A DNA stretch of 64,000 bases from Trichocoleus sp. FACHB-46 (lineage in GTDB: Bacteria; Cyanobacteriota; Cyanobacteriia; FACHB-46), in assembly GCF_014695385.1 (NCBI RefSeq), contig NZ_JACJOD010000030.1, positions 1 through 64,000 on the forward strand. Direction: 5' to 3'. This document shows, in pieces, positions 1-64,000 of the stretch (position 1 is its first letter; each line of letters starts with the position of its first letter). Under the pieces are notes generated by a model. It worked only from the letters and a program-made list of their open reading frames with translations. It made no database searches and had not been told where the DNA came from. Both the position numbers and the translations under genes were made by a program.

Positions 1-113
1 AACAGCAGCAAGCCGGACCAGCCAACGAAGACGAAGCGATCGCGTTTCAGCCAGTCGTCGAGGGCGTCGAACCACCCCCGCTCTGCCTGCGCGCGTCCCA
101 TTGCTATGGTCAT
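1..113 (-). CDS. psbD: Photosystem II D2 protein, 5' end only
   Basis: Reading the minus strand from an ATG at 113 gives 37 codons that run off the left edge. The peptide starts [20 protein letters not shown] and continues with a [14 protein letters not shown] stretch, which is the near-invariant N-terminus of D2. D2 pairs with D1 in the photosystem II reaction centre of the thylakoid membrane. A GGAG Shine-Dalgarno lies about nine bases before the ATG (complement of 123-126). Most of the gene, and any psbC that usually overlaps its 3' end, is outside the window. Identity is near certain from the N-terminus. Confidence 0.95.
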
Positions 114-464
114 AGCGCAAATCTCCAAAGATTAAGTTATGAGTACTTAAAGAAAGTACTTTACTAACAAATCAACAGTTCCTATCTAAAAAATGAAAGC
201 AGCAACGTTGAAATGTGAGTAGAGTTTACTTTTCTTTACTATGCATTTCATTATATGAGTAACTTTTTGAAATTTCATCCCCCTGTTGCTGAGAGCTGAT
301 CCCCATTTTTCTTAAATCCGGACTCTATGCATCCCGGATGGCCCAGAATCTGGCCTCTAATGAAAATCTAGGCAAAAGCTGTAATTGCCCTGATACCTCA
401 CCTAATCCGGAATCTGTCTATAGTTGAGATACTGAAGTCAACTTTCCATTAAATTCTGAATTAC
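114..464 (-). promoter_or_regulatory. psbD upstream region with leader hairpin
   Basis: This 351-base gap lies between divergent psbD (minus) and the UPF0367 gene (plus). On the minus strand a TATAAT box (complement of 250-255) would start a psbD leader of roughly 130 bases. A perfect 7-bp inverted repeat, AGTACTT/AAGTACT with a 5-base loop (142-148 and 154-160), lies inside that leader, about 30 bases before the start codon. The GTTAC sequence next to the -10 box only partly resembles an HLR1 (RpaB) site. No gene is visible in the gap. Promoter and TSS are inferred; the repeat is read directly. Confidence 0.45.
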
Positions 465-728
465 ATGTTCATCATCGATTTGATTCTGAAAAACACACCC
501 CTAACGCTGTCCATCCAGCGCAAGTCAAGCGAGGATGCTGAGACTACTTACCGACAGGTGCTGGACGCAATTAAATCTGGGAGTGGTCAAGTGTTGGAAT
601 TGTCTTGCGATCGCCAGCCAGATAAAAAGATTGCTGTGCTCAGCAGCGAAATCTCTGGTGTCCAGATTTCGGAAAAATCCGGTGCAGGTTCGGGTAAAAC
701 CCCTGGTTTCTTTGCGATCGCTGAATGA
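465..728 (+). CDS. Conserved cyanobacterial protein, UPF0367-like
   Basis: This 87-residue soluble protein begins MFIIDLILKNTPLTLSIQRK and contains a central QVLELSC...KKIAVLSSEISGVQISEKSG stretch. I recognise this as the small UPF0367-type family confined to cyanobacteria and plastid-lineage relatives, of unknown function. The stop codon overlaps the ATG of the following ABC ATPase (ATGA at 725-728), so the two are probably co-translated. No signal peptide or membrane segment is visible. The family assignment rests on pattern memory, but the translational coupling and conserved start support a real gene. Confidence 0.85.
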   Translation: MFIIDLILKNTPLTLSIQRKSSEDAETTYRQVLDAIKSGSGQVLELSCDRQPDKKIAVLSSEISGVQISEKSGAGSGKTPGFFAIAE

Positions 729-1447
729 ACGCAGCTACTCAGCCCGAAACAACGGATGCAGCCGTAGTTGTTGAGCAGCTCGTCTTCAAATGGCCGAAAG
801 GGGATACGGTGCTACAAGGTTGCTCGCTAGCAGTACCTGAAGGCGAATTTTGGATGCTTTTGGGTACCAATGGCAGTGGAAAATCGACCTTGCTGAGATT
901 GCTGGCAGGTCTACTCAGCCCTCAGTCAGGCGAGATTCGCACCGCACAACCTGTGGGTTTTGTGTTTCAAAATCCTGACCATCAGTTGGTAATGCCAACG
1001 GTTGGAGCTGATGTTGCCTTCGGCTTAGTAGAAGAAAGGCTTTCGCCAATGCAGGTGCGTCAACGGGTGGAAGAGGCCTTGACCGCGGTTAATTTGTTGG
1101 CGTTCCAGCGCCGCCCCATTTATGCCTTGAGTGGTGGACAAAAACAAAGGGTTGCCATTGCAGGCGCGATCGCCCGGCATTGTGAAGTGTTGCTACTCGA
1201 CGAACCAACGGCATTACTCGATCCAGATAGTCAACTGGATTTAGTCATTCAAGTGCAACGCTTGGTCAAAAGTCGAGGGCTAACGGCTTTGTGGGTGACG
1301 CATCGTCTAGATGAATTGAATTATTGCGATGGTGCCTTTCTGCTGGACCAAGGCAGCGTGATTGATGCGGGTGAGCCGGAGCGCCTCAAGCAGCGTCTAA
1401 TGCAAATTCAGGAAGTTGCCTCTGAAAGCAACCGAGTCAGCAATTAG
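725..1447 (+). CDS. ABC transporter ATP-binding protein (ECF/CbiO-like)
   Basis: This is a single-domain ABC ATPase of 240 residues, which powers an unidentified membrane transporter. Walker A is GTNGSGKST (47-55), the Q-loop glutamine is residue 82, the signature is LSGGQKQ (135-141), Walker B is VLLLDE (155-160) and the H-loop histidine is 193. The F-Q-N-P-D-H-Q-L sequence after the Q-loop is typical of CbiO/EcfA-type ATPases. No permease or substrate-binding gene is adjacent, so the transported substrate cannot be inferred. The start overlaps the stop of the upstream small gene. Cyanobacteria commonly keep such an ATPase apart from its partners. Confidence 0.88.
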   Translation: MNAATQPETTDAAVVVEQLVFKWPKGDTVLQGCSLAVPEGEFWMLLGTNGSGKSTLLRLLAGLLSPQSGEIRTAQPVGFVFQNPDHQLVMPTVGADVAFGLVEERLSPMQVRQRVEEALTAVNLLAFQRRPIYALSGGQKQRVAIAGAIARHCEVLLLDEPTALLDPDSQLDLVIQVQRLVKSRGLTALWVTHRLDELNYCDGAFLLDQGSVIDAGEPERLKQRLMQIQEVASESNRVSN

Positions 1448-1587
1448 TTTTGCTGGTCAAATATGAATCAATAGTCAGCGGCGATAGAAGTGATTCTGTC
1501 GCCGTTTTTGCAACAGAACGCAACAAAAAATGCCATGATTGGCAGTACGGACTATATATTTATGCAAACCTAAAACTTTTTTCAACA

Positions 1588-2157
1588 ATGCCCCGCTCTT
1601 TGCTACAGGCTGTTTTATTAGTGGATGGCTACAACGTAGTCGGAACTTGGCCTGAGCTGAAACAAGCGCGTGATTGTGATGGCTTAGAGGCGGCCAGATG
1701 GAAACTGATTGAAGCTTTAACGAACTACAGCGCTTTTCAAGGCTACGACACCCAAGTTGTCTTCGACGCTCAATATCGCGATACCGCCAGTAACTGCGAA
1801 ATTGTCACCCAAAATTTATCTGTTCACTACACAGATTTTGGTCAGACCGCAGATACTTTTATCGAAAGAGCCTGTGCTTTGTTTCGCCATGATATTCGTA
1901 AATTTCATAGTCGGCTGATTGTGGCGACTTCTGATCGGGCTCAACAGTTGACAGTGGTTGGGTATGGAGCGGAATGGATGTCGTCGCAACAGTTAGCTTT
2001 TGAGGTGGAGACGGCTGCCCGTCGCATCCATCGCAAGCAACGTAACACTCAGCGATCGCCTCAGCGGTTTTTGGCTAATTCCCTCGATCCCGCTGCTCAA
2101 CAGCGTTTGGCAGAGCTACGCATGGGTGTGAAACCGAAAAAATTCAGAAAATACTAA
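1588..2157 (+). CDS. YacP-like NYN-domain protein
   Basis: Starting at ATG 1588 gives 189 residues beginning MPRSLLQAVLLVDGYNVVG. The LLVDGYNV motif, the downstream VVFDAQ and the VATSDRAQQ stretch match NYN/PIN-like nuclease folds of the YacP (Rae1) group, whose conserved aspartates bind metal. Bacillus YacP/Rae1 is a ribosome-associated endoribonuclease; a matching role here is inference. The open frame extends upstream to a TTG at 1450, but that segment shows no family similarity, so ATG 1588 is preferred. The C-terminus is basic (R-I-H-R-K-Q-R-N), suiting RNA binding. Confidence 0.87.
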   Translation: MPRSLLQAVLLVDGYNVVGTWPELKQARDCDGLEAARWKLIEALTNYSAFQGYDTQVVFDAQYRDTASNCEIVTQNLSVHYTDFGQTADTFIERACALFRHDIRKFHSRLIVATSDRAQQLTVVGYGAEWMSSQQLAFEVETAARRIHRKQRNTQRSPQRFLANSLDPAAQQRLAELRMGVKPKKFRKY

Positions 2158-2186
2158 ATTTCCCCAAAAAAAGTTTTCAAAAGGGG

Positions 2187-2216
2187 TTGCAAAGATAGGA
2201 ACAGTCTGGTTATTAT
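2187..2216 (+). promoter_or_regulatory. Promoter candidate for tRNA-Asn
   Basis: A TTGCAA hexamer (2187-2192) and a TATTAT hexamer (2211-2216) are 18 bases apart, and the tRNA begins 21 bases after the second box. This fits a sigma-70-type promoter for the tRNA. It is read from consensus only. Confidence 0.45.
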
Positions 2217-2237
2217 AGGTTTCGCGCGCTGAAACGT

Positions 2238-2309
2238 TCCTCAGTAGCTCAGTGGTAGAGCGGTCGGCTGTTAACCGATTGGTCGCAGGTTCGAGTCCTG
2301 CCTGGGGAG
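2238..2309 (+). tRNA. tRNA-Asn (GTT)
   Basis: A 72-base cloverleaf can be drawn. The acceptor stem TCCTCAG pairs with CTGGGGA, followed by discriminator G. The D arm contains AGCTCAGTGGTAGAGC, the anticodon loop CTGTTAA carries GTT, and the T arm contains GGTTCGAGTCC. The CCA end is not encoded. It lies between the NYN gene and the aminotransferase gene on the same strand and has its own promoter candidate upstream. Confidence 0.96.
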
Positions 2310-2336
2310 TTTAATCAAAGATAGGACATATATTAG

Positions 2337-3518
2337 GTGAGACCTGAGCCTGACAAAGATTGGTCTAAGTTCTGGTGGTTGGAACCGGATGTTACCTTTC
2401 TGAATCATGGAGCCTTTGGGGCTTGTCCTAAACCAGTCCTAGAAGTCCAACAGCAATTTCGCTTGCGCTTGGAGCAACAGCCGCTGCGGTTCCTGGCTCA
2501 AGATCTAGAAGGTTTATTGGATTCGGCTCGGCAGGTATTAGCTGAATTTGTTGGCGCAGACCCATTAGATCTGGTGTTTGTGCCGAATGCTACGACAGGC
2601 ATCAACACAGTTTTGCGATCGCTTCATTTCATGCCTGACGACGAGCTGCTAACGACAAACCATGAATACAATGCTTGCCGCAATGCCTTAGATTTTGTCG
2701 CCGCTCGTTCTGGTGCTCAGGTAGTAGTGGCGGAAATTCCTTTGCCTATCGAATCACCGCAGCAAGTGATTGAAGCAGTTGTTGCTAAGATTTCGCCTAA
2801 AACCCGGCTAGCGCTACTAGATCATGTCTCCAGTCAAACAGGCTTGGTAATGCCGATTCAGGCGTTAGTCAGAGAATTGAGCCAACGGGGGATCGATACT
2901 CTCATAGACGGAGCGCATGCGCCAGGAACCATACCACTGAGTTTGCCTACGATTGGGGCTACGTATTATACCGGGAATTGCCACAAATGGTTGTGTGCGC
3001 CCAAGGGAGCCGCTTTTCTCTATGTACAGCGCGATCGCCAAGCCCAGATTCGCCCTTTGACCATCAGTCACGGAGCCAACTCTCCCCGCACCGATCGCTC
3101 ACGATTTCGTTTGGAGTTTGACTGGCCTGGTACCTACGATCCGAGTGCTTATCTGTCTGTACCTACAGCGATCGAATTCCTGGGGGGATTGCTGCCTGGA
3201 GGATGGCCAGAATTGATGGCGAGAAATCGTGCCAAGGCTCTAGCAGCTAGAAAGGTTTTGTGTGAAGCCCTAAACGTCTCGCCCCCCTGCCCCGATGAAA
3301 TGATTGCGGCTTTAGCTGTGGTGCCGCTACCGGATGGCTCTTACCAGGCGTTGCAAATCTCTCTCCTTAACCAATACGGCATCGAAGTGCCCATTGTGCC
3401 TTGGCCTGGGGGACAAAAGCGCTTAGTCCGGGTAGCCGCGCAGATTTACAACACAGTGTTGCAATATGAATATTTGGCTCAGGCGCTAGTAAAGTTGCTA
3501 GCAGCAGAAGCAGGATAA
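2337..3518 (+). CDS. Class V aminotransferase, isopenicillin N epimerase-like
   Basis: This is a PLP-dependent enzyme of 393 residues. The N-terminal FLNHGAFGACP motif, the IDGAHAPG motif (PLP-binding aspartate) and the GNCHKWLCAPKG motif with the Schiff-base lysine are the hallmarks of the class V group that includes isopenicillin N epimerase-like proteins, cysteine desulfurases and kynureninase. No active-site cysteine typical of SufS is evident, so desulfurase activity is doubtful. The real substrate is unknown. The start is a GTG 27 bases after the tRNA; the family motif begins within 25 residues, so no longer start is needed. Confidence 0.88.
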   Translation: MRPEPDKDWSKFWWLEPDVTFLNHGAFGACPKPVLEVQQQFRLRLEQQPLRFLAQDLEGLLDSARQVLAEFVGADPLDLVFVPNATTGINTVLRSLHFMPDDELLTTNHEYNACRNALDFVAARSGAQVVVAEIPLPIESPQQVIEAVVAKISPKTRLALLDHVSSQTGLVMPIQALVRELSQRGIDTLIDGAHAPGTIPLSLPTIGATYYTGNCHKWLCAPKGAAFLYVQRDRQAQIRPLTISHGANSPRTDRSRFRLEFDWPGTYDPSAYLSVPTAIEFLGGLLPGGWPELMARNRAKALAARKVLCEALNVSPPCPDEMIAALAVVPLPDGSYQALQISLLNQYGIEVPIVPWPGGQKRLVRVAAQIYNTVLQYEYLAQALVKLLAAEAG

Positions 3519-3548
3519 AAGGACAGCAGCCTTTGGCAAAGGAAAAGT

Positions 3549-4754
3549 TTAAGAAATAGGTTCTTCGGGCAACTGCAATACGCGACCTCGCCAGGTCCAG
3601 CCCCAGCCTGTTTCGGTCTTAATAATTGAGCCAATGGCGATCGCGGCCACTAAAGCACCGCCCACCCCGCTCAGCCACCAATACTGGGTCGAGCTGCCCG
3701 AGACTTGGCTACCAATGCGCCGTAACTGATACTGGAGCGCAATGATGATGAGAGCTAAACCAATGTCTACATAAGGAAGCCAAGTGTAGGAGGCACCCCA
3801 GGCTCCGTAAAGGGCGATCGCCAGCCCTAGCCAGGGTAGTGAGTAAACCACTAGAACAATCAAAGCCAGATACAGCATCAACCCAACGCTACGGTGCGCC
3901 CCTAAATACAAATTCTTGGTCCAGCCTTCCCACAAAGCTGCCCAAGAGCGATACATCCGCACTTTGACGATATTGGTACCAATTACATATTGCAGCTTCA
4001 GCCCACTTCGTTTGGTTAGTCGAGCCAGTTCCACATCCTCAACGATCTGATTAGCCACGGCTCGATGACCGCCAAGCTGCTCGTAGGCAGCACGACGAAA
4101 CAACATGAATGGCCCCGCTGCAAATGCTGCTGTTGCGGCTGGATCGTTGACCTCGGCGAAGTTAAAAGCAGCAATGAGTTGGTTAAACATTAAGGGTTGC
4201 ACCAGCCACTCTGCCAAGCAACCACAGATTAAACCAGGACCACAACTTAACAAGTCAGTCTCCTCTTGAACTGCGGCTTGGAGGGCTGTCTCGATGCCGT
4301 TTGGCTGCAAGCGAGTATCAGCATCAATGAATAATAAGAAGTCTCCGCTTGCCTGCTCAACGCCTTGAGTGCAAGCCCAGTTTTTGCCAGCCCACACTTC
4401 CCCATTTGGCCGAGGCTGCCCCGCTAAAACTTTGAGCCGGAGATCACCTAGACTCAGTTGCAGAGCTTGAGCGATCGCAAGCGTATTATCGGAAGATTGG
4501 TCATCCACTACCCACAGTTCAAATTGCTCTGGGGGCATCTGAGTGCTGTTTAGCACTGCTGTAACGCAGTCCTGGATGTTTTCTGCCTCGTTATAGGCAG
4601 GGATGATGACTAAGAGGCGCGGTAGTTGCTCAGTAGCGATCGTGTCGATTGGTAGAACTGAGAGCTTTGGCGCAGCCTCAATTGATTGCCGAAATTTCGA
4701 TGAAAAAAGAATAATTCCTACCAAAGATAGGAGTAGCAGCGCTGACAATATCAA
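3549..4754 (-). CDS. Membrane-anchored family 2 glycosyltransferase
   Basis: The 401-residue protein has one N-terminal membrane segment (about 2-18), a GT2 catalytic domain and two or three C-terminal membrane segments. GT2 signatures are VIIPAYNEAENI, VVDDQSSDNT, FIDADTRLQP (DxD) and a late I-V-E-D-V-E-L acidic motif. Topology and motifs resemble CruG-type carotenoid glycosyltransferases and HpnB-like proteins. I could not separate these, and no carotenoid or hopanoid gene is adjacent, so no symbol is given. It is transcribed divergently from rpaA. Confidence 0.82.
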   Translation of the reverse strand: MILSALLLLSLVGIILFSSKFRQSIEAAPKLSVLPIDTIATEQLPRLLVIIPAYNEAENIQDCVTAVLNSTQMPPEQFELWVVDDQSSDNTLAIAQALQLSLGDLRLKVLAGQPRPNGEVWAGKNWACTQGVEQASGDFLLFIDADTRLQPNGIETALQAAVQEETDLLSCGPGLICGCLAEWLVQPLMFNQLIAAFNFAEVNDPAATAAFAAGPFMLFRRAAYEQLGGHRAVANQIVEDVELARLTKRSGLKLQYVIGTNIVKVRMYRSWAALWEGWTKNLYLGAHRSVGLMLYLALIVLVVYSLPWLGLAIALYGAWGASYTWLPYVDIGLALIIIALQYQLRRIGSQVSGSSTQYWWLSGVGGALVAAIAIGSIIKTETGWGWTWRGRVLQLPEEPIS

Positions 4755-4904
4755 TGTTTTACCTACTTAAAAGGCGCTCACCTATCATTTCATCTTAGTT
4801 ATCGCGAATTTAAGGAAAATTTAGGATTAAGCCGCGCCGAGCTGAGATATGCAGCTAAATTGCGAAATTCACTCTAAAAATAATTGTTGAGAAGAACTTA
4901 CATC

Positions 4905-4948
4905 ATCCTTTAGGAAGGATTTAGAATCCTTGCTTATAATCTGTACAG
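4905..4948 (+). promoter_or_regulatory. rpaA promoter candidate with palindromes
   Basis: A TATAAT box lies at 4935-4940. A perfect 6-bp inverted repeat ATCCTT-TAGG-AAGGAT (4905-4920) covers the expected -35 position, and the palindrome CTGTACAG (4941-4948) covers the expected start site. This layout suits a regulator-controlled promoter lacking a consensus -35. Assignment to rpaA, 66 bases downstream, is inferred. Confidence 0.45.
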
Positions 4949-5014
4949 GAATCTTCGCATTCCTCAAGTGGTTCGTATGGAACCTTAAAAAATTACTGTA
5001 GAGAAGACTTCTTA

Positions 5015-5758
5015 ATGATGCCCCGGATACTTGTTATTGATGACGATCCTGCGATTTCAGAGCTAGTGGCAGTCAACCTAGAAATGGCTGGGTATGACGT
5101 CAGCCAAGCGCCGGATGGCATTAAAGGTCAAGCTATAGCTCTGCAATTGCAGCCAGATTTAATCATGCTGGACCTGATGCTGCCTAAGGTGGACGGGTTT
5201 ACAGTGTGCCAGCGACTGCGCCGAGATGAACGCACTGCTGATATTCCAGTGCTGATGCTGACTGCTTTGAGCCAAACTCAGGACAAGGTAGAGGGCTTTA
5301 ATGCAGGGGCCGATGATTACCTGACGAAGCCATTCGAGCTAGAAGAAATGCTGGCAAGGGTGCGGGCCTTGCTCCGTCGGACCGATCGCATTCCCCAAGC
5401 TGCTAAGCACAGTGAGATTCTTAACTACGGCCCTCTTACCCTTGTACCGGAGCGGTTTGAGGCGATTTGGTTTGATCACACCGTCAAGTTAACTCATTTA
5501 GAATTTGAGCTATTACATTGTCTGTTGCAGCGGCACGGCCAGACGGTTTCTCCCAGCGAAATCCTCAAGGAAGTTTGGGGCTATGACCCAGATGATGACA
5601 TTGAAACGATTCGGGTGCATGTGAGACATCTGAGAACCAAACTGGAACCCGACCCTCGCCATCCGCGCTATATCAAAACTGTCTATGGCGCAGGCTATTG
5701 CTTAGAGCTACCCGGTAATGAAAAGTCAGAAAATTCAGAGGAACTGTTGGTGGAGTAA
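5015..5758 (+). CDS. rpaA: Response regulator RpaA (circadian output)
   Basis: This 247-residue OmpR-class regulator has a receiver domain (about 4-120) with acidic pocket D10/D11, phospho-acceptor D53 in MLDLMLP and K105 in YLTKP, and a C-terminal winged helix (about 140-235). Segments such as [38 protein letters not shown] and [20 protein letters not shown] match the highly conserved RpaA sequence rather than RpaB. RpaA is phosphorylated through SasA and the Kai clock and drives circadian and dark-adaptation transcription. The start is ATG 5015 or ATG 5018. A hairpin terminator follows. Confidence 0.95.
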
Positions 5759-5801
5759 TTCCCGGCAGTTCTGAAAATTATTCTGCCACTGATAACAGCT
5801 C

Positions 5802-5844
5802 AGCCTGCAATCGCTCCTCACTCAATGCAGGCTAGCTTTTGTTT
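5802..5844 (+). terminator. Intrinsic terminator after rpaA
   Basis: A perfect 8-bp stem AGCCTGCA (5802-5809) and TGCAGGCT (5826-5833) is followed by AGC and a T-rich run TTTTGTTT (5837-5844). It begins 44 bases after the rpaA stop and reads on the plus strand. Confidence 0.7.
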
Positions 5845-5863
5845 GGTGTTGCGACTGCTATTC

Positions 5864-7234
5864 TTACTCATGATTTCTAGCCCACTCACACTGGTTCCAG
5901 CGTTGATGAAGTGCTTCTTGGCTAGGTTTGTAAGTTGTAGCTGAAGGAAGGCGCAACTTTTTCTGATGCAGATCGCTATAGCTGCTTTGGCGAAGGCTAG
6001 GGTGAAGCAATACTGTATGAGTTTCTGGCTCTATGGCAATTAAGTTGAGGTCAAAAAGCGTGTGTAAATCACCTCTTAGCAATAGTCCATTCACAATTTG
6101 ATTGCTGCCATTATCGCTATAAGGAATAATGTGAGCTGCTTCTAAAGCCTCTTCTACATCACAGTTTGTTATGGCACATCGGCTGTCATATACATCAATC
6201 AAATTTTGTCGAAATAGAGACTGCCCTTGCCGTCGAATAATAGAAACAAGAATTTTTCTTTTAGCCTCTTGAAGATTCTTGGCTACCCCAGGAGCATCGA
6301 TAATATGCTTTCTTATACGAGAAAGCTCACTAACTTCCAGCGTTTTACTAGAAGCTAATATCTTAATTTTCTCCCCTGCGTTTTTAGAGTTAACTAAATC
6401 TGATTTGTCCAGAAATAGTTTTTGAGCTACGGTAAAATCTTCTATAGCTTTTTGTTTGTTGCCTAACTCAGCATGAATAATTCCTCGTTGGTAATAAGCA
6501 ACTGAATTATCAGCAGGCTCTATTTGAGTTGCTTCAGTGTAGTTTTGCAATGCTTCATGCTGTTTTCCTAGCTTTTGATATGCATTGCCTCGACCGATAT
6601 ATGCTTTGGTTAGGTTAGGGTTGACGTGAATTGCTTGCGAGAATTTGTCAATAGCTTCTACATATAGTTTTTGGTTGATACTATCTTGTCCTGCTCTGTA
6701 GAGGGCTTCTGCTAAATGCACCCCAAATCCTTGCCTTGACAGATTTAAAGCATGTTTTTCCCAACACTCATTTAATAAGGTGATGCATTCTTCTCTAAAA
6801 CTTCCTCCAGACCCCTGGAAATGGAAGTTGGCTTTTGAAAACTGTGGATCTTGCTTGAGCCGTTTGATTTCTAGAGGTTGGTTGTAATCAACAACTGAGT
6901 ACCATTCATGAGCAACAGCTAAAATTACATTTCCTTCCTCGTCATAGCATGCTTGATATGCTTCACTGACATTGCTGTAGTTTTTTTCTAAAAGCCTGAG
7001 TTGATACTCTTTTTCAGCAGCAACAATGCGTCCGTATGCAAAGAAGCCTAGAGGTTCACTGCCTACTCTTTTGAAGTAAGCGGCATCATTGACTTCTATG
7101 GACTTAACACTGCCACAAGTCCATACACCTCGATGAACTTTACCTCTGGACAATAATTCTTTTGCTTCTTTTATTTCATCCTCAACACCGTGATACCAGG
7201 TTTCTCTATTACACAAAAATACTCTCGTTGGCAT
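5864..7234 (-). CDS. PUA/EVE-like, TPR and HNH endonuclease fusion
   Basis: This 456-residue protein has three visible parts. Residues 1-165 look like a PUA/EVE-type fold, with W-T-C-G-S-V, F-A-Y-G-R-I and a terminal F-Q-G-S-G-G-S-F-R-E-E segment. Residues 172-290 hold about three TPR units (A-L-Y-R-A-G, A-Y-I-G-R-G-N-A-Y, A-Y-Y-Q-R-G). Residues 335-430 form an HNH_2-type nuclease with C353/C358, H368 in EAAHIIPYS, N382 and H391 in LRGDLHTLFD. EVE domains read modified bases in several restriction systems, so a modification-dependent nuclease is a reasonable inference. The gene is AT-richer than its neighbours, has no obvious partner and looks acquired. Confidence 0.8.
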   Translation of the reverse strand: MPTRVFLCNRETWYHGVEDEIKEAKELLSRGKVHRGVWTCGSVKSIEVNDAAYFKRVGSEPLGFFAYGRIVAAEKEYQLRLLEKNYSNVSEAYQACYDEEGNVILAVAHEWYSVVDYNQPLEIKRLKQDPQFSKANFHFQGSGGSFREECITLLNECWEKHALNLSRQGFGVHLAEALYRAGQDSINQKLYVEAIDKFSQAIHVNPNLTKAYIGRGNAYQKLGKQHEALQNYTEATQIEPADNSVAYYQRGIIHAELGNKQKAIEDFTVAQKLFLDKSDLVNSKNAGEKIKILASSKTLEVSELSRIRKHIIDAPGVAKNLQEAKRKILVSIIRRQGQSLFRQNLIDVYDSRCAITNCDVEEALEAAHIIPYSDNGSNQIVNGLLLRGDLHTLFDLNLIAIEPETHTVLLHPSLRQSSYSDLHQKKLRLPSATTYKPSQEALHQRWNQCEWARNHE

Positions 7235-7369
7235 CCAGATCTCCTAGCTGATATTTCTCTGTCTCACAAAATAGTTTTCCCAATTGTTACAATTTTTAGT
7301 GGTTAGATTTTGTGAAGGTAAGTTTTGAACTTAATTTCACAAAATCTAAGAAATATTTTTAATTAGCAT

Positions 7370-7405
7370 AAAAAACGATCGCCCAACTATTAAGTCAAGC
7401 GATCG
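7370..7405 (-). terminator. Intrinsic terminator after chlP, built from two HIP1-like sites
   Basis: On the minus strand a 7-bp perfect stem CGATCGC (7405-7399) and GCGATCG (7382-7376), with a 16-base loop, is followed directly by six T (7375-7370). It begins 43 bases after the chlP stop. Both arms are parts of the genome-wide HIP1 palindrome. Confidence 0.75.
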
Positions 7406-7448
7406 CGATTGGAGTAATTGCGAATTGAGAAACTTAGCGCTAAATCAG

Positions 7449-8672
7449 TTAGGGAGCGAGGGCGTTACCGCGCAGCAAGCTACCAATCGTTTTAGCCGTG
7501 ATTTTGAGTTGTACCAAGGGATTAGCAGGCACAACGGTTTTGTAAAGGTAGCTGTCGAATGTGAGCTTCTGCACATCCATGTCGGCGCACATTTCTACAA
7601 ACGCTTCGCGGGTGGCATCTGAGCGATAAAAGACAGATTGTAAGATGTCCAACACCTTATAGGTGAGGCCGTACATTTTATCCCAACGCTTGATGTACAC
7701 CTTCAAATCAGCTTCGGTGGGAATCCGCTGGCCCTGGTTAGAAAATTCCACAATGGCTTCAGCGCACATCCGAGCGGACTTCGCCGCAAAGTAAATCCCT
7801 TCACCCGAAGACTTGGTGACAGTACCCGCAGCATCACCGACCAGAGCCACACGACCCACGACCCGGCGGGGTCTGGGGTGCTCAGGGATGGGGTGAGCTT
7901 CTACCTTGATGATTTCGCCACCTTCGAGACGCTTAGCAGCACGGGCGCGAATCCCTGCTTGCAGCTTCTTGATGTCAGCTTTGTTCACGTGCATTGTGCC
8001 CGTGCCCACCGCTACGTGGTCATATTTGGGGAAAACCCAAGCGTAGAAATCAGTAGAAACGTCGTCACCGACATACATTTCTGCCAGATCTTGGTAGTAA
8101 GCCATTTTGTCTTCCGGCAAGCGAATCCGCTCTTGGAAGGCGATCGCATAGTTGTAGTCTCCTGCGTCAATGGCTTTGGCAATCCGGGAGTTAGCCCCAT
8201 CTGCCCCCACGACCAAGTCAACTTGCAAAGTCTTAGCAGTGCCTTCTAAGCTGCCATCCGAGTGGTCAGCATAGTGCAGTGTGTAAGGGTCCTTGTTGTT
8301 GCTGGGAATCTCAAGTTTATGAACAGTGCCATTAATTAGCTTCGCGCCTAGCTTTTCTGCGCGATCGCGCATGAAACCATCGAGGACTTCCCGACGGCAC
8401 ATGCCAATGTATTCGCCTTCCTTGAGCGTGCTGCCAATGCTGACCTCAACGTTGGACGGTGAGATCATTTTCATTTTTCTCACCTGCCGATCAATGATGT
8501 TGAGGGGCAAGTCAAATTCCTCCACCATGCAGAGGGGAATGGCTCCACCGCAGGGTTTGGCGTTATCTAATTTGCGCTCGAATAAATAAGTTTCGATACC
8601 AGCTTTTGCTAATGTCTCAGCAGCGGAAGAACCTGCTGGACCGCCTCCAACAACAGCAACCCTTAGTGCCAA
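7449..8672 (-). CDS. chlP: Geranylgeranyl reductase ChlP
   Basis: The protein is a FAD/NAD(P)-dependent reductase that hydrogenates the geranylgeranyl chain to phytyl for chlorophyll a, tocopherol and phylloquinone. The dinucleotide fold VAVVGGGPAGSSAAE lies at the N-terminus, followed by FERKLDNAKPCGGAIP, GADGANSRIA and VGDAAGTVTKSSGEG. The family usually begins M-x-L-R-V-A-V-V-G, which here corresponds to a TTG at 8672 preceded by a GGGAGAAAG ribosome site. An in-frame TTG at 8687 would add five residues. The length (407 residues) matches the family. A hairpin with a T6 tail follows the stop. Confidence 0.93.
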   Translation of the reverse strand: MALRVAVVGGGPAGSSAAETLAKAGIETYLFERKLDNAKPCGGAIPLCMVEEFDLPLNIIDRQVRKMKMISPSNVEVSIGSTLKEGEYIGMCRREVLDGFMRDRAEKLGAKLINGTVHKLEIPSNNKDPYTLHYADHSDGSLEGTAKTLQVDLVVGADGANSRIAKAIDAGDYNYAIAFQERIRLPEDKMAYYQDLAEMYVGDDVSTDFYAWVFPKYDHVAVGTGTMHVNKADIKKLQAGIRARAAKRLEGGEIIKVEAHPIPEHPRPRRVVGRVALVGDAAGTVTKSSGEGIYFAAKSARMCAEAIVEFSNQGQRIPTEADLKVYIKRWDKMYGLTYKVLDILQSVFYRSDATREAFVEMCADMDVQKLTFDSYLYKTVVPANPLVQLKITAKTIGSLLRGNALAP

Positions 8673-9005
8673 AGGTCTTTCTCCCAATCTCTTCTACGGC
8701 TACAAGAGGAGATGGTATCACGGACTTTTTCTCTCCAGCAGACTCAACAGAAGAGATATGACTGAAATGCAACAGACCTTAATATACCGACATGAATTTG
8801 GGTGGTTTGACTCATGCCCTGAAGCACTTTTGTAAAAGCTCAGTTCGTAACAGACTTGTCTGTAATCTGTGGAATTTAAGTACAGAATTAAGTGAATTAG
8901 ATACAGTTCATGGTATAAAACTACAGTAATCTCATCGGTGAACCGGGATTTTAAGCGCGACTCATCGCTGATCCTGTCGCTTTCACCCTTCCTAGGTCAG
9001 TAGCA
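8673..9005. promoter_or_regulatory. Divergent chlP/cysA control region
   Basis: The 333-base gap separates chlP (minus) from cysA (plus). It contains the 14-base palindrome ACAGAC-TT-GTCTGT (8850-8863) and, farther right, a TATAAA sequence that could serve as a -10 box for cysA. The palindrome has the size and spacing of an operator for a dimeric regulator. No gene is seen here. Function is inferred from position and symmetry only. Confidence 0.4.
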
Positions 9006-10022
9006 ATGGGCATTGTAGTCGAAAACGTATCTAAGCAGTTCGGTAGCTTTCAAGCGGTAGATCAGGTGAGCTTGGAAGTAAAAACTGGCTCATTGGTGGC
9101 TTTGCTGGGGCCATCAGGGTCAGGCAAGTCCACACTACTGCGCTTGATAGCAGGGTTAGAAACGCCAGACAGCGGAAAAATTTTGCTAACGGGTAGAGAC
9201 GCGACTTATCAAAGTGTCCAAGACCGCAATATTGGCTTCGTGTTTCAGCACTATGCCTTGTTCAAGCATCTGACCGTCCGGAAAAATATTGCTTTCTCTT
9301 TAGAAATCCGCAAAACTCCCAAGTCAAAGATTACAAATCGGGTGGAAGAGCTGCTAGACCTAGTTCAACTCAGAGGGCTAGGCGATCGCTATCCGTCACA
9401 ACTCTCTGGGGGCCAACGGCAGCGAGTTGCTTTGGCAAGGGCGTTAGCAGTGGAGCCGCAAGTGCTACTGCTAGATGAACCTTTTGGGGCGCTAGATGCC
9501 AAGGTACGGAAAGATTTAAGAGCCTGGCTACGGCGACTGCATGATGAAGTGCATGTGACGACAGTATTTGTTACTCATGACCAAGAAGAGGCAATGGAAG
9601 TCTCAGATGAGATTGTGGTGATGAATAAGGGCCGTGTTGAGCAAATGGGCTCACCCGCCGAGATTTACGATCATCCTGCTAGCGCCTTTGTCATGAGTTT
9701 TATTGGTCCGGTCAATGTGCTGCCCAGTAGTTCTCGCATTTTCCAAGACAATGGTTTCGACTCAGCTCACCCAGAAGTATTCCTGCGGCCTCAGGATGTG
9801 CTGATTGAAACGTCCCCGAATGGCGTGACGGCAGCTGCCAGAGTCAGTCGCTTAATTCACTTGGGTTGGGAAGTTCAAGCCGAGCTGACCTTGGATGATG
9901 GCCAAGTGGTGACGGCGCACCTAACACGAGAGCGCTTCAATGAATTGAACCTGGAACCTGAGCAGCGGGTCTACGTGAAGCCTAAGGAAGCAAAATCCTT
10001 CCCCATCTACTACTCCATCTAA
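9006..10022 (+). CDS. cysA: Sulfate/thiosulfate ABC transporter ATP-binding protein
   Basis: This is a 338-residue ABC ATPase with a C-terminal regulatory TOBE-like domain (about 275-338). Walker A is GPSGSGKST (35-43), signature LSGGQRQ (134-140), Walker B VLLLDE (154-159) and H-loop H192. The N-terminus [18 protein letters not shown], the F-I-G-P-V-N-V-L segment and the length agree with CysA, which energises sulfate/thiosulfate uptake with CysT, CysW and a binding protein. None of those partners is in the window, so it is a stand-alone copy. Related MolC- or PotA-type ATPases are a less likely alternative. Confidence 0.85.
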
Positions 10023-10052
10023 ATTTGCGTTTGTAAGGCTTTGAGTTTGCAC

Positions 10053-10088
10053 AAGTAATTGCCCAAGTGATTGCCTAAGTAATTGCTC
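10053..10088. repeat. Three 12-bp tandem repeats after cysA
   Basis: Three head-to-tail units, AAGTAATTGCCC, AAGTGATTGCCT and AAGTAATTGCTC, occupy 36 bases in the gap between cysA and the next gene. Units differ only at positions 5, 11 and 12. Either replication slippage or a repeated binding site would give this pattern. Confidence 0.75.
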
Positions 10089-10296
10089 TGGCCTGAGCTT
10101 AAGTTCAATCAGTCAAGCTATCCGAAACTTTCCTGATTCACTGTGGCGATCGCGAAGGGATGCAGTGGTGGTCCTCAGTACCTCACCTGATGGTCCTACT
10201 TTCGGCTTTAATCTAAGAGGGCTAATAGTGATTGCTACTAGAGAGTGGCAGTGCTAGGGTGCCTATCCTACGCCTCATAACTTGGAATCGTACGCT

Positions 10297-11946
10297 ATGA
10301 ACTGGTTGAGTTTGTCCGTCCGGCAGTGGCGATCGCTGGGCAAGTTTTTGGGTTTGTTCAGTTTGTGTTGCTTTCTTGCCATCAGTTGTGCTTCTCGACA
10401 AGCCACCCAGCCAACTGGTTCTCCTGCGGCCAATAGCACTGGCGATCGCATCGTTTTAGGGACAACTGCCAAAGTGCGGACCCTCGACCCAGCCGATGCT
10501 TACGATATTTGGGCGGGCAATTTACTCTACAACTTAGGCGATCGCCTCTACACCTATGAAGCGGGCACAACCAACCTGAAGCCGCAACTGGCAACTGCCC
10601 TGCCTCAGGTGAGTGAAGATGGCCTGACCTACAAAATTCCTTTGCGGCAAGGCGTGGTTTTCCACGATGGCACCCCTTTTAACGCCGAAGCGATGGCTTT
10701 CTCGCTGCGTCGCTTTATTGAGAATGGGGGACAGCCTTCCTTTTTGCTTAGTGACACGGTGGAGTCAGTCACAGCCACAGGAGAGAGTGAGCTAACCATT
10801 CAACTGAAGAAGCCTTTTGCTGCTTTCCCCAATTTACTCGCCTTCTCAGGGACGGTCGCTGTATCCCCAAAAGCTTACGAGGTCGGCCAAGGCAAATTTA
10901 AGCCAGCCACTTTTGTCGGGACTGGACCTTATAAATTGGCTCAGTACGGCACCGATTCCTTAAAGCTGGATGTATTTGCCCAGTATTGGGGTGAAAAGCC
11001 TGCGAATCAAGGCGTAGATATCCAGAATCTTTCGAGCCCAGCCAATTTATATAACGCTTTTCAGACAGGATCGGTGGATGTTGCTTACCAAAACCTGGAC
11101 TTAGATCAGGTCCGGAGTTTACAACAGGGAGCACAGCGATCGGGTTGGCAGGTGATTGAAGGCCGAGGTGATGGCATTTACTACCTAACCTTGAACTTGC
11201 AAGACAAACCGCTGGATCAAGCCTTGGTCAGACAAGCGATCGCTGCCCTAATTGATCGCCCTCTTTTGCAACAACGGGTGTTTCAAGGCCAGGTGGAGCC
11301 ACTTTACAGTTTGATTCCTACCACCTTAGATTCCTACAGCCCTGTGTTTCAACAGGCTTATGGGGATGGCAATATTGCAAAAGTTCAGGAGTTGTTGACA
11401 AAAGCAGGCTACTCCAAAGACAAGCCGCTGCAACTAGAACTTTGGTATCGTTCTAACCTGACCAGCAATGAGTTGGTTGCTACCACCCTCAAGGCTTTAG
11501 CTGCCCAAAAACTGGGTGGAGCCATGACGATTGACCTAAAAAGTGTAGAGTCGGCGACTGCTTACCAAAACTTGGATAAAGGCGCTTATCCGATGTTTAT
11601 TTTGGACTGGGCTCCTGACTTTTTAGATGCAGATAACTATATTCAGCCCTTCTTAGCTTGTGCTAAAGGCTCAGAAACCACAGGTTGCCAAGAGGGTGCT
11701 AGCAAGGGCCAAGGCTCTTTCTACTACAGCGATCGCATCAATCAACTAATTGACCAAGAGCGTCAAGAACGAAATCCCCAGGCCCGCCAAAAAATCTTTG
11801 GAGAAATTCAAGAACTTTTGGTGAAGGACGTACCCTTTATTCCCCTTTGGCAAAATAAAGAGTACTTATTTGTTCAAAAAGGCATCTCAGGAGCCCGTCT
11901 AGAAGCAACCCAAAAAGTTCCGTTTAGCTCCCTTAAAAAGGGGTAA
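10297..11946 (+). CDS. ABC transporter substrate-binding lipoprotein, peptide/nickel family
   Basis: From ATG 10297 the protein has 549 residues. A hydrophobic signal (about 17-30) ends in the lipobox LAISC, with the acylated cysteine at 31. The mature part carries family-5 signatures such as T-L-D-P-A-D-A-Y near its start, L-T-Y-K-I-P-L-R-Q-G-V-V-F-H-D-G and G-T-G-P-Y-K-L. The family delivers di/oligopeptides, nickel-like complexes or sugars to a DppB/DppC-type permease. A DppB-type permease lies downstream at 12992, beyond an opposing gene. An in-frame TTG at 10282 would add five residues; ATG is preferred. Confidence 0.88.
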   Translation: MNWLSLSVRQWRSLGKFLGLFSLCCFLAISCASRQATQPTGSPAANSTGDRIVLGTTAKVRTLDPADAYDIWAGNLLYNLGDRLYTYEAGTTNLKPQLATALPQVSEDGLTYKIPLRQGVVFHDGTPFNAEAMAFSLRRFIENGGQPSFLLSDTVESVTATGESELTIQLKKPFAAFPNLLAFSGTVAVSPKAYEVGQGKFKPATFVGTGPYKLAQYGTDSLKLDVFAQYWGEKPANQGVDIQNLSSPANLYNAFQTGSVDVAYQNLDLDQVRSLQQGAQRSGWQVIEGRGDGIYYLTLNLQDKPLDQALVRQAIAALIDRPLLQQRVFQGQVEPLYSLIPTTLDSYSPVFQQAYGDGNIAKVQELLTKAGYSKDKPLQLELWYRSNLTSNELVATTLKALAAQKLGGAMTIDLKSVESATAYQNLDKGAYPMFILDWAPDFLDADNYIQPFLACAKGSETTGCQEGASKGQGSFYYSDRINQLIDQERQERNPQARQKIFGEIQELLVKDVPFIPLWQNKEYLFVQKGISGARLEATQKVPFSSLKKG

Positions 11947-12000
11947 TTCCGTTAGTTAATCTAGTTAATCGTTTTACCCTAGTTCAAGCTACTAGCAAGA

Positions 12001-12795
12001 CTAATGGATTGGATACAAACCAAATTCGTCGCGAATTGAGTTTGTTAACAATTGAGATGCTAGTAGCTTGCCTGCTCGCTTAGTACTACGTAGGAAAAAG
12101 CTATCAGAATTGTGAGCTTTTCTAGGGTTGTTGGGATCACTTAGATTTTTCTGATAATAAATGTTTTCTCCATTAAAAACATTGTAAATTGCTCCAGAAA
12201 ACGGTAAAGGATCAATAGGCATATTTCTTTTTTTCATAGATTTCTCTACATTTCTATGCCCAATCCAATAGGCCTGCTCTTTAGTCTCTCCAGAGAATTC
12301 TGATAGCTTATAGGCGCTGTATTTAATGATGTTTGAAGTGCCACATTTAAGATGGAAGCTGCTTTGGTTCCGGTAGATTAATCGGCTCCCATTTTCATAC
12401 TCGTAACCTTGATTGATAAACCATCCGTTAGCTTGAGGATTCTGGCTCACAAAAGCTGCTAAGTGCTTGCTCACACAATCATCAGCATCTACAAGCATGG
12501 TGTGTGAAGGGTTAAATTTCTCGGCGAAGGTCAACCCAAATGAAACCTTTTGTAGCTTATCTCGAAGTTTGTCATCCAAAACATCCAATCTGGGTGGATC
12601 AAAGCTTACTGGCACATATTCAATGCTACTATGGCTAAACTTAATGTCAGGGATCTCATGGCAAGCAATCACCACTTTAAAGTTGGGTGATGTTTGATTG
12701 CAAATTGATTTTATACATCTTTCAAAGAGCTGAGAAACTCTTTCCCACGAATTAGAAACGCTTGAACTTTTGAGAGGAACAACAAAAACAAGCAT
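12001..12795 (-). CDS. Putative GT-A-type glycosyltransferase
   Basis: The protein has 264 residues with a GT-A-like N-terminal fold. It begins LVFVVPLKS, followed by C-I-K-S-I-C-N-Q-T-S-P-N-F-K-V-V-I-A-C (typical of family 2 transferases) and TMLVDADDCVS with a DxD-type motif at 103-106. The C-terminal third matches nothing I recognise. No membrane segment is visible. It sits on the opposite strand between an ABC binding-protein gene and its probable permease gene and looks AT-richer than both, suggesting insertion by transfer. Acceptor and donor are unknown. Confidence 0.68.
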   Translation of the reverse strand: MLVFVVPLKSSSVSNSWERVSQLFERCIKSICNQTSPNFKVVIACHEIPDIKFSHSSIEYVPVSFDPPRLDVLDDKLRDKLQKVSFGLTFAEKFNPSHTMLVDADDCVSKHLAAFVSQNPQANGWFINQGYEYENGSRLIYRNQSSFHLKCGTSNIIKYSAYKLSEFSGETKEQAYWIGHRNVEKSMKKRNMPIDPLPFSGAIYNVFNGENIYYQKNLSDPNNPRKAHNSDSFFLRSTKRAGKLLASQLLTNSIRDEFGLYPIH

Positions 12796-12991
12796 AAGAA
12801 CTTAGTTTTCTAAGTGGTATCCCTTAAAACCAGCATCCGGTGTCAGCTTTCTGCTTGTTAACTGTAATTTTTAGGCAGTGATGCTGATTATTAAAGAGCA
12901 AACCATTTAGAAAGTTTAGTTGCCCTTGTTACATTCTCGATTTATGTTCAGTATCAACCCACAAAATTCTGATACTTAGTACTAAAGCCCT

Positions 12992-14017
12992 ATGTCTCGC
13001 TCGAAAGCGCTGCAATATTACGTTGTTGCTCGTTTGTTTTTAGCTCCTTTGATGCTTTGGACCATCACTACAGTTGTGTTTCTGTTGCTACGGGCTACTC
13101 CTGGTGATGCCGTAGATGTGATTTTGGGGCCGAGAGCACCAGAGGCCGCAAAAGTAGCCTTACGGCAACAGTTAGGGTTGGATTTGCCTCTTTGGCAGCA
13201 GTATCTCAACTACTTGGGCGATTTGCTACGTCTAGATCTGGGCACTTCGTTAACTGTCCGAGGCCAATCGGTATGGGAAATCATTCAAGCTTATTTCCCC
13301 GCCACGGTAGAGTTAGCGGTCTTTAGCATGGCGATCGCGTTGCTAGTTGGCGTCAGCGTTGGCATTCTCTCAGCTTCCAAGCCAGATACTGTGTTTGATG
13401 CGGGTGGGCGACTGTTCGGCATCATTACTTATTCGGTGCCCCTGTTCTGGGCAGGCATGTTGTTGCAACTTATTTTTGCAGTGCAACTCCGTTGGTTTCC
13501 GATTGGAAGCCGTTTTCCAATCACGGTGCCAGTACCACAAGGGCCAACTGGGCTCTACACGGTGGACAGTCTTCTCAGCGGCAACCTCGCGCAGTTTGGA
13601 GTTGCGCTTTACTATCTCACTTTGCCTTGCCTCACCTTAGGAATTTTACTCAGTGGCATTTTTGAGCGGATGGTGCGAGTGAATCTCAAGCAAACCCTGA
13701 AGGCGGATTATGTAGAAGCTGCCAGAGCTAGGGGGATTTCTGAAGGCAAAGTTTTGTGGTCGCATGCCCTCAAAAATGCCTTGATTCCTGTGATCACGGT
13801 CTTAGGATTGACTCTCGCTGCGATGCTGGGAGGTGCCATTTTGACAGAAGTGACGTTCTCTTGGCCAGGGTTAGCCAACCGCTTGTACGAGGCGATCAAT
13901 CAGCGAGATTATCCTACGGTGCAGGGCATTGTGGTATTTTTTGCGGCGATCGTTGTTTTGGCCAGTATCGCGATCGATCTCTTAAATGCCTATGTTGATC
14001 CTCGGATTCGCTACTAG
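12992..14017 (+). CDS. ABC transporter permease, DppB/OppB type
   Basis: This 341-residue inner-membrane permease has about six transmembrane helices. The first (about 14-32) is followed by L-R-A-T-P-G-D-A. The EAA-type coupling loop reads EAARARGISEGKVLWSHALK and is followed by NALIPV. These are standard for the B subunit of peptide/nickel ABC importers. The partner binding protein is probably the lipoprotein at 10297-11946. No DppC-type second permease or dedicated ATPases follow, so the transporter must use subunits encoded elsewhere. Confidence 0.9.
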   Translation: MSRSKALQYYVVARLFLAPLMLWTITTVVFLLLRATPGDAVDVILGPRAPEAAKVALRQQLGLDLPLWQQYLNYLGDLLRLDLGTSLTVRGQSVWEIIQAYFPATVELAVFSMAIALLVGVSVGILSASKPDTVFDAGGRLFGIITYSVPLFWAGMLLQLIFAVQLRWFPIGSRFPITVPVPQGPTGLYTVDSLLSGNLAQFGVALYYLTLPCLTLGILLSGIFERMVRVNLKQTLKADYVEAARARGISEGKVLWSHALKNALIPVITVLGLTLAAMLGGAILTEVTFSWPGLANRLYEAINQRDYPTVQGIVVFFAAIVVLASIAIDLLNAYVDPRIRY

Positions 14018-14218
14018 GGTCCGTCTGAGTTAAGAATCTCCCTCAAATGGCTGAACTGAGTCGAATTAGATTTACAACTGAAGTAGGTAGGAACATCATT
14101 CTGCCAGGCCAAGACCGCAGTAATTTCACCCTTGCAGCTCGTCCTGTTGCAGGAGGCAAGAGTTTGGCAGTTAAGCGAGATTAGATATAGAGCCAAGCGT
14201 TCCTTGGAGGCAAGGAAT

Positions 14219-14665
14219 ATGAAACGAGAACTGTTAGCAGCCACTGCATTATTGACAACTTTGTGGATGGCTATGCCAGCCCAAGCTGAAGACCCTGACC
14301 ATGTTAAGCAACTTCTAAGCACCAAAGTTTGCAGTGGGTGTAATCTCACGGGTGCTGACTTGAGAGGCGCCAATTTGACAGGTGCTCATCTACTAGGCGC
14401 TGACCTAAGAGGTGCAAACTTACAAGGGGCATTGCTGAACCGTGCCAATTTGGAAGGGTCTGACCTCACAGGCGCTAATTTGCAAGGAGCTAACTTGGCA
14501 GGAGCCTTTGCTAGTGATGCTGTCTTTGACCAAGCCAATTTGAATCTCGCGAACCTTGCCAGTGCTCAGCTCCATCACGCCAACATGCAAGGTGCCACGA
14601 TTAATGGAGCCAACTTAGCTGGTACGCAGCTCTTTGGCACCAACCTCAACATTGGTGGTGAATAA
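14219..14665 (+). CDS. Secreted pentapeptide-repeat protein
   Basis: From ATG 14219, with a strong TTGGAGG ribosome site upstream, the protein has 148 residues. A signal peptide (about 1-22) ends in P-A-Q-A before E-D-P. A short region with a C-S-G-C pair follows, then about 18 A(D/N)LxG-type pentapeptides, which form a right-handed quadrilateral beta helix. Cyanobacteria hold many such proteins, often in the periplasm or thylakoid lumen, with mostly unknown roles. The open frame extends upstream to 14132, but that extension lacks a ribosome site and would bury the signal peptide. Confidence 0.85.
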   Translation: MKRELLAATALLTTLWMAMPAQAEDPDHVKQLLSTKVCSGCNLTGADLRGANLTGAHLLGADLRGANLQGALLNRANLEGSDLTGANLQGANLAGAFASDAVFDQANLNLANLASAQLHHANMQGATINGANLAGTQLFGTNLNIGGE

Positions 14666-14720
14666 GGCGAACCTCAATCAGGTTAGTCGTTTGCCAACCC
14701 TAGTTCCTCATGCCTTAGCC

Positions 14721-16046
14721 TTACGGATTCGTTTGTGATTCAGGTTGAGGCTGATTAGCTAGCTCGATTTGCTTAGTGAAATAATCTTGCTGGTGGTTAA
14801 GTTGCTGAGCTAGGGTGAGACCTTGCTGGAAGGCCGCAACTGCTTGGGCGTATTCTTTACGAGCTGTGTGAATTTGGCCCAGCTTGTCGTAAGCATTCAT
14901 TCTGCCGTAGACATTGTAGGACTGGGCTTCTACATCTACTAAAAACCCATAGATACGTAAGGCTTTGTCTAGCTCATTTTGCGCTTGGTAAAGTTCGCCC
15001 AAACGTTTCAAAGCTTCGCTGGCATGAGCGAATTGTTGTAGGGATTGGGCTAGAAGATAAGTGGCTTGATAGTTTTCTATGGCTTGATTAAGTTGCCCTA
15101 GAGCTTGATAATTGGCAGCGATCGCCAGCTTTAATCTGGGTACTTGAGTGGCATCTTGAGCTTGGTAAAGATTAATCAGTTCTTGCTGAACAGCGATCGC
15201 GGGCTCTGGTTGTTTGCCTTGTTCGTAGATGTAGGCAAGCTGTTGGAGTAGGCTAGTTTCAGTCAAGGTTCGGCTAGGAGTGGCTCCTGGGAGGGTTCCT
15301 CGATTGCGAACCAAAGTCAGGAGTTGTTGATAGGTAGTAGCTGCATTGTTGTAGGAAAACCAGTTGACGTGAAGCTGACCAATAGTATCGAGGGTACTAG
15401 CTTCTGCCGCTAAGTCTTGCTGCTGGCGCACGATCGCCAAAGTTTGTTCGTACACAGCCACGGCTAAATCTTTCGCTCGCAGCTGCTGATAAGCTTGCCC
15501 CAGCGATCGCAAAAGTTCCAAGTTATTAGAAGATTGAGCTTGCTGTTGAATGGCTTGCAGTCGCTCAGAAATTTGTCTGACATCGGTGGTGCGGTTCTCT
15601 TCCCAAGCTATGCTACCCACTCGGTTCAACGCTGCTACTTCTTCCAATAAACCCAACGCTCGTCGCAGGCGTAACTCTCGGTACCAAATTTCAAAAGCGC
15701 TTTCTAGTTGTCCTGAGCGGAATTGCGCAGTGGCTTGAGCGTTAAGTTCATCCAAGGCCGTCCTAAGGGTTTGCTGTTCCTGATCCGTCAGAGGGCGATC
15801 GCTCGTGGCTGCTGGTAACAAAGGATCGGGAAGTTTCAGTTCCAAAGGATTCGGTGGAAATTCATCGGGTTGGGTTGCTTTCTTGGCGGCAGCACTGGGG
15901 GCATAGCTACTTAGACCAAGCACAACTAGAGCTGCAATGATGCTGCCACGCTGCAATACTTGTGGCGATCGCAGCCATCTAGTAAGGCTGGCTAGCCGAT
16001 TGAGGGAACCGAAGGGTAAAGTCATGGCTGAATTGTGTTGCCGCAT
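14721..16046 (-). CDS. TPR-repeat protein with N-terminal membrane segment
   Basis: The 441-residue protein has one hydrophobic segment (about 35-52, I-I-A-A-L-V-V-L-G-L-S-S-Y-A-P) ending in S-A-A-A, which may be a signal peptide or anchor. It then has a proline-rich linker and about seven TPR-type helical repeats (for example L-G-Q-A-Y-Q-Q-L, I-A-A-N-Y-Q-A-L-G-Q-L-N-Q-A-I, L-G-E-L-Y-Q-A-Q-N-E-L-D-K-A-L). TPR arrays act as protein-binding scaffolds, here probably in the periplasm or lumen. Glutamine content is high. The partner is unknown. ATG 16025 (MTLPFG) is an alternative start. Confidence 0.8.
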   Translation of the reverse strand: MRQHNSAMTLPFGSLNRLASLTRWLRSPQVLQRGSIIAALVVLGLSSYAPSAAAKKATQPDEFPPNPLELKLPDPLLPAATSDRPLTDQEQQTLRTALDELNAQATAQFRSGQLESAFEIWYRELRLRRALGLLEEVAALNRVGSIAWEENRTTDVRQISERLQAIQQQAQSSNNLELLRSLGQAYQQLRAKDLAVAVYEQTLAIVRQQQDLAAEASTLDTIGQLHVNWFSYNNAATTYQQLLTLVRNRGTLPGATPSRTLTETSLLQQLAYIYEQGKQPEPAIAVQQELINLYQAQDATQVPRLKLAIAANYQALGQLNQAIENYQATYLLAQSLQQFAHASEALKRLGELYQAQNELDKALRIYGFLVDVEAQSYNVYGRMNAYDKLGQIHTARKEYAQAVAAFQQGLTLAQQLNHQQDYFTKQIELANQPQPESQTNP

Positions 16047-16450
16047 CCTAAGTTAAAGCACGCATCTATATAAAGAGCAGAATCTAATTTTGGCCTGAAA
16101 GTTTCAGCTTTAGCACTTGATTCAATCTGGAGACAGCTAAATTTAGCGTGGTTAAGTTCAGCTATCTTTAGGTAAACTGTAGGGATTTTTAACAAAACGC
16201 CTTAAAGTTCTGGGATGGCATGGGATAATGGGCACTTATTCGTGCTACAGGTCATGCAATTTCCTAAAGAGTTGAAATCCTTGACAGCATAATTGCTGAG
16301 GACTACGACTAAAAGACCTGGATAGACAATCCACGAATGCAGATATAGTTACCACCCGTAAAGGTAGTTGTCAGCGCTCTAGGACGGGTGCTTGACTTAA
16401 ACACTGAGAATTTTGGTTGCACACATACAAGCGTGGCGAGTGAGGATAGC
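16047..16450. other. 404-base gap between divergent TPR gene and purD
   Basis: No gene is convincing here. A TTGACA hexamer occurs at 16281-16286 with only a poor -10 match 17 bases on. A perfect 7-bp inverted repeat, CACCCGT (16353-16359) and ACGGGTG (16384-16390), could form a leader hairpin about 60 bases before the purD start. The open frame of purD extends left to 16388 but without family similarity. Confidence 0.4.
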
Positions 16451-17743
16451 GTGAAGATTTTGATTGTTGGCAATGGGGGGCGTGAGCATGCCTTAGCCTG
16501 GAAGCTCTTGCAATCTGACCGAGTGAAGCAGATTGTTTGTGTTCCCGGAAATGGTGGCACTGCGACCTTAAATCGTTGCCAAAATCTGCCCTTGCAAGTA
16601 GAAGACTTTGCGGGGATGGCTCGCTTTGCGCTAGTTCATAATATTTCTCTGGTGGTGGTAGGTCCTGAACTGCCCTTATCTCTAGGAATTACAGATTACC
16701 TACGACAACAAAATATAAAGGTATTTGGGCCGACTCAGGCAGGAGCCCAAATTGAATCGAGTAAAGCTTGGGCCAAAGATTTGATGGCCGAGGCAGGCAT
16801 TCCAACCGCGCAGGCGGCTGTATTTACGGAAGCAGAACCTGCCCAGGCCTATGTGGCGGCTCAAGGTGCCCCGATTGTAGTCAAGGCAGATGGTTTGGCA
16901 GCAGGGAAAGGAGTCACGGTAGCCATGACTGTCGAGGAGGCTCAAGCTGCGATCGCCGCAGCCTTTGATGGTCAGTTTGGCGCGGCGGGTCATCGCGTCG
17001 TGATTGAAGAATTTATGACAGGGCAAGAAGTCTCTGTGTTGGCCTTAACCGATGGCTTGACGATTCGGCCCCTGCTCCCAGCGCAAGACCACAAGCGCAT
17101 TGGCGATGGTGACACTGGAGCGAATACCGGAGGCATGGGAGCCTACGCCCCAGCGCCAATTATGACCCCAGAATTGATGCGCCGAGTTCAGCAAGAAGTT
17201 TTGGAGCCTGCGATCGCCACTCTGCGGCAACGCGGCATTGACTACCGAGGTGTGCTGTATGCAGGGCTGATGATTACCCCTGAGGGCGAACCTAAAGTGG
17301 TGGAATTTAATTGCCGCTTTGGTGATCCAGAAACTCAAACAATTCTGCCACTGCTAGAAACTCCCCTGGAAGATCTGCTGATGGCTTGTGCTCAGCAACG
17401 CCTGCGAGAGATGCCCCCGATCGTCTGGAAGTCTGGTGCTTCGGCCTGTGTCGTGATGGCGGCGGGGGGTTATCCGGGTACCTATCAAAAAGGCCAAGTG
17501 ATTACTGGAATGGATGATGCCGAGAGCATCGGAGCCGTGGTCTTCCATGCAGGTACCCAACTCAAGCACCAAAAAATCTTGAGTGATGGGGGTCGGGTCT
17601 TGGGTGTGACGGCGATTGGGGACACCTTTGATCAAGCGATCGCGAATGCCTACGAAGCGGTAGAGCGAATTCAATTTGAAGGAGCTTACTACCGTCGCGA
17701 TATCGGGTATCGGGTCCGCACAGCTAGCTCTTCACTGAGCTGA
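16451..17743 (+). CDS. purD: Phosphoribosylamine-glycine ligase
   Basis: This ATP-grasp enzyme of purine synthesis joins glycine to phosphoribosylamine, giving GAR. From GTG 16451 the protein has 430 residues, the normal PurD length, and begins MKILIVGNGGREHALAW. Other signatures are VVVGPELPLSLGI, IVVKADGLAAGKGV, DHKRIGDGDTGANTGGMGAY and VVEFNCRFGDPETQ. GTG 16451 is preferred because a GAGGA ribosome site lies just upstream and the family starts here; GTG 16433 is in frame. nblS follows 155 bases downstream on the same strand. Confidence 0.95.
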   Translation: MKILIVGNGGREHALAWKLLQSDRVKQIVCVPGNGGTATLNRCQNLPLQVEDFAGMARFALVHNISLVVVGPELPLSLGITDYLRQQNIKVFGPTQAGAQIESSKAWAKDLMAEAGIPTAQAAVFTEAEPAQAYVAAQGAPIVVKADGLAAGKGVTVAMTVEEAQAAIAAAFDGQFGAAGHRVVIEEFMTGQEVSVLALTDGLTIRPLLPAQDHKRIGDGDTGANTGGMGAYAPAPIMTPELMRRVQQEVLEPAIATLRQRGIDYRGVLYAGLMITPEGEPKVVEFNCRFGDPETQTILPLLETPLEDLLMACAQQRLREMPPIVWKSGASACVVMAAGGYPGTYQKGQVITGMDDAESIGAVVFHAGTQLKHQKILSDGGRVLGVTAIGDTFDQAIANAYEAVERIQFEGAYYRRDIGYRVRTASSSLS

Positions 17744-17898
17744 TAATTTCCTTAATTTCAGTCTGAGAAATCTGGCTAGAGGGCAGAGCTACCTTGAGAA
17801 ACAGATCTCCTCAAGGAACATGTATAAAATATAGGTACTTGAGCGCTTCTATTAGAACTGTAGCTGTGAAGACAGGAAGTTCTGGGAAGCCTTAAGGA

Positions 17899-19917
17899 GT
17901 GCTACTGTCCTCGTTGCGTAGATTAACCTTGCTAGCGCTTTGTAAAACGATTAGAGAAGTCTTGGCTCGCTGGTGGTCTGAGTTCACGCTCCAGACCAAA
18001 CTGATGGCGGCGGCTACCTTGGTGGTGTCACTGATTATGAGTGGCCTCACCTTCTGGGCAGTAAATACCATTCAGCAAGATGCCCGGTTGAATGATACTC
18101 GCTTTGGTCGGGATTTAGGGCTATTACTGGCAGCCAACGTTGCGCCTCTAATTGCGGACGATAACCGGACAGAGCTGGCTCGCTTTACTCATCGCTTCTA
18201 CAGCAGCACTTCTAGCATTCGCTACATGCTCTACGCCGACGAGGATGGCAATATCTTCTTTGGCATTCCCTTTTCTGAATCGGAAGTGCAGAATTCGCTG
18301 ACCATTCGGCGACGCATTCAGTTACCCGATAACTATGCTGAACATTCGGAACTCCCCATGGTGCGGCAACACCTCACCCCTGACGGGGAAGTCACCGATG
18401 TCTTTGTGCCGCTGTTGCATGAAGGCAAATATCTGGGAGTTCTAGCGATCGGCATTAACCCTAACCCGACTGTAGTGGTTTCTTCCAATCTGACTCGCGA
18501 CGTGACGATCGCGGTCTTTGTCTCGATTTGGGTCATGGTGATTTTGGGAGCGGTGTTTAATGCCCTCACCATTACAAAACCCATTAAAGAATTGCTGGTG
18601 GGTGTCAAAAATATTGCAGCTGGCAACTTTAGGCAGCGAATTGATTTGCCTCTAGGCGGGGAGCTGGGTGAATTAATTCTCAGCTTCAACGACATGGCAG
18701 AGCGCTTAGAGCGCTATGAAGAACAGAATATTGAGGAGCTGACAGCCGAAAAAGCGAAACTGGAAACCCTAGTTTCAACCATTGCCGATGGCGCGGTTCT
18801 GCTCGATTCCAGTATGCATGTCGTCCTAGTGAACCCTACAGCTCGGCGCATTTTTGGTTGGGACGGCAAAAATTTGATTGGGGCTAATGTGCTGCACCAT
18901 TTACCAGCGTCGGTGCAAGTCGAGTTAAATCGGCCTTTGTATCAGTTGACGGCAGGCGATCGCGAAGGAGCAGAATTCCGCATTACCCTACTAGAGCCAA
19001 CTAGCCGTACCGTTCGGATTTTGCTTACGACTGTCTTTGATCAGTATCGTGAGACTGTCAAGGGGGTAGCGATCACGGTTCAAGATATTACCCGTGAAGT
19101 GGAGTTGAATGAAGCTAAGAGCCAGTTCATCAGCAACGTTTCTCACGAATTGAGAACCCCCCTATTTAACATCAAATCGTTTATTGAAACCTTGCATGAG
19201 TACGGAGAAGAACTCACCGAGGAAGAACGCTGCGAGTTCTTAGAAACGGCTAATCGGGAAACCGATCGCCTGACTCGTTTAGTCAACGATGTCTTGGATT
19301 TATCGCGTCTAGAATCTTGTAAACGCTATCACTTCGAGGCCGTAGATGTCAGTCAACCCATTGAGCAGACGCTACGAACTTATCAGCTCAATGCTAGAGA
19401 CAAAGGCATCGAACTCAGCCACGAAATTGAACCAGACTTGCCAGCAGTTGTGGGTAACTACGATTTACTACTGCAAGTGTTTGCCAATCTAGTCGGTAAT
19501 GCCCTGAAGTTTACTGAATCCGGTGGCAAAGTCGCGATTCGAGCTTATGTGCTTCAGTCGCAGTTCCGGTTAAAATCAGTCGCCCTACAAAACCAACCTC
19601 GGACTGTTCGGATTGAAATATCTGATACGGGAATTGGCATTGATCAAGAAGATCAAGAGGCAATTTTCGACCGTTTCTTCCGGGTTGAAAACCGAGTTCA
19701 CACTCTAGAAGGGACAGGTTTAGGGCTGTCGATTGTGCGAAATATTATTGAAAAACACTACAGCGCCGTACATTTGGTGAGTGAAGTCGGTGTGGGAACG
19801 ACCTTCTGGTTTGACTTAGCTGTTTTTCAAGAAGCAGCCTCGTTACTTGGAAGCTTACCGGCGGTGGACCACACGACTGATGCGAATGTGGCATCTGTAC
19901 CTGCGACTCTACCTTAA
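17899..19917 (+). CDS. nblS: Sensor histidine kinase NblS (Hik33/DspA)
   Basis: The 672-residue membrane kinase has TM1 (about 38-56), a periplasmic sensor region, TM2 (about 202-222), HAMP (about 223-275), a PAS domain (about 285-395), HisKA with H416 in SNVSHELRTPLFNIKSFIE, and a HATPase domain ending GTGLGLSIVRNI. Order and sequence match NblS/Hik33, the essential kinase that phosphorylates RpaB and mediates high-light, cold and nutrient stress control of photosystem and phycobilisome genes. All kinase motifs look intact. The start is a GTG at 17899 lying directly on an AAGGAG ribosome site, so the true start may be slightly downstream. Confidence 0.93.
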   Translation: MLLSSLRRLTLLALCKTIREVLARWWSEFTLQTKLMAAATLVVSLIMSGLTFWAVNTIQQDARLNDTRFGRDLGLLLAANVAPLIADDNRTELARFTHRFYSSTSSIRYMLYADEDGNIFFGIPFSESEVQNSLTIRRRIQLPDNYAEHSELPMVRQHLTPDGEVTDVFVPLLHEGKYLGVLAIGINPNPTVVVSSNLTRDVTIAVFVSIWVMVILGAVFNALTITKPIKELLVGVKNIAAGNFRQRIDLPLGGELGELILSFNDMAERLERYEEQNIEELTAEKAKLETLVSTIADGAVLLDSSMHVVLVNPTARRIFGWDGKNLIGANVLHHLPASVQVELNRPLYQLTAGDREGAEFRITLLEPTSRTVRILLTTVFDQYRETVKGVAITVQDITREVELNEAKSQFISNVSHELRTPLFNIKSFIETLHEYGEELTEEERCEFLETANRETDRLTRLVNDVLDLSRLESCKRYHFEAVDVSQPIEQTLRTYQLNARDKGIELSHEIEPDLPAVVGNYDLLLQVFANLVGNALKFTESGGKVAIRAYVLQSQFRLKSVALQNQPRTVRIEISDTGIGIDQEDQEAIFDRFFRVENRVHTLEGTGLGLSIVRNIIEKHYSAVHLVSEVGVGTTFWFDLAVFQEAASLLGSLPAVDHTTDANVASVPATLP

Positions 19918-19980
19918 ACTCCGTCTTGGGGCTACGATAAGCGTGCTGTCCGTAGAAACGTGAAGTCAATCTTGAATCAC

Positions 19981-20346
19981 CTACAACGACAGGAGCAAGC
20001 TAATCACCACTAAACCAATGAGTGCTAACCAGCCAGCATTGCGCTTGATCCAAGTTTTGAGCTGACTGAGGCCAGAGGTTTGATTGGTGTAGCTTTTACT
20101 TGCGCTCAGATTTGCATAGCTTTGGGCGCGATCTTGATAGAGTGTGCACTCTTTCGCGTAAGGTCGTTGAGGAAAATTGCAAGTGTCATCGTCGTGATAA
20201 GTGCAAGTGTCACATAAATAAGTAGCTTCATCAGCTCGATATAACGGAATCCCAGGATGTCCGTGAGCTTTCAACGCCAGGTGACATTGAGGACAGGTGA
20301 TAGCTTGTGAACTAACGGTTTGATGACAGCGGGGGCATTCAGGCAT
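19981..20346 (-). CDS. Tail-anchored zinc-ribbon protein with eight cysteines
   Basis: The 121-residue protein begins with a zinc ribbon using C4, C7, C18 and C21 (CPRC...CPQC). A second cluster has C45, C48, C56 and C67 in the segment Y-L-C-D-T-C...D-T-C-N-F...E-C-T-L-Y. A C-terminal hydrophobic helix (about 104-121, WLALIGLVVISLLLSL) would anchor it with the cysteine domains in the cytosol. The second cluster could bind zinc or an iron-sulfur cluster; sequence alone does not decide. No functional assignment. It converges on nblS. Confidence 0.78.
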   Translation of the reverse strand: MPECPRCHQTVSSQAITCPQCHLALKAHGHPGIPLYRADEATYLCDTCTYHDDDTCNFPQRPYAKECTLYQDRAQSYANLSASKSYTNQTSGLSQLKTWIKRNAGWLALIGLVVISLLLSL

Positions 20347-20428
20347 TGGAGCAGAGAAGGTTCGGGTCTTCTTCGTATGCTAGCCTAAGCCCTACAGCGC
20401 CTTGAGGGAATTCGAAGGAGATCGTCTC

Positions 20429-20743
20429 TTATGACTGCGGAAATTTCCGCACCTGATACTCCCCCGCTTCAATGATGGGGTAGCTGCCAGCTAGTTGTTG
20501 GGCGAATTGCTGCTCTATGGCTGCTAAGCGATCGCTAGGCACAGATTTCCAAGCCTCTCTACTAGCCCAGCGGATCACCAAAATAACTTCTGTAGAGTTA
20601 TCCGGATTGATCCAAACTTCCTTGCCTAAAAACCCAGGATACTCAGAGAGAAACGCAGTCCAAATTTCGGCATCTTTTTGGATGTACTGCTCTCGCATTT
20701 CAGGAGCAACCTTGATTTTGAGCCACTCGATCACCATAAACAA
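20429..20743 (-). CDS. Antibiotic-biosynthesis-monooxygenase-fold protein, TIGR03792-like
   Basis: This 104-residue protein begins MFMVIEWLKIKVAPEMREQY and contains K-D-A-E-I-W-T-A-F-L, a P-G-F-L-G-K-E-V-W segment and V-I-L-V-I-R-W-A-S-R-E-A-W-K. The alternation fits a ferredoxin-like ABM-type dimeric alpha-beta barrel, and it resembles the uncharacterised TIGR03792 family. Members may be small oxygenases or heme/ligand binders; no catalytic residue is certain here. No membrane segment. It reads in the same direction as the zinc-ribbon gene, 82 bases upstream of it. Confidence 0.77.
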   Translation of the reverse strand: MFMVIEWLKIKVAPEMREQYIQKDAEIWTAFLSEYPGFLGKEVWINPDNSTEVILVIRWASREAWKSVPSDRLAAIEQQFAQQLAGSYPIIEAGEYQVRKFPQS

Positions 20744-21021
20744 CCCAGTCTAATGTTTCCTGTAGAGTAATTTAATCCATCTAAGTCGTCGTTGATGGCC
20801 ACAAAGTAACGAGTGAGTCTAACAAACTCAAATCCCACAACCTACACCTAAAGACGGCAAGTGGTTTTTTGTTGGCCAAAGCAGGTTAGGAACGCTTTAG
20901 ATTTGACAGAATAAAGCTGTAGGCTGGGTTCAGTCCGGTTTGAAGAATAACACTAAAACTTCATTAATTACACAAAAGCCTACATTTACAACTGTTGCAA
21001 TCGCACAATCTGAGAAATCGC

Positions 21022-21345
21022 ATGGACAACAATAATTTCATTAAGCAGCTACTGATGATTGGAGTGGGTACAACCTCTCTAGTAGCAGAAAAACTAAGGG
21101 AGGTCAGCGATGAGTGGGTGAGAACAGGACAACTCAATCCTGAACAAGCCAAGAGGTTTGCAGATGACTTGATGACTCATCTCAAGTCTGAGCAAGGCAA
21201 TTTAGACGCTCAGATGCAGCGACAGCTTCGTAACGTTTTGCAGGATCTGGGTGTGCCCAAGCAATCTGAAATGGATGAGCTACGGGGGCGGCTTGATCGC
21301 TTGGAGCGGCAAGTGCGGGATTTAGAAAATAAGTCGTGGCGCTAA
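21022..21345 (+). CDS. Phasin-like coiled-coil protein
   Basis: From ATG 21022 the protein has 107 residues. It has a short hydrophobic N-terminal helix (F-I-K-Q-L-L-M-I-G-V-G-T-T-S-L-V-A-E-K-L), an amphipathic middle and a C-terminal heptad coiled coil (M-D-E-L-R-G-R-L-D-R-L-E-R-Q-V-R-D-L-E). This architecture recalls phasin or phasin-regulator proteins that coat polyhydroxyalkanoate granules. No PHA synthase gene is in the window, so the role is inference from architecture. An in-frame TTG at 20995 would add nine residues. Confidence 0.72.
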   Translation: MDNNNFIKQLLMIGVGTTSLVAEKLREVSDEWVRTGQLNPEQAKRFADDLMTHLKSEQGNLDAQMQRQLRNVLQDLGVPKQSEMDELRGRLDRLERQVRDLENKSWR

Positions 21346-21464
21346 AACGGGCGATCGCAGTATTCAACTCAGAGCTTAAACTGAAAAGCATACGCTAACC
21401 TGAAACAGCACTGGATGCTGGCTGTAAAGTTAGTTGTATTTTCGATGCTAGGAGGAATTGAATT

Positions 21465-22028
21465 TTGCGAGAGATTTTAATTAGCTTGGGACTGATGCTA
21501 GCTTGCTGTGTACTGCTAGTCGTCACGCAGATTAGTGGTCGCAGTTCCGCGATCGCTGGGGAGTTGCAAAACACTCAACCCCAACCAGCAGTATCACAAA
21601 CAGTGAGCAGCAGCTTAATTGCGCAGAACCCCCTATCTAACAACGCAGAGAAGTCCGAAAATACTGAGGTGGTAATGGATAGTAATGATGTCGTCACAAC
21701 TCCTTCAGGGTTGCAGTACACCGAAATAGAAGCAGGAACTGGAGCAACTCCTCAGACTGGACAAACTGTCGTAGTGCACTACACAGGCACTTTAGAAGAC
21801 GGCACAAAATTTGATAGCTCTCGCGATCGCGGTCAACCCTTCCGCTTCAAAATTGGAGTTGGTCAAGTAATCAAGGGTTGGGATGAAGGCGTAGGCACCA
21901 TGAAGGTCGGTGGCCGTCGCAAACTCGTGATTCCCGCTGAACTAGGTTATGGTGCTCGTGGTGCTGGCGGCGTGATTCCTCCTAATGCCACCTTGATTTT
22001 TGATGTTGAGCTGCTGAAAATCAGCTAA
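21465..22028 (+). CDS. FKBP-type peptidyl-prolyl isomerase, exported
   Basis: The protein has 187 residues, with an N-terminal hydrophobic signal or anchor (about 3-22), a low-complexity linker rich in S, N and Q (about 35-75), and an FKBP domain (about 80-187). Domain signatures are [18 protein letters not shown], the Q-V-I-K-G-W-D-E-G motif and [14 protein letters not shown]. It catalyses prolyl cis-trans isomerisation, probably in periplasm or lumen. The start is a TTG at 21465, supported by a full AGGAGG ribosome site nine bases upstream; no ATG fits. Confidence 0.93.
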
Positions 22029-22152
22029 TTCTTGGCAAGTTTTTTCATTTGAGCTGACCTCTTCCCAAATCTCCCTCAAGCTGAAAAGCGTGTCGAGCCT
22101 AGGGGAGGGGTCGGGGGTTAGGTTTTAGGTTTCGAGGAACTGTCGGCCTCCA

Positions 22153-23334
22153 TCACTTCAGCTGTCCAAGCAATTTCTCTAGAGTAGATGCCATTGCATC
22201 GGTGCTGTAGTGTTCTACGCATTTTTGCCGCGCCTTCAAACCTAATTGGCAAGCTGACTCCCAGTCCTGAAAGATGGCTCGAAGTTGCTCAGCAATTTGT
22301 TCTGGAGAATTAGGCTCAACTAGGTATCCGACTCCAGCCAAAATAGTCGGAATATCACCAACCTTGGTAGACAAAATTGGCTTTGCCATTGCCATACCGT
22401 CGGTTAGCTTGAGTGGGAATTGCGCCTTTGCCGTTGGTGTATCCCGCTGTGGCACCACTACTACATGAGCTGCCGCAACAATTTCAGGCATTTGCTCAAC
22501 TGGGTATCTCGGCAATTGAATAATCCATTGTCCCCAGCGCTCAACCAGTTGGCGATCGTAGTCGTCTGGTCTACGGCCACCCACCATCACGAGTCTTAAA
22601 TCTGGCTCGTTCAACATCTCTAAAGCCAGCAGAACATCTTCTAAACCTTTGTGAGGACGGGGTGTTCCAGGAAACATCAGGACTCTATATCCCGCAAGAC
22701 CATAGCGCTCCCGGCTCGTCTCAGGGTCATATTTTTTGGGATTAAATAAAGCGGTGTCTTTCCCATTGGGTAGGTAGATGCCGCCAAACCGATTTTGGAG
22801 AAACTGAGTGTCTACAGTAATGGCATTCGCCCGACTGACCAGATTCTCGCTCCATTTCAAATACAAGGGGTGTTCTGGCTGTCTTAATGCCCCTTCCGGT
22901 TTCAACACATCCCTCGCTAACTGTTTCACCGTAGGACGGTAGGCCCATTTGTCGCCGCCGTACCAGCTTAGCTCCCAGTCATCAATATCTAAGACGACTG
23001 GACGCTTAGAAAATAATTGCTTCAATAAAGCCATACCAAAGCTGGTGGGCCTGGGCTTGACGGCGTAAATAATATCCCCATTCACCTGATCAAGCAGTTG
23101 CTTGGCTGGACTCAGTAGCCTTGGATAATTACAGCCAGGAAATGCCTGAACTGGGAGGCCAATGGGTGGATTGGGGTAGATGGATGGACCGAAGAGAAAC
23201 CCAACAACTTCTACGTCATAATCAAGTTTTTGTAGAACTTGGCTCAACAAATAAGCCCTTGTCACTCCACCCCCTGATAAGTCGGGTGTAATGACAGAAA
23301 TTTTCTGGCGATTTTTAGCGGGTTGGGGGCTCAA
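22153..23334 (-). CDS. Family 4 glycosyltransferase
   Basis: The 393-residue soluble protein has a two-Rossmann GT-B fold. Signatures are SGGGVTRAYLLSQVLQKLDY near the N-terminus, LDIDDWE, M-F-P-G-T-P-R-P-H-K-G in the donor-binding half, and A-A-H-V-V-V-V-P-Q...F-P-L-K-L-T-D-G-M-A-M-A-K-P-I, the E-x7-E-like region of GT4. It probably adds a sugar to a polysaccharide or lipid. Neighbours give no clue to substrate. The small gene at 23375 reads in the same direction 40 bases upstream and may be co-transcribed. Confidence 0.85.
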   Translation of the reverse strand: MSPQPAKNRQKISVITPDLSGGGVTRAYLLSQVLQKLDYDVEVVGFLFGPSIYPNPPIGLPVQAFPGCNYPRLLSPAKQLLDQVNGDIIYAVKPRPTSFGMALLKQLFSKRPVVLDIDDWELSWYGGDKWAYRPTVKQLARDVLKPEGALRQPEHPLYLKWSENLVSRANAITVDTQFLQNRFGGIYLPNGKDTALFNPKKYDPETSRERYGLAGYRVLMFPGTPRPHKGLEDVLLALEMLNEPDLRLVMVGGRRPDDYDRQLVERWGQWIIQLPRYPVEQMPEIVAAAHVVVVPQRDTPTAKAQFPLKLTDGMAMAKPILSTKVGDIPTILAGVGYLVEPNSPEQIAEQLRAIFQDWESACQLGLKARQKCVEHYSTDAMASTLEKLLGQLK

Positions 23335-23374
23335 GAGTGTAGAAGGATGGAATACAGTGATGCTACCAGAAGAT

Positions 23375-23581
23375 TTAGTCGGCTAGTTTGAGGCGACCCG
23401 TTTGCAGATAGTCAAAAATTAAGTTGATCTGCCGTCGGTCTTCAGAAGAAAGCTTAGAGTCGGAAAGAATTATAGAAGTTAATTGCAAATGCTCTCGGCG
23501 GCTCAGCTGTCCAGCTTGAATAATTTGCTCTGTAATTATTTTTATGCTTAGGCTTGATTTACTTTGCGCTGTCCACACCAT
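23375..23581 (-). CDS. Small conserved cyanobacterial protein
   Basis: This 68-residue protein contains I-T-E-Q-I-I-Q-A-G-Q-L-S-R-R-E-H-L-Q-L and L-S-S-E-D-R-R-Q-I-N-L-I-F-D-Y-L-Q-T-G-R-L. Short proteins with this repeated helix pattern (x-G-x-L-S-R-x-E-x-x-x-L-T and E-E-x-R-R-x-I-N) are frequent in cyanobacteria and unassigned. It is all-helical with no membrane segment, and has its own 261-base upstream region. It appears real from composition and recurrence rather than known function. Confidence 0.7.
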   Translation of the reverse strand: MVWTAQSKSSLSIKIITEQIIQAGQLSRREHLQLTSIILSDSKLSSEDRRQINLIFDYLQTGRLKLAD

Positions 23582-23842
23582 GAGTATGACTTGTCCTGAT
23601 ACGTCTGATAACGTTTGGCTGAGGCAGTCCTCATAAAGCTATTGTCATAGCTTTATCTCAGCGGTTTGGCAAAGCTGCAATGAGCACACAATGAAGACTT
23701 AGTGAATTTGTGTAAATCTCTCTCATTAAGGTGTGAGTTGATTGCCACCCATCGCTAAGTAGTCAAATTCCTTGAGTCGCTTGAGGGGCACTTAAGCCTA
23801 AAGTGTCGTTCAATTCTGGGAAACCAATGAGAAAATGGACTG

Positions 23843-24616
23843 ATGCAAGTTTATCGACTCCCAGCCCTCTCCGATAATTACATTTTTGTCCTGCATGCTC
23901 CTGCCCAGGGGATAGCAGCAGTGGTAGATCCAGCAGAGGCGCAGCCAGTCTTAAAGTTTCTGGCTCAGCTTGGTGCAGAATTAGTAGCGATTTTTAATAC
24001 TCACCATCACGGGGATCATGTGGGTGGAAACGCAGAACTGCTGCGCAAATTCCCCACCTTAACTGTGTATGGAGGGGAGGGCGATCGCGGACGCATTCCA
24101 GGACAACAGAAGTTTCTGCAAGGAGGCGATCGCGTTCCATTTGGAGACCAAGAAGCAGAAGTGTTGTTTGTGCCAGGGCATACCCGCGCCCACATCGCCT
24201 ATTACTTTCCACCTACTAACCCCGAGGACGCAGGAGAGCTATTTTGTGGGGATACACTTTTTGCAGGCGGTTGTGGTCGCTTGTTTGAGGGGACTCCGAC
24301 GCAAATGGTGCAATCTTTAAGCAAGTTGCGAGCTTTGCCAGACAACACCAGGGTTTGGTGCGCCCATGAATATACCCTAAAGAATTTACAGTTTGCCTTA
24401 AGCGTGGAGAGCGCTAACTTAGATTTGCAAACCCGCTTAGCTGAGGTCGAAGCAATGCGTCAGCGTTCGGAAGCGACTGTACCCTCAAATTTGGGTTTGG
24501 AAAAACGCACAAATCCTTTCCTGCGCTGGGATGTGCCCCGTATTCAACAAGCCGTCAAGATGGCTGAGCAAGTGGAAACTTTTGCGCGTTTACGGCAACT
24601 TAAGGAGCAGTTTTAG
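23843..24616 (+). CDS. gloB: Hydroxyacylglutathione hydrolase (glyoxalase II)
   Basis: This is a metallo-beta-lactamase-fold enzyme of 257 residues that hydrolyses S-lactoylglutathione in methylglyoxal detoxification. The metal site THHHGDH is at 53-59. Other family features are the N-terminal [51 protein letters not shown] and the C-terminal K-R-T-N-P-F-L-R. Length is normal and the substrate-binding C-terminus is complete. It is a monocistronic unit followed by a strong inverted repeat. Confidence 0.94.
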
Positions 24617-24652
24617 AGAATAGTGGCACCTGTACTAAGTGACTGGGCAAAA

Positions 24653-24726
24653 CGAAATGTGAGGGGATACTAGGAGTTGACAGAAATTAGATGGTCACTA
24701 AACTTGCGATCGCTCCTCACATTTCG
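24653..24726 (+). promoter_or_regulatory. Inverted repeat enclosing a promoter candidate upstream of rplI
   Basis: CGAAATGTGAGG (24653-24664) and its exact complement CCTCACATTTCG (24715-24726) are separated by 50 bases. Between them lies a TTGACA box (24677-24682) and, 16 bases later, TAAACT (24699-24704). If transcription begins near 24712, the right arm would be at the start of the transcript. Alternatively the repeat forms a long-range hairpin in read-through RNA from gloB. The repeat is exact; the promoter assignment is inferred. Confidence 0.55.
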
Positions 24727-24796
24727 ATACGATAAAGTGTTCTGACGACAGCGACAACACCTCCCAAGGTACGCACAGTTAATCACAGGAAAGATC

Positions 24797-25255
24797 ATGG
24801 CGAAACGTGTTCAGTTAGTTTTAAATCGGGATGTTAGCAAGCTAGGGAGAACAGGTGATCTGGTAGAAGTTGCTCCCGGCTACGCCCGCAATTACTTGAT
24901 TCCTCAAGGCTTTGCTGTTAAGACCAACCCTGGCATTCTTAAGCAAGTAGAGCGTCGTAAAGAGAAAGAGCGTGTGCTATTGCTGGAACAAAAGCAGCAA
25001 GCTGAAACGCAAAAAGCAGTTCTAGAGAAGGCAACTCGTCTCACCATTCAGAAGCAGGTGGGTGAAGGCGATGCCATCTTCGGTACGGTTACAGCTCGTG
25101 AAGTCGTAGAAGCAATTCAGGCAGCGACAGGTGAAGATGTCGATCGCCGCGAAATTTCTCTACCCGACATTAATAAAGTTGGAACTTACAGAGCAGAAAT
25201 CAAACTGCATCCTGATGTGAGCGCTGTAGTAGAGATTGAAGTCGTTGCTAGCTAA
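24797..25255 (+). CDS. rplI: 50S ribosomal protein L9
   Basis: The protein has 152 residues. The N-terminal domain contains the L9 signature V-Q-L-V-L-N...[25 protein letters not shown] central long charged helix and a C-terminal RNA-binding domain follow (G-D-A-I-F-G-T-V-T). L9 binds 23S rRNA near the L1 stalk. dnaB follows 177 bases later on the same strand, the common bacterial rplI-dnaB pairing. An unusual inverted repeat lies upstream and a hairpin downstream. Confidence 0.97.
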
Positions 25256-25369
25256 TTCTGGTTAGCTAATTCTTGCCGCTTGGCGTCGGTAGAATTCTGA
25301 TATACATAACAGGCTAGTGTGTGAGGCCCCATAGAGGCTGCAACTGACCAGTTTTGTTCTTCAGTGTAG

Positions 25370-25396
25370 GACGGGTGAGTCAGCTACTCATCCGTC
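25370..25396 (+). terminator. Hairpin between rplI and dnaB
   Basis: An 11-bp stem GACGGGTGAGT (25370-25380) and ACTCATCCGTC (25386-25396), with one G-U pair and a 5-base loop CAGCT, lies 36 bases before the dnaB start. The following bases TCATTTG are not a good T-run, so it may be an attenuator or a processing hairpin rather than a full terminator. Confidence 0.5.
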
Positions 25397-25432
25397 TCAT
25401 TTGATCCAAACCTTTTTACAGTTGTCCCTGTT

Positions 25433-26788
25433 ATGGTTCACGACTTAAGTTTCCAACCGCTGAGCGATCGCCTGCCCCCGCAAAACATTGATGCGGAAGA
25501 AGCCATCTTGGGCGGTATCTTGCTCGACCCAGAAGCCATCAATCGAGTGATTGATATTCTGCGGCCTGAGGCGTTTTACATTAGTGCGCATCAAGAAATC
25601 TATCGAACAGCGGTCACGCTCCATAGCCAAGGTAAGCCGACCGATCTCATGAGCCTCACAAGCTGGCTGCAAGATCACAGCCTGCTAGAAAAAGTGGGTG
25701 GGCAAAGCCGACTCGCTCAACTAGTAGATCGCACGATCAGCGCCGTCAACATTGATCAGTATGCTTCGCTGGTCATGGATAAGTTTTTGCGCCGCAAGTT
25801 GATTCAAGTTGGCACAGAGATCGCGCAACTCGGTTATGAAACTAATAGCGAACTAGTCAAGATCCTCGATCAATCTGAGCAAAAAGTTTTCAGCATTACT
25901 CAAGACCGCCCGCAACAAGGTCTAGTCCCCACTTCCGATATTCTCACAGACACTTTCTCCGACATTGAAAGCCGCTCTTTAGGCATGGTGATGCCAGGGA
26001 TCGCTTGTGGTTTTTACGACCTGGATGCCATGACCCAAGGTTTCCAGCGATCGGATTTGGTGATTGTGGCGGGTCGTCCGTCAATGGGGAAAACCAGCTT
26101 CGTCTTAAATATTGCTCGAAACATTTCCGCGTTTCACAAGCTACCCGTAGCAGTTTTTAGTTTGGAGATGTCCAAGGAGCAGTTGGTTTACCGCTTACTT
26201 TCCAGTGAGTCTCGCATTGAGAGCGGGCGTTTACGCTCTGGGCGGATCAGCCAGACTGAATGGGAACCTTTGGGGCACGCCATCAGCACATTGTCACAGC
26301 TAAATGTTTACATCGATGATACGCCGGACATCAGTGTGACCGAGATGCGCTCCAAGTCCCGTCGCTTGCAGGCAGAGAATGGAAAACCCTTGGGACTTAT
26401 CTTGATCGATTACTTGCAGTTAATGGAGGGTAGCGGCTCAGACAACCGAGTTCAAGAGTTGTCGAAAGTAACTCGCGGACTGAAAGGTTTAGCACGGGAA
26501 CTCGGTGTTCCAGTGATTGCCTTATCGCAGTTAAGCCGAGGTGTGGAATCTCGGACTAACAAGCGACCCATGATGTCTGACCTGAGGGAGTCGGGATCGA
26601 TCGAGCAGGACGCGGATTTGATTATGATGATTTACCGCGACGAGTACTATAACCCAGATACACCCGATCGCGGAATTGCTGAGGTGATTATTACCAAGCA
26701 TCGTAATGGTCCGGTGGGAACGGTAAAACTGCTATTTGAGCCGCAGTTCACCTGTTTTCGTAACTTGGCTTCTCCTAACCGCCCGTAA
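25433..26788 (+). CDS. dnaB: Replicative DNA helicase DnaB
   Basis: The hexameric fork helicase has 451 residues. The N-terminal primase-interacting domain (about 14-120) begins L-P-P-Q-N-I-D-A-E-E-A-I-L-G. The RecA-like domain has Walker A GRPSMGKT (214-221), FSLEMSKEQL, LILIDYLQLM (Walker B) and DLRESGSIEQDADLIM. Several cyanobacterial dnaB genes carry inteins near these motifs; both sites are uninterrupted here. The pentapeptide gene converges on it with a 20-base gap. Confidence 0.97.
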   Translation: MVHDLSFQPLSDRLPPQNIDAEEAILGGILLDPEAINRVIDILRPEAFYISAHQEIYRTAVTLHSQGKPTDLMSLTSWLQDHSLLEKVGGQSRLAQLVDRTISAVNIDQYASLVMDKFLRRKLIQVGTEIAQLGYETNSELVKILDQSEQKVFSITQDRPQQGLVPTSDILTDTFSDIESRSLGMVMPGIACGFYDLDAMTQGFQRSDLVIVAGRPSMGKTSFVLNIARNISAFHKLPVAVFSLEMSKEQLVYRLLSSESRIESGRLRSGRISQTEWEPLGHAISTLSQLNVYIDDTPDISVTEMRSKSRRLQAENGKPLGLILIDYLQLMEGSGSDNRVQELSKVTRGLKGLARELGVPVIALSQLSRGVESRTNKRPMMSDLRESGSIEQDADLIMMIYRDEYYNPDTPDRGIAEVIITKHRNGPVGTVKLLFEPQFTCFRNLASPNRP

Positions 26789-26808
26789 GGACAACTATTC
26801 TAGTTAAG

Positions 26809-27801
26809 TTAGCTATTAACTTTGCCGTCAGGCATTTTAGCTCCCTTGAGGTTGGCATTCATTAAATTGGTGCTACTGAGCTCGGCTCGGACCAAGTTGG
26901 CATCAGTCAGATTGGCGTAACTCAAATCGGCTCTCGCTAAATAGGCATCAATCAAGTTAGCGTCAGTCAAGTTAGCATGGCGAAGGTTGGTACGGCTTAG
27001 GTCGGCTCGACTCAACTTCGCAGCAGTGAGATTAGCTTGCTCTAATTTAGCCTTGCTCAGCTTGGTATCAGGCAAGATGGCGTTGTGTAAATTCGCGCCT
27101 GTTAGATCAACGTCGCATAATGTAGCTCGCTCCAGTTTGGCGTTGACCAAGTTTGCTCCGACTAGAATGGCACCGCTGAGTTGAGCTTCTGTGAGAAAAG
27201 CGCCACTAAGAATAGCACCTGTGAGATCTGCTTCACTCAGATCAACGTCTCTTAACATAGCCTCGCTCAAGTTTGCGCCGCGCAGGTTCACTCTTGCTAG
27301 GTCAGCACCTGTTAAATTAACACCTCTCAGATCGGTTTTAGCTAAGTTTGCGCCTCTCAGATTAGCAACATATTGACGGTTCTCTTGGCGAAAATTAGCT
27401 CCTCGTAAACAGGCACCTGTGAGATTCGCACCGCTTAAGTTGGCATTGCGTAGATCCGCGTCGATTAGATTGGCATCGAGTAAATTAGCCAAAGTAATGT
27501 CAGCACTGCGTAGATCCGCAGCTTGCAAGCTAGCACCATGCAGATCAGTATCATGAAGGTTGGCGCGGTGTAGATCTGCTTGATTGAGGTTAGTTCCACT
27601 CAGCTTTGTACCTATTAAGTTGGCTTGACTTAAATTAGCTCGACTGAGGTAGGCAAAAATGAATGATGCACCCTGCAAATCACTTTTAGAGAGGTTGATT
27701 CCAATTAAATCAGCTCCGTTTAAGTTAATGCCGCTCAAACTCAAGGCGTTAAAGTCAAGCTCACCAGCAGCATATCGCCCAATTAATTCATCTGCGTTCA
27801 T
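26809..27801 (-). CDS. Long pentapeptide-repeat protein
   Basis: The protein has 330 residues, of which almost all from residue 16 on are A(D/N)L-x-x pentapeptides (about 60 units), for example N-L-S-G-A-N-L-T-G-A. This forms a continuous right-handed quadrilateral beta helix. No signal peptide or membrane segment is seen, so it is probably cytosolic. The array is interrupted by one F-R-Q-E-N-R-Q-Y-V segment near residue 140. It lies 56 bases downstream of the four-repeat protein gene on the same strand, probably in one operon. Function is unknown. Confidence 0.85.
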   Translation of the reverse strand: MNADELIGRYAAGELDFNALSLSGINLNGADLIGINLSKSDLQGASFIFAYLSRANLSQANLIGTKLSGTNLNQADLHRANLHDTDLHGASLQAADLRSADITLANLLDANLIDADLRNANLSGANLTGACLRGANFRQENRQYVANLRGANLAKTDLRGVNLTGADLARVNLRGANLSEAMLRDVDLSEADLTGAILSGAFLTEAQLSGAILVGANLVNAKLERATLCDVDLTGANLHNAILPDTKLSKAKLEQANLTAAKLSRADLSRTNLRHANLTDANLIDAYLARADLSYANLTDANLVRAELSSTNLMNANLKGAKMPDGKVNS

Positions 27802-27857
27802 AGAAGTTACTTGTAATTATTTATGACCAAAGCCTCATCCTAATCAGCAATTTTATT

Positions 27858-29570
27858 TCAGCTTTGAGCTGATATTTTAGGAGCTAATGTAGACGATAGT
27901 TCGCAGGTTTGATCTAAGTCATCTAGCGATCGCGCTTCATCCTTAAAAACGGGTTTCGCAGTAGAGCCAAACTGGCAAGTCTGCTCGGTCTCCACCTCGA
28001 TATCAACATGGCCAGAAGTTAAGAGGGTTTCTTCAAAATTGAACTTAATCCTGGTTTGCTCAGGGGAGAAATGCTCTGAGTAAATTGGTGATGATATAGA
28101 CTCAGCTGAACTAAGTTTCGGCTGGCGTTGTATGAGTGAATAAAAGGGTTTAACGCACTGAATGATGGCTCCCGCTGCCTGATTGTACTCATAGGGATCT
28201 TCTAAACAGCTGGCAATGATTTCTAGCCGAGATTCAAGGGTGGACAGGGTTTCACACTGTTCAAATAGTTGTTGTAGTAAATAATCAAATTCACAAGCTT
28301 TGAGAGCTGACCAATCAGAAGCGCTAAAAGAGAACTTATGCTGAAGTACTGAAAAGAGCAAAATTTTGGCTCGAAGAGGATTGGTATATTTCATGATTTC
28401 GAGCCGTAGTTCAAAAGGAGCATACGCACTTTTCGCTAGCTCTGTCTCTATTCCTGGCGATCGCGCTACCTGAGAAGCTGAATGTTGATCTATCGGTTGG
28501 GTGAAACTAGCTTCAGCTTGATTATTTGAAGGCAGAGCTACTGGGGCTGAATTAATGGATTGGCAGTAGAGGGCTTCAAGAGACTGAGTGATTGTATCGG
28601 CAATTAAAAAGTAGTCTGCTTTCCGGTTTAAGGTACTAACAACACTGCTTAAAAGTAGTTTTAGGTCAGTGAGGTTGCCAGCGATCGCATGTAGCTCGGC
28701 AATTAAAACTTCTAGGGGTATTGCTTGTAGCTTGCTTGGATCATTCTCCCAATAATTCCTACAGACGCAAAGAATTAGCTTTTTGATCCGAATCTTCTCT
28801 GGTTGAGCTTCTAGATGGGAGGAAACTTGTGTGTAACAAGTTGACTCTTTGGAATAAGCTTCTTGAGCAAATTGAGGCTCAACTACCAAATTCGTCTGCT
28901 CAGTTTGAATAACTATTTGTGTATCGCCGTTGTCACTCATTAACTGAGTTGAAGCTGGCTTCTCAGCGTATAAGGTACTGAAACAATTAATAATGCTACC
29001 CACAACCAGAGAATATTCGGTTTGGCGATTAAGGGTTCTTACAATACTGTTAAGTACTAGCTCTAGGCTCTCTAGAGTTGGTGCTAGCTCCAAAGACTCT
29101 TCGACTAACTCTTGCCAGTGGTATTGCTGGAGCTGATCTAAGTTATTCTCCCAAATATTTTTGCAAATATAAGTGAGGATTTTTTTGATTCTAATTGAGT
29201 TTTTGTCTTGAGCAAGCCTACCAGCGACTCTAAGTGCCTCTTGTTGCTTTGAGGTAATATTTGACTCTAATGAAATCTCAGAATAAAGACTTTTGATTTT
29301 TTGGAAAATAAGATTGGCAATTAAACTGTACTCCGCTGGTTTGCTCAAACCTTGAGCGACCCTGGTTAGATGAGAGTTGAGAGCGCTGGAAGTGGGATGA
29401 AGGCTAAGTAATTCTTGAATAAGATTTTTTAGAGAATGAGAGTTGATAATATCTAAATTGTTTTCCCAAAAATTTTTGCAAATATAAAAAATTAGCTTTT
29501 TAATCCGAATTGAGTTTGGATGCTGTTCTAGGTCATGGGCGATCGAATGTAGCAGCTCTGTATTTGCCAT
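27858..29570 (-). CDS. Protein of four diverged ~95-residue repeats, unrecognised
   Basis: From ATG 29570 the protein has 570 residues. I do not recognise the family. Four helical units are visible at about 1-95, 103-200, 245-340 and 395-490. The first three share an I-R-I-K-K-x-(I/L) then C-(K/R)-N-x-W-E-N core, then a leucine-rich segment and a closing Y-(S/F)-L-(I/V) motif. The fourth unit keeps only the outline. Linkers are rich in Q, S and T. No signal or membrane segment is present. The long frame at 29606 starts with TTG and lacks support. It is probably co-transcribed with the downstream pentapeptide gene. Confidence 0.72.
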   Translation of the reverse strand: MANTELLHSIAHDLEQHPNSIRIKKLIFYICKNFWENNLDIINSHSLKNLIQELLSLHPTSSALNSHLTRVAQGLSKPAEYSLIANLIFQKIKSLYSEISLESNITSKQQEALRVAGRLAQDKNSIRIKKILTYICKNIWENNLDQLQQYHWQELVEESLELAPTLESLELVLNSIVRTLNRQTEYSLVVGSIINCFSTLYAEKPASTQLMSDNGDTQIVIQTEQTNLVVEPQFAQEAYSKESTCYTQVSSHLEAQPEKIRIKKLILCVCRNYWENDPSKLQAIPLEVLIAELHAIAGNLTDLKLLLSSVVSTLNRKADYFLIADTITQSLEALYCQSINSAPVALPSNNQAEASFTQPIDQHSASQVARSPGIETELAKSAYAPFELRLEIMKYTNPLRAKILLFSVLQHKFSFSASDWSALKACEFDYLLQQLFEQCETLSTLESRLEIIASCLEDPYEYNQAAGAIIQCVKPFYSLIQRQPKLSSAESISSPIYSEHFSPEQTRIKFNFEETLLTSGHVDIEVETEQTCQFGSTAKPVFKDEARSLDDLDQTCELSSTLAPKISAQS

Positions 29571-29823
29571 GATTTTTGTTTGGAAAAATGCACCTAAGCG
29601 AGCCAAGACAGCTCAAAGGAGAACTTAATGGAATTCTTTACCTTAAGCATGCCCAGTTACTTAGATGAACTTGGTACGTCACTAATAGGAGTTTATCTGG
29701 AATTAACCCCAGCTTTAGCGGTTGCAGTTTGACTACACCATCTCTTTAAAGTTTCCAGGGTTGTGCAAACCGCAACTGCTGAATTTGTGGCTCCCTGTCC
29801 GGATTAGACTGTTAGTGAATTCC

Positions 29824-30831
29824 TCAAGTTTCGCTGAAGGTCAATGCTTGACCCCGGACCTCTGTGTTCAGCTTCCCGGGGTCATAAACCACTTGGCCTC
29901 CCACAATAGTCGTTACAGGCTAGCCTGTTAACTCCCAACCTTCAAAGGGACTCCAGCGACACTTGGTTTGGAGGGTTTCACGCCTGACTGAAGCATAGTT
30001 TTCTAGGTCAAAAGTACGAGGTCAGCATCGTAACCTGGAGCGATCGCGCCTTTTTTCGGAATGCCATAAGCCTTGGCAACGGCTGTGGACATCCAATGAG
30101 CTACTTGGGCCACGGTACAGCGTCCCGCTTTAGCTTGAGTCAACATCAGAGGCAGCGAGGTTTCAACACCTGGCATGCCTGAAGGTGTGTTGGGGTAGGT
30201 TTGGGCTTTTTCTTCTAAGGTGTGTGGGGCGTGGTCAGTGGCAATAAAGTCAATTACGTCATCGAGTAAGGCTTGCCATAACGCCTCATTGTCATGAGGC
30301 GATCGCCTGTGGCAAAGATGGACTCTAGGGCTGACTCTTGATCTACCAACAAAGGGCCATGCATTGAGCCCATGAAAATCTTGATGCCACAAGCTGGTTG
30401 CGCCTCTAGTAAATCCGTGAGGTTGTCACCCGTTGCCCCGATAAAAAAGCCGTAATTCACCAAACACTTTTCCGCCGCTCGGCGCAGTTTATCGTCTAGC
30501 GCGGCTTGGTTAGTGGTTAGTGGGCGGGTGTTGGGCATTTCCAGGAAAGAAGTAACGCCTCCCTGGGCACAGGCACAACTGGCGGTAAATAAATCTTCCT
30601 TGTGCTCCAAACCTGGTTCGCGGAAGTGAACCTGCGGGTCAATCACTCCTGGCAACAAAGTGAGTCCTTGAGCGTCTATTATTTCCTGGCTGACTGCGCT
30701 ATCGATCGTATCGGAGAGGTCGGGTGCAACCTGAATAATAGTCCCTCGATTTGTACATCTCCTACCATGAGTTCACCACTGGGTAGGAGCACTTGGGCCT
30801 GGCGAATGAGTAGATGAGAGGCAGAATGCAT
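29824..30831 (-). pseudogene. Dihydroorotase pseudogene (pyrC-type, class I)
   Basis: Minus-strand reading from ATG 30831 gives [20 protein letters not shown] then a frameshift after I-E-G. In another frame come [20 protein letters not shown] with the HxH metal site, [11 protein letters not shown] and [11 protein letters not shown]. At about 30295-30305, F-A-T-G-D-R-L jumps directly, with a frame change, to [11 protein letters not shown], a junction that in intact relatives is separated by roughly 100 residues. FIATDHAPHTLEEKAQ follows. A further frameshift after D-A-D-L-V-L and a TAG inside the W-E-L-T-G-x-P-V motif precede the terminal stop at 29824. At least three frame breaks, one stop and one deletion make it non-functional. 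Confidence 0.9.
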
Positions 30832-31043
30832 GGCGCTAACCGTTTGTGAGATAAGCAACTGGCTAAGATAACGTAAATTGATGCGTGTCTAAATATCGAT
30901 TTTTATGTCAGAGTTTTACAAGCTCCCCATCGTTACATGGCAGTATCAAACCCATTTGTTGGATTGAATTGATAGGCTGGTAGTCTGAGTAACGCTTATA
31001 ACTCTGAATTGATACCGCTCTTTTCCTTGGTAAGTAAACACCT

Positions 31044-31646
31044 ATGACTCGTGTGCAGAATCAAGCGTCTGACGAAAATACCCAACCACAAGTTGAAAAT
31101 CCTTGGTTAGAGGGACTCAAAACCATTGGGCTGAGTGTCATTTTAGCTTTGGGAATTCGCACTTTCGTCGCTGAAGCGCGCTATATCCCATCCGGGTCAA
31201 TGCTGCCAACGCTACAAATCAACGATCGCTTGATTGTAGATAAATTAAGCTACCACTTCCATAGCTTAGAGCGAGGCGATATTGTCGTGTTCTCTCCAAC
31301 TCAAACCTTAAAAGACCAAGGCTTTAAGGATGCATTCATCAAACGGGTGATTGGTCTACCGGGTGAGAAGGTAGAAGTCAAGGGAGGGCGAGTCTATATC
31401 AATGACCAACCGTTGAGAGAAGAGTACATTGACGAGAAACCCAGCTACCAGTGGGGGCCTGTGCAGGTAGCTTCTGACTCTTATTTAGTGCTGGGCGACA
31501 ACCGCAATAACAGCTACGACAGTCACTACTGGGGGTTTGTCCCTCGCGATCGCATCATTGGTCGAGCTGTGGTGCGTTTCTGGCCTCCCAATCGAGTTGG
31601 AGAGTTAGGCCAAGAGCCAGCTTATGAACTTAAGTCTGCTCAGTAA
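31044..31646 (+). CDS. lepB: Signal peptidase I
   Basis: The membrane serine protease removes signal peptides from exported and thylakoid-targeted proteins. It has 200 residues with a single N-terminal membrane helix (about 25-45). Nucleophile S52 lies in P-S-G-S-M-L-P-T-L and the general base K100 in [13 protein letters not shown]. The boxes [16 protein letters not shown] and [10 protein letters not shown] are present. The stop lies 4 bases from the convergent dihydroorotase-like gene. Confidence 0.95.
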
Positions 31647-31650
31647 TTCT

Positions 31651-32916
31651 TTAAGAACTAGGACACCAGGTTTGCACAATCTGACCAAGCAGCTCTTGAC
31701 CCAACCAAGGTGTGTTAATAGATAAAGACTTAAGAGACTGCCCGCTCACCACCCAAGGCTGGCTGGGGTCAAACAAAGCCAGTTCAGCAGGTTGGCCAGG
31801 TGCGACTGTGGCGACAGGCTGTTGCAAACATTTGGCTGGATTGCTGCTGAGTACGCGCCAAAGCTCTAGCGCTGTCCATTCACCACTCATGACAAAGCGT
31901 TGCCATAACAGAGGGAGTGCTAACTCTAATCCGATCGCGCCTGGAGGAGCCTCGGCAAAAGCCACTGTTTTTTCTTCATAGGTGTAAGGAGTGTGATCGA
32001 TCGCGATCGCATCTAACACGCCTTGCCTGATGCCATCAATTAAAGCGGCTTGATCCGTTAGGTTGCCTAATGGAGGCTCCAGCCGTAAGTTGGGGTCGTA
32101 GGTTTGAATCGCCTGACTATTGAGCAACAAATGCATCCAGGTGGTGCTAGCCGTAATGGGCAGACCCCGTTCCTTAGCCACTTGAATCAATTCCACGCTA
32201 CGGGCAGTCGAGACTCGCATGATATGCACAGGCGTACCGATCGCTGCAACGAGTTCGAAGAGAGCCGCGATCGCAGTGGTTTCGGCAATCGCAGGACTTC
32301 CAGGCAAGCCAAAGCGAATCGATTCTGGTCCCTCTCGCATCACCCCATTCCCTGTTAGCTTGGGGTCGCAAGGCCAAAGCGCCACAGGTTTTTGCAATGG
32401 CTGGAGATATTCCAAAAGTCGCCGCAGGAGTCCATAACTGGATAAAGCTCGGCCATCGGCAAAACCCACAACGCCTGCTGCTCCTAGCTCGGCTAGCTCG
32501 GTCATTTGTTGTCCTTGCACTCCTAGCGTCAAAGCGCCCCATGCCCGAACTTGGACTGGAAGCTGAAATTGCCGTTTGTCTTGTAACCAAGCGAGTCCAG
32601 CGGGATTGTCTAGAGCGGGGGTCGTGTCAGGCAGGATATTTAGGCGCGTGAATCCACCTGCGATCGCGGCCTGCTGTAAAGAACGTAGGGTTTCCCTGTC
32701 CTCAAATCCGGGTTCGCCAGAGTGGCTATACAAATCGACTAACCCTGGCCCTAAGATCAAGCCTCGACCATCTCGTACCTGACTATCGGTGGGCCACTCA
32801 GAGATAGAGTCTGCGATCGCCTCAATCTTGCCATCGACAATCAAGACATCGGCCACGCGATCGGTCATCGCCGCAGGATCTAAGACCCGGACTTGTTGGA
32901 GCAGTTCATTAGTCAT
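31651..32916 (-). CDS. Dihydroorotase homologue lacking metal ligands
   Basis: The protein has 421 residues with an amidohydrolase fold like class I dihydroorotase. The usual D-x-H-x-H-L-R-E-P-G is here D-L-Y-S-H-S-G-E-P-G, so the first histidine is tyrosine and the arginine is glycine. The lysine of the F-K-I-F-M motif is missing (V-V-G-F-A-D-G-R), and the H-L-S-T histidine is arginine (M-R-V-S-T). Only D-H-T-P-Y near the end keeps its aspartate. Catalysis is therefore unlikely. In several bacteria such pyrC-prime proteins scaffold aspartate transcarbamoylase; that role is inferred. It follows the double-phosphatase gene by 13 bases. Confidence 0.87.
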   Translation of the reverse strand: MTNELLQQVRVLDPAAMTDRVADVLIVDGKIEAIADSISEWPTDSQVRDGRGLILGPGLVDLYSHSGEPGFEDRETLRSLQQAAIAGGFTRLNILPDTTPALDNPAGLAWLQDKRQFQLPVQVRAWGALTLGVQGQQMTELAELGAAGVVGFADGRALSSYGLLRRLLEYLQPLQKPVALWPCDPKLTGNGVMREGPESIRFGLPGSPAIAETTAIAALFELVAAIGTPVHIMRVSTARSVELIQVAKERGLPITASTTWMHLLLNSQAIQTYDPNLRLEPPLGNLTDQAALIDGIRQGVLDAIAIDHTPYTYEEKTVAFAEAPPGAIGLELALPLLWQRFVMSGEWTALELWRVLSSNPAKCLQQPVATVAPGQPAELALFDPSQPWVVSGQSLKSLSINTPWLGQELLGQIVQTWCPSS

Positions 32917-32929
32917 GATGCCTTCGTAC

Positions 32930-34303
32930 TTACAAAGCTCCTGCTGCCGTTTTGTCTAAAACTCCACCTGCTAGGTGAGACGTAATATTCATTGCTTGCA
33001 AGACAGGGTGCCCTGCTGGGCCTTTGGGGTAGTCAATCACACTCACCGCACCATTCCCTTGCTTGAAGTTCCAGAAATTTTCTGGCCCTAAACCTGCCAC
33101 ATGACACAAAATGGCTTTGTTGATGGCATCGTGAGCCACCACCAATACGGTCTGGGGGGTGGGAGATGCAGCCGCTGTTTCGACAATGGCGTTCCAAGCT
33201 GCGATCGCCCGATCCCATACCTGTTGCAAGTTCTCACCCTCAGGCATTTGCACGGCTTCGGGGGTGGCTTGCCAGCGTTGCAACTCACCAGGAAACTCTG
33301 CCTCAATCTCTGACTCTAGCTTGCCTTCCCACAAACCATGACTGATTTCTTGCAAGGTATCGTCGAGCTTTAAATCAATGTTGGGGTGGTATTGCAGAAT
33401 AATTTCTGCTGTTTCTTTGGGCCGCTGCATTGAGCTACTTACTGCCGCATCAATGCTAATGGAGCGCAAAAACTCAGCTGCTTGTCGAGCTTGTTCGCGC
33501 CCATTGTCATTGAGTGGGACATCAATTTGACCTTGGAAGCGCTTCTGCCGATTCCATTCTGTTTCTCCGTGCCGCACCAGTAAGAGGCGGGGCCCCTTTT
33601 GACCAGAGCGACGCTTTGGCAACGGTTCGCCAAAGTGAGCGGTCAAGTTCAGAGACTCTACCTGCACAGGCGCGTCTAAGCCACCTGCAAAATTCAAGAC
33701 AGTGATGCCGCAGTTAGATTGCTGCAAAGATTGGTAGCGATCGCAATCTAGACCAATGGCAGTGCTGATCAAAGCTCGATTAATGCCGCTATGAGCGACA
33801 ACCAGAATGGTTTGGTCCCCATGCCGAGGTAAAACTTCTTGCCAAAACTGTCGAGCTTGTTCGTAAAGCGCTGGGACTGGAAAGAAATCAACTGTGCCGT
33901 TCGGTCCAGGGATTTCCATCCGTAGTTTATGCGGTTGGTCTCGCCACAACTGGATATCCTCGGGGAATTTAGCTTCGACCTCATCAAACAATATGCCTTC
34001 CCAGAGCACCAGATTGATTTCTTTGAGGTTGTCGGTTAGCTGGATTTCGGGAGGATAATGAGTAGCCGTCGGAAAGCAGGAAAGCGCTAGCTGAGCTGTT
34101 TCTTTCGCTCGTTTCAGCGGACTGCTATACACCGCATCGAAGGTGAGGCCACTCAAAGCTGCCCCAACTTTTTGAGCCGCAGCACGACCTGCTTCAGTTA
34201 AGGTTGATTGGTCACAGTGACCCTGAACACGGCGCTCAACGTTATAGCTACTCTCGCCGTGGCGCACAAGAATGACACGAGTACTCAGGGCTTTATCCTC
34301 CAA
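32930..34303 (-). CDS. Double histidine-phosphatase (phosphoglycerate-mutase-like)
   Basis: The protein contains two tandem histidine-phosphatase domains: R-H-G-E at 14-17 and 244-247, each followed by a second histidine motif (V-V-A-H-S-G at 168-173 and V-V-A-H-D-A later). Both sites look intact. The family covers cofactor-dependent phosphoglycerate mutases and broad phosphatases; metabolic role is not defined. The TTG at 34303 has a weak ribosome site, whereas GGAGG at 34301-34297 is well placed for a CTG at 34288, where the family motif M-x-T-R-V-I-L-V-R-H-G-E begins. The dihydroorotase-like gene follows in the same operon. Confidence 0.87.
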   Translation of the reverse strand: MEDKALSTRVILVRHGESSYNVERRVQGHCDQSTLTEAGRAAAQKVGAALSGLTFDAVYSSPLKRAKETAQLALSCFPTATHYPPEIQLTDNLKEINLVLWEGILFDEVEAKFPEDIQLWRDQPHKLRMEIPGPNGTVDFFPVPALYEQARQFWQEVLPRHGDQTILVVAHSGINRALISTAIGLDCDRYQSLQQSNCGITVLNFAGGLDAPVQVESLNLTAHFGEPLPKRRSGQKGPRLLLVRHGETEWNRQKRFQGQIDVPLNDNGREQARQAAEFLRSISIDAAVSSSMQRPKETAEIILQYHPNIDLKLDDTLQEISHGLWEGKLESEIEAEFPGELQRWQATPEAVQMPEGENLQQVWDRAIAAWNAIVETAAASPTPQTVLVVAHDAINKAILCHVAGLGPENFWNFKQGNGAVSVIDYPKGPAGHPVLQAMNITSHLAGGVLDKTAAGAL

Positions 34304-34642
34304 TCAAATCAGGGCAGGGGTGTCAGAAATAGAGCGAACGATCGCCAATAATGCAGAGTCTTTATTAAAGACCCATACAAAAGAGACCAGAAGAATTTTA
34401 CCCCGTCGAGGAGACGCGCTGGATCACGAAAGATACGGTCTATGCTGCTGTTTGTACTAGCCGCGATCGCCTATCTCTCCTGAGAAGCTGATGGCTCTAA
34501 CTGCTGATAGGCCACGGAGCAGGACTAGCAATGAGATAATGCCTTTGAGGCTGATTAACATTGCACTCACATTGATCGAGCTGAACGGGTTCATCACTCC
34601 AAATTGGGGGTGAAATCACTGCACTTGCTGCTGGGGAAGGGA
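34304..34642. other. Gap between double-phosphatase and CPBP genes
   Basis: This 339-base divergent region contains no convincing gene. A short hairpin GTCTTT-ATT-AAAGAC (34358-34372) lies upstream of the minus-strand gene and could be part of its leader. A GGGAAGGGA ribosome site at its right end serves ATG 34643. Nothing else stands out. Confidence 0.4.
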
Positions 34643-36259
34643 ATGAAACTGAAGCAATTGATTTTAGGGGTTCTGACGATTATTGCGATCGCTTTTATTG
34701 GTTTATCTTTAGCCCAAAGCTGGAGTCAGCCTCAAGTTCAGAGCCGTCTAGAACTCTATCAAACCAATCTGTTGCTGCACGCTTCCGAGTGGCAAGGCGA
34801 TGCCAATAGCGATGTAGATCTCAAAGACGCACGGGATAAATTGATTGGCGATGAACCCGTCAAAGCCGCTTTGAAACAGTACCAAGAAGCTCGGCAATCG
34901 GTGGCAGGCACTTTAGCTAAATTGGAAACGCGATCGCAGCCTACATTAGAAGATCGCCCATTAGCTCGCACCTTAAAGCCTGAAACGCAGCCTAAAGTTG
35001 CTCCAGCCACAGAAACACCCGCTCCCAAAACTCAAGCCCAACAAAGCCAAGAACCCATTCTTCAGATGACTCGCCTCATTCATGAGCTGGACTTGCGGTT
35101 AGGGGTTTTACAGGCCCAACAAGAACAAACCGATGCGGCTTTGGCAACTTGGAACCAGTTGATTGACACGACTCAACCTAGTAGCCAATTCAGCAGTCTG
35201 GGTAAGACAGCAACGGCTTTAGTAGGTTTGTGGAGTACTCCTTCCAGCCTTCTACCCGATGCTGAACTGCAAATCAAACAAGAATTAGATGGCTGGTTTC
35301 GCTACCAAGCTCTGACGCGATTGTACAAATTGCAACAACGCCAAACGAGTCTCAGTGAATTGCAAACTACCGAACAAGACCTGGCTCAGCAAGCCGCTTT
35401 GAAGTTGCTACTCATTGCTGGGATTCCAGTGTTTGGCTTTTTGATTGGCATTGGCATTTTGGTCTATTTAGTTGTGCAATGGCTCGTGAAAGGTAAGCAA
35501 GCCTTGTTAGTGCAAAATGGAGCCTTGAGTTGGCCGACTCTTTGGAATGGCGAAACTATTTGGCAAGTTTTAGTCCTCTTTTTCGTAGGGCAATTTTTTG
35601 TCGGTCAAATTGCCTTGCCCTTGGGGCTGCAACTTTTAGGCATCAACCCTGCTAGCTTTGATAGCCGGACGCAAGCCATTTATATTCTGGCTGTGTATGC
35701 CTTGCTTGTAACTGTCGGGCTTCTGGTTCTCTACAGCTCTTTGAAGCCATTCCTACCCTTGCCTGATGAAGAGTATGAAGACTGGTTCCGCATCAAGGGC
35801 GGAGGCAACTGGTTTTGGTGGGGACTGGGCGGTTATTTCATGGCTCTACCTCTAGTAATTTTGGTGTCGTTGATCAACCAACAGTTTTGGCAAGGACAGG
35901 GAGGTAGCAATCCCATTTTGCCGATTGTGTTAGAGGGCCGAGATAATGTGGCCTTGGTAATCTTTTTCCTGACCGCCTCGGTCGCGGCTCCTTTGTTTGA
36001 AGAAGTGATGTTCCGGGGCTTCCTGCTGCCATCCTTGACCCGCTACGTGCCTGTCTGGGGAGCGATTACTATCAGTGCTTTTCTATTTGCCCTGGCTCAC
36101 CTGAGCCTGTCAGAAATATTACCGCTGATGGTTTTGGGGATGGTGTTGGGGTTTGTCTACACGCGATCGCGCAATCTCCTTGCTCCCATGCTGATGCACA
36201 GCCTTTGGAATAGCGGCACTTTGCTGAGTCTCTTTATTCTGGGCAGTGGCTCAACTTAG
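34643..36259 (+). CDS. CPBP-family intramembrane metalloprotease
   Basis: From ATG 34643 with a GGGAAGGGA ribosome site the protein has 538 residues. It has an N-terminal membrane segment (about 5-22), a long soluble region rich in Q, P and T (about 25-240) with coiled-coil character, then about seven membrane helices. The C-terminal domain has the CPBP/Abi signature E-E-V-M-F-R-G-F-L-L-P-S-L, F-A-L-A-H-L-S and R-S-R-N-L-L-A-P-M-L-M-H-S-L-W-N. Related eukaryotic Rce1 enzymes cleave prenylated proteins; bacterial targets are mostly unknown. The extra soluble domain is a feature of cyanobacterial members. Confidence 0.88.
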   Translation: MKLKQLILGVLTIIAIAFIGLSLAQSWSQPQVQSRLELYQTNLLLHASEWQGDANSDVDLKDARDKLIGDEPVKAALKQYQEARQSVAGTLAKLETRSQPTLEDRPLARTLKPETQPKVAPATETPAPKTQAQQSQEPILQMTRLIHELDLRLGVLQAQQEQTDAALATWNQLIDTTQPSSQFSSLGKTATALVGLWSTPSSLLPDAELQIKQELDGWFRYQALTRLYKLQQRQTSLSELQTTEQDLAQQAALKLLLIAGIPVFGFLIGIGILVYLVVQWLVKGKQALLVQNGALSWPTLWNGETIWQVLVLFFVGQFFVGQIALPLGLQLLGINPASFDSRTQAIYILAVYALLVTVGLLVLYSSLKPFLPLPDEEYEDWFRIKGGGNWFWWGLGGYFMALPLVILVSLINQQFWQGQGGSNPILPIVLEGRDNVALVIFFLTASVAAPLFEEVMFRGFLLPSLTRYVPVWGAITISAFLFALAHLSLSEILPLMVLGMVLGFVYTRSRNLLAPMLMHSLWNSGTLLSLFILGSGST

Positions 36260-36411
36260 GCTGCAGCATGCGGCTGAGCAATTAAAATTTCAAATTTGGG
36301 CTTGAGAGCAAAAAACTTAGCGGCTTTACGGCAATTTTTGGAGTCTTCGCCTACCCTCAAAGAAGAGATACCCATTTAGGTATCCCGTGATGGCGGTAGA
36401 TCGAAAAGCTT

Positions 36412-38889
36412 ATGCAACTGACTCCAGACCAAATTGTTGCAACTCCAAACTCCTCAGAAATTGTAACTTTAGAAGTTGCGGGGATGAAGTGTGCAGGCTG
36501 CGTCCGAACGGTAGAACAGCAACTCAGCCAACACCCTGGAGTAATTTCTGCCTCTGTCAACTTAGTAACTGAAGTCGCAACAGTTGAGTGTGCAGCAGGC
36601 ATTGCTGATCCTGCTATTTTGGCTCAAGCCGTGACCGAAGCAGGCTTCCCGACACAACCGAGATTTGTAGCCGCAGAGAATGATGCTACTCCTGGGGTTG
36701 GTTCTACCTCGACAAGCTTTAGAGAACGACATCAACTCGAAATTCAACAACAAACCCGCCGAACTGCGATCGCAGGTTTACTCCTACTGCTGTCTGGGTT
36801 AGGCCACGTTGGACAGTGGGGCTGGTTAACCCTTCCCATCCTCAGCAATATTTGGTTCCATTGGGGACTGGCAACAATAGCACTGGTAGGGCCAGGGCGG
36901 TTCATTTTGGTCGAAGGCTGGCGAGGGCTACGACGCAACGCCCCCAACATGAATACGCTCGTTGGTTTGGGCACCTTCACTGCTTACACCGCTAGTTGTA
37001 TTGCTCTGTTCTTTCCCAGCTTGGGCTGGGAGTGTTTCTTTGATGAACCCGTGATGTTAGTGGGGTTTATCTTGTTAGGCCGTACGCTGGAGCAGCGAGC
37101 TAGAGGCCGAGCCGTTGCCGCTTTTGAGGCTTTGATCGCGCTTCAACCGCGCGTTGCTCGCCTGATCCCCCAACCCACCATTGATCCGGGCAATCAAACT
37201 GCGATCGCCTCACAGACCTGTGTAGAGATTCCGGCGGAGCGAGTGCGGGTAGGGGAGTGGCTGCAAGTGCTACCGGGAGAAAAGATGCCTGTGGACGGCA
37301 AATTGGTGGCTGGGCAAACCACAGTCGATGAGTCGATGCTGACCGGAGAAGCTTTACCCGTGCTCAAACAGCCTGGGGAGCTGGTCGCAGCAGGCACCCT
37401 GAATCAATCAGGGGCGATCGCCATCCAAGCCACCCGCACAGGCAAGGACACGACGCTGGCTCAAATCATTGCTCTGGTAGAAACGGCTCAAACTCGCAAA
37501 GCCCCGATCCAGCATTTAGCTGACACTGTGGCTGGGTACTTTACCTACACAGTTATGGCGATCGCAACTGTCACCTTTGTCTTTTGGTACGGAATTGGCA
37601 CTCACGTTTGGCCTGAAGTGCTAAGCCACCACATCGCGATCGCGTCCCTCACGACTCATGCTCATCTGATGCAGCAGAGCCACTTAGCAGACTTGCCGAC
37701 GCAGACCTCACCGTTGTTGTTAAGCCTCAAATTAGCGATCGCCGTGTTGGTCGTTGCCTGTCCTTGTGCTTTAGGTTTGGCAACTCCAACCGCGATCTTG
37801 GTGGGTTCTAGCTTGGGCGCTGAGCAGGGTCTGTTAATTCGAGGCGGAGATGTTTTGGAGCAAGTCCATCACCTCGACACCATCGTGTTTGATAAAACTG
37901 GGACTCTGACTGCGGGTCAGCCGACTGTTACTGATTGCTTACCTCTAGTTACTGCTAACGCCAATCTTGAACCGCTCTCTCCTCAAGATTTATTACAGTT
38001 CGCTGCCACTGTGGAAAGTGGAGCCCGTCATCCCTTAGCTGCCGCAATCTTGCAACAAGCCCAAACTCAGAAGTTAGATCTTTTACCCGCTAAAGATTTC
38101 TACACGGAGCCAGGACGGGGAATTTCGGCCTTAGTCAGCGATCGCTTAGTGGTGTTGGGTAATGCCGATTGGCTGAGCCACCAAGGGATTGTGGTGAGTG
38201 ACGTTGCTCAGGCTCAAGCAGAAGTATTAGCACAAGCTGGCAAAACTGTGGTCTATGTTGCGATCGCAGACACACTAGTTGGCTTAATTGCTGCTGTTGA
38301 TCCTCTGCGGCCTGATGCCCATGCCACTGTCAAACAGCTACAACAAATGGGCTTGCGGGTTCACCTCTTAAGTGGCGATCGCCACGAGGTTGCGGCTCTG
38401 ATTGCTAAATCTGTGGGCATTGCTGCGGAAAACGTACAGTCTGGAATTCAGCCTGCGGAAAAAGCTGCCGCGATCGCTCAATTACAAAAACTGGGTCATC
38501 AAGTTGCGATGGTAGGCGATGGTATCAATGATGCTCCAGCGCTGGCCCAAGCCAATATCGGTATTTCTTTGTACTCTGGTACAGATGTGGCTGTCGAGAC
38601 CGCCGAAATTGTGCTGATGCGCGATCGCCTGATGGACGTTGTAAAATCAATTCGACTGAGTCGCGCCACTTTTAAAAAAATTCGTCAGAACTTGTTCTGG
38701 GCTTTTGCTTACAACATCCTAGGGATTCCTCTCGCTGCGGGTACTTTCCTAGTGGCAACAGGGTTTGTTCTGAGCCCAGCGGCGGCGGGAGCAATGATGG
38801 CTTTTAGTTCTGTCAGTGTGGTGACAAATTCACTTTTACTTCGTTACACCCAGTCTCCCCTTAAGAATGAAACGGGTGGCAAAGCTTAA
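36412..38889 (+). CDS. Copper-transporting P1B-type ATPase
   Basis: This 825-residue cation pump has an N-terminal heavy-metal domain with C27-A-G-C30 in G-M-K-C-A-G-C-V, about eight membrane helices, an actuator domain (D-E-S-M-L-T-G-E-A-L-P-V), the copper-type C450-P-C452 in helix 6, the phosphorylated D494 in DKTGTLT and the P/N-domain motifs GARHPLAAA and GDGINDAPALAQA. Cyanobacteria have CtaA (plasma membrane import) and PacS (thylakoid) for plastocyanin and cytochrome oxidase copper supply; I lean to CtaA because of the long insert before C-P-C but cannot confirm. The three FHA genes follow about 190 bases downstream. Confidence 0.92.
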   Translation: MQLTPDQIVATPNSSEIVTLEVAGMKCAGCVRTVEQQLSQHPGVISASVNLVTEVATVECAAGIADPAILAQAVTEAGFPTQPRFVAAENDATPGVGSTSTSFRERHQLEIQQQTRRTAIAGLLLLLSGLGHVGQWGWLTLPILSNIWFHWGLATIALVGPGRFILVEGWRGLRRNAPNMNTLVGLGTFTAYTASCIALFFPSLGWECFFDEPVMLVGFILLGRTLEQRARGRAVAAFEALIALQPRVARLIPQPTIDPGNQTAIASQTCVEIPAERVRVGEWLQVLPGEKMPVDGKLVAGQTTVDESMLTGEALPVLKQPGELVAAGTLNQSGAIAIQATRTGKDTTLAQIIALVETAQTRKAPIQHLADTVAGYFTYTVMAIATVTFVFWYGIGTHVWPEVLSHHIAIASLTTHAHLMQQSHLADLPTQTSPLLLSLKLAIAVLVVACPCALGLATPTAILVGSSLGAEQGLLIRGGDVLEQVHHLDTIVFDKTGTLTAGQPTVTDCLPLVTANANLEPLSPQDLLQFAATVESGARHPLAAAILQQAQTQKLDLLPAKDFYTEPGRGISALVSDRLVVLGNADWLSHQGIVVSDVAQAQAEVLAQAGKTVVYVAIADTLVGLIAAVDPLRPDAHATVKQLQQMGLRVHLLSGDRHEVAALIAKSVGIAAENVQSGIQPAEKAAAIAQLQKLGHQVAMVGDGINDAPALAQANIGISLYSGTDVAVETAEIVLMRDRLMDVVKSIRLSRATFKKIRQNLFWAFAYNILGIPLAAGTFLVATGFVLSPAAAGAMMAFSSVSVVTNSLLLRYTQSPLKNETGGKA

Positions 38890-39083
38890 TTGAATTCTGA
38901 TATTACAAGCGATTGTTAAAAACCTGAAATGTTTGTTTAAGAGCCATCAACCTCTATCTATTGATTCAAATGGGTAAACTAATTAAGACATGGCTACTAT
39001 GAGTAATTTTTAGGCACAAACCTCTCAAACTTTCGTCAGGCTCTGCATTATAAGTTTTTTCCAGTTATTTGAAATTCAGCGTT

Positions 39084-39524
39084 ATGGCTTCAGAACCTAA
39101 GCAAAATCATCTTTTGATTATTGAAGACGATAAGGGGCAAAGACACTTCACCCTTGATGGCTCGGTATACACGATTGGCAGAGATGTTAAATGTGACATC
39201 TGTCTTGCTTCACTATTTGTATCTCGACGGCACGCCACCTTAGTAAAGCTGCCAAAGGAAAACGGTAGCTACTTTTATCGAATTCAGGATGGCAGTCTCA
39301 AAGGCAAGCCTAGCGTGAATGGGTTGTTGGTCAATGGCCATAAGTTACAGGGACACGACCTGCAAAACAAAGACGTAGTGGTGTTTGGTCCTTCGGTTCG
39401 GATCATTTACTTTGTTTTGGAAGAAGATGCACTAGCCAACTTAGATCCTGACGATCTAGAGATCCCGGAATTTGATGTAACGCTGATTGATCCTCGGATG
39501 GTAGGTGTTGCTTCGGAAGATTGA
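39084..39524 (+). CDS. FHA-domain protein, copy 1 of 3
   Basis: From ATG 39084 the protein has 146 residues, with one FHA domain (about 8-115) and a short acidic tail. Phosphothreonine-binding residues are present: G-R in Y-T-I-G-R-D-V-K-C-D-I, S-R-R-H and K-P-S-V-N-G-L-L-V-N-G. The tail ends E-F-D-V-T-L-I-D-P-R-M-V-G. FHA domains bind phosphothreonine, so it is probably a reader for a Ser/Thr kinase; no kinase is nearby. ATG is preferred over TTG 39069 because all three copies share the M-A-x-E-P start. Confidence 0.85.
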   Translation: MASEPKQNHLLIIEDDKGQRHFTLDGSVYTIGRDVKCDICLASLFVSRRHATLVKLPKENGSYFYRIQDGSLKGKPSVNGLLVNGHKLQGHDLQNKDVVVFGPSVRIIYFVLEEDALANLDPDDLEIPEFDVTLIDPRMVGVASED

Positions 39525-39618
39525 CGGCTAACTCCAAACCCTGCCACTTTGAATGGACCTGGCGTCATTTGCCAGTTATAACTGAAATAAGTTCGTCCAC
39601 TGCACCCACAACTTGGCG

Positions 39619-40059
39619 ATGGCATCAGAACCGATCCAAAATCACTTATTAATCATTGAAGACGGCAAAGGTCGGCGCAAGTTTGTTCTTGGTAAATCTC
39701 TTTATTCAATTGGTCGAGATGTCGGGTGTGATATCCGTCTCTCTTCCTTATTTGTAGGCCGTCATCATGCGAACTTGATTCAAAAATCCCATGAGGATGG
39801 AAGCTGTTACTATCGAATCGTAGATGGTGATCTTGACGGTAAGCCTAGTGTGAATGGATTGCTGATCAACGGCCACAAGCTTCAAGGCCATGACCTAAAA
39901 AACGAAGATGTGGTTGTTTTTGGCCCTTGCGTCCGTGTAATCTACTTCATCCTAGAAGACGGCACGATCAACAGTTTTGATCCCGATACTTGGGACATCC
40001 CTGAATTTGATATCACTTTAATTGATCCCAAAATGGTGGGTGTTGCTCCTGAAGATTGA
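39619..40059 (+). CDS. FHA-domain protein, copy 2 of 3, binding serine lost
   Basis: This 146-residue paralogue of the preceding gene begins M-A-S-E-P-I-Q-N-H-L-L-I-I-E-D. The FHA glycine-arginine (Y-S-I-G-R-D-V-G-C-D-I) and N-G-L-L-I-N-G are kept, but the S-R-x-H motif has become G-R-H-H (L-F-V-G-R-H-H-A-N), removing the serine that contacts phosphothreonine in known FHA domains. The tail E-F-D-I-T-L-I-D-P-K-M-V-G is retained. Binding may be weakened or redirected. The gap to copy 1 is 94 bases and there is no separate promoter that I can see. Confidence 0.84.
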   Translation: MASEPIQNHLLIIEDGKGRRKFVLGKSLYSIGRDVGCDIRLSSLFVGRHHANLIQKSHEDGSCYYRIVDGDLDGKPSVNGLLINGHKLQGHDLKNEDVVVFGPCVRVIYFILEDGTINSFDPDTWDIPEFDITLIDPKMVGVAPED

Positions 40060-40228
40060 GAGGCGATCGCTGCTGTAGCTCGCATAAATTGGCAGCAGTG
40101 ACTCGTTATAGTTGCAGCATGCTTAAAGACCTATTACGACTCAATTAGGTCGATAATTAGGGAAAATAGGCTAGGATACAGGCACAATCCTGACTTATTC
40201 ACTTGTTCACGGCACCACTTACTTGGCA

Positions 40229-40657
40229 ATGGCACCAGAACCGCCCCAAAATCATTTATTAATTATTGATGACGACAAAGGCCGCCGAGAGTTTGTTCTT
40301 AATAATCCCATTTATTCAATTGGTCGAGATGCTAAGTGTGACATTCGCTTGATTTCGCAGTTTGTCTCTCGTCGTCATGCCACTTTGGTGCAGCTACCCC
40401 ATGAAGATGGCACTTATTATTATCGAGTGGTGGATGGCAACCTTAAAGGTAAACCGAGCGCCAATGGCCTCTTAATTAATGGTCGTAAGCTACAAGCTCA
40501 TGATTTGCGAAATGAAGATGAGATCGTATTTGGGCCACAAGTCAAAGCCGTCTATTACTTACTGAAGCAAGACGGGATGTCAACTGTGCCCCCCGATGAG
40601 TTTGACATTACACTGATTAGTCCGGGCATGATCGGTGAACCAGAAGAGCTGACTTAG
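40229..40657 (+). CDS. FHA-domain protein, copy 3 of 3
   Basis: The third tandem paralogue has 142 residues and begins M-A-P-E-P-P-Q-N-H-L-L-I-I-D-D. FHA residues are intact: Y-S-I-G-R-D-A-K-C-D-I, S-R-R-H-A-T-L-V and K-P-S-A-N-G-L-L-I-N-G. The tail is shorter and altered, E-F-D-I-T-L-I-S-P-G-M-I-G, with serine replacing the aspartate of the first two copies. It lies 169 bases after copy 2. Together the three look like a recent tandem expansion that has begun to diverge. Confidence 0.85.
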   Translation: MAPEPPQNHLLIIDDDKGRREFVLNNPIYSIGRDAKCDIRLISQFVSRRHATLVQLPHEDGTYYYRVVDGNLKGKPSANGLLINGRKLQAHDLRNEDEIVFGPQVKAVYYLLKQDGMSTVPPDEFDITLISPGMIGEPEELT

Positions 40658-40735
40658 AGCTGAGTCTAAGTCTTAATGGACGTTGTAATGGACTAATCAG
40701 AGCATCTAATTTGGGGCTAGCCGCTCTAAGAAAAG

Positions 40736-41083
40736 TTACCCAGCAACGGCTTCAATTAACTGCCAATGCCGATTTTCCGCTACAGCTCGGCTGACAAGCT
40801 CATACATTTGGTGGCAGTGATTGTCGAGATGCAAGGGTAGTTCTTCGTTCTTGATTACAAAATTCAGGCGAATTTCTCGCTCGGCAGCGACCGACTTATC
40901 AATTAGAACTTCTACCGTCACTAATTTAGAGAAGGAGACATGACCAGGGACTTCACGAGCCATCATGTAATCCCCAGTGTCATAAATGATGTCGAGATTG
41001 CAGGATTCCAGAATCTCAATCAGCAGATGCTGGAGATTGTTAACAGGAACTTCAACGGTAAACAGACAAGTATAGCGAGCCAT
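40736..41083 (-). CDS. Conserved cyanobacterial protein, unassigned
   Basis: From ATG 41083 the protein has 115 residues, beginning M-A-R-Y-T-C-L-F-T-V-E-V-P-V and containing C-N-L-D-I-I-Y-D-T-G-D-Y-M-M-A-R-E and L-V-T-V-E-V-L-I-D. The alternation of strands and helices suggests a compact alpha/beta fold. I recognise it as a recurrent cyanobacterial hypothetical without an assigned function. ATG 41140 is in frame, but the M-A-R-Y-T start looks like the conserved one. It converges on the FHA cluster. Confidence 0.72.
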   Translation of the reverse strand: MARYTCLFTVEVPVNNLQHLLIEILESCNLDIIYDTGDYMMAREVPGHVSFSKLVTVEVLIDKSVAAEREIRLNFVIKNEELPLHLDNHCHQMYELVSRAVAENRHWQLIEAVAG

Positions 41084-41515
41084 AGGCAACCCCAGGCGTG
41101 GCAGTTTTAAGACCTTCTTATCATAACGTTCGCTAAGCATGGCTAAGTCATACTTAGGTTAGTAGCTATAACAAGACTCAAGCATAAAGGCCAATCGTAC
41201 GATTCAGATTTCAGGCTGCGTAAAAGCGAGAAGCTTTGTAATGAGCCCAAATTTGAATTGGTTTGGCCTTTACCAGCTTCTAGCATACCAGCCTCCGATC
41301 CGGACAGAATGGTTCTAATTCAGAAAGTCGAGGTTAGGCGAAGCAACATCAAATCAATTTTTTCTGATGGAATGATCTTGCGTGTGCTGTCGGTCCCCAA
41401 TTTCTGTTAGAGTGCGTCGGGGCAAGGGTCAATGAATCAATTCGTGGAGTGGTCCTGCTAATAACACTTCGAGCGGAATCTGGGTGCGGAGTCAGGAGTC
41501 GTTCAATAGCAGCTT
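41084..41515. other. 432-base gap upstream of tmk
   Basis: No gene is supported in this divergent region. An irregular hairpin can be drawn from a GAAGCT/AGCTTC pair around 41231-41282 with an inner CCAAA/TTTGG pair. Its role is unknown. The promoters of the minus-strand hypothetical gene and of tmk-holB must lie here but no box is clear. Confidence 0.35.
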
Positions 41516-42196
41516 ATGCAAGGTCGATTGATTGTTTTTGAAGGAGTTGAAGGCAGTGGAAAAACCACTCAAATGCTGCGATCGCAAGCATGGCTACTGG
41601 AGAATCAATGTTTCCAGTCACTCAAAGAAGATTTAGCTCCACCCATACTAGTAACGCGGGAGCCAGGAGGGACAGAGCTGGGATTAGAGTTGCGGCAGTT
41701 ATTACTGGGCTATCAAGGTCAAGAAGCAATCCAAAATCGAGCCGAGTTGCTGCTGTATGCCGCCGATCGCGCTCAGCATGTAGATGGTTATTTAAAGCCG
41801 CAGTTAGCTCGAGGAGCCGTGATCTTATGCGATCGCTATACCGACTCTACGATCGCGTATCAAGGGTACGGGCGGGGGTTGGATTTAGCTTTAATTGACC
41901 AACTCAACCAAGCTGCAACGGGTGGACTGGAAAGTGATTTGACTTTATGGTTGGATGTGGATGCCGAACTAGGCTTGGCTCGGATGCGACAGCGAGGTAA
42001 AGCCGACCGGATTGAGCAAGCTGATTTAGCCTTTCATCAGCGGGTGCAGCAGGGGTTTCAGGCTTTACATCAGCAGTACCCAGAGCGGATTGTTCGCATT
42101 GATGCTAGTCAGAGTGAACAGAGAGTCGCCCACCAGATTCAACAAGTTCTCAGTCAGCGCTTAACGCAATGGTATCAACCGCTTTTGCACCCCTAA
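41516..42196 (+). CDS. tmk: Thymidylate kinase
   Basis: The protein has 226 residues and phosphorylates dTMP to dTDP for DNA synthesis. It has P-loop G-V-E-G-S-G-K-T-T (10-18), the D/E-R-x motif in V-T-R-E-P-G-G-T-E-L-G, A-A-D-R-A-Q-H and C-D-R-Y-T-D-S-T-I-A-Y-Q-G-Y-G-R-G, then the LID segment. The length is typical. Its 3' end overlaps the start of holB by 28 bases, indicating translational coupling of two replication functions. Confidence 0.95.
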   Translation: MQGRLIVFEGVEGSGKTTQMLRSQAWLLENQCFQSLKEDLAPPILVTREPGGTELGLELRQLLLGYQGQEAIQNRAELLLYAADRAQHVDGYLKPQLARGAVILCDRYTDSTIAYQGYGRGLDLALIDQLNQAATGGLESDLTLWLDVDAELGLARMRQRGKADRIEQADLAFHQRVQQGFQALHQQYPERIVRIDASQSEQRVAHQIQQVLSQRLTQWYQPLLHP

Positions 42197-43122
42197 TTGG
42201 ACAATCGCAGGCTATAGAATTGCTGCATCAAGCGGTGCTCCAGCAGCGAGTCGCTCCTGCTTACTTGTTTTCAGGCCCTTCGGGTGTGGGGCGCAGCTTA
42301 GCGGCTCGGTGTTTTCTGGAGTCGTTGTTAGCGCTAGATGTACTCCCCGCTAAAAAACAAGGCTTGCAAAATCGGCTACAACAAGGGAATCATCCTGATT
42401 TACTGTGGGTGCAGCCAACTTATCTGCATCAGGGAAAATTGTTGTCAGCAGCGGAAGCAGCCGCAGCAGGGCTGAAACGCAAAGCCCCTCCGCAAATTCG
42501 CCTTGATCAAGTGCGACAACTCGCTCAGTTTTTGGGGCGTCCACCGATGGAATCGGCTCGCTCGGTTGTGGTGATTGAGCAGGCAGAAACGATGGCAGAA
42601 GCAGCGGCAAATGGCTTGCTGAAAACGCTAGAAGAACCAGGACCAGCAACGCTGATTTTAATTGCGCCGGGAGCCGAAGCGCTATTGCCCACATTGGTTT
42701 CTCGTTGCCAGCGGATTCCCTTTTATCGGCTGAGCCCGGAAGCACTAGGGCAAGTATTAAAACAGGCGGGCCATGCCGAGATTTTGCAGCATCCAGAATT
42801 ATTGGAGATTGCCCAAGGAAGTCCTGGAGAAGCGATCGCCAGTTGGCAGCAGTTGCAAGCGATTCCTCCAGACCTGCTAGCCACCCTGACTCAACCCCTG
42901 CGCGCAGCACGTGAAGCTTTAGAGTTGGCTCGGCGTTTGGACAAAGCCTTAGATACAGAGGCGCAACTCTGGTTGATAGACTATTTGCAACATGCGCTTT
43001 GGCGATCGCGGCGGCAACCCCAACTGTTACAACATTTAGAGAAAGCTCGTCAAGCTCTCCTCAGTTATGCTCAGCCTCGCTTGGTTTGGGAGGTAACTCT
43101 AATGGCGATCGCGCAAGCGTAA
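42169..43122 (+). CDS. holB: DNA polymerase III delta-prime subunit
   Basis: The protein has 317 residues and is the clamp-loader subunit of the replicase. An N-terminal AAA+ domain begins L-I-G-Q-S-Q-A-I-E-L-L. A P-loop-like motif reads G-P-S-G-V-G-R-S, with arginine in place of the catalytic lysine, consistent with delta-prime not using ATP. The ring motif E-E-P-G and sensor region T-L-V-S-R-C-Q-R-I follow, with a helical collar domain at the C-terminus. It overlaps tmk by 28 bases at the start. Confidence 0.87.
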   Translation: MVSTAFAPLIGQSQAIELLHQAVLQQRVAPAYLFSGPSGVGRSLAARCFLESLLALDVLPAKKQGLQNRLQQGNHPDLLWVQPTYLHQGKLLSAAEAAAAGLKRKAPPQIRLDQVRQLAQFLGRPPMESARSVVVIEQAETMAEAAANGLLKTLEEPGPATLILIAPGAEALLPTLVSRCQRIPFYRLSPEALGQVLKQAGHAEILQHPELLEIAQGSPGEAIASWQQLQAIPPDLLATLTQPLRAAREALELARRLDKALDTEAQLWLIDYLQHALWRSRRQPQLLQHLEKARQALLSYAQPRLVWEVTLMAIAQA

Positions 43123-43177
43123 GATTGAGTCGATGTAAAAGTTTGCCTAAAAAAATACAGGGAGCTAACTAAGTTTT

Positions 43178-43882
43178 TTAGCTTGCAGGTTGAAGTAATA
43201 GATGACGCTGCTTCAGTAGAAATAAAACCAAGCCTTGCAACGCAATACTCTCTCCTAATAGTTCTGAGGACTCTTCCACTGTATTTTTTAGAGTTGAGAA
43301 AGTGGCGCGATCGCCCCACCCCATGTGCCAAAGTAGCGGCTGTAAGATTTGATGGTTAAAAATTTCAGTACCGAGACCTCCAACTATAAACAAAGCAATG
43401 CCTAGGCAAATCATTAATGCCCCTTGAGGGTAAAAACGCCAAAGCTTGGTGAGATCGCGAAAGCCAACAGTAACAATGAGTAACTGGATGAATAAGTAAA
43501 AAAGTATCCAGGCTCCTCCCCCTCCGGGAAGGCTCGACATCCAGTTGGGAAGCTGTAACAGATGATGAAATTTGAATAGCTTGTCTGTTGAGAGATACAG
43601 AAATCCTGCTCCCATTGTTAGCAGGAGATAGCGAGAGGAGCGCTGAAATAAGCAATATTTCCAAAGAGCCGAGGTGACTAAAAAGCAGCCGATCAAAAAT
43701 AGCTTAATAGCGGCATAGACGACCGGAATCGTAAATTTTTGCTCAAAGCTAAATAAAGGTAGTGCCTGATTCTGAAGCAGACTACTAACCAGGTAAATTA
43801 AGGTGAAACCAACATCTGCCGTTGCTAAGTAAAGTAAGAGCGAATAGCGGTGACTAGCGATCGCTTTAGGTAGAAACGGCAT
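43178..43882 (-). CDS. Integral membrane protein, unassigned
   Basis: The 234-residue protein has about six hydrophobic helices, including L-I-Y-L-V-S-S-L-L, A-A-I-K-L-F-L-I-G-C-F-L-V, L-T-M-G-A-G-F-L-Y-L-S, I-L-F-Y-L-F-I-Q-L-L-I-V and L-G-I-A-L-F-I-V-G-G-L. A conserved-looking E-E-S-S-E-L-L-G-E segment lies near the C-terminus. I do not recognise the family. It starts 11 bases after the pyrD stop on the same strand, so it is probably the second gene of a pyrD operon. Confidence 0.75.
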   Translation of the reverse strand: MPFLPKAIASHRYSLLLYLATADVGFTLIYLVSSLLQNQALPLFSFEQKFTIPVVYAAIKLFLIGCFLVTSALWKYCLFQRSSRYLLLTMGAGFLYLSTDKLFKFHHLLQLPNWMSSLPGGGGAWILFYLFIQLLIVTVGFRDLTKLWRFYPQGALMICLGIALFIVGGLGTEIFNHQILQPLLWHMGWGDRATFSTLKNTVEESSELLGESIALQGLVLFLLKQRHLLLQPAS

Positions 43883-43893
43883 TTTTCACACCT

Positions 43894-45057
43894 CTAGGTT
43901 TCTTGTCCGACTGCATCTGCTAGAGTGGCTAGTCCGTGTTGCTCTAGCTTTTGCCCCAACCCTGTCAAAATTCGTCGTACCATCCACGGACCTTCATAAA
44001 TCCAGCCTGTGTAAACCTGCACCAGACTGGCTCCGGCGGTAATTTTCTCCCAAGCATCCTCTGCGGTAAAAATGCCCCCCACCCCAATGATGGGCAACTG
44101 ACCTTGAGTTTGCTGATAGATAAAGCGAATCACTTCTGTAGAGCGTTGCTTGACTGGAGCACCACTAATGCCGCCTGCTTCGTCTTGCACTGATTTACCT
44201 GTAGCTTCCAGCACTTCTGTCTTGAGGCCATCCCGGCGGATGGTGGTGTTGGTGGCAATGATCCCAGCTAAGTGATGTTTTTGTGCCAAAGCGATCACAT
44301 CCGCGATCGCCTCCCATTCCAGGTCAGGCGCAATCTTGATCAACATCGGCTTTTGTCGCTGGTTTTCTTGCTGCAAAGCTGCCAAAATCGGTTCTAGTTG
44401 TTCGGTAGCCTGGAGCGATCGCAAGCCTGGAGTATTTGGGGAGCTGACATTAACCACAAAATAGTCGCCCCAATCCTTGAGCAACCGGAAACTGCCCAAA
44501 TAGTCTGCGGCTGCTTCCTCCAAGGGCGTAATTTTAGACTTGCCCAGATTGATGCCAATAGGAATTTTGAGCTGAGAAGCGCCTGGCCTTTCTGTTTGTC
44601 GCTGACTTCTCGCCTTAAACATTGCCGCCATCGCCGCTGCGCCTTGGTTATTGAAACCCATCCGGTTTAAGGCCGCCTGATCTAGAGGTAGGCGAAACAA
44701 ACGCGGCTGAGGATTTCCAGGCTGAGCCTGAAACGTCACAGTGCCAACTTCGGCAAACCCAAAACCCAAACTAGGCCAAACGCCGGCGGCCACACCATCT
44801 TTATCAAAACCGGCGGCCAACCCAACAGGATTAGGGAAGCTTAATCCCCACAGCGATCGCTCTAGTCGAGAATCTGAGAAGCCACAAGATTGCAGCAATC
44901 GAGCTTGAACCCAACTAGCAGGTGGACGGTTGCCCGTATGGTCTAGCCAATCCAGAAGTTGAAGCGCTTGCCGATGCAACTGTTCCGGATCTGCTTTCAG
45001 TCCAGAGAAAAGAAGGGGACGTAAACCAACTTGATAGATGTCCAATTTTGGGTGCAA
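43894..45057 (-). CDS. pyrD: Dihydroorotate dehydrogenase (quinone), class 2
   Basis: The membrane-associated flavoenzyme of pyrimidine synthesis has 387 residues. Signatures are [51 protein letters not shown] and [11 protein letters not shown]. The N-terminal helical region (L-R-P-L-L-F...H-R-Q-A-L-Q-L-L) is the membrane/quinone tunnel typical of class 2. No ATG is available at the start; TTG 45057 is used, and a TTG four codons in is an alternative. Confidence 0.93.
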
Positions 45058-45447
45058 TTGTCAGGGATCGAACGACAAAAATAAATAGGGACGAGTAAAA
45101 TTGCCAGCTTAGGAGCGAACGCAAACACTCATTAATATTATGGGCATCCTAGATATTACAGGCTCTCTTGAATAACTGGTTGAGTAGATCTATGAGGAAA
45201 AGGGGCATCACCAGATAGAATTTTGAGAGCTTGAGAAAATAGTTCTTTTTGTTGTCTACCAACTGGCTCGTTGTCAGCCATCGATCTTATCGACAATGGG
45301 TTGACTATCCATCGCAACCTGATAAATGAGTTAGAAATATGGTGATCCAGGCTGCAAGTACCCTTTTAGGTCTAAAGGTGCCTAGGATCTCTCTTCCCAT
45401 CCTTTGTGCAAAAAGCATAAGCTGCCCGGAACCGGAGTCCAAATAAC
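45058..45447. other. Gap with leader hairpin upstream of the GAF gene
   Basis: This 390-base divergent region contains an irregular long hairpin from GATCC (45344-45348) to GGATC (45385-45389). Further pairs GGC/GCC and CCTTTAG/CTAAAGG lie inside it. It would sit in the leader of the plus-strand GAF gene, about 60 bases before its ATG. No gene is supported here. Confidence 0.45.
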
Positions 45448-48273
45448 ATGGGTCAGCAGAAAGAGCCGACAACCTACGAAAAACAATTAGTTGCTTTAGG
45501 TCGTGTCCTCCAGACCCTGAGGGAAGAGGAAAGCGTCGATGTTTTAATTGAAACCACACTCAATTATCTACAAGATGAATTCGACTATAGCTTGATTTGG
45601 ATTGGGCTTTACGATCGCCTAGAGCATCGTCTGTTTGGTAAAGGCGGTGTCATGCCCAATGGCGACAGTTCGTTTCTACGGCAACGCTTCGTGCTGTCTC
45701 CTGGCGATCTTTTGGAGCAGGTGGTAATTCAGCAGCGTCCCGTCGGCGTACCAGATTTGCGAGAAGAAACAAGGGCTGGAGAGTGGCGGAAGGCGGCTCA
45801 GAAATTCAATATTCAAGGCACGATGCTCTTTCCGATTCGCTACAAAGATCGCTGCTTTGGCGTGTCTCTACTAGGGTCAACGCTTTGGGGGGTTTCTCCT
45901 CGCTCCGACGAGAAAGCGCGACTCTCAATGATTTTTGGCGGGTTGGCCGCAGCGCTTTATCAAATCGAAGCAGATTGGCAGCGACAGCAAACTAAGCGTC
46001 CAGAACAGCCATTGTTGACCCTCCTGTCTAAGTTGCGGCAGTTGCCAACTTTGGGACAACGCCTAGAAGCAATGGTGGAAGAAACCCATCAATTTATTGG
46101 CCCTTCGCGCACGAATATTTACTGGTTTGAACGCGAACGGCGCTATTTTTGGCGGCGAATCAGTAACCGTCAGAAGACAGCAGGATTTAGTGATGCGAAT
46201 CAAATCGCTTCTGGCATCACGGTTCAAGAGATTAGTGGTTTTTATCAAGCCCTGGCAGCGGATCAACTGGTGTCGATTGGGGAAGCTCACAGCTCGCTCA
46301 AAGCCGATACAACGAGTCGATTGATGCAGCAAATCAAGGCGCGATCGCTCTTGGCAGCACCAATCCTATTCCAAAATGAGCTGATGGGTTTCCTCGCGGT
46401 AGAAGGCAATGAGGCTCGAATTTGGGAGGAGGAAGAAAAAAGTTATGTTCGAGGCGCAGCCCAACTAATTGCTTTGACGGCTCCTCTAGAAGAGATGGAG
46501 GAGATCATTCAGCAGACGCGGTTGGATCAAGCACTCACTGCTGAAATCACCCATGCCATCTACAGTGATGAAGATTGGAAGAGTACGCTCAAAAATTGTG
46601 CAGACAAGCTCTGCCAACGGTTGCGAGCGGAGCGCTTCCTAGTTTTGCTCTACGACAAGGACCAAGAGAAGTTTGAGATTTGCTACCAAAGTCAACCAGC
46701 GAATCGTCGGCCTGCAACCACACCGCTAAATATGCTGAACGATGTGGATTGGCAAATGCTGGAGCGCAGCACTGAGGCGGTGGGCATCGAGAACTTAGAA
46801 GAAGACTTAAAGCTGATGGCTTGGCAGGATGTCTTCCTGGAAATTGGCGTGCGATCGCTGCTTATGTGCAGTACTTCGATTGGTCATCCTTTAGAAGGTT
46901 TGGTGGTGATTTGCCATGAAGCAACTCGTACCTGGAGCCGTCCAGAGCGAGAGATTCTCCGCGTGGTGAGTCAACAAATTGGTTTGATCTTGCATCAATG
47001 GCAACTCCAGCGGCAAACCGAACAACAGCAGAAAATCTCTCAAACGATTCAGTGGGGCCTCACTACTATCCAGCAAACCTACCAACCAGACCGACTGGAG
47101 CGCTCGGCTTTACAACATATTGCTCAAATTCTTCAAGTACCTTTTGCCATGATGGTGACTTGGCTACCAGGGCGACGAGGCGGGCGGATTGTGGCTCCAG
47201 TGATGGCGAACAGTCAGTTCATGCTCAACACAGAAATAGTTGTGCCTGTGCAGACAGATACCCTGGTGCAGTGGGCGCTTCAAGCCGATGGGCTGTTGCC
47301 CTTGACGGTGGATGATCTGACCGCAGAAACGCGACAGTGGCTCTCTGGATCTGGAATCGGTCAAGTTCTAGTCATAGCACTCCGCACCGCCCCAGAGCAT
47401 GAACCGACTGGAATCGTGATTGTTGCGGATGAGCGATCGCGGCATTGGCCAGAGCGGCATTTGAATGCTCTAGGTACCCTGGTCAGCCAGTTAGCCTGGT
47501 CACGCCGTAACTTGTTACTCACTGATAGCTTGAAAGCCCAGCGCGAAAGCTTGGAGCGACTGAACTGGTACAAACAGCGCCGCATTGAAGAACTGTATCG
47601 TTCGCTCAACTTGACACTTAAGCGCCTGAGCGAACTCTCGACGCAGAAAGATCCCTTGGTGGGCACTCGCTTGCAACAAAACCTCCGCCAGATGGGAGAT
47701 GCCCTCAATACCGTCGGTCAACTGATTAAAGACGAACCGTGGCGGTTACGGGCCTATTACGAAACAGTGCCTCTGGCTACGCTGCTTAAGCGATCGCTAG
47801 AGCGGGTTGATTACTTAATCAAGCAACGCCAGCTTTGGTCGCAGGTACATAACAACGAAGGCAACCTCACGATCGCTGGAGATATCACCAAAATTGAGGC
47901 AATTTTGTATGAATTACTGGTGACGGCTTGCTATCGCTGTCAACCCAGTGGGCGCATTGATATCTGGTGCCGCACTCTAGAGGAGCGGTGGCTAGAGCTG
48001 TCAATTACCGATAATGGTGTGATTGAGCCAAGGTTGGTGGCAGAGTTACAAACTGGACGCTCCGTAGACCTTCTGGCTCCCTCAACACTCGATCAGCCCC
48101 CTGGCTTACATTTGCTGGTTTGCCAATCTTTGATTAAACAAATGGGGGGTGAATTCAACCTCTACAAGCTGGAGGATGGTCGCGTTTTGAGTCGTTTGGT
48201 CATTCCCCTTGCGGCTGCGACGCCCACAGATAAAACCTACGCTAACCGAGGCAATACCACTGGCTTCTTCTAA
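45448..48273 (+). CDS. Multi-GAF sensor with degenerate kinase core
   Basis: The 941-residue cytosolic protein contains about four GAF-type domains (about 15-175, 190-350, 365-510 and 530-690). A helical region follows, then a HATPase-like C-terminus (about 770-925). No H-box histidine in an S-H-E-L-R-type motif is seen; the helix reads E-L-Y-R-S-L-N-L-T-L-K-R-L-S-E-L. The ATP-binding glycine motif is also altered (I-T-D-N-G-V-I-E). No clear bilin cysteine site is evident. It is probably a signalling pseudokinase, perhaps partnering another kinase. A perfect 18-bp hairpin terminator follows. Confidence 0.85.
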   Translation: MGQQKEPTTYEKQLVALGRVLQTLREEESVDVLIETTLNYLQDEFDYSLIWIGLYDRLEHRLFGKGGVMPNGDSSFLRQRFVLSPGDLLEQVVIQQRPVGVPDLREETRAGEWRKAAQKFNIQGTMLFPIRYKDRCFGVSLLGSTLWGVSPRSDEKARLSMIFGGLAAALYQIEADWQRQQTKRPEQPLLTLLSKLRQLPTLGQRLEAMVEETHQFIGPSRTNIYWFERERRYFWRRISNRQKTAGFSDANQIASGITVQEISGFYQALAADQLVSIGEAHSSLKADTTSRLMQQIKARSLLAAPILFQNELMGFLAVEGNEARIWEEEEKSYVRGAAQLIALTAPLEEMEEIIQQTRLDQALTAEITHAIYSDEDWKSTLKNCADKLCQRLRAERFLVLLYDKDQEKFEICYQSQPANRRPATTPLNMLNDVDWQMLERSTEAVGIENLEEDLKLMAWQDVFLEIGVRSLLMCSTSIGHPLEGLVVICHEATRTWSRPEREILRVVSQQIGLILHQWQLQRQTEQQQKISQTIQWGLTTIQQTYQPDRLERSALQHIAQILQVPFAMMVTWLPGRRGGRIVAPVMANSQFMLNTEIVVPVQTDTLVQWALQADGLLPLTVDDLTAETRQWLSGSGIGQVLVIALRTAPEHEPTGIVIVADERSRHWPERHLNALGTLVSQLAWSRRNLLLTDSLKAQRESLERLNWYKQRRIEELYRSLNLTLKRLSELSTQKDPLVGTRLQQNLRQMGDALNTVGQLIKDEPWRLRAYYETVPLATLLKRSLERVDYLIKQRQLWSQVHNNEGNLTIAGDITKIEAILYELLVTACYRCQPSGRIDIWCRTLEERWLELSITDNGVIEPRLVAELQTGRSVDLLAPSTLDQPPGLHLLVCQSLIKQMGGEFNLYKLEDGRVLSRLVIPLAAATPTDKTYANRGNTTGFF

Positions 48274-48296
48274 AACAGAATCCTCCAAGCAGCTCT

Positions 48297-48338
48297 AAAA
48301 GTTAAGGGACAGGTTTAGACACCTGTCCCTTAACTTTT
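48297..48338. terminator. Bidirectional hairpin terminator between GAF gene and secA
   Basis: An 18-bp perfect stem (48297-48314 paired with 48321-48338), with a 6-base loop TTAGAC, begins with AAAA and ends with TTTT. It lies between two convergent genes, 24 bases after one stop and 33 bases from the other. The A/T flanks suit intrinsic termination in both directions. Confidence 0.93.
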
Positions 48339-48370
48339 AGTCCAGTGATGTAATGGTTTAACCCATTGCT

Positions 48371-51163
48371 TTAAACCATTTCGGTAGGTGCCTCGACCGC
48401 AGGTTGAACTTGCGGTTGGAATTGGAATAGAGAGTAAACCACGTTACGGCGAATATCGGTCATCATTTCCAGGAAGAGTTCATAGCCTTCGCTCTTGTAC
48501 TCGATCAAGGGGTCTTTCTGACCGTAGCCGCGCAGTCCCACGGATTCCCGTAGTGCATCCATCTGCTGGAGGTGTTCCCGCCATAGGGTATCAATTTGCT
48601 GCAAGATAAAGAAGCGCTCTGCTTGCCGCATCAAACCGGGTTGAATTTGATCGACTTGGGCTTCTTTTAAATCGTAGGCAATCCGCACCTGTTCGTGGAG
48701 AAAAGTTTTGATTTCCCCAATATTTAGGTCAATCAACTGGTCAGGCTCTAGGTCAGACAATAGGTTGACGAACTCCTTCACCTTGCTCACCATGCTGCCA
48801 AGATCCCACTCTTCTGAAGGCAGGTCAGGGTTGACGTAAGCTTCCACAATGTCATCCATCGTGCGCTCGGCGTACTTAATCACCTGCTCTTTCAGGTCTT
48901 GCCCTTCGAGAACGCGGCGTCTTTCGGCATAGATAGCTCGACGTTGGTTGTTCATCACCTCGTCGTACTCAAAAACCTGCTTTCGAATGTCGTAGTAGTA
49001 GGTTTCGACTTTCTTCTGTGCTCCTTCTAGCGATCGCGTCAGAAGACCAGATTCAATCGGCATGTCTTCTTCGACGCGGAAGGCGTTCATCAAACCTGCC
49101 ACGCGATCGCCACCAAAGATCCGCAGCAAGTTGTCTTGCAAGCTGAGGAAGAACTTGGTAGACCCAGGGTCACCTTGCCGTCCTGCCCGACCGCGCAATT
49201 GGTTGTCAATCCGGCGAGACTCGTGACGCTCTGTACCAATCACATGCAGACCGCCGAGACGAATCACTTCTTCATGTTCGCGTTCGGTGAATTGTTCGTA
49301 CTCCTTGCGGATCAAGTTATATACTTCCCGCAGTCGCTGAATCGCTGGGTTGTCAGTGGGCGCTTTCTCAGACGCCACCGCAACCAGATCTTCGGCTTCT
49401 AGTTCTGGCAGCGATCGCTCCCCATACTGTTGCACCGCAAAGTCAACTGCTGCTCGCAGCTTTTGCTCGGATTCTTTCGACAGTTGAGTAGGGAAAATTT
49501 GAGGAGAAGCTTTCCAGGTTTTGACTTTCTTGCCTGGGACAAACCCTTGTCCACCCCCTCGGCTTTCACTTGCGCCTGCGACTCTGGTGACATCAAAAGT
49601 ATCTTCATCCTCTGGCTGCACGATCCGAGGCATGAAGTACTCACGCACCTTCAGACGGGCCATGTAGTCCGCGTTACCACCCAGGATGATGTCTGTGCCT
49701 CGACCCGCCATGTTAGTGGCAATGGTCAGGGCTCCCTTGCGACCCGCCTGTGCGACAATTTCTGATTCTCGCTCGACGTTTTCTGGCTTTGCATTCAGGA
49801 GGTTATGGGGAATGCCTTGCTGATGCAACAGATGAGACAGTACTTCCGATTTTTCTACGCTGGTCGTACCCACCAGGATCGGGCGGCCCAACTGGTGGAT
49901 TTCGGCACATTCAGCCGCAACCGCCTTCCACTTTGCTTCTTCAGTTTTGTAGACTACATCAGAGACGTCAGCCCGACCCGTTCTACGGTTGGTGGGAACG
50001 ATCGTGACTTCGAGTTTGTAAATCTTTTCAAATTCCACTTCTTCCGTCTTGGCGGTGCCAGTCATGCCTGCCAGCTTGGGATAAAGCAAGAAGAAGTTTT
50101 GATAGGTAATTGTGGCGAGGGTCTGAGTTTCGGGCTGAATTTCGACGTGCTCTTTAGCTTCGATCGCTTGGTGCAAGCCGTCACTCCAGCGACGACCCAT
50201 CATAATCCGTCCCGTAAACTCATCCACAATCACGATTTCGTCATCGCGGACGATGTAGTTTACATCTTTAATAAAGAGTTCTTTAGCTTTAATGGCATTG
50301 AAGATATAGTGCGCCCAAGGATCTTTGGGGTCAAATAAATCCTGAACCCCTAAGGCTTTTTCTGCTTCAATAAAGCCTTCGTCGCTTAATAGGACGTTGC
50401 GGGCTTTTTCATCCACTTCATAGTGGGTCTCTGTTTCCAACCGAGTGGCCACTTCAGCCGCCCGAATATATTTTTCACTGGGTCGCTCTACTTGACCCGA
50501 AATGATCAGGGGAGTACGAGCTTCATCGACTAGCACTGAGTCCACTTCGTCAATGACGCAATATTGGAATGGCCGCTGCACCACATCAACCATTGAGGTA
50601 GCCATGTTATCGCGCAGATAATCAAAGCCCAACTCACTGTTGGTGGCGTAGGTGATGTCGCAGTCGTAGTTGCGTTTCCGCTCGTTGGGGGTCATGGTCT
50701 GCTGAATCAGACCGACACTCAAGCCCAAGAAACGGTGTACCTGCCCCATCCACTCTGCGTCCCGACGAGCCAGGTAGTCGTTAACGGTGACGACGTGAAC
50801 ACCTCTACCCAGGAGAGCGTTTAGGTAAGCTGGCAATGTAGAAACCAGGGTCTTACCTTCCCCAGTTTTCATCTCGGCAATCTGGCCGTCGTGGAGAATC
50901 ATGCCGCCCAAGAGCTGGACATCGAAGTGGCGCATCCCCAGCACACGCTTACCAGACTCTCGAACAACGGCGAAGGCTTCTGGTAGAAGGTCGTCAAGGG
51001 ATTCCCCTTTTTCAACCCGCTGTTTAAACTCTGCTGTCTTACCACGCAACTCTTGGTCAGAGAGCCCTTGGATTTCTTCTTCGAGCAGGTTGATCTCGGT
51101 AATAATGGGTTGATATTTTTTGAGCTTGCGTGCGTTGGGATCGCCTAGCAGATTCTTAAGCAT
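48371..51163 (-). CDS. secA: Preprotein translocase ATPase SecA
   Basis: The motor of the Sec pathway has 930 residues. It has nucleotide-binding fold 1 with [14 protein letters not shown] and [19 protein letters not shown], a preprotein cross-linking region, and fold 2 with [12 protein letters not shown] and [15 protein letters not shown] family-specific insert around residues 530-560 contains [12 protein letters not shown]. The C-terminus lacks the cysteine zinc motif of proteobacterial SecA, as usual in cyanobacteria. It serves both plasma-membrane and thylakoid translocation. Confidence 0.97.
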
Positions 51164-51471
51164 GGCAGGAGGGAGAGATATTTCCTTGAAAGCGCTTTGT
51201 TAACGAGATAAAAGTCCAATGTAACAAAGCTAGGTCTGGGAGTTTCAACCAACCTGTAAGTTAACGGCTGATTGAGTGAATAGAAGCAGCAGAACTATGC
51301 AGCTAAGCAACCGATGTGCTTATAGACTCAGATTGCCGACCCAAATCATTATTTATCGTATCATTTTGGCCCTGCCTGAGGCGGGATAGCATGGCGCGAT
51401 CGCCGTCTGATTTGGTGGTAATCTCAACCCTTTATCAACTAGTCCGCGTTTAGAGATGATTTCCTAAGAAA
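51164..51471 (-). other. secA upstream region
   Basis: This 308-base gap lies between the secA start and the cytochrome gene stop. It must hold the secA promoter but no strong boxes or repeats are visible. No gene is supported. Confidence 0.35.
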
Positions 51472-52104
51472 TTAGGGCGAATTTTCCCACTCTGGCGTCA
51501 GGCGGCGGAAGTTGAACTGGGCAGCAGCAGGGTGGCAACTGGCACAACTGGCCATCGTCAGCGATCGCGGCAACTGGACTCGTGGATGCAAAGCCTTGAA
51601 GTAGCGGGAGTCAGCGATGCGATAAGGTGTTTCTTCTTCTCGATCTTGAACTCTAGAAAAGGTACGTAAGTAGTCCCAAACCAAGAGACGGGGCGGGTCA
51701 ACGAGGGGTTTAATCTGCTGGCCGTAGTGTTGGCGGTCTTGCAATATTTGGCGCCAAGTTTCTGTGGGCAGAACTGCGGGGGACAAGCCAATATGGCAGG
51801 TAGCGCAGTTTTCTAAATAGAGTTCTTGGCCGAGTTGGTATTTGGCGGGTACTGGGTCTACGGTGCCCACAGGAGTTGCGGCAGGCGTGAGCTTTTCAAC
51901 GCTAGGGGTAAATTGAGCGAGTTGAGCCGCTTGGGGCGTTTCTGTTGCTTGGGCTAAACCCCATCCCAACGCCACGCTCCACAATAGAACTAACACCAAG
52001 AGAATCACGGGCGATCGCCTGCGGAGTCGTCGCTTGGAGTTTGGCTTCTCCTCCAGAGTGGGATGAGATTCTCTGGCATCGGTTGGTTGAGAAGGGCGGG
52101 ACAT
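51472..52104 (-). CDS. Membrane-anchored diheme cytochrome c
   Basis: The 210-residue protein has a basic N-terminus, one hydrophobic anchor (about 32-52) and two CxxCH heme sites: C-A-T-C-H at 100-104 and C-A-S-C-H at 187-191. Heme attachment requires export, so the C-terminal part lies in the periplasm or thylakoid lumen. The N-terminal region is proline/threonine-rich. It is not one of the standard soluble cytochromes (c6, c550 or cM). An electron-transfer partner is not evident nearby. I infer a respiratory or photosynthetic electron-transfer accessory role only. Confidence 0.88.
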   Translation of the reverse strand: MSRPSQPTDARESHPTLEEKPNSKRRLRRRSPVILLVLVLLWSVALGWGLAQATETPQAAQLAQFTPSVEKLTPAATPVGTVDPVPAKYQLGQELYLENCATCHIGLSPAVLPTETWRQILQDRQHYGQQIKPLVDPPRLLVWDYLRTFSRVQDREEETPYRIADSRYFKALHPRVQLPRSLTMASCASCHPAAAQFNFRRLTPEWENSP

Positions 52105-52359
52105 GCTTATGAACTCACTACCAAGAACTTCAGGATGTTAACAGTTGTCGTGACGTTATCTTTAACTCACAGGTGCCTAGACTGCCTCATCCCAGAACCT
52201 CAATCAGAGTAATGTGGCGGGCTAGAGAGGGAAATGATTTCTACTATCGGTCTGAAAACTAACCTACCAAAAGGCCGGGGTGATTTCTACCGAGAGCTAT
52301 AGATAGCTTAAGCAGAGCGATCGCTAAAATTAAATGCAAAACTTAATAAAGTGGTCGTC

Positions 52360-52394
52360 AAATTAGGGCCACCAAATTAGGGCCACCAAATTAG
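52360..52394. repeat. Two and a half 14-bp tandem repeats
   Basis: AAATTAGGGCCACC occurs twice head to tail (52360-52373 and 52374-52387), and the first seven bases recur at 52388-52394. The array lies at the left edge of the structured region upstream of the GNAT gene. Confidence 0.85.
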
Positions 52395-52612
52395 CGCAGC
52401 ACGATTGGCTTGTCAGCATTTCTCCACGGAATTAGGAATCGCCCCGCATCAGATTGGGGAAATAGGCATTATCTTTTTGATTAAGCATTCGTGCTTAAGT
52501 CAGCAAGGTGTCTGCCTTGTTCAGCAGTCGTACCCAAGCAGCGGAGCCCACTACCGTTCTTGCAGGCGCTACAGAACCACTACTTATTTCCCTAAGGGAG
52601 AGGAAATTTAGT
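52395..52612 (+). ncRNA. Candidate structured RNA or leader upstream of GNAT gene
   Basis: This is part of a 509-base gene-free gap. Visible elements are the hairpin TTAAGCA-TTCG-TGCTTAA (about 52480-52497) with a stable-type TTCG loop, an enclosing AGGCA/TGCCT pair, a GTTCT/AGAAC hairpin near 52558-52579, a repeated CCACTAC sequence, and ATTTCC/GGAAAT next to the GNAT ribosome site. The 5' ATTTCTCC at about 52420 can pair imperfectly with the 3' end. A single long closed rod of this size recalls 6S RNA, but no diagnostic motif proves it. It could instead be a 5' leader masking the ribosome site. Confidence 0.4.
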
Positions 52613-52613
52613 T

Positions 52614-53081
52614 GTGATGGATTGTCGTCATATTCAGTTTTGCCATCAGCGGTCTCGCATTGACTTGCAGCAACTCCAGGCATTGTTTCAAGCTGCAGCT
52701 TTCTGGGCCAAGGACCGACGGGTTGAAGAGCTAGAGATCGCGATCACCAACAGCGACCCCGTGATTAGTGTTTGGGACCAAAACCAGATGATTGGTTTTG
52801 CTCGTGCCACCTCTGATGGCATTTACCGCGCCACGATTTGGGATGTGGTGATTCATCCTGACTACCAGGGCGCAGGCTTGGGTCGGAAGTTGGTCGAAAC
52901 TGTTTTAACTCATCCCCGGATGAATCGGGTGGAGCGGGTGTATTTGATGACGACCCATCAACAACAGTTTTACGAGCGGATTGGATTTCAACTCAATGCC
53001 AGCACCACAATGGTTTTGTGCAATCAACCCATGGAGCAACCACCCACTCCTGCAGTTGTAGAAATGCCTCAAACCTCGTAA
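52614..53081 (+). CDS. GNAT-family N-acetyltransferase
   Basis: The 155-residue protein has the acetyl-CoA-binding motif Q-G-A-G-L-G-R-K-L in a segment starting I-H-P-D-Y. The strand pair I-G-F-A-R-A-T-S-D...A-T-I-W-D-V-V-I-H-P-D is typical of the plastid/cyanobacterial GNAT group related to Ycf52. It probably acetylates a protein or small amine; the target is unknown. The window holds a second member at 58632-59207 with the same core. The start is GTG 52614 or ATG 52617; the GGAGAGGA ribosome site favours GTG. The site is partly inside a hairpin. Confidence 0.87.
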   Translation: MMDCRHIQFCHQRSRIDLQQLQALFQAAAFWAKDRRVEELEIAITNSDPVISVWDQNQMIGFARATSDGIYRATIWDVVIHPDYQGAGLGRKLVETVLTHPRMNRVERVYLMTTHQQQFYERIGFQLNASTTMVLCNQPMEQPPTPAVVEMPQTS

Positions 53082-53118
53082 GTGCTTGATCTCTGGATCT
53101 ATATGCTCTAATGAGCAC

Positions 53119-53952
53119 TTAGGCTAAATCAGTCTCTGGCATCACCAGGGGCATCAGGCATTGAATACGAGTAGATTCAGTCGCGTCTGTCGGATTTGCG
53201 TTGCTGTCTGGTTCACTGGGCAAAGCGATGATTTCCAAACGACCTTGCATGCGCTCAATCACGCTTTGGTGCATCAAGAGAGCAAGACCGGGTGACAAAG
53301 CTGCTGGGGTATTGGGCGCTGTTGGTAAAGCCTGAGTCGATAAAATTTGAGCAGGTTCACTCCAGAGGCTTGCAGCGTAAGGAGCCTCAATGCAAATCGT
53401 AACCTGCTCTGTTTCTGGTTGGACTGTGGCTGACAGCGAAATGGTGCCTTCAGGCGTTAAACGAATGGAAGTGTCCAGCAAACTCACTAATGTTTGCTGC
53501 AACCACTTGGGATCAGCCTGGACATAAATGTCTTCCTGAATTGGCAGGAGCTTCAAGCGAATATTGCGATCGCGTGCTTGCAAATGAGTCAGGTTGTAAA
53601 CTTCTTGGAGGATTTGGCCTAGTTTTAGCGGCTGAAGCTGCATCTGCCGAGAGCCATGCTCTAATCGAGCCACATCCAAGATTAAGTCCAATAACTGCAT
53701 CAGGTTTAGGGCAGACTGATTTGCTTGGCCAAGGAAGTCTCTTTCTTCTGCTGGGTCATCGCAGAGGTCAGACAGGATCAGTTGATGCATGCCAATCAAG
53801 CCGTTTAAGGGCGATCGCAGCTCATGGGAGACTCTAGCTAGAAACCCAGATTTAAACTGGTGCATCTCTACTGCCATTTGATAGGCCAGTCGCGTTTGCT
53901 CCAGCTCTTGTTGCAATGTTGAAATTGTTTGGCTACTCTCTTGGTTTGCCAT
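53119..53952 (-). CDS. Histidine kinase-like protein with degenerate ATPase domain
   Basis: The protein has 277 residues. A short coiled N-terminus precedes an intact HisKA helix (F-L-A-R-V-S-H-E-L-R-S-P-L-N-G-L, H about residue 43). The HATPase domain is altered: the N-box reads L-L-D-T-S-I-R-L-T-P-E-G in place of N-A-x-K-F-T, and the D-x-G-x-G motif is missing (I-C-I-E-A-P-Y-A-A-S). It may accept phosphate from another kinase or act as a docking protein. No sensor domain is present. It follows tsaC by 21 bases in the same operon. Confidence 0.8.
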   Translation of the reverse strand: MANQESSQTISTLQQELEQTRLAYQMAVEMHQFKSGFLARVSHELRSPLNGLIGMHQLILSDLCDDPAEERDFLGQANQSALNLMQLLDLILDVARLEHGSRQMQLQPLKLGQILQEVYNLTHLQARDRNIRLKLLPIQEDIYVQADPKWLQQTLVSLLDTSIRLTPEGTISLSATVQPETEQVTICIEAPYAASLWSEPAQILSTQALPTAPNTPAALSPGLALLMHQSVIERMQGRLEIIALPSEPDSNANPTDATESTRIQCLMPLVMPETDLA

Positions 53953-53973
53953 CGACGTGCCCTGCTGACTGAC

Positions 53974-54603
53974 TTAAAGTTCTAGCTTAACTGCTCCAGA
54001 GCGAAGAACTTGCCAGGTCGAATGACTCCACTTGATGACAGTGGAAGGGACACCAGAAGCTGATTCGCTCCAGTGGTTCGCGGCAGCCTCGCCCGTTGGG
54101 ATTAGGTAGGCCAATTCCTCCGGTGAGAGCAGCAGCACTTCTGGAAACTGAGCGGCGATCGCAGTCATGGTTTCTAGAGGAGGCTGACCCGATAAATTAG
54201 CACTGGTTGTCGCTAAGGGACCTGTCTGGGCCAAAATCGCTTGGGCGACTGGATGGTTAGGTACTCGCAGGCCAATACTCGTCGAGTCCTGAGGATGGAT
54301 GGCGCTGGGAACGCGATCGCTGGCAGGTAAAACGAGCGTTAAGGCTCCAGGCCAATATCGGGTGGCTACTTCTTGCCAAATTTGCTGCGCCTCTGCCTCA
54401 CCCTCAACGAACGGCCATAAATCATTTGGTGCTGCCGCCATCAAAATTAGTGGCTTCTCTTGACTCCGTTGTTTAGCGGCAAAGATTAAATCAGCACGGT
54501 CTGGACGGACGGCTAAAGCGGGTACCGTATCGGTCGGAAAGCTAATCACGCGATCGCCCGCTTTGGCATGAGTTACTAAAGCGGTTAAGGAAACTTGAGG
54601 CAT
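53974..54603 (-). CDS. tsaC: L-threonylcarbamoyladenylate synthase (Sua5/YrdC)
   Basis: This 209-residue YrdC-domain protein makes threonylcarbamoyl-AMP for t6A37 of ANN-decoding tRNAs. It has V-I-S-F-P-T-D-T-V-P-A-L near the N-terminus, K-Q-R-S-Q-E-K-P-L-I-L-M, L-R-V-P-N-H-P-V-A-Q and T-T-S-A-N-L-S-G-Q-P-P. It has the single-domain form without the Sua5 C-terminal extension. The partner TsaD is at 61228-62289 in the same window. It is flanked by prmC upstream (47 bases) and the histidine kinase-like gene downstream. Confidence 0.92.
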   Translation of the reverse strand: MPQVSLTALVTHAKAGDRVISFPTDTVPALAVRPDRADLIFAAKQRSQEKPLILMAAAPNDLWPFVEGEAEAQQIWQEVATRYWPGALTLVLPASDRVPSAIHPQDSTSIGLRVPNHPVAQAILAQTGPLATTSANLSGQPPLETMTAIAAQFPEVLLLSPEELAYLIPTGEAAANHWSESASGVPSTVIKWSHSTWQVLRSGAVKLEL

Positions 54604-54650
54604 GTCGTGGAAGAGGAGCTACGAGGAACCCTGAATTACAACGAGTGGCA

Positions 54651-55577
54651 TTAACGACGATGAGCTAAGACAAAGCGATCGATTCCTGCCAAGTCAGCAT
54701 GAACTTGAATGCGATCGTAGTCGCCCTGCCTTTCTAATAATTCCACGACTTGCTCTGCCTGTCCTGCCATCATCTCGATTAGCCAAATTCCACCTGGCTT
54801 GAGATAAGTGGGGGCTGTTGCTACCAGATGGCGAATGCAGTCTAACCCATCCTCCCCGCCGTCTAAAGCCAAATGCGGTTCATGCCAAGCAACTTCTGGT
54901 TGCAGACTAGACACCATCGCACTAGGAATATAGGGAGGGTTTGACACCATACCCCGCAACTGACCTTCTAAGCCATTCAAAGGCTGAAACCAAGCACCCT
55001 GAAAGAACTGGATGCGATCGATCAATCCGAGCTCAGTTGCATTTTGTTGGGCCACAGCAATCGCGTCAGGACTGCAATCTACGGCATAGACTGTCGCTTT
55101 TGGAAACGCGGTTGCTAGACCAATTGCGATCGCACCGCTACCTGTGCCTAGGTCGGCCCAAACCTCTGGTGCCGAACTGCCAAGCTCAGGGCTAGAGGAC
55201 TGGGCTGCAACAACTGCTAAGTCAATGATTAGTTCTGTCTCTGGCCGTGGAATTAGAACCGCTGGAGACACCGTTAAATTGAACTGTCGCCAAGGTGCCG
55301 TTCCAGCCAAATATTGAACTGGAACGCGAGCCTCAATCCGCTTCTGCCACAGTTTTGTGAGTTCTGATAAAGATAGCCGCAATTGAACTTGTGGCCAATG
55401 CTTGAAAGACTCTAGACGCAAGGTTAAGCGATCTAACCCAGCCAACTCTTGCAGCAGCCAGTCTACTTCGGCAGACGAAATTGCCGCAGCGGTAGCTGCG
55501 GCACAAGCTTCATCCCGCCATTGCCAAAGCTCCTGCCCTGAAACCGCCCAAGTCTTGGGGGAATACATGCTTGTCAC
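54651..55577 (-). CDS. prmC: Release-factor glutamine methyltransferase
   Basis: This SAM-dependent enzyme of 308 residues methylates the GGQ glutamine of release factors RF1 and RF2. An N-terminal helical domain (L-Q-E-L-A-G-L-D-R-L-T-L) is followed by R-V-P-V-Q-Y-L-A-G, the V-L-I-P-R-P-E-T-E segment, the SAM site D-L-G-T-G-S-G-A-I-A-I-G and the catalytic N-P-P-Y in M-V-S-N-P-P-Y-I-P-S. It heads a prmC-tsaC-kinase cluster, a gene pairing seen in many bacteria. Confidence 0.94.
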   Translation of the reverse strand: MTSMYSPKTWAVSGQELWQWRDEACAAATAAAISSAEVDWLLQELAGLDRLTLRLESFKHWPQVQLRLSLSELTKLWQKRIEARVPVQYLAGTAPWRQFNLTVSPAVLIPRPETELIIDLAVVAAQSSSPELGSSAPEVWADLGTGSGAIAIGLATAFPKATVYAVDCSPDAIAVAQQNATELGLIDRIQFFQGAWFQPLNGLEGQLRGMVSNPPYIPSAMVSSLQPEVAWHEPHLALDGGEDGLDCIRHLVATAPTYLKPGGIWLIEMMAGQAEQVVELLERQGDYDRIQVHADLAGIDRFVLAHRR

Positions 55578-55618
55578 GGAACAGTCACAATCGAGGGAAG
55601 GTTGTTGAGATTGAGGGG

Positions 55619-56398
55619 TTACTTAGCTTTGGGCCTAGCTTGACCCTGGGCGGGCTGGAGCGATCGCAGAAATTCAATCGACTCTTGCGGTGCCACAATA
55701 GCGATTTCTTCCAGTTCCTTGTTATTGCTATCTGTCAGAGTCTGGATCACACCTTCAAGGTTAACCACCTGAATATCCACGCTGGATGCTAGGTCAGGCT
55801 GCTGCTGCTTGAGGCGCTGCACCATATTTTGCAATTCCTCTTTTTTCAGGAACAGAGGAATAATCTGTTGATTACCCCGCTTCACAGTCAAATACCCTTT
55901 GTTTTTCCCGCCTCTAGCGATAAAGACAGGCACGCCATTAAAGCGCTCTACCTTTTGACCACTCTGCTTCAAGAGCGCAACGGCTGAGGCAACTTGCTGT
56001 TGAGTGGGTACAAAGGCAAAGTTGAGGCCATTAGGCTTATTTTTGTTGGCCAGACCCAATTCATAAACTTCTGCCAACGAAACGGGCATCACCTTCACAT
56101 TCTTGGCTAGCTCAGGATTCTTGCTTTTCAGTCGGTCCAAAAAAGCTTGAGCATCTTGCTGGCTAACAAAAACCCCTGCGACAGGCGCATTCTTTTGACC
56201 ATTCGCAGCATTGGGGGGAGAAGCAACTAGGGGTGCTCCCTGAGCGTCAGCGATCGTGAACACTGGAACTGCACGTAGTTTTTGTAGCACCTGCTCTTTA
56301 GGTAGGGCCAGAGCTTGCATGTTACCTGCAATAGAGGGGCCTAGTAATGCGCCTCCAACTAGACTCAAAACTGCACTCCAACGGACAAAAGACTTCAT
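55619..56398 (-). CDS. Tic22-like exported protein
   Basis: From ATG 56398 with an AGGAGC ribosome site the protein has 259 residues. A signal peptide ends about residue 30 (M-Q-A-L-A-L-P). Two copies of an alpha/beta module follow, with V-P-V-F-T-I-A-D-A-Q-G-A-P-L and V-P-V-F-I-A-R-G, and G-V-F-V-S-Q-Q-D-A-Q-A-F-L-D. This is the Tic22 fold; cyanobacterial Tic22 is a periplasmic or lumenal protein needed for outer-membrane biogenesis. The open frame extends upstream to 56503 without ribosome site or similarity. Confidence 0.88.
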   Translation of the reverse strand: MKSFVRWSAVLSLVGGALLGPSIAGNMQALALPKEQVLQKLRAVPVFTIADAQGAPLVASPPNAANGQKNAPVAGVFVSQQDAQAFLDRLKSKNPELAKNVKVMPVSLAEVYELGLANKNKPNGLNFAFVPTQQQVASAVALLKQSGQKVERFNGVPVFIARGGKNKGYLTVKRGNQQIIPLFLKKEELQNMVQRLKQQQPDLASSVDIQVVNLEGVIQTLTDSNNKELEEIAIVAPQESIEFLRSLQPAQGQARPKAK

Positions 56399-57017
56399 TA
56401 GTTGCTCCTGGAAAAAGATTGTAAAGGAGTTAATATTTACGCTTTTAAGTAGCGTTTGCGAGTGAAAAATCGAGATGCGGCTGATAGTTTGCTCACTTGC
56501 CAATTGTCATGAATTAGTTTGCTGGCTGTTCGCTAATTATGCAATTGCAAGTTCACTGAATCTAGGGTGTCTTTTATCACTGGCACCACCCAAATTTCAA
56601 GCTGGAGATCGGGCAAAGTTATCGTTTCTCAGTTAGCTTCACAGATTAGTTCTACACTAATTCACTCCATGAGAAGAAATGGTTGAACCGGAAGCATTGA
56701 TGAATGATCCGCGTACTCCTAATGTCATTTACAGGTGACTTCGCCTTAGAGAAAATGGTTCCAGGGGAAGTAAGGAAACGGCTCTATCGATTCAATAAGC
56801 CTTTTTCTTGGTATGAGCCAGCAGACTTGTAGGATACTAACACAAACTGAGTTAGGTCTTTGCCTTGGTTAAACGCCTAACTTAGGTTCGTCAGTGTGAT
56901 GTTTAATTAGTGCACACTTGGTTAAATACATAACTTTCGTTTAGTACTACTGTGCCGTTTGAATTGTAACTGTAGTTAGCAACTAAATTTTACCGACACA
57001 AACCTCAGATTAACCCT
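56399..57017. other. 619-base gap before the amino-acid-type lipoprotein gene
   Basis: This is the longest gene-free stretch. A possible transcript end near 56780-56812 has a short GGCT/AAGCC stem followed by TTTTTCTT and is preceded by an A-rich G-G-A-A-A-C-G sequence, so a small RNA on the plus strand is conceivable. A 19-codon ORF beginning M-V-E-P-E-A-L-M lies at 56679 but has no clear ribosome site. Tandem A/T-rich stretches before 57018 are probably the promoter. Nothing is firmly assigned. Confidence 0.35.
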
Positions 57018-58358
57018 ATGAATTTTATCTGGTTAAGCTTTGAGTGCTCCTATCGCAAGAAGTCTAAAGTTAAGCGGGTCGCAGATGAGATACGACATGG
57101 GGCTGTAAGCAGAATTGTACAAGCCCAATTTGCGATCGCTCTATTGCTGACTTTATCGAGTTGTCAGTCTCCCACTCAATCCAGCAACGGTCTGAAACTG
57201 GGCACGTTGCTACCAATTACAGGGGACTTGGCCCAGTATGGTTCACCTATGCAAGACAGTGCTCGGTTGCTGGTGAAGACGGTCAATAACTGTGGTGGAG
57301 TCTTAGGCCAGCCAGTAGAGCTGATCTCAGAAGATGACCAAACTGAACCTGCGGCTGGTGCTTCAGCCATGACTAAATTGGCCGAAGTCGATCGAGTAGC
57401 TGGTGTTGTGGGAGGCGCATCAAGTGCCGTTTCGAGTGCAGCAGTCGATATTGCTGTTCGGAATCAAGTGACACAAATCTCGCCTGCTAGCACGAGTCCT
57501 GTTTTCACAGAACGAGCTAAAAACGGTGACTTTCAGGGGTTTTGGTTTCGCACTGCCCCACCCGATACTTTTCAGGGGCAAGCCCTAGCAAAACTAGCGA
57601 AAGATCAAGGCTTTCAAACAGTGGCAATTTTGACCATTAATAATGACTACGGCAATGGCTTGGTGACATCTTTCATTCCAGCTTTTGAGGCGTTAGGCGG
57701 CAAAGTAGTGTCAGGCCAACCCACGCGCTATCCGCCTGATGCCGCTACATTTGAGTCGGAAGTGGGCGCTGCATTTAGTAGTAATCCAGATGCAGTCTTG
57801 TTGATTGCTTATCCAGAGACAGGCAGCCTCATCTTGAAATCCGCTTATCAGCAGGGGTTGTTGAACAAGAAGACGAAAGTGCTGGCGACCGATGGCCTGA
57901 AAGATGCCGCGATCGCTAATCTAGTCGGCAAAAATCAGGCAGGTAAATTTATTGCCAATGGATTGATTGGGACGGCTGCCAGCGCCGGAGGACCGGCGAT
58001 CGTGGCGTTTCGTCAGCTCTACAACGCTGAGTACAAGCGCCAGCCTAGTGTGTATGATCCCAACACCTGGGATGCTACAGCTTTAATGGTTTTAGCCGCC
58101 GAATCCGCTAAGGCTGCCACAGGTTCTGCCCTTAAAGATAAGATTCGGGAAGTGGCAAGTGCACCGGGGCAAGAAGTTACCGATATTTGCCAAGCCTTAG
58201 AACTCGTCCGCCAAGGGAAAGATGTGAACTACCAAGGTGCTAGTGGCACACTAGAACTTGATGCCCAAGGCGATGTTGTCGGTAGCTACGATATCTGGAC
58301 TATTCAAGAAAACGGCGAGTTAGCAGTTAAAGGTCAGCTCAGCGTTGGCGGCTCATAA
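57018..58358 (+). CDS. ABC transporter substrate-binding lipoprotein, branched-chain amino acid family
   Basis: The protein has 446 residues of the periplasmic-binding-protein type 1 (Leu/Ile/Val) family, with the lipobox L-S-S-C at 46-49 and mature sequence beginning Q-S-P-T-Q. Signatures are K-L-G-T-L-L-P-I-T-G-D-L-A-Q-Y-G and A-G-V-V-G-G-A-S-S-A-V-S. A basic stretch before the lipobox makes the signal unusually long (about 48 residues), so the true start may be internal. Cyanobacterial relatives bind amino acids or urea; no permease genes are adjacent. Confidence 0.87.
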   Translation: MNFIWLSFECSYRKKSKVKRVADEIRHGAVSRIVQAQFAIALLLTLSSCQSPTQSSNGLKLGTLLPITGDLAQYGSPMQDSARLLVKTVNNCGGVLGQPVELISEDDQTEPAAGASAMTKLAEVDRVAGVVGGASSAVSSAAVDIAVRNQVTQISPASTSPVFTERAKNGDFQGFWFRTAPPDTFQGQALAKLAKDQGFQTVAILTINNDYGNGLVTSFIPAFEALGGKVVSGQPTRYPPDAATFESEVGAAFSSNPDAVLLIAYPETGSLILKSAYQQGLLNKKTKVLATDGLKDAAIANLVGKNQAGKFIANGLIGTAASAGGPAIVAFRQLYNAEYKRQPSVYDPNTWDATALMVLAAESAKAATGSALKDKIREVASAPGQEVTDICQALELVRQGKDVNYQGASGTLELDAQGDVVGSYDIWTIQENGELAVKGQLSVGGS

Positions 58359-58366
58359 AATGCCAA

Positions 58367-58394
58367 AAGCTCAGAGCCTGAAAGTTCTGAGCTT
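58367..58394. terminator. Hairpin between lipoprotein gene and tRNA-Pro
   Basis: A perfect 9-bp stem AAGCTCAGA (58367-58375) and TCTGAGCTT (58386-58394) has a 10-base loop. On the minus strand it is followed by TTGGCATTTTA, giving a moderate T-run; it lies 19 bases past the tRNA 3' end and 8 bases after the lipoprotein stop. Confidence 0.65.
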
Positions 58395-58413
58395 AAGTAA
58401 AAACTTGTTTGAA

Positions 58414-58487
58414 TCGGGATGACAGGATTCGAACCTGCGACATCCTGCTCCCAAAGCAGGCGCGCTACCAAGCTGCGCTACATCCCG
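58414..58487 (-). tRNA. tRNA-Pro (TGG)
   Basis: On the minus strand a 74-base cloverleaf runs from CGGGATG to CATCCCG with discriminator A. The D arm contains AGCGCAGCTTGGTAGCGC, the anticodon loop has T-T-T-G-G-G-A with TGG, and the T arm contains GGTTCGAATCC. The CCA end is not encoded. It stands alone between a lipoprotein gene (plus) and a GNAT gene (minus). Confidence 0.97.
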
Positions 58488-58631
58488 TTAATGTCACTTA
58501 GCTAGTATACCCTACTCTCAAGCATCCGTGAGTAAAAAATTTAGCTTTGCGTCAACAAACCTAGAAGCCAGGTAAGGACTGCTTTAGAGTTGGGGAATAC
58601 TGTTAGGGAAAGTGCGAGGTGCTAACTTCGG

Positions 58632-59246
<615 letters not shown>

Positions 59247-59447
59247 CTAGCTAGTATATCTTCCGAACTTGATTCTCATCGTTGCACTTATTCATCAGAT
59301 TGATCGAGTTATTGAGAAAATCATCTGAGGAAATAAAAGTTGAACAATGAAAATTTGTGAGAAATTGACCTAAGGTTGAGTTTTGCACCTTGGCGATCGC
59401 TCTCTCGTCCAGGCTTCCGTTGTAGCAAGTGAGTTGTACTCCCCGTT

Positions 59448-60173
59448 ATGGCCTCGGGTTTGAAATCGTCCACACTAGAACTGCTGAAGCGCTTCAACCG
59501 AGCGTTTCCCCAGTTCTATGAGCAATTTGTCAGTAGCGAGATTCAGTTACAAAACCTGAGACTGGCTTACCAGCTTTATAAAACCAAGCAAGCGGTGATT
59601 GAACTGAAACCGGAAGGTAGTAAGAGCGCGCTACATTTTGCCTACCGTAATCAGTCTTTTTTGCTCAGCGATATTTTTGGGGTTTTGGCAGCTTACGGGC
59701 TAACTATTCATAGCCTCAGCTTGTATGGGCAGATTTATCCACCCATGCTGGTTTTCATCAAGCTGGTTGTATCCCGAGGCGGCAAGACTTTAACCGAGAA
59801 AACTGCGGAGAATGTCTGTCGGGCAGTGCGAGAGGCATTGGCAGGACGATTTGAAGTGGAAGAAATGCTGGCAGTAGAGTTTAATCTAGACGCTGGCTTA
59901 GAGCAGGTAGAGACGGAGTTTTATGTAGACCCGGTGTTCCACCTCCCAGCCTTGCTAATTGAGGCCGACAACCAACCTGGCTTGTTTTACAAAGTCATGT
60001 ACGCTATTTGGCAAGAAGATTTGCTAGTGGTCAATGCCAATCTTTTGGTGTGGCGAGGCCGAACCCGGTTAATTTTGTACTTGCTCGGCCCTAACGAGAA
60101 TTTGATTCCAGAGTATTTGGGGCAAAAAATTGCTGAGGGAGTCCGACAGCGGTTGTTAGGACGACGACACTAA
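59448..60173 (+). CDS. Protein with tandem ACT-like domains
   Basis: The 241-residue cytosolic protein has an all-helical N-terminus (about 5-45), then two ACT-like ferredoxin-fold modules: one around residues 62-130 (S-D-I-F-G-V-L-A-A-Y-G-L-T-I-H-S-L-S-L-Y) and one around 165-235 (I-E-A-D-N-Q-P-G-L-F-Y-K-V-M). The D/N-x-P-G-L motif of the second is the usual ACT ligand site. ACT pairs occur in GlnD and amino-acid-regulated enzymes, but no catalytic domain is fused here. A small-molecule sensing role is inferred. Confidence 0.75.
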   Translation: MASGLKSSTLELLKRFNRAFPQFYEQFVSSEIQLQNLRLAYQLYKTKQAVIELKPEGSKSALHFAYRNQSFLLSDIFGVLAAYGLTIHSLSLYGQIYPPMLVFIKLVVSRGGKTLTEKTAENVCRAVREALAGRFEVEEMLAVEFNLDAGLEQVETEFYVDPVFHLPALLIEADNQPGLFYKVMYAIWQEDLLVVNANLLVWRGRTRLILYLLGPNENLIPEYLGQKIAEGVRQRLLGRRH

Positions 60174-60283
60174 ACTCAGCTTAGAAAGCGGCTCGATGCC
60201 CAAGACCTGTTGCTGTAAGGTCGGCTGCAATGTGGCTGAGGCCCCTAGGGTGTTTCGGTTGAACTTCGGGCTAGGATAAAAGT

Positions 60284-61216
60284 ATGACCAGCATTAACGT
60301 CCTAGGAGTTCCGCACGCCTACGATTTGACGGCGGCTACTGCATCTCCCTCTGTCCTTGTTTTTATTCACGGTTGGCTCCTGAGCCGTCGATATTGGCAA
60401 CCGTTAATTGAGCGGTTGTCGCCAGATTATCAGTGCTTGTCCTATGATTTGCGTGGGTTTGGCGAGTCGCAATGTTCTAGCTCCTATCACCAGCGCGGTT
60501 TGTCTAGTGCGACTGCGGAGTTGATGGATAGCGCGATCGCCCCACCTAAAGCTTCAAGATATACCCCCGCTGCTTACGCTCAAGATCTAGCCGTTTTATT
60601 GAAGCAGCTCAACATCACGAATGCTTGGTTAGTCGGTCACTCCTTGGGCGGGAGTATTGCGCTCTGGGCAGGGCAGCAGTTGCCTGAAGCTGTGAAAGGT
60701 GTGATTTGCCTCAATGCAGGGGGTGGCATTTACCTCAAAGAGGAATTTGAACGGTTTCGCTCGGCAGGAGCCAAGATTTTAAGATTTCGGCCTCGCTGGT
60801 TTGCACAACTGCCATTGATTGATTTGCTGTTTAGTCGTGCCACTGTCGCTCGTCCGATTGAGCGGGTTTGGGGACGGCAGCGGGTGATTGATTTTGTCAT
60901 GGCTAATCCTCAAGCCGCCTTGGGAGCATTGCTGGATTCCACTACCGAAGAGGAGGTGCATCATCTCCCTCATGTGGTGTCCCGTTTGCCACAGCCTGTT
61001 TATTTTATGGCTGGGGCGGAAGATACGGTGATGGAACCCAAGTATGTGCGGCACCTAGCCAGTTTTCACCCCACTTTTCGAGCCTGTGGCGATAATGTGA
61101 TTGAGATTTCCAATTGTGGGCATATGGCGATGGTGGAGCAGCCTGATACGGTAGTAACTCAACTACGGGCGATCGTGGCTCGGCACGAAGTTCAAGAGCA
61201 AGTAACGCCACGCTGA
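60284..61216 (+). CDS. Alpha/beta hydrolase
   Basis: The 310-residue protein has the core fold: V-L-V-F-I-H-G-W-L-L-S-R oxyanion region, Y-D-L-R-G-F-G-E-S, nucleophile S120 in G-H-S-L-G-G, an acid in M-A-G-A-E-D-T-V-M and the histidine in N-C-G-H-M-A-M-V-E-Q-P. All triad elements are present. An insert between the cap region and the nucleophile contains A-S-R-Y-T-P. The substrate is not predictable; cyanobacteria have many such esterase/lipase-like enzymes. It converges on tsaD. Confidence 0.87.
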   Translation: MTSINVLGVPHAYDLTAATASPSVLVFIHGWLLSRRYWQPLIERLSPDYQCLSYDLRGFGESQCSSSYHQRGLSSATAELMDSAIAPPKASRYTPAAYAQDLAVLLKQLNITNAWLVGHSLGGSIALWAGQQLPEAVKGVICLNAGGGIYLKEEFERFRSAGAKILRFRPRWFAQLPLIDLLFSRATVARPIERVWGRQRVIDFVMANPQAALGALLDSTTEEEVHHLPHVVSRLPQPVYFMAGAEDTVMEPKYVRHLASFHPTFRACGDNVIEISNCGHMAMVEQPDTVVTQLRAIVARHEVQEQVTPR

Positions 61217-61227
61217 GTGGTTAGGTA

Positions 61228-62289
61228 TTAGAGAATTGCGGCAGGGTATTGATAGAGCTGCATGACGTTGGCGATCGCTAACCGAGACTGTGCCCCTAGC
61301 GTGAGGGACGAAGTATGACCGTGATTCAGGTGGTCAGCGGCAGCACACCCAATCATGGCTGCATTATCGGTGCAAAATTTGAGGGGTGGAAAAAGCACCC
61401 GAAAATTATGAGTTTGGGCAGCGGTTTGTAAGTGACGGCGTAGGCTGCTGTTGGCGGCAACTCCTCCCCCAATCGCGATCGTGGTGAGACCATAATCGCG
61501 GGCACAGGCGATCGCTCGTCGAGTCAGCGATCGCGCCACCGTTTCTTGAAAGCTGGCAGCGAGGTCGGCAACGGGTAAAGGTTGATTGCTTTCCTGTTGA
61601 AGCTTTTGGGTTAAGCGCAGCACGGCAGTTTTTAGGCCGCTGAAGCTGGAGTCGTAAGGATGATGACCACCTTCGGGCCGCGAAACATTGCCTTCGGGCA
61701 AGGGAAAGGCTTGAGGATTGCCTTGAGTGGCAAGGCGATCGATTGCTGGACCACCGGGATAACCCAAGTCGAGCAAACGAGCCACTTTGTCAAAGGCTTC
61801 TCCTGCGGCATCATCGCGAGTTTGGCCTAAAGTTTCGTAGTGGCCACAAGCTTTGACGTAAATCAGACTGGTATGCCCACCCGAAACCAGCAAACAGAGA
61901 AAAGGTGGCTCTAGCGCTGGCTCGGTGAGGTAAGAAGCGTAAATATGGCCCTCTAAGTGATGAATGCCAATAAAGGGCTTTTGATGCACTAGGGCCAAGG
62001 TTTTAGCGGCTGTAAGGCCGACGAGTAGAGCACCCACTAACCCAGGGGCACAAGTAGCGGCAATGCCATCAATCGCAGACCAATCGAGCGACGCTTCCTG
62101 AAACGCTTGAGCGATCGCTAGATTAATCATCTCTACATGATGACGGGAGGCAACTTCTGGTACAACGCCGCCATATTGTTGATGAATATCAATCTGAGAA
62201 GAAACAATACTACTTAAAACTTGACGATTTTTAACAATCGCGACCGCTGTTTCATCACAACTTGTTTCAAGTGCTAAAACCGTTGCCAT
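61228..62289 (-). CDS. tsaD: tRNA N6-threonylcarbamoyl transferase TsaD
   Basis: The 353-residue Kae1/Gcp protein transfers the threonylcarbamoyl group to A37 of tRNA, using the intermediate made by TsaC. It begins [17 protein letters not shown]. The metal-binding histidines lie in R-H-H-V-E-M-I-N and [33 protein letters not shown] and I-G-G-G-V-A-A-N-S are present. It has an ATG start and is divergent from psaF. Confidence 0.95.
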
Positions 62290-62391
62290 TCGCTGGTAAT
62301 TTTTTGAATGAATGAGCTACTTCTAGTAACTTAAAACTTTACTGGGTCTACTCGGAAGAGTATGATTGCTTCCAAGTTCAGCAAACTTTCC

Positions 62392-62420
62392 TGTACAAAT
62401 AGCGTAATCTTTTTGTACAA
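62392..62420 (+). promoter_or_regulatory. Direct repeat upstream of psaF
   Basis: TGTACAA occurs at 62392-62398 and 62414-62420, 22 bases (about two helical turns) apart, the second within the perfect palindrome TTGTACAA. They lie 37-65 bases before the psaF ATG. Paired TTACA-like sites (HLR1) are bound by RpaB in photosystem I promoters; the match is partial, so this is a candidate regulator site only. Confidence 0.4.
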
Positions 62421-62456
62421 CAAACTTTGAGTTTTGTAACAAAAGGAAATGATTCC

Positions 62457-63005
62457 ATGCAACGACTGTTTGCTTTAGTTCTCATTGTTTGCCTCTGGCT
62501 AGGCATGGCCCCCCCTGCCTCAGCAGATGTAGCTGGGTTAGTTCCCTGCGGTGAGACTCCTGCTTTTCAGCAACGTCTAAATAACACTGTGAGAAGCCAA
62601 GAGGCTCGCTTACAAAAATATGATCCCAACAGCGATTCTGCTGCAATTATCAAAGGCAGAATTGATCGGGCTCGGGAACGGTTTGCACGCTATGAAGGGA
62701 TGCTTTGCGGCCCTGAAGGTCTGCCCCGTTTAATCACCGATGGTCGCCCTAGCCACTGGGGTGATTTCCAATATCCTGGGCTGCTTTTCTTGTATCTAGC
62801 TGGCTGGTTAGGTTGGTCTGGCCGTAGCTATATCAGGACTGTGAAAAAGAGCGAATATCCAGAATACAGCGAAATTCAAATCAATGTACCTCTGGCGATT
62901 CAATGCTTTATTGGTGGGTTGCTGTGGCCTTTGGCAGCAATAAAAGAATTGATCAGCGGAGAGCTAGTTGAAAAAGAGGAAAACATCCCTGTTTCTCCTC
63001 GTTAA
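62457..63005 (+). CDS. psaF: Photosystem I subunit III (PsaF)
   Basis: From ATG 62457 with an AAAAGGA ribosome site the protein has 182 residues. A signal peptide ends A-S-A before D-V-A-G-L-V-P-C-G. The lumenal half has two cysteines (C-G-E-T and L-C-G-P-E-G). The membrane part contains P-G-L-L-F-L-Y-L-A-G-W-L-G-W. PsaF lines the lumenal edge of PSI; in plants it docks plastocyanin. psaJ follows 95 bases later. The open frame extends back to 62427 without support. Confidence 0.97.
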   Translation: MQRLFALVLIVCLWLGMAPPASADVAGLVPCGETPAFQQRLNNTVRSQEARLQKYDPNSDSAAIIKGRIDRARERFARYEGMLCGPEGLPRLITDGRPSHWGDFQYPGLLFLYLAGWLGWSGRSYIRTVKKSEYPEYSEIQINVPLAIQCFIGGLLWPLAAIKELISGELVEKEENIPVSPR

Positions 63006-63014
63006 AACAGTCCT

Positions 63015-63038
63015 CTAAACTCCATTGCAAGAGTTTAG
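63015..63038 (+). other. Intercistronic hairpin between psaF and psaJ
   Basis: An 8-bp stem CTAAACTC (63015-63022) and GAGTTTAG (63031-63038) with an 8-base loop lies 9 bases after the psaF stop. It is followed by a pyrimidine-rich stretch rather than a clean T-run. It may stabilise or partly terminate the psaF message. Confidence 0.55.
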
Positions 63039-63100
63039 GTGATTCTCTCTTCGTTTTCATTTTCGTAATTTCTCCTTTAGCTTGTTCTTAGGAGTTTGGT

Positions 63101-63226
63101 ATGAACGATTTTGTCAAGTATCTGTCTAATGCTCCTGTGTTAGCAGTGTTGTTTGTGAGTGGTGCCCTGACAGCGTTTATTCTGATCAATAAAACGTTTC
63201 CAGACGGTCTTTTTCTGTCTCCTTAG
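63101..63226 (+). CDS. psaJ: Photosystem I subunit IX (PsaJ)
   Basis: This is a 41-residue single-helix membrane protein, M-N-D-F-V-K-Y-L-S-N-A-P-V-L-A-V-L-F. It continues with a hydrophobic core and ends F-P-D-G-L-F-L-S-P, the standard PsaJ pattern. PsaJ sits beside PsaF at the PSI periphery and helps hold it. A good AGGAG ribosome site lies six bases before the ATG. It is too short for most gene finders but is in frame and intact. Confidence 0.95.
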   Translation: MNDFVKYLSNAPVLAVLFVSGALTAFILINKTFPDGLFLSP

Positions 63227-63315
63227 GCTACACTAAGAATTTCTTTTTCCTAGAATTCTTACTTTGCTAAAGTTAGCCAGCCTTGGTTCTAGAAAGATCA
63301 AGGTTTTTAACTTGA

Positions 63316-63351
63316 GAAACTCGCGATCGCCCTTTTGAAATCGCGAGTTTC
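63316..63351 (+). other. HIP1-containing hairpin between psaJ and psaL
   Basis: A perfect 12-bp stem GAAACTCGCGAT (63316-63327) and ATCGCGAGTTTC (63340-63351) with a 12-base loop lies 90 bases after psaJ. No T-run follows. It is the first of three stem-loops in this 248-base gap. Confidence 0.7.
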
Positions 63352-63368
63352 CTAGCCGAACCAATGGT

Positions 63369-63410
63369 GACCGAAGTGTAAAATTAATTTTTTTTAAGTG
63401 CACTTTGGTC
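63369..63410 (+). other. Second hairpin between psaJ and psaL
   Basis: GACCGAAGTG (63369-63378) pairs with CACTTTGGTC (63401-63410) over 10 bases with one G-U pair; the 22-base loop holds a run of eight T. It may be a transcript-end or leader element. Confidence 0.6.
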
Positions 63411-63416
63411 CCAGGA

Positions 63417-63435
63417 GTGAGAATAAATTTCTCAC
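63417..63435 (+). other. Third hairpin, psaL leader
   Basis: A perfect 7-bp stem GTGAGAA (63417-63423) and TTCTCAC (63429-63435) with loop TAAAT lies 39 bases before the psaL ATG and close to its leader. It could influence psaL translation or message stability. Confidence 0.6.
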
Positions 63436-63474
63436 CTAAAATAGGGCTACAACGTTATTAACTAAAAGAGCAAT

Positions 63475-63996
63475 ATGGTACCCGTAGACGCGATAGATAG
63501 ATCAAAAGATCGCTTAGGCGATCCGAGAAACCGGGAAGTCGTTCGTCCAGCAGGCGGCGACCCTCAAACTGGTAATTTGGAAACCCCAATTAACGCCTCA
63601 GGTTTCACAGAAGCTTTCATTAATAACCTACCTGCTTATCGCCGTGGTCTTTCTCCATTACGGCGTGGTCTAGAAGTGGGGATGGCTCATGGTTACTGGC
63701 TCATTGGCCCCTTTGCCAAGCTAGGCCCCTTGAGAGATACAGATGTGGCAAACTTAGCTGGTTTGCTGTCCACAGTTGGCTTAGTTGTTATCTCAACTAT
63801 TGCCCTATCCTTGTACGCAAACAGCTGCCCTCCTGATCCAACCAAAACCATTACTACTCCAAATCCTCCAGCGGCTTTGACTACCGCAGAAGGATGGAAT
63901 GAGTATGCTAGTGGCTTCCTAATTGGTGGAATTGGCGGAGCAGCTTTTGCTTACGCCTTACTCGCCAATATCCAGCTGCTACAAAATCTGTTCTAG
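63475..63996 (+). CDS. psaL: Photosystem I subunit XI (PsaL)
   Basis: The protein has 173 residues and is complete, ending four bases from the window edge. Signatures are I-N-N-L-P-A-Y-R-R-G-L-S-P-L-R-R-G-L-E-V-G-M-A-H-G-Y and G-P-L-R-D-T-D-V-A-N-L-A-G-L. Three membrane helices follow. PsaL forms the centre of PSI trimers or tetramers. The loop between the second and third helices is long and proline-rich (C-P-P-D-P-T-K-T-I-T-T-P-N-P-P). Its place directly behind psaF-psaJ, with psaI expected next, is a gene order reported for tetramer-forming lineages. Confidence 0.96.
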   Translation: MVPVDAIDRSKDRLGDPRNREVVRPAGGDPQTGNLETPINASGFTEAFINNLPAYRRGLSPLRRGLEVGMAHGYWLIGPFAKLGPLRDTDVANLAGLLSTVGLVVISTIALSLYANSCPPDPTKTITTPNPPAALTTAEGWNEYASGFLIGGIGGAAFAYALLANIQLLQNLF

Positions 63997-64000
63997 TAAT

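Follow-up and report, generated by a model that had tools for sequence, protein, structure and literature searches.

Within the 64,000 nucleotides of Trichocoleus sp. FACHB-46 analysed here (positions 1 to 64,000 of contig NZ_JACJOD010000030.1, hereafter the window), an intact gene for a dihydroorotase (DHO) homologue, designated pyrC', lies between the gene of a signal peptidase I and that of a double histidine-phosphatase, with the remnant of a second DHO gene, of the family PRK07575, on the far side of the signal peptidase gene (Table 1). The names of these two flanking genes are those that we take to apply from their sequences and general knowledge.

Table 1. Features of the pyrC' locus in the window and the grounds on which each was recognised.
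Feature	Position	Strand	Grounds
PRK07575 pseudogene, catalytic-type dihydroorotase	29835..30741 (about)	-	pieces, three frames, stop
lepB (signal peptidase I, presumed), between pyrC' and PRK07575 remnant	31044..31646	+	ORF, synteny
pyrC', dihydroorotase homologue without catalytic metal and substrate residues	31651..32916	-	ORF, NCBIfam, ligand columns, dN/dS, tree
Double histidine-phosphatase (phosphoglycerate-mutase-like, presumed), upstream neighbour of pyrC'	32930..34303	-	ORF, synteny

The pyrC' frame opens with ATG, fills its interval exactly and encodes 421 amino acids, in line with the complete, pyrC-like reading frame reported in a preliminary description of the window; a chance frame or frame artefact was rejected, both other members of the genus carrying the frame intact with about 92% identity. 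Respective to NF005614/PRK07369 of NCBIfam, i.e., a family of cyanobacterial DHO homologues named “dihydroorotase,” the protein reaches 684.7 bits for a curated cut-off of 456 and is as such a member. Homology to type I DHO spans its full length by profile, solved-structure and fold matches, where the closest solved structure by sequence is the Aquifex DHO (3d6n) and the AlphaFold model, a check proposed in the preliminary description, resembles the DHO fold with a VIA-align Z of about 34. Built on a shallow alignment and with a mean pLDDT of 70, this model is a moderate one and pocket geometry was thus not taken from it.

Among the three genus members, dN/dS of pyrC' amounts to 0.09-0.13 (NG86) or 0.14-0.21 (YN00) and purifying selection thus acts on the gene within the genus. 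At the level of the class, pyrC' is present in 129 of 139 Cyanobacteriia genomes, almost without exception in a single long open frame, and its absence is limited to 10 of the 11 genomes of one picocyanobacterial genus (g32). The view that the non-catalytic copy is kept, already put forward from the window alone, is thus borne out by both the dN/dS of about 0.1-0.2 and the class-wide conservation. While the very divergent picocyanobacterial copies and the ten genomes lacking the gene would suit an ageing duplicate heading for loss and with no selected function, such a fate is highly improbable for a gene of this distribution and selective regime, which moreover stays intact in the same genomes where its catalytic neighbour decays. 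The sole copy in g32 (G217) sits on a very long branch, in a series from retained to lost. In one genome of the family f2 (G066, L131/L169; contig 1, 3591480-3592855), pyrC' is found in pieces while the genome retains an intact PRK07575, a frameshift or an assembly error.

The broken neighbour survives as three pieces, 76-88% identical to an intact PRK07575 protein, of which they cover residues 32-179, 281-379 and 380-437; each lies in a different frame, the midsection has lost about 100 codons and there is one in-frame stop. The pieces score 259, 186 and 84 bits and no open frame exceeds the curated cut-off; it is a PRK07575 remnant and not a functional member. The pseudogene, which the preliminary description had placed 0.8 kb off, is therefore real and lies about 0.9 kb from pyrC'. 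Of 80 named cyanobacterial loci, 72 have the double histidine-phosphatase gene beside pyrC' and 18 have the order pyrC' - lepB - PRK07575; as this order recurs in cyanobacteria, the remnant sits at the former place of the gene, where both other genomes of the genus carry smaller PRK07575 scraps. No RNA element was found near the locus with Rfam.

Like pyrC', PRK07575 belongs to the DHO superfamily, and it is the ancestral neighbour of pyrC', intact in 79 of the 139 class genomes. It differs from pyrC' by a lysine-type metal site (motif GIKIFMG), by Gln at the first ligand and by forming a separate clade, as well as by being a pseudogene here; in all 26 intact copies read, Gln stands at the first ligand while H180, H232, D305 and the substrate residues are retained. 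The earlier picture of a decaying catalytic partner therefore stands as regards the decay, but the decayed gene is of a separate family and not the catalytic sister of pyrC'. Two further loci may display fresh decay of PRK07575 beside pyrC', namely that of Trichocoleus sp. FACHB-40 (L038:8301-9606), where it is split over two frames, and L112, where only the first 113 residues are matched.

Metal and substrate positions of the pyrC' protein

An active type I DHO is characterised by (i) an HxH pair, (ii) an Asp or carboxylated-Lys metal site, and (iii) R, N and H substrate residues, a set that is incomplete in the window protein. In the numbering of the Aquifex DHO, which was checked residue by residue before the ligand columns were read, the substrate residues are R65, N95 and H309, with a role known from E. 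coli DHO. The alpha-zinc ligands of the Aquifex enzyme are H61, H63 and D153, and Ala at both H180 and H232 affects its activity little (Edwards et al., 2013; PMC3880350). In the window protein, H61 is replaced by Y, H180 by W and H232 by R, while H63, D153 and D305 are retained; at the substrate positions, R65 is changed to G, N95 to D and H309 to Y, and position 258 holds Trp in place of the Pro of Aquifex. In the preliminary description, the first metal histidine had been correctly read as tyrosine and a third ligand histidine as arginine, though H180 to W and the three altered substrate residues had been overlooked; the ligand-site mapping that it advised thus reveals changes in metal as well as substrate residues. 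Its statement that the carboxylated lysine is absent is literally right but measures the protein against another DHO type: in Aquifex and in the non-photosynthetic sister lineages alike, this position holds Asp, which is normal for this DHO type and kept in the window protein, and the missing lysine was dropped as evidence of inactivity.

Since H180 and H232 can be replaced by Ala in Aquifex, R232 means little by itself, and the argument for inactivity stands on Y61 together with the altered substrate residues R65, N95 and H309. Ligand loss alone is no proof of inactivity, considering the Gln first ligand of PRK07575 and the reported activity of a PyrC paralogue of Pseudomonas that has no zinc ligands (PMC2770081). 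Taken together, these residues suggest that pyrC' very probably lacks DHO activity. A protein that is still a DHO, its metal site being either atypical or missing, could be read from the retention of H63, D153 and D305, from the likewise missing first histidine of PRK07575 (Gln 26/26) and from three genomes without any other recognised DHO (G131, G185, and G245); it is nonetheless quite improbable, as the substrate residues are changed as well and 136 of the 139 class genomes have a separate catalytic-type DHO, of two kinds, which would be redundant.

Over a crown set of 115 distinct homologues, all cyanobacterial but none from the picocyanobacterial family f20, Y61 and W258 are found in 115/115, R232 in 114/115, G65 in 106/115, Y309 in 105/115 and W180 in 97/115; from the invariance of Y61, the change is an old one. 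In the f20 copies, the same positions are altered differently, e.g., H305, N232, and L309. Crown and f20 sequences are monophyletic at 100/100, with PRK07575 and the ligand-complete clade falling outside, and all ligands are retained by 15 of 15 DHOs from the non-photosynthetic sister lineages (families f39 and f32); each of the ten f32 genomes looked at has pyrB directly adjoining the ligand-complete DHO. The intact ligands of the sisters and the grouping in the tree would place the ligand loss no later than the ancestor of Cyanobacteriia.

A new binding role for the former active site is possible on the strength of its conservation, the former active-site columns exhibiting a mean identity of 0.88 vs 0.71 for all columns (p 0.014 by permutation, in a thinned set of 54 sequences) and the newly acquired Y61, R232, and W258 hardly varying. 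pyrC' would then be a pseudoenzyme that acts in regulation or in some other kind of binding, its remade and conserved pocket (Y61, H63, D153, R232, W258, D305) accommodating a metabolite whether or not the protein touches PyrB. This account of the protein is an unlikely one, as the active-site columns are barely above their local neighbours save for D153, R232, and D305, most such positions changed again in picocyanobacteria, and no ligand is known.

Catalytic dihydroorotases of the Cyanobacteriia

The prediction of another active enzyme elsewhere, for which the preliminary description advised a genome search, proved right: an intact pyrC of the E. coli type is encoded on another contig (C41:135892-136908), with 525 bits against TIGR00856 and intact metal-site motifs, and its closest solved structure is 4lfy, presumably a Burkholderia enzyme. 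Across the 139 Cyanobacteriia genomes, 79 have an intact PRK07575, 57 an E. coli-type pyrC, none both and 3 neither. Under independence, co-occurrence would be expected in about 32 genomes vs 0 observed, a figure to be read knowing that lineages are not independent and that 35 of the 57 belong to f20; with this family set aside, the E. coli type is found in 22 genomes vs 79 for PRK07575. Both states are held within four families, and a decayed PRK07575 is accompanied by an intact E. coli-type pyrC in the genome of the window (G000) and in G292, G293, G197, G251, and G284, while PRK07575 is retained in G199, a congener of G251 and G284. The catalytic PRK07575 is thus repeatedly displaced by the E. 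coli-type pyrC, for which we infer a horizontal origin, and decays where it is replaced. As such, the window captures the replacement of a catalytic DHO part-way, a replacement that took place in many lineages of the class. As for pyrC', it occurs on either catalytic background and thus does not follow which catalytic enzyme is in use.

An earlier modelling paper had remarked on two cyanobacteria whose DHO genes allowed no orthologous pairing (PMC3359066). While the PyrC'-type system itself is known, neither the class-wide presence of pyrC' nor the repeated displacement of the catalytic gene was found in the literature searched.

The genomes with neither kind, namely G131 (L123/L187), G185 (L119/L231), and G245 (L120), have an intact pyrC' and no recognised catalytic DHO of any family; in G185, the PRK07575 copy bears three stops and there is no replacement gene. 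A hidden DHO was sought among the amidohydrolases scanned in these genomes, which turned out to be guanine, cytosine and adenine deaminases, NagA and a deaminase-like protein, and the top Amidohydro_1 matches, in frames of 571-581 aa, were taken from their length to be urease. Any one of three causes would explain these genomes: gaps in the assemblies, a DHO of an unknown kind, or catalysis by pyrC' itself.

A putative partner of aspartate transcarbamoylase

Two systems offer a precedent for a DHO homologue kept without catalysis. The pseudo-DHO (pDHO) of P. aeruginosa is inactive yet needed for the activity of aspartate transcarbamoylase (ATCase), PyrB alone forming no stable trimer (PMC7053772), and disruption of smc01361, beside pyrB in S. 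meliloti, results in pyrimidine auxotrophy (PMC5929573). Like the Pseudomonas PyrC'/pDHO of class A2, the window protein is full-length and without the zinc and substrate residues, alongside a catalytic DHO encoded at a separate locus (PMC7053772, PMC2770081); unlike it, and as far as a comparison with the published description goes, the cyanobacterial gene is not next to pyrB, which lies about 195 kb away (C30:227766-228716), so that of the features of the PyrC' class the separate catalytic DHO (E. coli-type pyrC) is present and the adjacency or overlap with pyrB, which is customary in proteobacteria but no part of the mechanism, is not.

With PyrX of S. meliloti (smc01361) and the alphaproteobacterial pDHOs, the window protein shares the loss of ligands at the same positions as well as R65 to G and N95 to D, while these have R/F at the first pair and Q at 309 where the window has Y/H and Y. 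The Sinorhizobium homologue compared here, possibly smc01361 itself, overlaps pyrB by four bases, is without ligands and has G65 and D95 like the window protein. Different ligand subsets are missing from the copies of Sinorhizobium, Azospirillum, Methylobacterium, Sphingomonas, Tritonibacter, and Acinetobacter, several of which share G65 and D95. Cyanobacterial and alphaproteobacterial pDHOs are possibly sisters, grouped with a support of 83/74 that falls to 47/7 with Acinetobacter added. The Azospirillum and Methylobacterium copies (L262, L263) keep H180 and D305, and H232 in one, with the HxH pair lost, an intermediate stage of decay. As for the DHO-ATCase dodecamer of Aquifex aeolicus (class A1, 3d6n), its DHO is the closest solved structure by sequence, ranks with the top matches by fold and has the same length, but in contrast to pyrC' it has H61, H63, H180, and H232 and is active in the complex.

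The PyrB proteins of cyanobacteria are closest to the ATCases of Bacillus and Aquifex, which function without a PyrI regulatory chain. pyrC' most likely binds or supports PyrB, judging from these analogies, and the structural role put forward in the preliminary description is plausible. With a probability of roughly two in three, the window gene is a PyrC'-type pseudo-DHO that lost catalysis and was kept as a binder and stabiliser of PyrB, catalysis being taken over by PRK07575 and then by the E. coli-type PyrC. In this scheme, (i) pyrC' would descend from a ligand-complete type I DHO, (ii) its catalysis would have been lost in or before the ancestor of Cyanobacteriia, (iii) the folded protein would have been retained for PyrB as are the Pseudomonas pseudo-DHOs, (iv) the catalytic duty would have moved to PRK07575, the ancestral neighbour behind lepB, and (v) in the present lineage, the E. 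coli-type PyrC would have taken over, PRK07575 now decaying in place. The window protein is accordingly described as probably working like PyrC' rather than filed as a proven class A2 subunit; the literature searched contained no experimental work on a cyanobacterial pyrC'.

All ten g32 genomes that lack pyrC' have kept pyrB, and the partner is thus dispensable in at least one lineage; these genomes, like the distance between pyrB and pyrC' in the present genome, weigh against a role in the support of PyrB. A signature of pyrC' loss was sought in PyrB and set aside as unpersuasive, with only six, mostly conservative, positions. It may be speculated, though with rather low odds, that the ATCase of cyanobacteria belongs to class A2, as a dodecamer based on a pseudo-DHO that was fixed no later than the ancestor of Cyanobacteriia and whose remade active site is a conserved regulatory pocket, a dependence from which g32 would have escaped by losing the partner. 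The subunit make-up of this ATCase is now directly testable, with the natural series of present, degenerate and absent pyrC' as a control. A family annotated as “dihydroorotase” throughout cyanobacteria is very probably no enzyme, and metabolic models giving the DHO reaction to PRK07369 are thus likely wrong.

Two other places of the window deserve mention: a 582-aa frame at 27858-29606 (-) contains several diverged internal repeats such as “IRIKKLI..ICKNFWENN,” and 39069-40059 (+) encodes two adjacent FHA-domain-like proteins, each of about 150 aa, that resemble one another closely, an apparent tandem duplication.
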